Part shown: in pieces, positions 1 to 10,000 of the stretch
Numbering within the stretch: the first letter of the stretch is position 1
How the letters are laid out: each line of letters starts with the position of its first letter
Source of the DNA: Rheinheimera sp.
GTDB lineage: Bacteria > Pseudomonadota > Gammaproteobacteria > Enterobacterales > Alteromonadaceae
DNA length: 10,000 nucleotides
Direction: 5' to 3'
Assembly (NCBI RefSeq): GCF_020217005.1
Contig: NZ_JAIWOI010000312.1
Span: 1-10,000 of the forward strand
Program-made: the position numbers and the translations under genes
The notes under the pieces: model-generated
The model's input: the letters and a program-made list of their open reading frames with translations, nothing else
Databases searched by the model: none
What the model was told of the DNA's origin: nothing

Positions 1-1
1 A

Positions 2-667
2 CCTGTTAGCGGTCTGATGAAAAAGCTGGGTTACCAGTTTCAAAAGACCGCACTACTCGAACAAGCCCTGACTCACCGCAGTTGCAAAGGTGAGCACAAT
101 GAGCGGCTGGAATTTTTAGGCGACGCTCTGCTGAGCATGGTGATCGCTGAAGCCCTGTATCTGCACTTTCCTAAAGCCCGCGAAGGCGATTTAACCCGTA
201 TGCGCTCTTCCTTGGTCAAGGGTGTAACACTGGCTGAAATAGCCAAAGAACTGGAGCTGGCCGAGTATTTACGGCTTGGTCCGGGCGAGATGAAAAGCGG
301 TGGCTTACGCCGCGAATCTATTCAGGCTGACGCAGTAGAAGCCATTTTAGGTGCTATCTTCTTAGATGCTGGTATCGAAGCCTGCAAAGAGCGGATTTTA
401 AACTGGTATGGCAGTCGTTTAACCAGCATTCAGCCTGGCGTACAAAAAGACAGTAAAACCCAATTGCAGGAATACCTGCAAGGCAGGCGTTTACCTTTGC
501 CTTTGTACGAGGTGATCGACACGCAAGGCGATGACCACGACCAGGTCTTTACTGTGCGTTGTACTGTGCAGGGCAGAGCCCCTGTAATAGCGTCTGGCAA
601 TTCCAGACGTAAAGCTGAACAGGATTCAGCACGGATTTTGTTGGAACAAGTGAAAAATGACCTCTGA
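2..667 (+). CDS. rnc: Ribonuclease III (5' end outside the window)
   Basis: Double-strand-specific endoribonuclease that processes rRNA precursors and structured mRNAs as a homodimer. Numbering from the ATG at 17, the signature [10 protein letters not shown] is at 27-36. The metal-binding residues match E. coli E38, E41, D45, D114 and E117 as E29, E32, D36, D105 and E108. The C-terminal part (about 145-215) is the dsRNA-binding domain, ending in the SRRKAEQ helix. The ATG at 17 is probably not the true start. The frame stays open to the window edge, with PVSGL before MKKLGY. E. coli RNase III has about nine more N-terminal residues here, and no ribosome-binding site precedes position 17. The gene is therefore annotated as 5'-partial. 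Its last 11 bases overlap the start of era, which implies coupled translation. Identity is secure; only the start is uncertain. Confidence 0.96.
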
Positions 668-1553
668 GACTTTTGCCGGACTGGTTGCCATAGTTGGCCG
701 CCCAAATGTGGGTAAATCCACTTTATTAAACCAGCTGATTGGTCAGAAGGTGAGTATTACTTCGCGTAAACCACAGACGACGCGTCATCGTATCGTAGGT
801 ATAGATACTCAGGATAATTACCAGACTGTGTATGTCGATACCCCAGGTTTGCATATCGAAGAAAAACGCGCCATTAACCGCCTGATGAACAAAGCTGCAG
901 CCAGCACCATTCTGGACGTAGAACTGATTATTTTTGTGGTGGAAGGTACGCGCTGGACAGACGACGACCAAATGGTATTAAACCGTTTGATTGCAGCAAA
1001 AAAACCAGTGTTGCTGGTGGTCAATAAAGTCGATTTATACAAAGACAAGGAAGAGTTATTACCACATTTACAGTGGCTGAGCAGCCAGCTCGATTTCATG
1101 CAAATTGTGCCTTTGTCAGCAGAAAAGGGCACCAATGTGCAGGAGCTGCGGGCCTTGGTTCAAAAACAATTACCTCCTTGTGAGTTCTTTTTCCCTGAAG
1201 AATATGTCACGGACCGCAGCAGCCGTTTTATGGCGTCCGAGATAGTGCGGGAAAAGTTAATGCGTTTCCTTGGCGACGAATTACCTTACGCTGTGACTGT
1301 TGAAATCGAACGTTTTAAATGGGAAGAAAAACATTACCATATCGCTGCTTTAGTGTTGGTTGAACGCGACACACAAAAGCAAATGGTGATAGGTAAAAAA
1401 GGCGAACGTATTAAAACTATTGCCACAGAAGCCCGTAAAGATATGGAAACCTTGTTTGAACAGCCAGTGTTTTTACAAGTGTGGGTGAAAGTGAAATCAG
1501 GTTGGGCTGATGATGAGCGCGCCCTGCGCAGCTTAGGTTACGGCGAAGACTAA
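657..1553 (+). CDS. era: GTPase Era
   Basis: Essential Ras-like GTPase that binds the 3' end of 16S rRNA and acts in 30S subunit maturation at the membrane and cytoplasm. The 298 residues compare with 301 in E. coli. Visible motifs are G1 GRPNVGKS (14-21), the QTTR switch I (40-43), G3 DTPG (61-64), G4 NKVD (123-126) and G5 SAE (154-156). A C-terminal KH domain carries [12 protein letters not shown] (244-255). The end, [17 protein letters not shown], is nearly the same as in E. coli. The start overlaps the rnc stop by 11 bases, and the next gene begins one base after the stop, so it belongs to the rnc operon and is translated by coupling. Nothing is unusual. Confidence 0.98.
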
Positions 1554-1554
1554 A

Positions 1555-2235
1555 ATGGATAATCGCAGCTGGCCAGCTTTTATCCTGCACAGCCGCGCTT
1601 TTAAGGAACAGCAGTTGTTAGTGCAACTGCTGCTGCCTGAACTGGGGCGGGTCAGCGCTGTGATCCGCAAATCTAACAGTAAAAAACAACAACGTTTGTC
1701 ACTGCAGCCTTTTCAGCTATTACAGCTGGAACTGGTGGGGCGTTCTGATTTAAAAACTGTCAGTAAAGCCGAAGAAACAGGGCCTGCCTTTTTGCTGCAA
1801 GGAGAAAAGCTGTTTGGCGCCATGTATTTAAACGAGCTGATCTGCAGGCTCTGGCCTGAAAACGTCGGTTCTGATGCGCTATTCGATTTATACCAACAAA
1901 GCCTGCAGCAGTTGCTGACCGCAGAGCTTGAACCTTGTTTACGCCAGTTCGAATTCTCCCTGCTGACTGAGTTAGGCCAGCCTGTTGACTGGGGTTACGA
2001 TAGTGAAGGTGAGTCTTTGCAAGACGGCGCTTTGTACCAATGGTGGCCGGAGCAAGGCTGGCAAATTGCCGGCAAAGGCTGGAAAGGTGCAGTGCTTAAA
2101 GCCATAGGCCAACAGCAATGGCAGCAGCAGGATGTATTAAAGGCCGCCAAACAATTAAGCCGCTTATGGTTAGCGCCTTTGCTTGGCAGCAAACCTTTGA
2201 CCAGCAGAGCATTATTTCAATCGATCAGGAACTAG
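1555..2235 (+). CDS. recO: DNA repair protein RecO
   Basis: Recombination mediator of the RecFOR pathway. It binds ssDNA and SSB and, with RecR, loads RecA at gaps. The 226 residues fit the family. The N-terminal OB-fold region (about 5-78) has the expected [14 protein letters not shown] opening and GRV strand, followed by LQPF (50-53). The helical C-terminal region contains YLNEL (91-95), LRQFEFSLL (129-137) and LGSKPLTSR (210-218). As in E. coli, there is no cysteine zinc cluster. The start lies one base after the era stop with no strong Shine-Dalgarno sequence, so translation is probably coupled to era. RecO diverges fast, so the call rests on these motifs together with position in the operon. 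Confidence 0.95.
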
Positions 2236-2237
2236 TT

Positions 2238-2969
2238 ATGAGCGCCATTTATTTAGGTATCAATATCGATCACGTCGCTACTTTACGTCAGGCCCGTGGC
2301 ACTTATTATCCTGAACCTGTGCATGCCGCCTTATTGGCAGAGCAATTTGGTGCGGATGGCATTACCGTGCATTTACGTGAAGACCGCCGCCATATTCAGG
2401 ACCGGGATTTATTTGTGTTGCGCGAAACCATAGCCACCCGATTAAATTTTGAGATGGCTGTGACCGAAGAAATGTTGGGCATTGCAGCTCAGCTCAAACC
2501 TGAATTCTGTTGTTTAGTGCCGGAAAAACGCCAGGAACTGACCACAGAAGGTGGTTTAGAAGTGGCTGGCCAGTTCGAGAAAATTCAGGATGCTGTGCAT
2601 CGCCTGCAGCAGGACAATATTTTAGTCTCCTTGTTTATCGACGCTGATGAAAAACAAATAGCAGCGGCAGCCAAAGCCGGTGCGCCTTATATTGAAATTC
2701 ACACAGGCCAGTACGCTGAAGCGACAGATCCGAAACAGCAAAAAGCAGAACTGCAGCGTATCACTGAAGCTGCTGCTTATGCCGCTTCTTTGGGTTTAAC
2801 CGTCAATGCCGGTCATGGCTTGCATTACCACAATGTGCAGCCTATCGCTGCTATTCCCCAGATGTACGAGCTGAATATTGGCCATGCTATTGTGGCCCGC
2901 GCTATCTTCTCTGGTTTAGGCCCGGCAGTCGCTGAAATGAAACGCCTGATGGTCGAGGCGCGACGTTAA
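2238..2969 (+). CDS. pdxJ: Pyridoxine 5'-phosphate synthase PdxJ
   Basis: Condenses 1-deoxy-D-xylulose 5-phosphate with 3-amino-2-oxopropyl phosphate to form pyridoxine 5'-phosphate, the ring-closing step of DXP-dependent vitamin B6 synthesis. It is a TIM barrel, octameric in the family. From the ATG at 2238 the protein has 243 residues, the same length as E. coli PdxJ. The residues known to matter are in register: D11 in [10 protein letters not shown]45 and R50 in [10 protein letters not shown]72 in [10 protein letters not shown]153 in YIEIHTG and H193 in NAGHGL. A longer in-frame extension back to 2118 is rejected because it would run through the end of recO. AGGA at 2227-2230 is well placed for 2238. 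The stop overlaps the acpS start by one base. Confidence 0.98.
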
Positions 2970-3346
2970 TGGCCATTGTTGGTTTAGGCACCGACATAAT
3001 CGAAATAGCGCGCATAGAGCAGAGCCTGGCGCGCTCCCCCCGTTTAGTACAACGGGTATTGACTGACACCGAGCAGCAAATCTTAGCGGCTCATGGCCAG
3101 CCAGCCCGTTATTTCGCTAAACGTTTTGCCGCCAAAGAAGCCGCTGCCAAAGCGCTTGGCACCGGTATAGGCCGTGGTATTTCCTTTCAGCATTTTACGG
3201 TCAGCAACGACCCTTCAGGTCGGCCGCAACTTGAACTCACGGGTCCGGCGAAAGCATTAGCTGATTCAATGCAAGTGCGTTCTGTCTGGCTTTCGATTAG
3301 CGACGAACAGGCCTATGCCTGCGCTACTGTTATACTTGAATCTTAA
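2969..3346 (+). CDS. acpS: Holo-[acyl-carrier-protein] synthase AcpS
   Basis: Transfers the 4'-phosphopantetheine arm of CoA to a serine of acyl carrier protein, activating fatty acid synthesis. The protein has 125 residues (126 in E. coli). Magnesium-binding D9 lies in GLGTDIIEI, and E57 in the signature RFAAKEAAAKALGTG. The C-terminus DEQAYACATVILES is nearly the E. coli end. The ATG overlaps the pdxJ stop in a TAATG arrangement. It is the last gene of the operon. The final 63 bases are duplicated in diverged form at 4568-4630, beyond the next gene, which suggests an insertion or recombination event at the 3' end of acpS. Confidence 0.97.
   Translation: MAIVGLGTDIIEIARIEQSLARSPRLVQRVLTDTEQQILAAHGQPARYFAKRFAAKEAAAKALGTGIGRGISFQHFTVSNDPSGRPQLELTGPAKALADSMQVRSVWLSISDEQAYACATVILES
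3284..3346 (+). repeat. Direct repeat copy A: 3' end of acpS
   Basis: The last 63 bases of acpS, including its stop codon, match 4568-4630 at 55 of 63 positions with no gaps. This copy is part of the intact gene. Together the two copies bracket about 1.2 kb holding the lipoprotein gene, in the manner of a 3'-gene-end attachment duplication. Confidence 0.85.
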
Positions 3347-3403
3347 GCGCGTTCTAACGCTTTGATTGCCAAAGATAAGGTGAAAGTATAAGGTCAGTGG
3401 GCG

Positions 3404-3463
3404 CCACGAACTCTGGCCAGTCATCGCTTTCTATGCGGATGAATGACATGCTGAAATTCGTGG
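3404..3463. repeat. Long imperfect palindrome in the convergent acpS/lipoprotein gap
   Basis: CCACGAA at 3404-3410 is complementary to TTCGTGG at 3457-3463. GTCAT at 3420-3424 is complementary to ATGAC at 3443-3447. The two 9-base internal segments are symmetric and partly pairable, and CGC/GCG near the tip adds three pairs. The RNA from either strand could fold into one long stem. No U-tract follows on either strand, so it is not a classical intrinsic terminator. It may slow convergent transcription or be left over from an inserted element. Confidence 0.4.
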
Positions 3464-3492
3464 GCATCCCTCAGGACCTGCTCCAATATAGC

Positions 3493-4272
3493 TTAACTGG
3501 CGGTCCCGCTTACTTCGCCATTCAGATAGGCTTTGATTTGTTCACCCACACTAGTGAAGTAGTCAAGAATGCTCTGACGCACAGGTTCCATTTCTGACGC
3601 CGTGATATTCTGGAAATCTTTTGGGTCTTCGAAATCGTCCAGCATTTTATGCTTGGACTGATAATTAGACAGCTCAACCAGTTTAGGCATCAGCGTCAGG
3701 TCGACAGGCTGGTGAATGGTTTCAACACTGACGGCAAAAGCGGCAGAGCTGAAGTAGTTATCCATCCCCAAAAAGCTACGGGTAAACAGACCGTAGCCCT
3801 GGCTGTAATATTCGTTGCAGCCATAGTTGCCGCACTCGAGATAAGCCAGAGATGGGGTTTCAAATACGCTGATCACCACTTGGATCCCTTCTGCCAGCAA
3901 GCGTTTACGCAGCAAGTCCTGCTCCATCGTAAATTGCCAGTTTTTATCCCGAACTTCGACAAAGTTCAGCGGTTGCAATGGCATTCTATTCCATTTGCTC
4001 AGGTCGACCACTTCAAAGCGTTCAGGCCGCTCTAACTGAGCCTTTAGGGTGTCAAAAATGCTGTCCGACATCCGCCATTGATAGGGGTAACTGGTATTAA
4101 AGTTATTAAAAATGGTGGTGCCTATATGGCTGTGATTAACATTGTCACCAGCCACTACCAATACCCCAATTTTGGTTTTAGCAGGTAAATTCAGACTGGG
4201 TGTAGGCGGAACATAGGTACTGGCACACGCACTCAGCAGCAGGCTTAATGCCAGGGCAAACAAAACTTTCAT
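3493..4272 (-). CDS. Putative outer-membrane lipoprotein of unknown function
   Basis: I do not recognise the family. The 259-residue product begins with a lipoprotein signal peptide: K2, hydrophobic VLFALALSLLL (3-13), then lipobox LSAC with the lipidated cysteine at position 16. The residue after Cys is Ala, not Asp, so Lol sorting to the outer membrane is expected. The mature part starts with a Pro-rich linker, then KIGVLVVAGDNVNHSHIG (about 34-51), which resembles the first beta strand of a periplasmic globular domain, and ends with a hydrophilic helix. Two cysteines lie close together in ECGNYGC (146-152) and could form a disulfide. The start is supported by AAGGA on the minus strand (plus positions 4279-4283), six bases before the ATG. 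It is convergent with acpS and flanked by the acpS-tail repeats, so it may be an acquired gene. Confidence 0.85.
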   Translation of the reverse strand: MKVLFALALSLLLSACASTYVPPTPSLNLPAKTKIGVLVVAGDNVNHSHIGTTIFNNFNTSYPYQWRMSDSIFDTLKAQLERPERFEVVDLSKWNRMPLQPLNFVEVRDKNWQFTMEQDLLRKRLLAEGIQVVISVFETPSLAYLECGNYGCNEYYSQGYGLFTRSFLGMDNYFSSAAFAVSVETIHQPVDLTLMPKLVELSNYQSKHKMLDDFEDPKDFQNITASEMEPVRQSILDYFTSVGEQIKAYLNGEVSGTAS

Positions 4273-4325
4273 CGGCTGTCCTTAGTTAAAAAATCCAATG
4301 GTAATGAATGGGAAAAATTGTGCTG

Positions 4326-4345
4326 TTTATAGCAGTAAATTTACT
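4326..4345 (-). promoter_or_regulatory. Likely promoter and operator-like palindrome for the lipoprotein gene
   Basis: Reading the minus strand toward the lipoprotein gene, an extended -10 element TGC-TATAAA lies at 4334-4326. Immediately upstream is a perfect 12-bp palindrome, AGTAAATTTACT (4334-4345), within the spacer. An 8-bp inverted pair, AAAATTGT at 4314-4321 and ACAATTTT at 4354-4361, brackets both. No good -35 box is visible, which fits an extended -10 promoter or an activator- or repressor-controlled one. The assignment is from pattern only. Confidence 0.4.
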
Positions 4346-4567
4346 ATTTTTAAACAATTTTGTTTATGGGAGTATGCTTGCCCTTTGCGCCGCAGTTCAA
4401 CTTGTTGAAAACACGCTAAGGCATTAAAAGTTAGTCCTCATCTTGCTCACAACGTCAGTGCATACATCTGCCTCCAACATAATCAGCTTTTAGATAGCTC
4501 ACTCACAAAAATATAAACCTATTCACAGGAGCAAGATGCTGGACCAGTTTTGAGTTTTGGTTGATCA

Positions 4568-4630
4568 GTTTGGCTTTCGATTAGCGACGAACAGATCTAT
4601 GCCTGCGCTACTGTTATTCCCGAGTCCTAA
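4568..4630 (+). pseudogene. Truncated second copy of the acpS 3' end (direct repeat copy B)
   Basis: The 63 bases match acpS 3284-3346 without gaps and with 8 mismatches. In frame they still encode VWLSISDEQIYACATVIPES followed by a stop, differing from acpS only in A-to-I and L-to-P within this stretch. No upstream part of acpS is present, so this is a remnant, not a gene. The divergence suggests it came from a related genome or is an old duplication. It marks the right edge of the segment that carries the lipoprotein gene. Confidence 0.8.
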
Positions 4631-4664
4631 CCTTTAGCCTTCGTACTTGAAACTGGCGCTTTGC

Positions 4665-4686
4665 GGGCAGGGCTAAACCCGTGCCC
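4665..4686 (+). repeat. GC-rich hairpin downstream of the acpS remnant
   Basis: GGGCA (4665-4669) pairs with TGCCC (4682-4686), and GGG (4670-4672) pairs with CCC (4678-4680). The loop has five bases and one G (4681) is bulged, giving an eight-pair stem. The following bases are A-rich, not T-rich, on the plus strand, and no T-tract follows on the minus strand, so it is not an obvious intrinsic terminator. It could be a structural element of the leader RNA or of a former mobile element. Confidence 0.45.
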
Positions 4687-4803
4687 TAAACAACATAATA
4701 AAACTAGTCAAAAGCACAAACTCAGCGTTAGTATCGGGACAGGTAAAGTCATATTTGCCTGAACGGCTTAGTTATGTTGAGCCACGTGATGAGCTTATTT
4801 ATT

Positions 4804-4808
4804 AAGGA
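4804..4808 (+). promoter_or_regulatory. Ribosome binding site fixing the precursor 1 start
   Basis: AAGGA lies seven bases before the ATG at 4816. The longer in-frame start at 4774 has no such site, and its 14 extra residues are not found in the homologous second precursor, so 4816 is chosen. Confidence 0.75.
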
Positions 4809-4815
4809 AATTCAA

Positions 4816-5052
4816 ATGTCTACAGTGATCAGCTTATTGGAAAAAATCGGAAAGGACGCTAACTTACGTTATGCCGACAAAACTACAATGACAGAGCAGT
4901 TAGACCCTGCTTTAGCTGCCGCTATCCTGGCTGGATCTCAGGAGCAGTTAGCCGCTGTTTTAGGTGCGCGCACAAACGTCATCTGTGGCGTGCATGCCGC
5001 AGAAGAAGCTGACGAGCAAGAAGAAATTACCTCAATGTTCAAAGCAGGCTAA
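4816..5052 (+). CDS. Putative split-borosin RiPP precursor peptide 1
   Basis: This 78-residue peptide is probably the substrate of the alpha-N-methyltransferase encoded 66 bases downstream. The N-terminal part (1-48) is mostly helical in character: ISLLEKIGKDANLRYA, then DPALAAAILAGSQEQLAAVL. This resembles the leader or borosin-binding domain of SonA-type precursors. It is followed by LGARTNVICGV (49-59), a hydrophobic beta-branched stretch of the kind borosin enzymes methylate, and an acidic tail rich in Glu and Asp (63-70). The second peptide in this window repeats the same plan and is nearly identical at 49-59. The conserved block carries a single cysteine (C57). Which residues are methylated and where the core is released cannot be told from sequence. 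The borosin role is inferred from the neighbouring enzyme and the paralogue. A Nif11-like small protein would be the main alternative. Confidence 0.82.
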   Translation: MSTVISLLEKIGKDANLRYADKTTMTEQLDPALAAAILAGSQEQLAAVLGARTNVICGVHAAEEADEQEEITSMFKAG

Positions 5053-5067
5053 TTTCGTATCTGACAG

Positions 5068-5087
5068 CTGCCCTCGGGCAGAGTTTT
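5068..5087 (+). terminator. Possible attenuator hairpin between precursor 1 and the methyltransferase
   Basis: CTGCC (5068-5072) and GGCAG (5077-5081) form a GC-rich stem with a four-base CTCG loop, followed two bases later by TTTT (5084-5087). The stem and T-run are short, so read-through is expected. Such a leaky terminator would give more precursor mRNA than enzyme mRNA, a common arrangement in RiPP operons. Confidence 0.42.
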
Positions 5088-5107
5088 AACCTGTAGGTTG
5101 TGGCAGT

Positions 5108-5113
5108 AGGTGA
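5108..5113 (+). promoter_or_regulatory. Ribosome binding site fixing the methyltransferase start
   Basis: AGGTGA, a good match to the anti-Shine-Dalgarno complement, ends five bases before the ATG at 5119. A GTG at 5110 lies inside this site and so cannot be the start it serves. Confidence 0.7.
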
Positions 5114-5118
5114 AGTTC

Positions 5119-5907
5119 ATGCAAAAAGGTAGTTTAGTTTGTGTAGGCACAGGTATGACCTTGGGTTCTCATATCAGTCCTTTATGTCGTAGTTATATAG
5201 AACAAGCCGAGGTGGTATTTGTACTGGTCGCAGACGGTACTACTGAGCTGTGGATCCAGGGCATGAATGCCGATGTACGTAGCCTGCAACCTTATTACTG
5301 TGAAGGCCAGTCCAGGATGATCACCTATAAACAAATGGTGGCCGCTATGTTGGCTGAAGTGCGCCTTGGTAAAAAAGTCTGTGGTGCTTTTTACGGCCAT
5401 CCCGGTGTATTTGCCTGGGTGCCACATCAGGCGATAAAAGAGGCGATAGCAGAAGGTTATCAGGCCCATATGGAGCCAGGTATTTCAGCCGAAGACTGTT
5501 TATATGCTGATTTGGGCTTGGACCCCGGCACTTATGGTTGCCAGCATTATGAAGCCAGCAACCTGATGTTTTACCAGCGAACCATAGACACAGCGGCTTA
5601 TTTAATTTTATGGCAGATAGGAGTCGCAGGAGATAAATCACTGGCGAAATTCACCACAGGCGGCGCTTATCGCCAGGTTTTAGTGGAGTTGTTGAGTCAA
5701 TGGTATCCCTTGGATCATCAGGTAATTTTATACGAAGCTGTTACTTTGCCTATTCAGCAACCCCGTATCGAACGCATCACTTTATCTGATTTACCCAAAG
5801 CGCAAATGGATTTAAAAACCACTTTGGTGATACCGCCTGCCACTGTAGCCAAAGCCAATCAGCTGATTCTGGATAAGCTCAAAGTTGTGGTGGCACAGGA
5901 GCTTTAA
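5119..5907 (+). CDS. Borosin-type peptide backbone alpha-N-methyltransferase
   Basis: Predicted SAM-dependent enzyme that methylates backbone amides of a RiPP precursor, here supplied in trans. The 262 residues form a tetrapyrrole-methylase (TP_methylase) fold: GTGMTLGSH near the N-terminus (10-18), FYGHPGVF (91-98), MEPGISAEDCLYADLGLDP (118-136) and LILWQIG (162-168). The borosin hallmark region is present: QPYY (57-60), R66 and Y70 in SRMITYKQM, and Y92 in FYGHPG. These are counterparts of the catalytic Arg/Tyr set described for OphMA and SonM. Siroheme and cobalamin methylases do not have this Y-R-Y pattern. The protein ends at VVVAQEL with no C-terminal core, so it is the split form, unlike the fused fungal OphMA. 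Precursor 1 lies upstream, and a GNAT gene starts after one untranslated base. Confidence 0.9.
   Translation: MQKGSLVCVGTGMTLGSHISPLCRSYIEQAEVVFVLVADGTTELWIQGMNADVRSLQPYYCEGQSRMITYKQMVAAMLAEVRLGKKVCGAFYGHPGVFAWVPHQAIKEAIAEGYQAHMEPGISAEDCLYADLGLDPGTYGCQHYEASNLMFYQRTIDTAAYLILWQIGVAGDKSLAKFTTGGAYRQVLVELLSQWYPLDHQVILYEAVTLPIQQPRIERITLSDLPKAQMDLKTTLVIPPATVAKANQLILDKLKVVVAQEL
5897..5901 (+). promoter_or_regulatory. Ribosome binding site fixing the GNAT start
   Basis: AGGAG, inside the last codons of the methyltransferase gene, lies seven bases before the ATG at 5909. A longer frame from 5885 would overlap the methyltransferase gene and lacks a site, so 5909 is chosen. Confidence 0.7.
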
Positions 5908-5908
5908 A

Positions 5909-6421
5909 ATGGAAGAGCTGAAGCTGGAGGCTAATCCACAGCGGTTTCAGTTGCAAACCACAAGGCTTACTATTCGCCCTTTGGCTGACAGGGACAGGCT
6001 GATGTATTGCAGCTTGTATACAGATCCAGAGCTGATGCAGTTTATTGCTCCTGTGATGACGATGGAAAGCGCTCAGCATAGCTTTGATATCGCTGTACGC
6101 CTTAGCAAGCAACAGCCTTTTAAGCGGCTTTTTTTGGCGTTGTACCAACATAATCTAGCTGTAGGTATGGTGGGTTTAAGTGCAGTGAACCCGACACTGA
6201 AACAAGCGGAAATTGGCGTTCTGTTGGCTAAGACAGGGCGGGGGCAGGGCTTTGGTCAGGAAGCTCTGGATGCCGTTTGTCGCCTTTTTTTACAGCTAAA
6301 CCCTGAGTTTTTGCTCTATACAGACATAGACCCTGGCAATGCAGCGGCTCAGCATATGGTACTTCAGGTAGGTTTCAAACCTGATAGTCAAAACGACAGG
6401 CTATTTTGGCGTCAGAGCTAA
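5909..6421 (+). CDS. GNAT family N-acetyltransferase (RimJ/RimL-like)
   Basis: Predicted acetyl-CoA-dependent N-acetyltransferase of 170 residues. The opening TTRLTIRPLADRDRLMYCSL (17-36) is typical of the RimJ/RimL (Acetyltransf_3) branch. The acetyl-CoA pyrophosphate loop is GRGQGFGQEAL (110-120) after the EIGVLLAK strand. N144 in DPGNAAAQHMVLQVGFK (141-157) matches the family's conserved Asn before a GF motif. One base separates it from the methyltransferase stop, and AGGAG is in place, so the two are surely co-transcribed. It lies between the two precursor genes, so acetylation of the processed peptide, its leader or a lysine, or self-protection, are all possible. Its substrate cannot be read from sequence, and a housekeeping acetyltransferase caught between them is not excluded. 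Confidence 0.9.
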   Translation: MEELKLEANPQRFQLQTTRLTIRPLADRDRLMYCSLYTDPELMQFIAPVMTMESAQHSFDIAVRLSKQQPFKRLFLALYQHNLAVGMVGLSAVNPTLKQAEIGVLLAKTGRGQGFGQEALDAVCRLFLQLNPEFLLYTDIDPGNAAAQHMVLQVGFKPDSQNDRLFWRQS

Positions 6422-6447
6422 CGACGAGATTGGCAAGTGCCGAGAAA

Positions 6448-6477
6448 TTGTTGGGTCTTTATCTTTGAGTATATAAT
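6448..6477 (+). promoter_or_regulatory. Sigma-70-like promoter ahead of precursor 2
   Basis: A perfect TATAAT at 6472-6477 is preceded, at an 18-base spacing, by TTGTTG (6448-6453), a weak match to the -35 consensus. It would start transcription about 100 bases before the second precursor gene and could also drive the diguanylate cyclase gene. It implies that precursor 2 is expressed independently of the methyltransferase and GNAT genes. Confidence 0.6.
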
Positions 6478-6526
6478 CCTGAACCAAGCTTGTGCTTTTA
6501 ATTTTATCGTTTTAAGCTGCATTGGA

Positions 6527-6542
6527 GCTAAAAATATTTAGC
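6527..6542 (+). repeat. Inverted repeat in the precursor 2 leader
   Basis: GCTAAA (6527-6532), a four-base AATA loop and TTTAGC (6537-6542) form a perfect six-pair dyad between the predicted promoter and the ribosome binding site. It could be a protein-binding site or an mRNA hairpin. Being AT-rich, it is a weak structure. Confidence 0.4.
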
Positions 6543-6570
6543 AATATCATGAAATCAAATCATAAAAAAT

Positions 6571-6574
6571 GGAG
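6571..6574 (+). promoter_or_regulatory. Ribosome binding site fixing the precursor 2 start
   Basis: GGAG lies eight bases before the ATG at 6583. The alternative GTG at 6577 is only two bases away from the site. The ATG choice gives MSKIIRLLEK, which aligns without gap to MSTVISLLEK of precursor 1. Confidence 0.7.
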
Positions 6575-6582
6575 CTGTGCGC

Positions 6583-6852
6583 ATGTCGAAAATCATTCGT
6601 TTATTGGAAAAAATGGGCCAAAACTCAGAGTTTCGTTATGCAGATGCCGAGCATATTGCAAGCTTAATGGCTGATGCTGATCCAGCTTTGATTGATGCAG
6701 TGACTGCCGGTGACCAAAGCAAAATTGAGTTGCTATTAGGAGCCCGCACCAATGTTGTTTGTGGTATATATCCGGCTCAAGAACCCGATCAGGAAGAACC
6801 ATCTGAAGAAGAAAATGAAGATGGAAAAACTCATCAGAAAATAGCGGTTTAA
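6583..6852 (+). CDS. Putative split-borosin RiPP precursor peptide 2
   Basis: This 89-residue paralogue of the 78-residue precursor is encoded before the GNAT and methyltransferase genes' other flank. It keeps the LLEK-x-G start (7-12), FRYAD (17-21), the DPAL helix with a TAGDQ turn (33-45) and the block LGARTNVVCGI (52-62), which matches precursor 1 at 9 of 11 positions. The tail is longer and very acidic (EPDQEEPSEEENED, 67-80), with a basic end. Of the nine identical codons in the block, six differ synonymously, so the match reflects selection and not recent duplication. The downstream diguanylate cyclase gene begins 11 bases after the stop, and a TATAAT promoter lies upstream. It is likely modified in trans by the same methyltransferase; a regulatory or decoy role cannot be excluded. 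Confidence 0.8.
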   Translation: MSKIIRLLEKMGQNSEFRYADAEHIASLMADADPALIDAVTAGDQSKIELLLGARTNVVCGIYPAQEPDQEEPSEEENEDGKTHQKIAV

Positions 6853-6863
6853 AATTAGAATTA

Positions 6864-8618
6864 ATGTTCAATTCTAGTTGGGCTTTGCACCTAAATAAGT
6901 TTCTGATGTTTTGGAAGCTTATTCTGCTTCATTTTTTTTTGACTTTTGCTGTTTATGCGCAAGAGGCAACACAAGATCTCCTTGCTGCAGATCAGATTAA
7001 AAGTACGGACTTTGCTGAGTTTCAAAAAAATCTCAGTTTAATCGAGCAAAAATATTCAACACTTAGTGATCTTGAGGAAGACTATTTCCTATTGCTTCGT
7101 GCGTACGAGGCAGCCTATTCCGGTGATACAGCTAAGTCTATTGAGCTTACGTTACAACTTAACAACACCGGAGTTGACCAGACCATTGCATTCAGAGCAA
7201 AAGCACTAGCGATCAATAGTCTTGTTGTTAACCGGCGTTATTTGGAAGCCTTTACTTATCTGGAACAAATTATTAATCAGGTTAGTAAAATCGAGCAGCC
7301 TTTGGCCCGGGAGCAAGGTTTATTAGTTACAGCGATGATGTACAGATATGTAGAACGTTATGAGCAAACCATAGAATATACAGAACAAATAGAGGGCGAG
7401 AAGTTAAGAGAAACAGCAATCTGTGCGGCTAAACAACTACGTTTGGATGCCTTAAGTAGTGCGGGAATGACCGAACGTTTTCTTCAAGAGCTGGATTCTG
7501 GATTAGATTATTGTGAGCGAAGGGGCGAGATTCTGTGGGCCAATCTTATTCGAACTTATAAAGGAAAATATTTGCTCAAAACCGGTGAATGGCAAAAAGC
7601 CAAAGATTTTATGTCGCAGTACCGGGAGCAAGCTGTTTCTAGTTTGTATCCGCGACTTATAGCCGAATTCGATATTATTTTGGCCGAGGCCAATTATGCT
7701 TTAGGGCACCTTAATGAAGCGAGGGATTATGCCAGTCGTGTCATAGCAAGTAGAGCTGGAGACAATGTAATTTTCCCCAAAGTGACAGCATTAAAAATCC
7801 TCTTCCAGCTTGAAAAAGATAATGCTAACTACCAGCAGGCTCTTGATTATCATGAACAATATACAGCGGCCTTTACTGCTTACATGGACGATAAGTCAGC
7901 ACAGCAGATGGCGTACCATACGGCCCATTCAGAAATTCTGGCGCAAAATCAAAAGATAGCTTTGCTGGATAAAGACAATCAATTGTTACAGTTAGCGCAA
8001 GAAAAACTGAAGCATCAGGCTACCTCAAATCAATTGCTCATTGTCGCGTTGGCCATGCTGGTATTGGGTCTGGCGCTCATGGCCTATCGTAGTCTGCAAG
8101 CCCGCCAGCGTTTTAAAGCCCTGGCCGAATACGATGACTTAACGGCTATCAGCAACAGGTACCATTTTTCAGTTTCAGCCAAAGACGCTTTAAACTTGTG
8201 CCAAAAAGGTCAGCTACCGGCCGCTCTTATAGTGTTTGATTTGGACCACTTTAAACAAATTAACGATCAATATGGTCATGCAGCAGGTGATTGGGCATTA
8301 CGCCAAACTGTGGATACCTGTCGTAATTTTATGCGTAACAACGATGTATTTGGCCGAATTGGTGGTGAAGAATTCGCTATTTTATTACCAGGTTGTCAGA
8401 GCGATAAGGCGCATTTACTGGCCGATATATGTCGGGATGCCATCAAAAATATTGATACAGCAGCGTCTGGCTACGAGTTTAAATTAACTGCCAGTTTTGG
8501 TGTTACTTCAGCAGAACTTTCTGGTTATCATTTAACCAAACTGATTGAAGATGCAGACACTGCAATGTATCAGGCAAAACAGCAGGGGCGGAATAAAGTC
8601 CAGTTTTTTCAGGGCTGA
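6864..8618 (+). CDS. Membrane diguanylate cyclase with periplasmic TPR-like sensor region
   Basis: Predicted to make cyclic di-GMP from two GTP in the cytoplasm in response to a periplasmic signal. The 584 residues begin with a signal peptide (hydrophobic LILLHFFLTFAV at 19-30, probable cleavage after VYA at 32). A long helical, TPR-like region follows (about 40-345), then a coiled coil (about 350-388), one membrane helix (391-408) and a GGDEF domain (about 420-584). The active-site motif is GGEEF (500-504). The I-site RNND (491-494) lies exactly five residues upstream, so product inhibition is expected. The FDLDHFKQIND metal and substrate motif is at 458-468. No EAL domain is present. The start is uncertain: the ATG at 6864 has no clear ribosome binding site, and the ATG at 6906 would give a more compact signal peptide. 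It is probably co-transcribed with precursor 2. Confidence 0.93.
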   Translation: MFNSSWALHLNKFLMFWKLILLHFFLTFAVYAQEATQDLLAADQIKSTDFAEFQKNLSLIEQKYSTLSDLEEDYFLLLRAYEAAYSGDTAKSIELTLQLNNTGVDQTIAFRAKALAINSLVVNRRYLEAFTYLEQIINQVSKIEQPLAREQGLLVTAMMYRYVERYEQTIEYTEQIEGEKLRETAICAAKQLRLDALSSAGMTERFLQELDSGLDYCERRGEILWANLIRTYKGKYLLKTGEWQKAKDFMSQYREQAVSSLYPRLIAEFDIILAEANYALGHLNEARDYASRVIASRAGDNVIFPKVTALKILFQLEKDNANYQQALDYHEQYTAAFTAYMDDKSAQQMAYHTAHSEILAQNQKIALLDKDNQLLQLAQEKLKHQATSNQLLIVALAMLVLGLALMAYRSLQARQRFKALAEYDDLTAISNRYHFSVSAKDALNLCQKGQLPAALIVFDLDHFKQINDQYGHAAGDWALRQTVDTCRNFMRNNDVFGRIGGEEFAILLPGCQSDKAHLLADICRDAIKNIDTAASGYEFKLTASFGVTSAELSGYHLTKLIEDADTAMYQAKQQGRNKVQFFQG

Positions 8619-8620
8619 GT

Positions 8621-8684
8621 CTATTCGCAGGCCGCAACTGCTGTTGATTAGCTCTGCTGAAGAAAGCTCAGGATTAACGAATAG
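8621..8684. repeat. Widely spaced inverted repeat between the cyclase and TonB-like genes
   Basis: CTATTCG (8621-8627) is exactly complementary to CGAATAG (8678-8684), and the second arm runs into the GGGAG ribosome binding site of the next gene. If the leader folds this way the site could be partly masked. The 50-base loop makes this weak, and no T-run is present, so it is not a terminator. Confidence 0.3.
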
Positions 8685-8688
8685 GGAG
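8684..8688 (+). promoter_or_regulatory. Ribosome binding site fixing a TTG start
   Basis: GGGAG lies five bases before the TTG at 8694. The nearby ATG at 8689 is in another frame and stops after two codons. The next in-frame ATG is at codon 69, past the membrane anchor, so TTG is the only start that keeps the hydrophobic N-terminus. Confidence 0.65.
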
Positions 8689-8693
8689 ATGCT

Positions 8694-9950
8694 TTGAAAG
8701 CATTTTTGTGGTCTTTGTGTCTGCACATTGTGCTGATAGGTTTGCTGACCTATCATCATTTTGTGCCTACTGACGCCGCAAAAATTAAACCTGAACCCCC
8801 TATTCTGGCTTATGCATATCAGCCGATAAAAGCTGTGAAAGCGGCGCCAGTGCAACCACAGCAAGAGGTAACAAAGGCAGAACAGGTTATAGTGCCACCA
8901 ATGCCTGCCAAAATACCAAATCAACAAGCTCCAGCCAAAACGCCAGTAAAAAAGCCCCAAAAGAAAAACACAACTCAAAAAGCTAAACCTAAATCCAATC
9001 TAAAACCAACAAAAGCCAAGGTAGCTCAGCCCAAAAAGAAGCCTTTTGTACCAGTGCGTAAACCCGCTATGGTTAAAACACCGCCAGTAGTACCAGCGCC
9101 TAAGCCGTTGCCGGTACCGAAAGTAGCTGACGTGGTTGCTGCTAAGCCGTTGCCGGTACCGAAAGCAGCTGACGTGGTTGCTGCTAAGCCGTTGCCGGTA
9201 CCGAAAGTAGCTGACGTGGTTGCTGCTAAGCCGTTGCCTGCGCCGAAAGCGGCTGAAGTGGTCGCTACTAAGCCGTTGCCGGTACCGAAAGCAGCTGAAG
9301 TGGTCGCTGCAAAGCCGTTGCCGGTACCGAAAGCGGCTGAAGTGGTTGCTGCTAAGCCGTTGCCGGTACCGAAAGCGGCTGAAGTGGTCGCAGCTAAGCC
9401 GTTGCCGGTACCGAAAGCGGCTGAAGTGGTCGCTGCAAAGCCCCTGCCTGCAGCTAAAGTCGCTGACCCGGTGGCGGCTAAGCCTGTGCCCGAAGCTGCA
9501 AAAGCAAAAGTTGAAAATCCGGCTGCAGAACCTCAGGTTGTGCAGAGAGAGCTTCAAAACGGAGCACTACAATCTGCCAGGAAACAAGACTCAGCTGATC
9601 AGCTTTCAAGGCTTTTGCAGAAGGATAAAAGTATGGCAAACAAAGCCCTGCAGTCCGCTAAGCAGGGCGATGCTTCAGGTTCCGGCAGTTGGAAAGAGAA
9701 ACAAAAACAGTTGGCTCTGGAAATTACAGCTCAGAAGGCTGAACCAAAGCCGGAGACTGGGCGCAAGGTGAAAGACTTTGCCGATGGCAGTATGTTGATC
9801 GATACCAACCCAGGTTGCTGGAAAGTCCCTCCAGCAGGCTCCAGCAAAGACTCTATCTGGTTATCAACCAGTGTTCCCTGTAAAGCCGATACCACAGTTG
9901 AGCAAATAGACGCCATTTTGAACAAACGCCGGAGTTACAGCAGGGACTAG
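8694..9950 (+). CDS. TonB/TolA-like membrane-anchored protein with Pro/Lys/Ala repeats and a novel C-terminal domain
   Basis: This 418-residue protein begins with a short cytoplasmic end and one membrane helix, FLWSLCLHIVLIGLLTY (4-20). The Ser and His in SLCLH (7-11) recall the TonB/TolA anchor that contacts ExbB-ExbD or TolQ-TolR. A Pro/Lys/Gln-rich stretch (30-135) and nine tandem 14-residue units of the type KPLPVPKAAEVVAA (137-262) could span the periplasm as an extended rod. A polar helical part follows (280-350), then a short final domain (about 357-418) with C375 and C396, probably disulfide-linked, and no TonB_C or TolA_C motif that I recognise. The start is TTG, supported by GGGAG. 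Its partner and function are unknown; no ExbBD-like gene is in the window. A TonB-like energy transducer is the leading guess; a plain periplasm-spanning tether is the alternative. Confidence 0.85.
   Translation: MKAFLWSLCLHIVLIGLLTYHHFVPTDAAKIKPEPPILAYAYQPIKAVKAAPVQPQQEVTKAEQVIVPPMPAKIPNQQAPAKTPVKKPQKKNTTQKAKPKSNLKPTKAKVAQPKKKPFVPVRKPAMVKTPPVVPAPKPLPVPKVADVVAAKPLPVPKAADVVAAKPLPVPKVADVVAAKPLPAPKAAEVVATKPLPVPKAAEVVAAKPLPVPKAAEVVAAKPLPVPKAAEVVAAKPLPVPKAAEVVAAKPLPAAKVADPVAAKPVPEAAKAKVENPAAEPQVVQRELQNGALQSARKQDSADQLSRLLQKDKSMANKALQSAKQGDASGSGSWKEKQKQLALEITAQKAEPKPETGRKVKDFADGSMLIDTNPGCWKVPPAGSSKDSIWLSTSVPCKADTTVEQIDAILNKRRSYSRD
9102..9479 (+). repeat. Tandem 42-bp repeat, nine units, in frame
   Basis: Exactly nine 42-base units encode nine 14-residue units. 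Seven carry the palindrome CGGTACCG; units 4 and 9 do not, having PAPK or PAAK in place of PVPK. Units 1-3 read AD, units 4-8 read AE, and unit 9 is degenerate, followed by a further partial unit. The near identity of units 5-8 points to recent expansion by slippage or unequal exchange, so copy number may vary among strains. Confidence 0.93.
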
Positions 9951-10000
9951 TAAAGCAGAGTGGGATCTTCTGCAGAATAGCCACAGTCAGATGAAGAGTT

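Follow-up and report, generated by a model that had tools for sequence, protein, structure and literature searches.

A type IV-like split-borosin locus in Rheinheimera sp. with precursor peptide genes linked to a predicted TPR-GGDEF membrane receptor

What does a methyltransferase encoded between two small peptide genes in Rheinheimera sp. act on, and what would a modified peptide do beside a GNAT acetyltransferase and a diguanylate cyclase? In the window, by which we mean the whole stretch of 10,000 nucleotides that was analysed, the genes for A1, methyltransferase, GNAT, A2 and diguanylate cyclase are all on the + strand, and the partner set of two precursors, GNAT and diguanylate cyclase listed in a first-pass annotation is present in full:

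4816..5052, + strand: precursor A1, 78 aa, with a SonA-type leader, a hydrophobic core segment and an acidic tail
4960..4995, + strand: predicted core segment of A1, LGARTNVICGVH, residues 49-60 (alignment; placed by position relative to SonA)
5119..5907, + strand: alpha-N-methyltransferase, SonM homolog (similarity to SonM, catalytic residues, start codon; PF00590, 59.9 bits)
5909..6421, + strand: GNAT acetyltransferase (PF13302, 64.9 bits)
6583..6852, + strand: precursor A2, 89 aa, directly upstream of the receptor gene
6736..6774, + strand: predicted core segment of A2, LGARTNVVCGIYP, residues 52-64 (alignment; placed by position relative to SonA)
6864..8618, + strand: TPR-GGDEF membrane receptor, a diguanylate cyclase (PF00990, 148 bits; TPR families in some relatives; AF2)
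6960..7898, + strand: predicted periplasmic TPR sensor domain of the receptor, aa 33-345
8025..8093, + strand: second transmembrane helix of the receptor, about aa 388-410 (hydropathy, AF2)
8124..8615, + strand: GGDEF domain of the receptor, aa 421-584, with an intact GGEEF signature

Comparison with characterised borosin enzymes, which the annotation had proposed, placed the methyltransferase beside SonM, with 54% identity and a match far beyond chance in a phmmer search of PDB sequences (284 bits, E 1e-83). Residues Y60, R66 and Y70 (numbered from the ATG at 5119) align with Y58, R67 and Y71 of SonM, and the FYGHPGVF motif is present, confirming the Y/R/Y catalytic pattern and motif reported previously. 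All 25 PDB matches at E <= 0.001 are named as borosin-type peptide N-methyltransferases, including the MroMA entries, which we take to be borosins. A stop codon lies directly 5' of the ATG matching 5119 in 4/4 relatives checked, and thus the GTG at 5110 is the less likely start. The protein is therefore, as in split borosins, a stand-alone alpha-N-methyltransferase related by homology to SonM/OphMA, and its catalytic tyrosines and arginine are in place.

The precursors were connected to SonA through a family profile only: a profile of 56 peptides (46/70 locus precursors, the two from the window and eight database matches, after exclusion of precursors with another core type than the hydrophobic-cysteine one or with an uncertain start) had SonA as its sole significant PDB match (E 1.4e-4 over positions 1-56), and neither A1 nor A2 as a single query matched anything in the PDB significantly, SonA included. 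Five helices are predicted in the leader, and in Foldseek searches the best 6 of 8 precursor matches were SonA, at non-significant E-values of 2.5-6.6. For A1 there is a second in-frame ATG at 4774, but homologs favour the start at 4816; the LGARTNVICGV stretch, earlier read as the end of this peptide, is residues 49-59 and is followed by 19 more residues, many of them acidic. According to the main text of PMC8429565, SonM/SonA of Shewanella oneidensis is a type IV split borosin with a separate methyltransferase and a precursor with a borosin-binding domain, and the window has the same layout, with a separate precursor carrying such a domain and a C-terminal core that is assigned by position only. 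A1 and A2 differ from SonA in their core and in their long acidic tail, and unlike SonM/SonA the window locus has two precursors and a GNAT. Judged by these sequence relationships, the enzyme and precursor pair is a further example of an established type, a split borosin of type IV-like organisation whose enzyme acts in trans, as the annotation had recognised, and the peptide backbone is probably methylated by the enzyme. A1 is an optional component of window-type loci, being present in 4/12 of these (window included), and has no receptor gene directly downstream.

The spacing of the genes is tight, with the GNAT gene 1 nt past the stop codon of the methyltransferase gene and the receptor gene beginning 11 nt past that of A2. 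The AF2 model of the receptor (mean pLDDT 92.8) has a TPR domain flanked by two hydrophobic helices, predicted by both hydropathy and AF2, and its sensor part is similar in shape to the TPR superhelix of the Rap and NprR peptide-pheromone receptors; eukaryotic TPR proteins score on a par with these receptors, an observation that counts against reading the peptide as a signal. RRNPP receptors such as these two are cytoplasmic and have a peptide gene beside the receptor gene. The window resembles them in that a peptide gene adjoins the gene for its putative peptide receptor, but differs in that the receptor is predicted to be membrane-bound with its TPR domain outside the cytoplasm and with GGDEF or, in relatives, histidine kinase output; the predicted flanking helices do not fit a cytoplasmic receptor for an imported linear peptide.

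This pairing is widespread among relatives. A TPR-GGDEF protein is encoded in 79/81 non-redundant enzyme loci and a TPR-histidine kinase in the remaining two, and the TPR receptor is the most constant partner found for the enzyme, rather than one among several unfamiliar neighbours as initially described. The precursor gene is usually directly upstream of the receptor gene, nine loci have two precursor-receptor pairs each, and the linkage is kept in Rheinheimera, a Shewanella-like locus, Rhodanobacter, Dyella, Lysobacter and others with differing gene orders; at L067, where the named homologs of the receptor are from Shewanella, SonM-like and SonA-like genes are followed by a TPR-GGDEF gene. 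A precursor passing the strict filter was missing for 13/125 receptor ORFs (a count that leaves out eight further sensor positions at which the filter recovered no complete GGDEF ORF), three of which have one farther upstream (L058, L101, L152), and no small precursor ORF was seen at L074. Sensors were absent from genomes without the enzyme (0/26 in one set, 0/359 in the other). The neighbourhood of one enzyme-containing genome (G032) was left out of the locus set. A tblastn search for GGDEF and sensor, and not for other TPR receptors, gave no match within the fetched stretches near six divergent enzymes of the ten in the class sample (L160-L165), which indicates that only some of the borosin family has the receptor link, and also counts against the peptide as a signal. 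As precursor genes are paired with membrane receptor genes both here and in relatives, the peptides may be signals. The association of borosins with GGDEF has already been drawn in print, in PMC11395268, where the Figure 1 legend labels a GGDEF-containing protein in borosin types; the terms diguanylate and di-GMP are absent from the main text of PMC8429565, and in the open-licence literature one paper was found on borosins with GGDEF and none on borosins with diguanylate or tetratricopeptide.

Mean identity across the 12 window-type loci is 95% for both the GGDEF domain and the enzyme and 60% for the sensor domain, which is hypervariable among congeners with C187 and C217 invariant (receptor alignment of 49/70 locus receptors plus the window). 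The GNAT also diverges fast, and the variable block spans GNAT through sensor, ending ahead of the GGDEF domain. Precursor and sensor have one common tree, which rejects the housekeeping tree, and were co-inherited, while the enzyme was not. The correlation tests used 11/12 loci, with L040 dropped as a locus without era, pdxJ and acpS, and the same correlation came to 0.90 from local BLAST segments and 0.965 from whole reading frames, the difference being due to these inputs; A1 values from the local BLAST segments were discarded, since A2 had been picked up in loci that have no A1. In the polymorphic ComQXPA/Agr pheromone loci a modifying enzyme, a peptide and the sensor half of the receptor are linked and hypervariable, with a constant output half. 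The window-type loci show a similar pattern for GNAT, peptide and sensor with a constant output domain, but the protein families are others, the methyltransferase is constant with the GNAT as the variable enzyme, and the differences are between species with one genome each. Within the precursor, the predicted core varies least (18%, vs 27% for the leader and 52% for the tail in the window clade), a result that does not support a simple picture of the core as hypervariable ligand. It also tracks the sensor least (r 0.52 in the window clade; with the enzyme controlled for, the partial correlation to the sensor over 103 modules is 0.12, vs 0.51 for the leader), and both features of the core count against the signal reading.

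On balance, we lean towards a split borosin pathway of the type IV-like kind, in which the N-methylated peptide product signals to the linked TPR receptor. By homology to SonM/SonA, the methyltransferase would bind A1 or A2 through the five-helix leader and N-methylate backbone amides in the hydrophobic segment past it; a peptidase would free a C-terminal piece, which would get to the periplasm or a neighbouring cell and bind the TPR domain of the membrane-bound receptor whose gene directly follows that of the precursor, altering its diguanylate cyclase activity. In certain other lineages the receptor has a histidine kinase as output in place of GGDEF. Modification of the peptide is a possible role of the GNAT. 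Binding and altered cyclase activity are suggested by linkage, cassette co-inheritance and fold similarity.

With regard to processing and export, no protease is visible in the window, as noted before, but this does not hold for the genome, where a single pepsin-like aspartic peptidase gene is the second gene upstream of a second borosin methyltransferase. The pepsin-like peptidase shewasin A is said, in work ascribed to Lee 2024, to cut a borosin precursor. PF00026 peptidases were found in 8/60 genomes, all with the enzyme, and in 5/369 genomes of the class sample, three of these without it; among window-type congeners PF00026 was present in G012 and missing from the other 10/11, and therefore such a peptidase was rejected as the general processing enzyme, is at most optional for the window-type locus, and its absence weighs against a signal. 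The same applies to the lack of a signal peptide in A1 and A2 (by eye) and of an exporter gene beside the window locus, the latter in agreement with the annotation. A TolA-like gene (8694-9950) was discarded as a part of the system, having homologs in 11/11 window-type congeners and at no other locus of the set.

The locus could instead be an ordinary borosin natural-product cluster, with a peptide target outside and a TPR receptor that senses something else and times the use of cluster or export. Regulators are common in biosynthetic clusters, and the conserved core, the variable sensor and the two different outputs filling the same place would all suit this; we nevertheless think it unlikely, as the receptor pairs with the precursor gene and not with the cluster, both genes are present again in second pairs, and the enzyme does not share the co-inheritance of precursor and sensor. 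Less probable again is that the precursor itself, methylated or not, is a protein partner holding or regulating the receptor without being cut to a small peptide: leader and tail track the sensor more than the core does and the window has no visible protease or exporter gene, but by homology the leader has another task, methyltransferase binding, and the co-varying sensor part is predicted to be periplasmic, yet no export signal was seen in the precursors. Neighbouring genes that move together as a block would show correlation even if their products never met, which counts against the signal reading, and the matching trees and the limits of the variable block are what a recombination hot spot or mobile cassette carrying GNAT, precursor and sensor jointly would give; linkage without function is still very improbable given its persistence across genera in varied gene orders, the four linked loci with histidine-kinase output, and the absence of sensors from the enzyme-free genomes searched (0/26 and 0/359). 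Finally, a small-molecule substrate (siroheme, cobalamin or related) with unrelated small peptides is scarcely credible despite the assignment to the general fold family PF00590 and a precorrin methylase among the source names of homologs, since two function-specific NCBIfam models of other methylases gave scores of 37 and 15 bits, far short of the 525 and 391 bits required, the nearest solved relatives are borosin-type enzymes, and SonA-type peptides adjoin the enzyme.

Returning to the favoured pathway of a methylated peptide and its linked receptor, the retention of the receptor gene with the precursor gene gives the peptide a concrete, testable role. More tentatively, and with some doubt on our side, type IV-like split borosins may constitute a Gram-negative form of signalling, in which a ribosomal peptide with an N-methylated backbone is recognised beyond the cytoplasm by a TPR receptor that is Rap-like and makes c-di-GMP (or, in some lineages, sets off a phosphorelay), and in which GNAT-precursor-sensor cassettes are swapped between species like pherotypes. 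Backbone N-methylation could aid a peptide in crossing membranes. If true, this would represent a pheromone class with backbone N-methylation, and also a direct route from peptide to c-di-GMP in Gram-negative bacteria.

The window lies in a 3.9 Mb genome whose nearest named relatives are Rheinheimera, and the following features were placed on its forward strand:

4816-5052, + strand, precursor A1
5119-5907, + strand, methyltransferase
5659, + strand, terminator-like site within the methyltransferase gene
5909-6421, + strand, GNAT acetyltransferase
6583-6852, + strand, precursor A2
6864-8618, + strand, GGDEF protein (receptor, with predicted periplasmic TPR sensor domain)
6914 and 7680, + strand, terminator-like sites within the GGDEF gene

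The GTG at 5110 is an unlikely methyltransferase start, because in relatives (4/4 checked) a stop codon directly precedes the ATG corresponding to 5119. The terminator scan of the window gave three sites on the + strand, each intragenic, and none in the gap between GNAT and A2; on both strands together 6 sites were observed vs 4.2 expected. The 3' end of acpS (3281-3346) is repeated 1284 nt downstream (4565-4630; 66 nt, 86%), and the repeats flank a lipoprotein gene (3493-4272, - strand) that looks like an insertion; this gene is unmatched in 10 of 11 congeneric stretches, and a 94% match in L040 (L numbers are loci of enzyme relatives) is located in a different place, at the far edge of that stretch. 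The gene for a TolA-like protein at 8694-9950 carries about 8 tandem copies of a 42-bp unit (9100-9442), and the protein varies strongly in length and sequence among congeners.

To judge from its sequence, the methyltransferase METHYLTRANSFERASE is a borosin enzyme. In a phmmer search of PDB sequences every one of the 25 hits (E ≤ 0.001) bears the name of a SonM, OphA/OphM or MroM-type peptide N-methyltransferase, with Shewanella SonM as best match (284 bits, 137/253 aligned residues identical), and the scores with two NCBIfam models for other methylases were far under their cut-offs. The alignment shows that SonM Y58, R67, Y71, Y93, F99, E146 and W166 are kept, and that Q178 is replaced by K; passages of PMC8429565 describe the roles of these residues other than Y93, which was included on the alignment alone. 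No substitution of Y60, R66, Y70 or Y92 (window numbering) occurs among the 26 relatives compared. The first-pass annotation had proposed a borosin-type enzyme, and both the kept catalytic residues and the search against characterised borosins and other methylases bear this out. The genome encodes four PF00590 proteins, and the other three include a second borosin enzyme (63% identity) at locus L054.

A1 and A2 are predicted to be SonA-like precursors. Searched singly, neither matched a solved structure; a profile built from 56 A1/A2-like peptides matched SonA chains at E 1.4e-4 to 3.2e-4, with no other solved match below E 0.4, in agreement with the earlier proposal that the small peptides are borosin precursors. 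In the AF2 model of A2 (mean pLDDT 65), residues 3-52 form five helices and the chain is irregular afterwards; SonA provided the six best of the model's eight Foldseek matches, at non-significant E-values. The hydrophobic LGARTNV(V/I)CG segment following the leader, roughly at the position of SonA's methylated residues, is the predicted core. The candidate precursor at L147:9550-9780, in which the unit GGDKDEEEIR recurs, is possibly multi-core. With its function assigned by homology, the enzyme-precursor pair is almost certainly a new member of the split borosin class.

The TPR receptor is the constant partner of the enzyme. The 121 loci gathered (a redundant set) comprise the window, 40 stretches from related genomes and 80 named loci, the latter over-representing relatives of the window enzyme because they are the best 80 of at least 585 candidates from a profile led by it. 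In 117/121 loci the distance between the enzyme and a homolog of the window sensor (11 sensor queries) is ≤ 5 kb; the contigs of L117 and L154 stop at the enzyme, and L071 and L074 have TPR-histidine kinases just downstream. Clustering the enzymes at 90% and retaining the longest locus left 81 non-redundant loci, 79 with TPR-GGDEF and 2 with TPR-histidine kinase. In counts inflated by shared ancestry, the enzyme was present in 34 and the sensor in 30 of 60 genomes (own included), all 30 belonging to the 34 and none to the 26 enzyme-less genomes, and in 10 and 4 of 369 genomes of the class, again with all 4 within the 10. Of the 42 sensor places in the 60 genomes, 40 are within 3 kb of an enzyme gene, the remaining two being in genomes G030 and G041. 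Of the four genomes with enzyme and without sensor match, the three whose loci were examined all carry a TPR receptor there (L067, L071, L074); the fourth is G032. The class-sample loci L158 and L159 have TPR-histidine kinases with receiver domains, in L159 directly after a peptide that is SonA-like by eye; six of the ten enzymes in that sample are more distant, and no such receptor was seen near them. Partners may differ in other branches of the borosins, since a transporter-looking gene (by eye) adjoins the distant borosin-type enzymes of L160 and L162, with no GGDEF or sensor match.

Precursor and receptor are one unit. An acidic-tailed small ORF, ending between 220 nt upstream and 45 nt downstream of the sensor-match start, accompanies 112/125 receptor ORFs (redundant set) vs 22/530 other long ORFs of the same loci, using an equal range around their own start. 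Two precursor-receptor pairs are present at nine loci (L083, L093, L099, L100, L103, L121, L133, L138 and L156), all except L156 with a single annotated enzyme, and for 12 of these 18 pairs precursor and sensor give the same nearest relative elsewhere. Over 103 unique pairs, precursor distance correlated more strongly with sensor (r 0.79) than with enzyme (0.73) or GGDEF-domain distance (0.70), with partial precursor-sensor correlations of 0.50 given enzyme and 0.57 given GGDEF domain, and a precursor-GGDEF domain partial correlation of 0.26 given enzyme (permutation p 0.001 each).

Within the window clade (window plus 11 congeners), precursor and sensor appear to be exchanged between congeners as a cassette. 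Averaged over pairs and measured on local segments, amino-acid identity reaches 0.97-0.99 in Era, PdxJ and AcpS (11 loci); over 12 loci it is 0.95 for both enzyme and GGDEF domain, 0.70 for A2, 0.60 for GNAT and 0.60 for the sensor (window vs others 0.51). Within the receptor gene the variable part has an abrupt end, divergence falling from 0.44 (residues 291-340) to 0.06 (341-385). The variable block is older or imported, beyond faster protein-level change alone, because four-fold-site divergence is raised in GNAT (0.51), A2 (0.55) and sensor (0.58-0.69), compared with 0.31-0.40 for the enzyme and for era, pdxJ and acpS; the remainder of the receptor gave 0.41-0.53. The correlation between precursor and sensor distances is 0.965 (11 loci; Mantel p 0.0001) and stays at 0.96 with enzyme or GGDEF distance removed; the precursor correlates at 0.37 with GGDEF, 0.36 with enzyme and 0.34 with PdxJ. 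The sensor and precursor trees share their topology, several precursor nodes being weakly supported; the tree built from the enzyme together with era, pdxJ and acpS is rejected by sensor (AU 2.4e-68) and precursor data (1.8e-9), and the sensor tree by housekeeping data (AU 5.1e-36). Sensor data also reject the GGDEF-domain tree, with some common groups (L041 with L044 and L045), and the GNAT and sensor trees place L036 and L037 differently. Outside the window clade the enzyme/sensor/precursor contrast is weaker: 105 pairs at enzyme identity ≥ 0.85 average 0.89 for enzyme, 0.75 for GGDEF, 0.58 for sensor and 0.55 for precursor.

The only pepsin-like aspartic peptidase of the genome (PF00026, 55.9 bits) is at L054, where the genes run peptidase, GNAT, enzyme, precursor, TPR-GGDEF and LysE-type transporter, and could act in trans for the window locus. 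PF00026 occurs in 8/60 genomes, all enzyme-bearing and in seven ≤ 5 kb from the enzyme, and is absent from 10/11 window-type congeners. The LysE-type transporter (L054:4771-5415), a possible exporter, comes after the receptor gene, with homologs at the corresponding position in L059 and L060. Upstream of the L060 methyltransferase there are small open frames only, where L054 and L059 have the pepsin-like peptidase gene, and its genome G002 has no PF00026 match, so the L060 peptidase gene is probably broken.

No report of the precursor-receptor unit and its cassette exchange was found in the open-licence library searched; some borosin-GGDEF association is already known, since a published borosin figure legend (Figure 1, PMC11395268) carries a GGDEF label. 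We infer a signalling role for the peptide, which is predicted to be methylated. Against this, the core diverges least in the window clade (0.18, vs 0.27 for leader and 0.52 for tail) and correlates least with the sensor (r 0.52, vs 0.79 and 0.94), and over the 103 pairs the partial correlation between core and sensor is just 0.12 (p 0.004), vs 0.51 for the leader. Either the shared history reflects mere linkage or, if a peptide is the ligand of the receptor, the tail would determine its specificity to a greater extent than the predicted methylated core.
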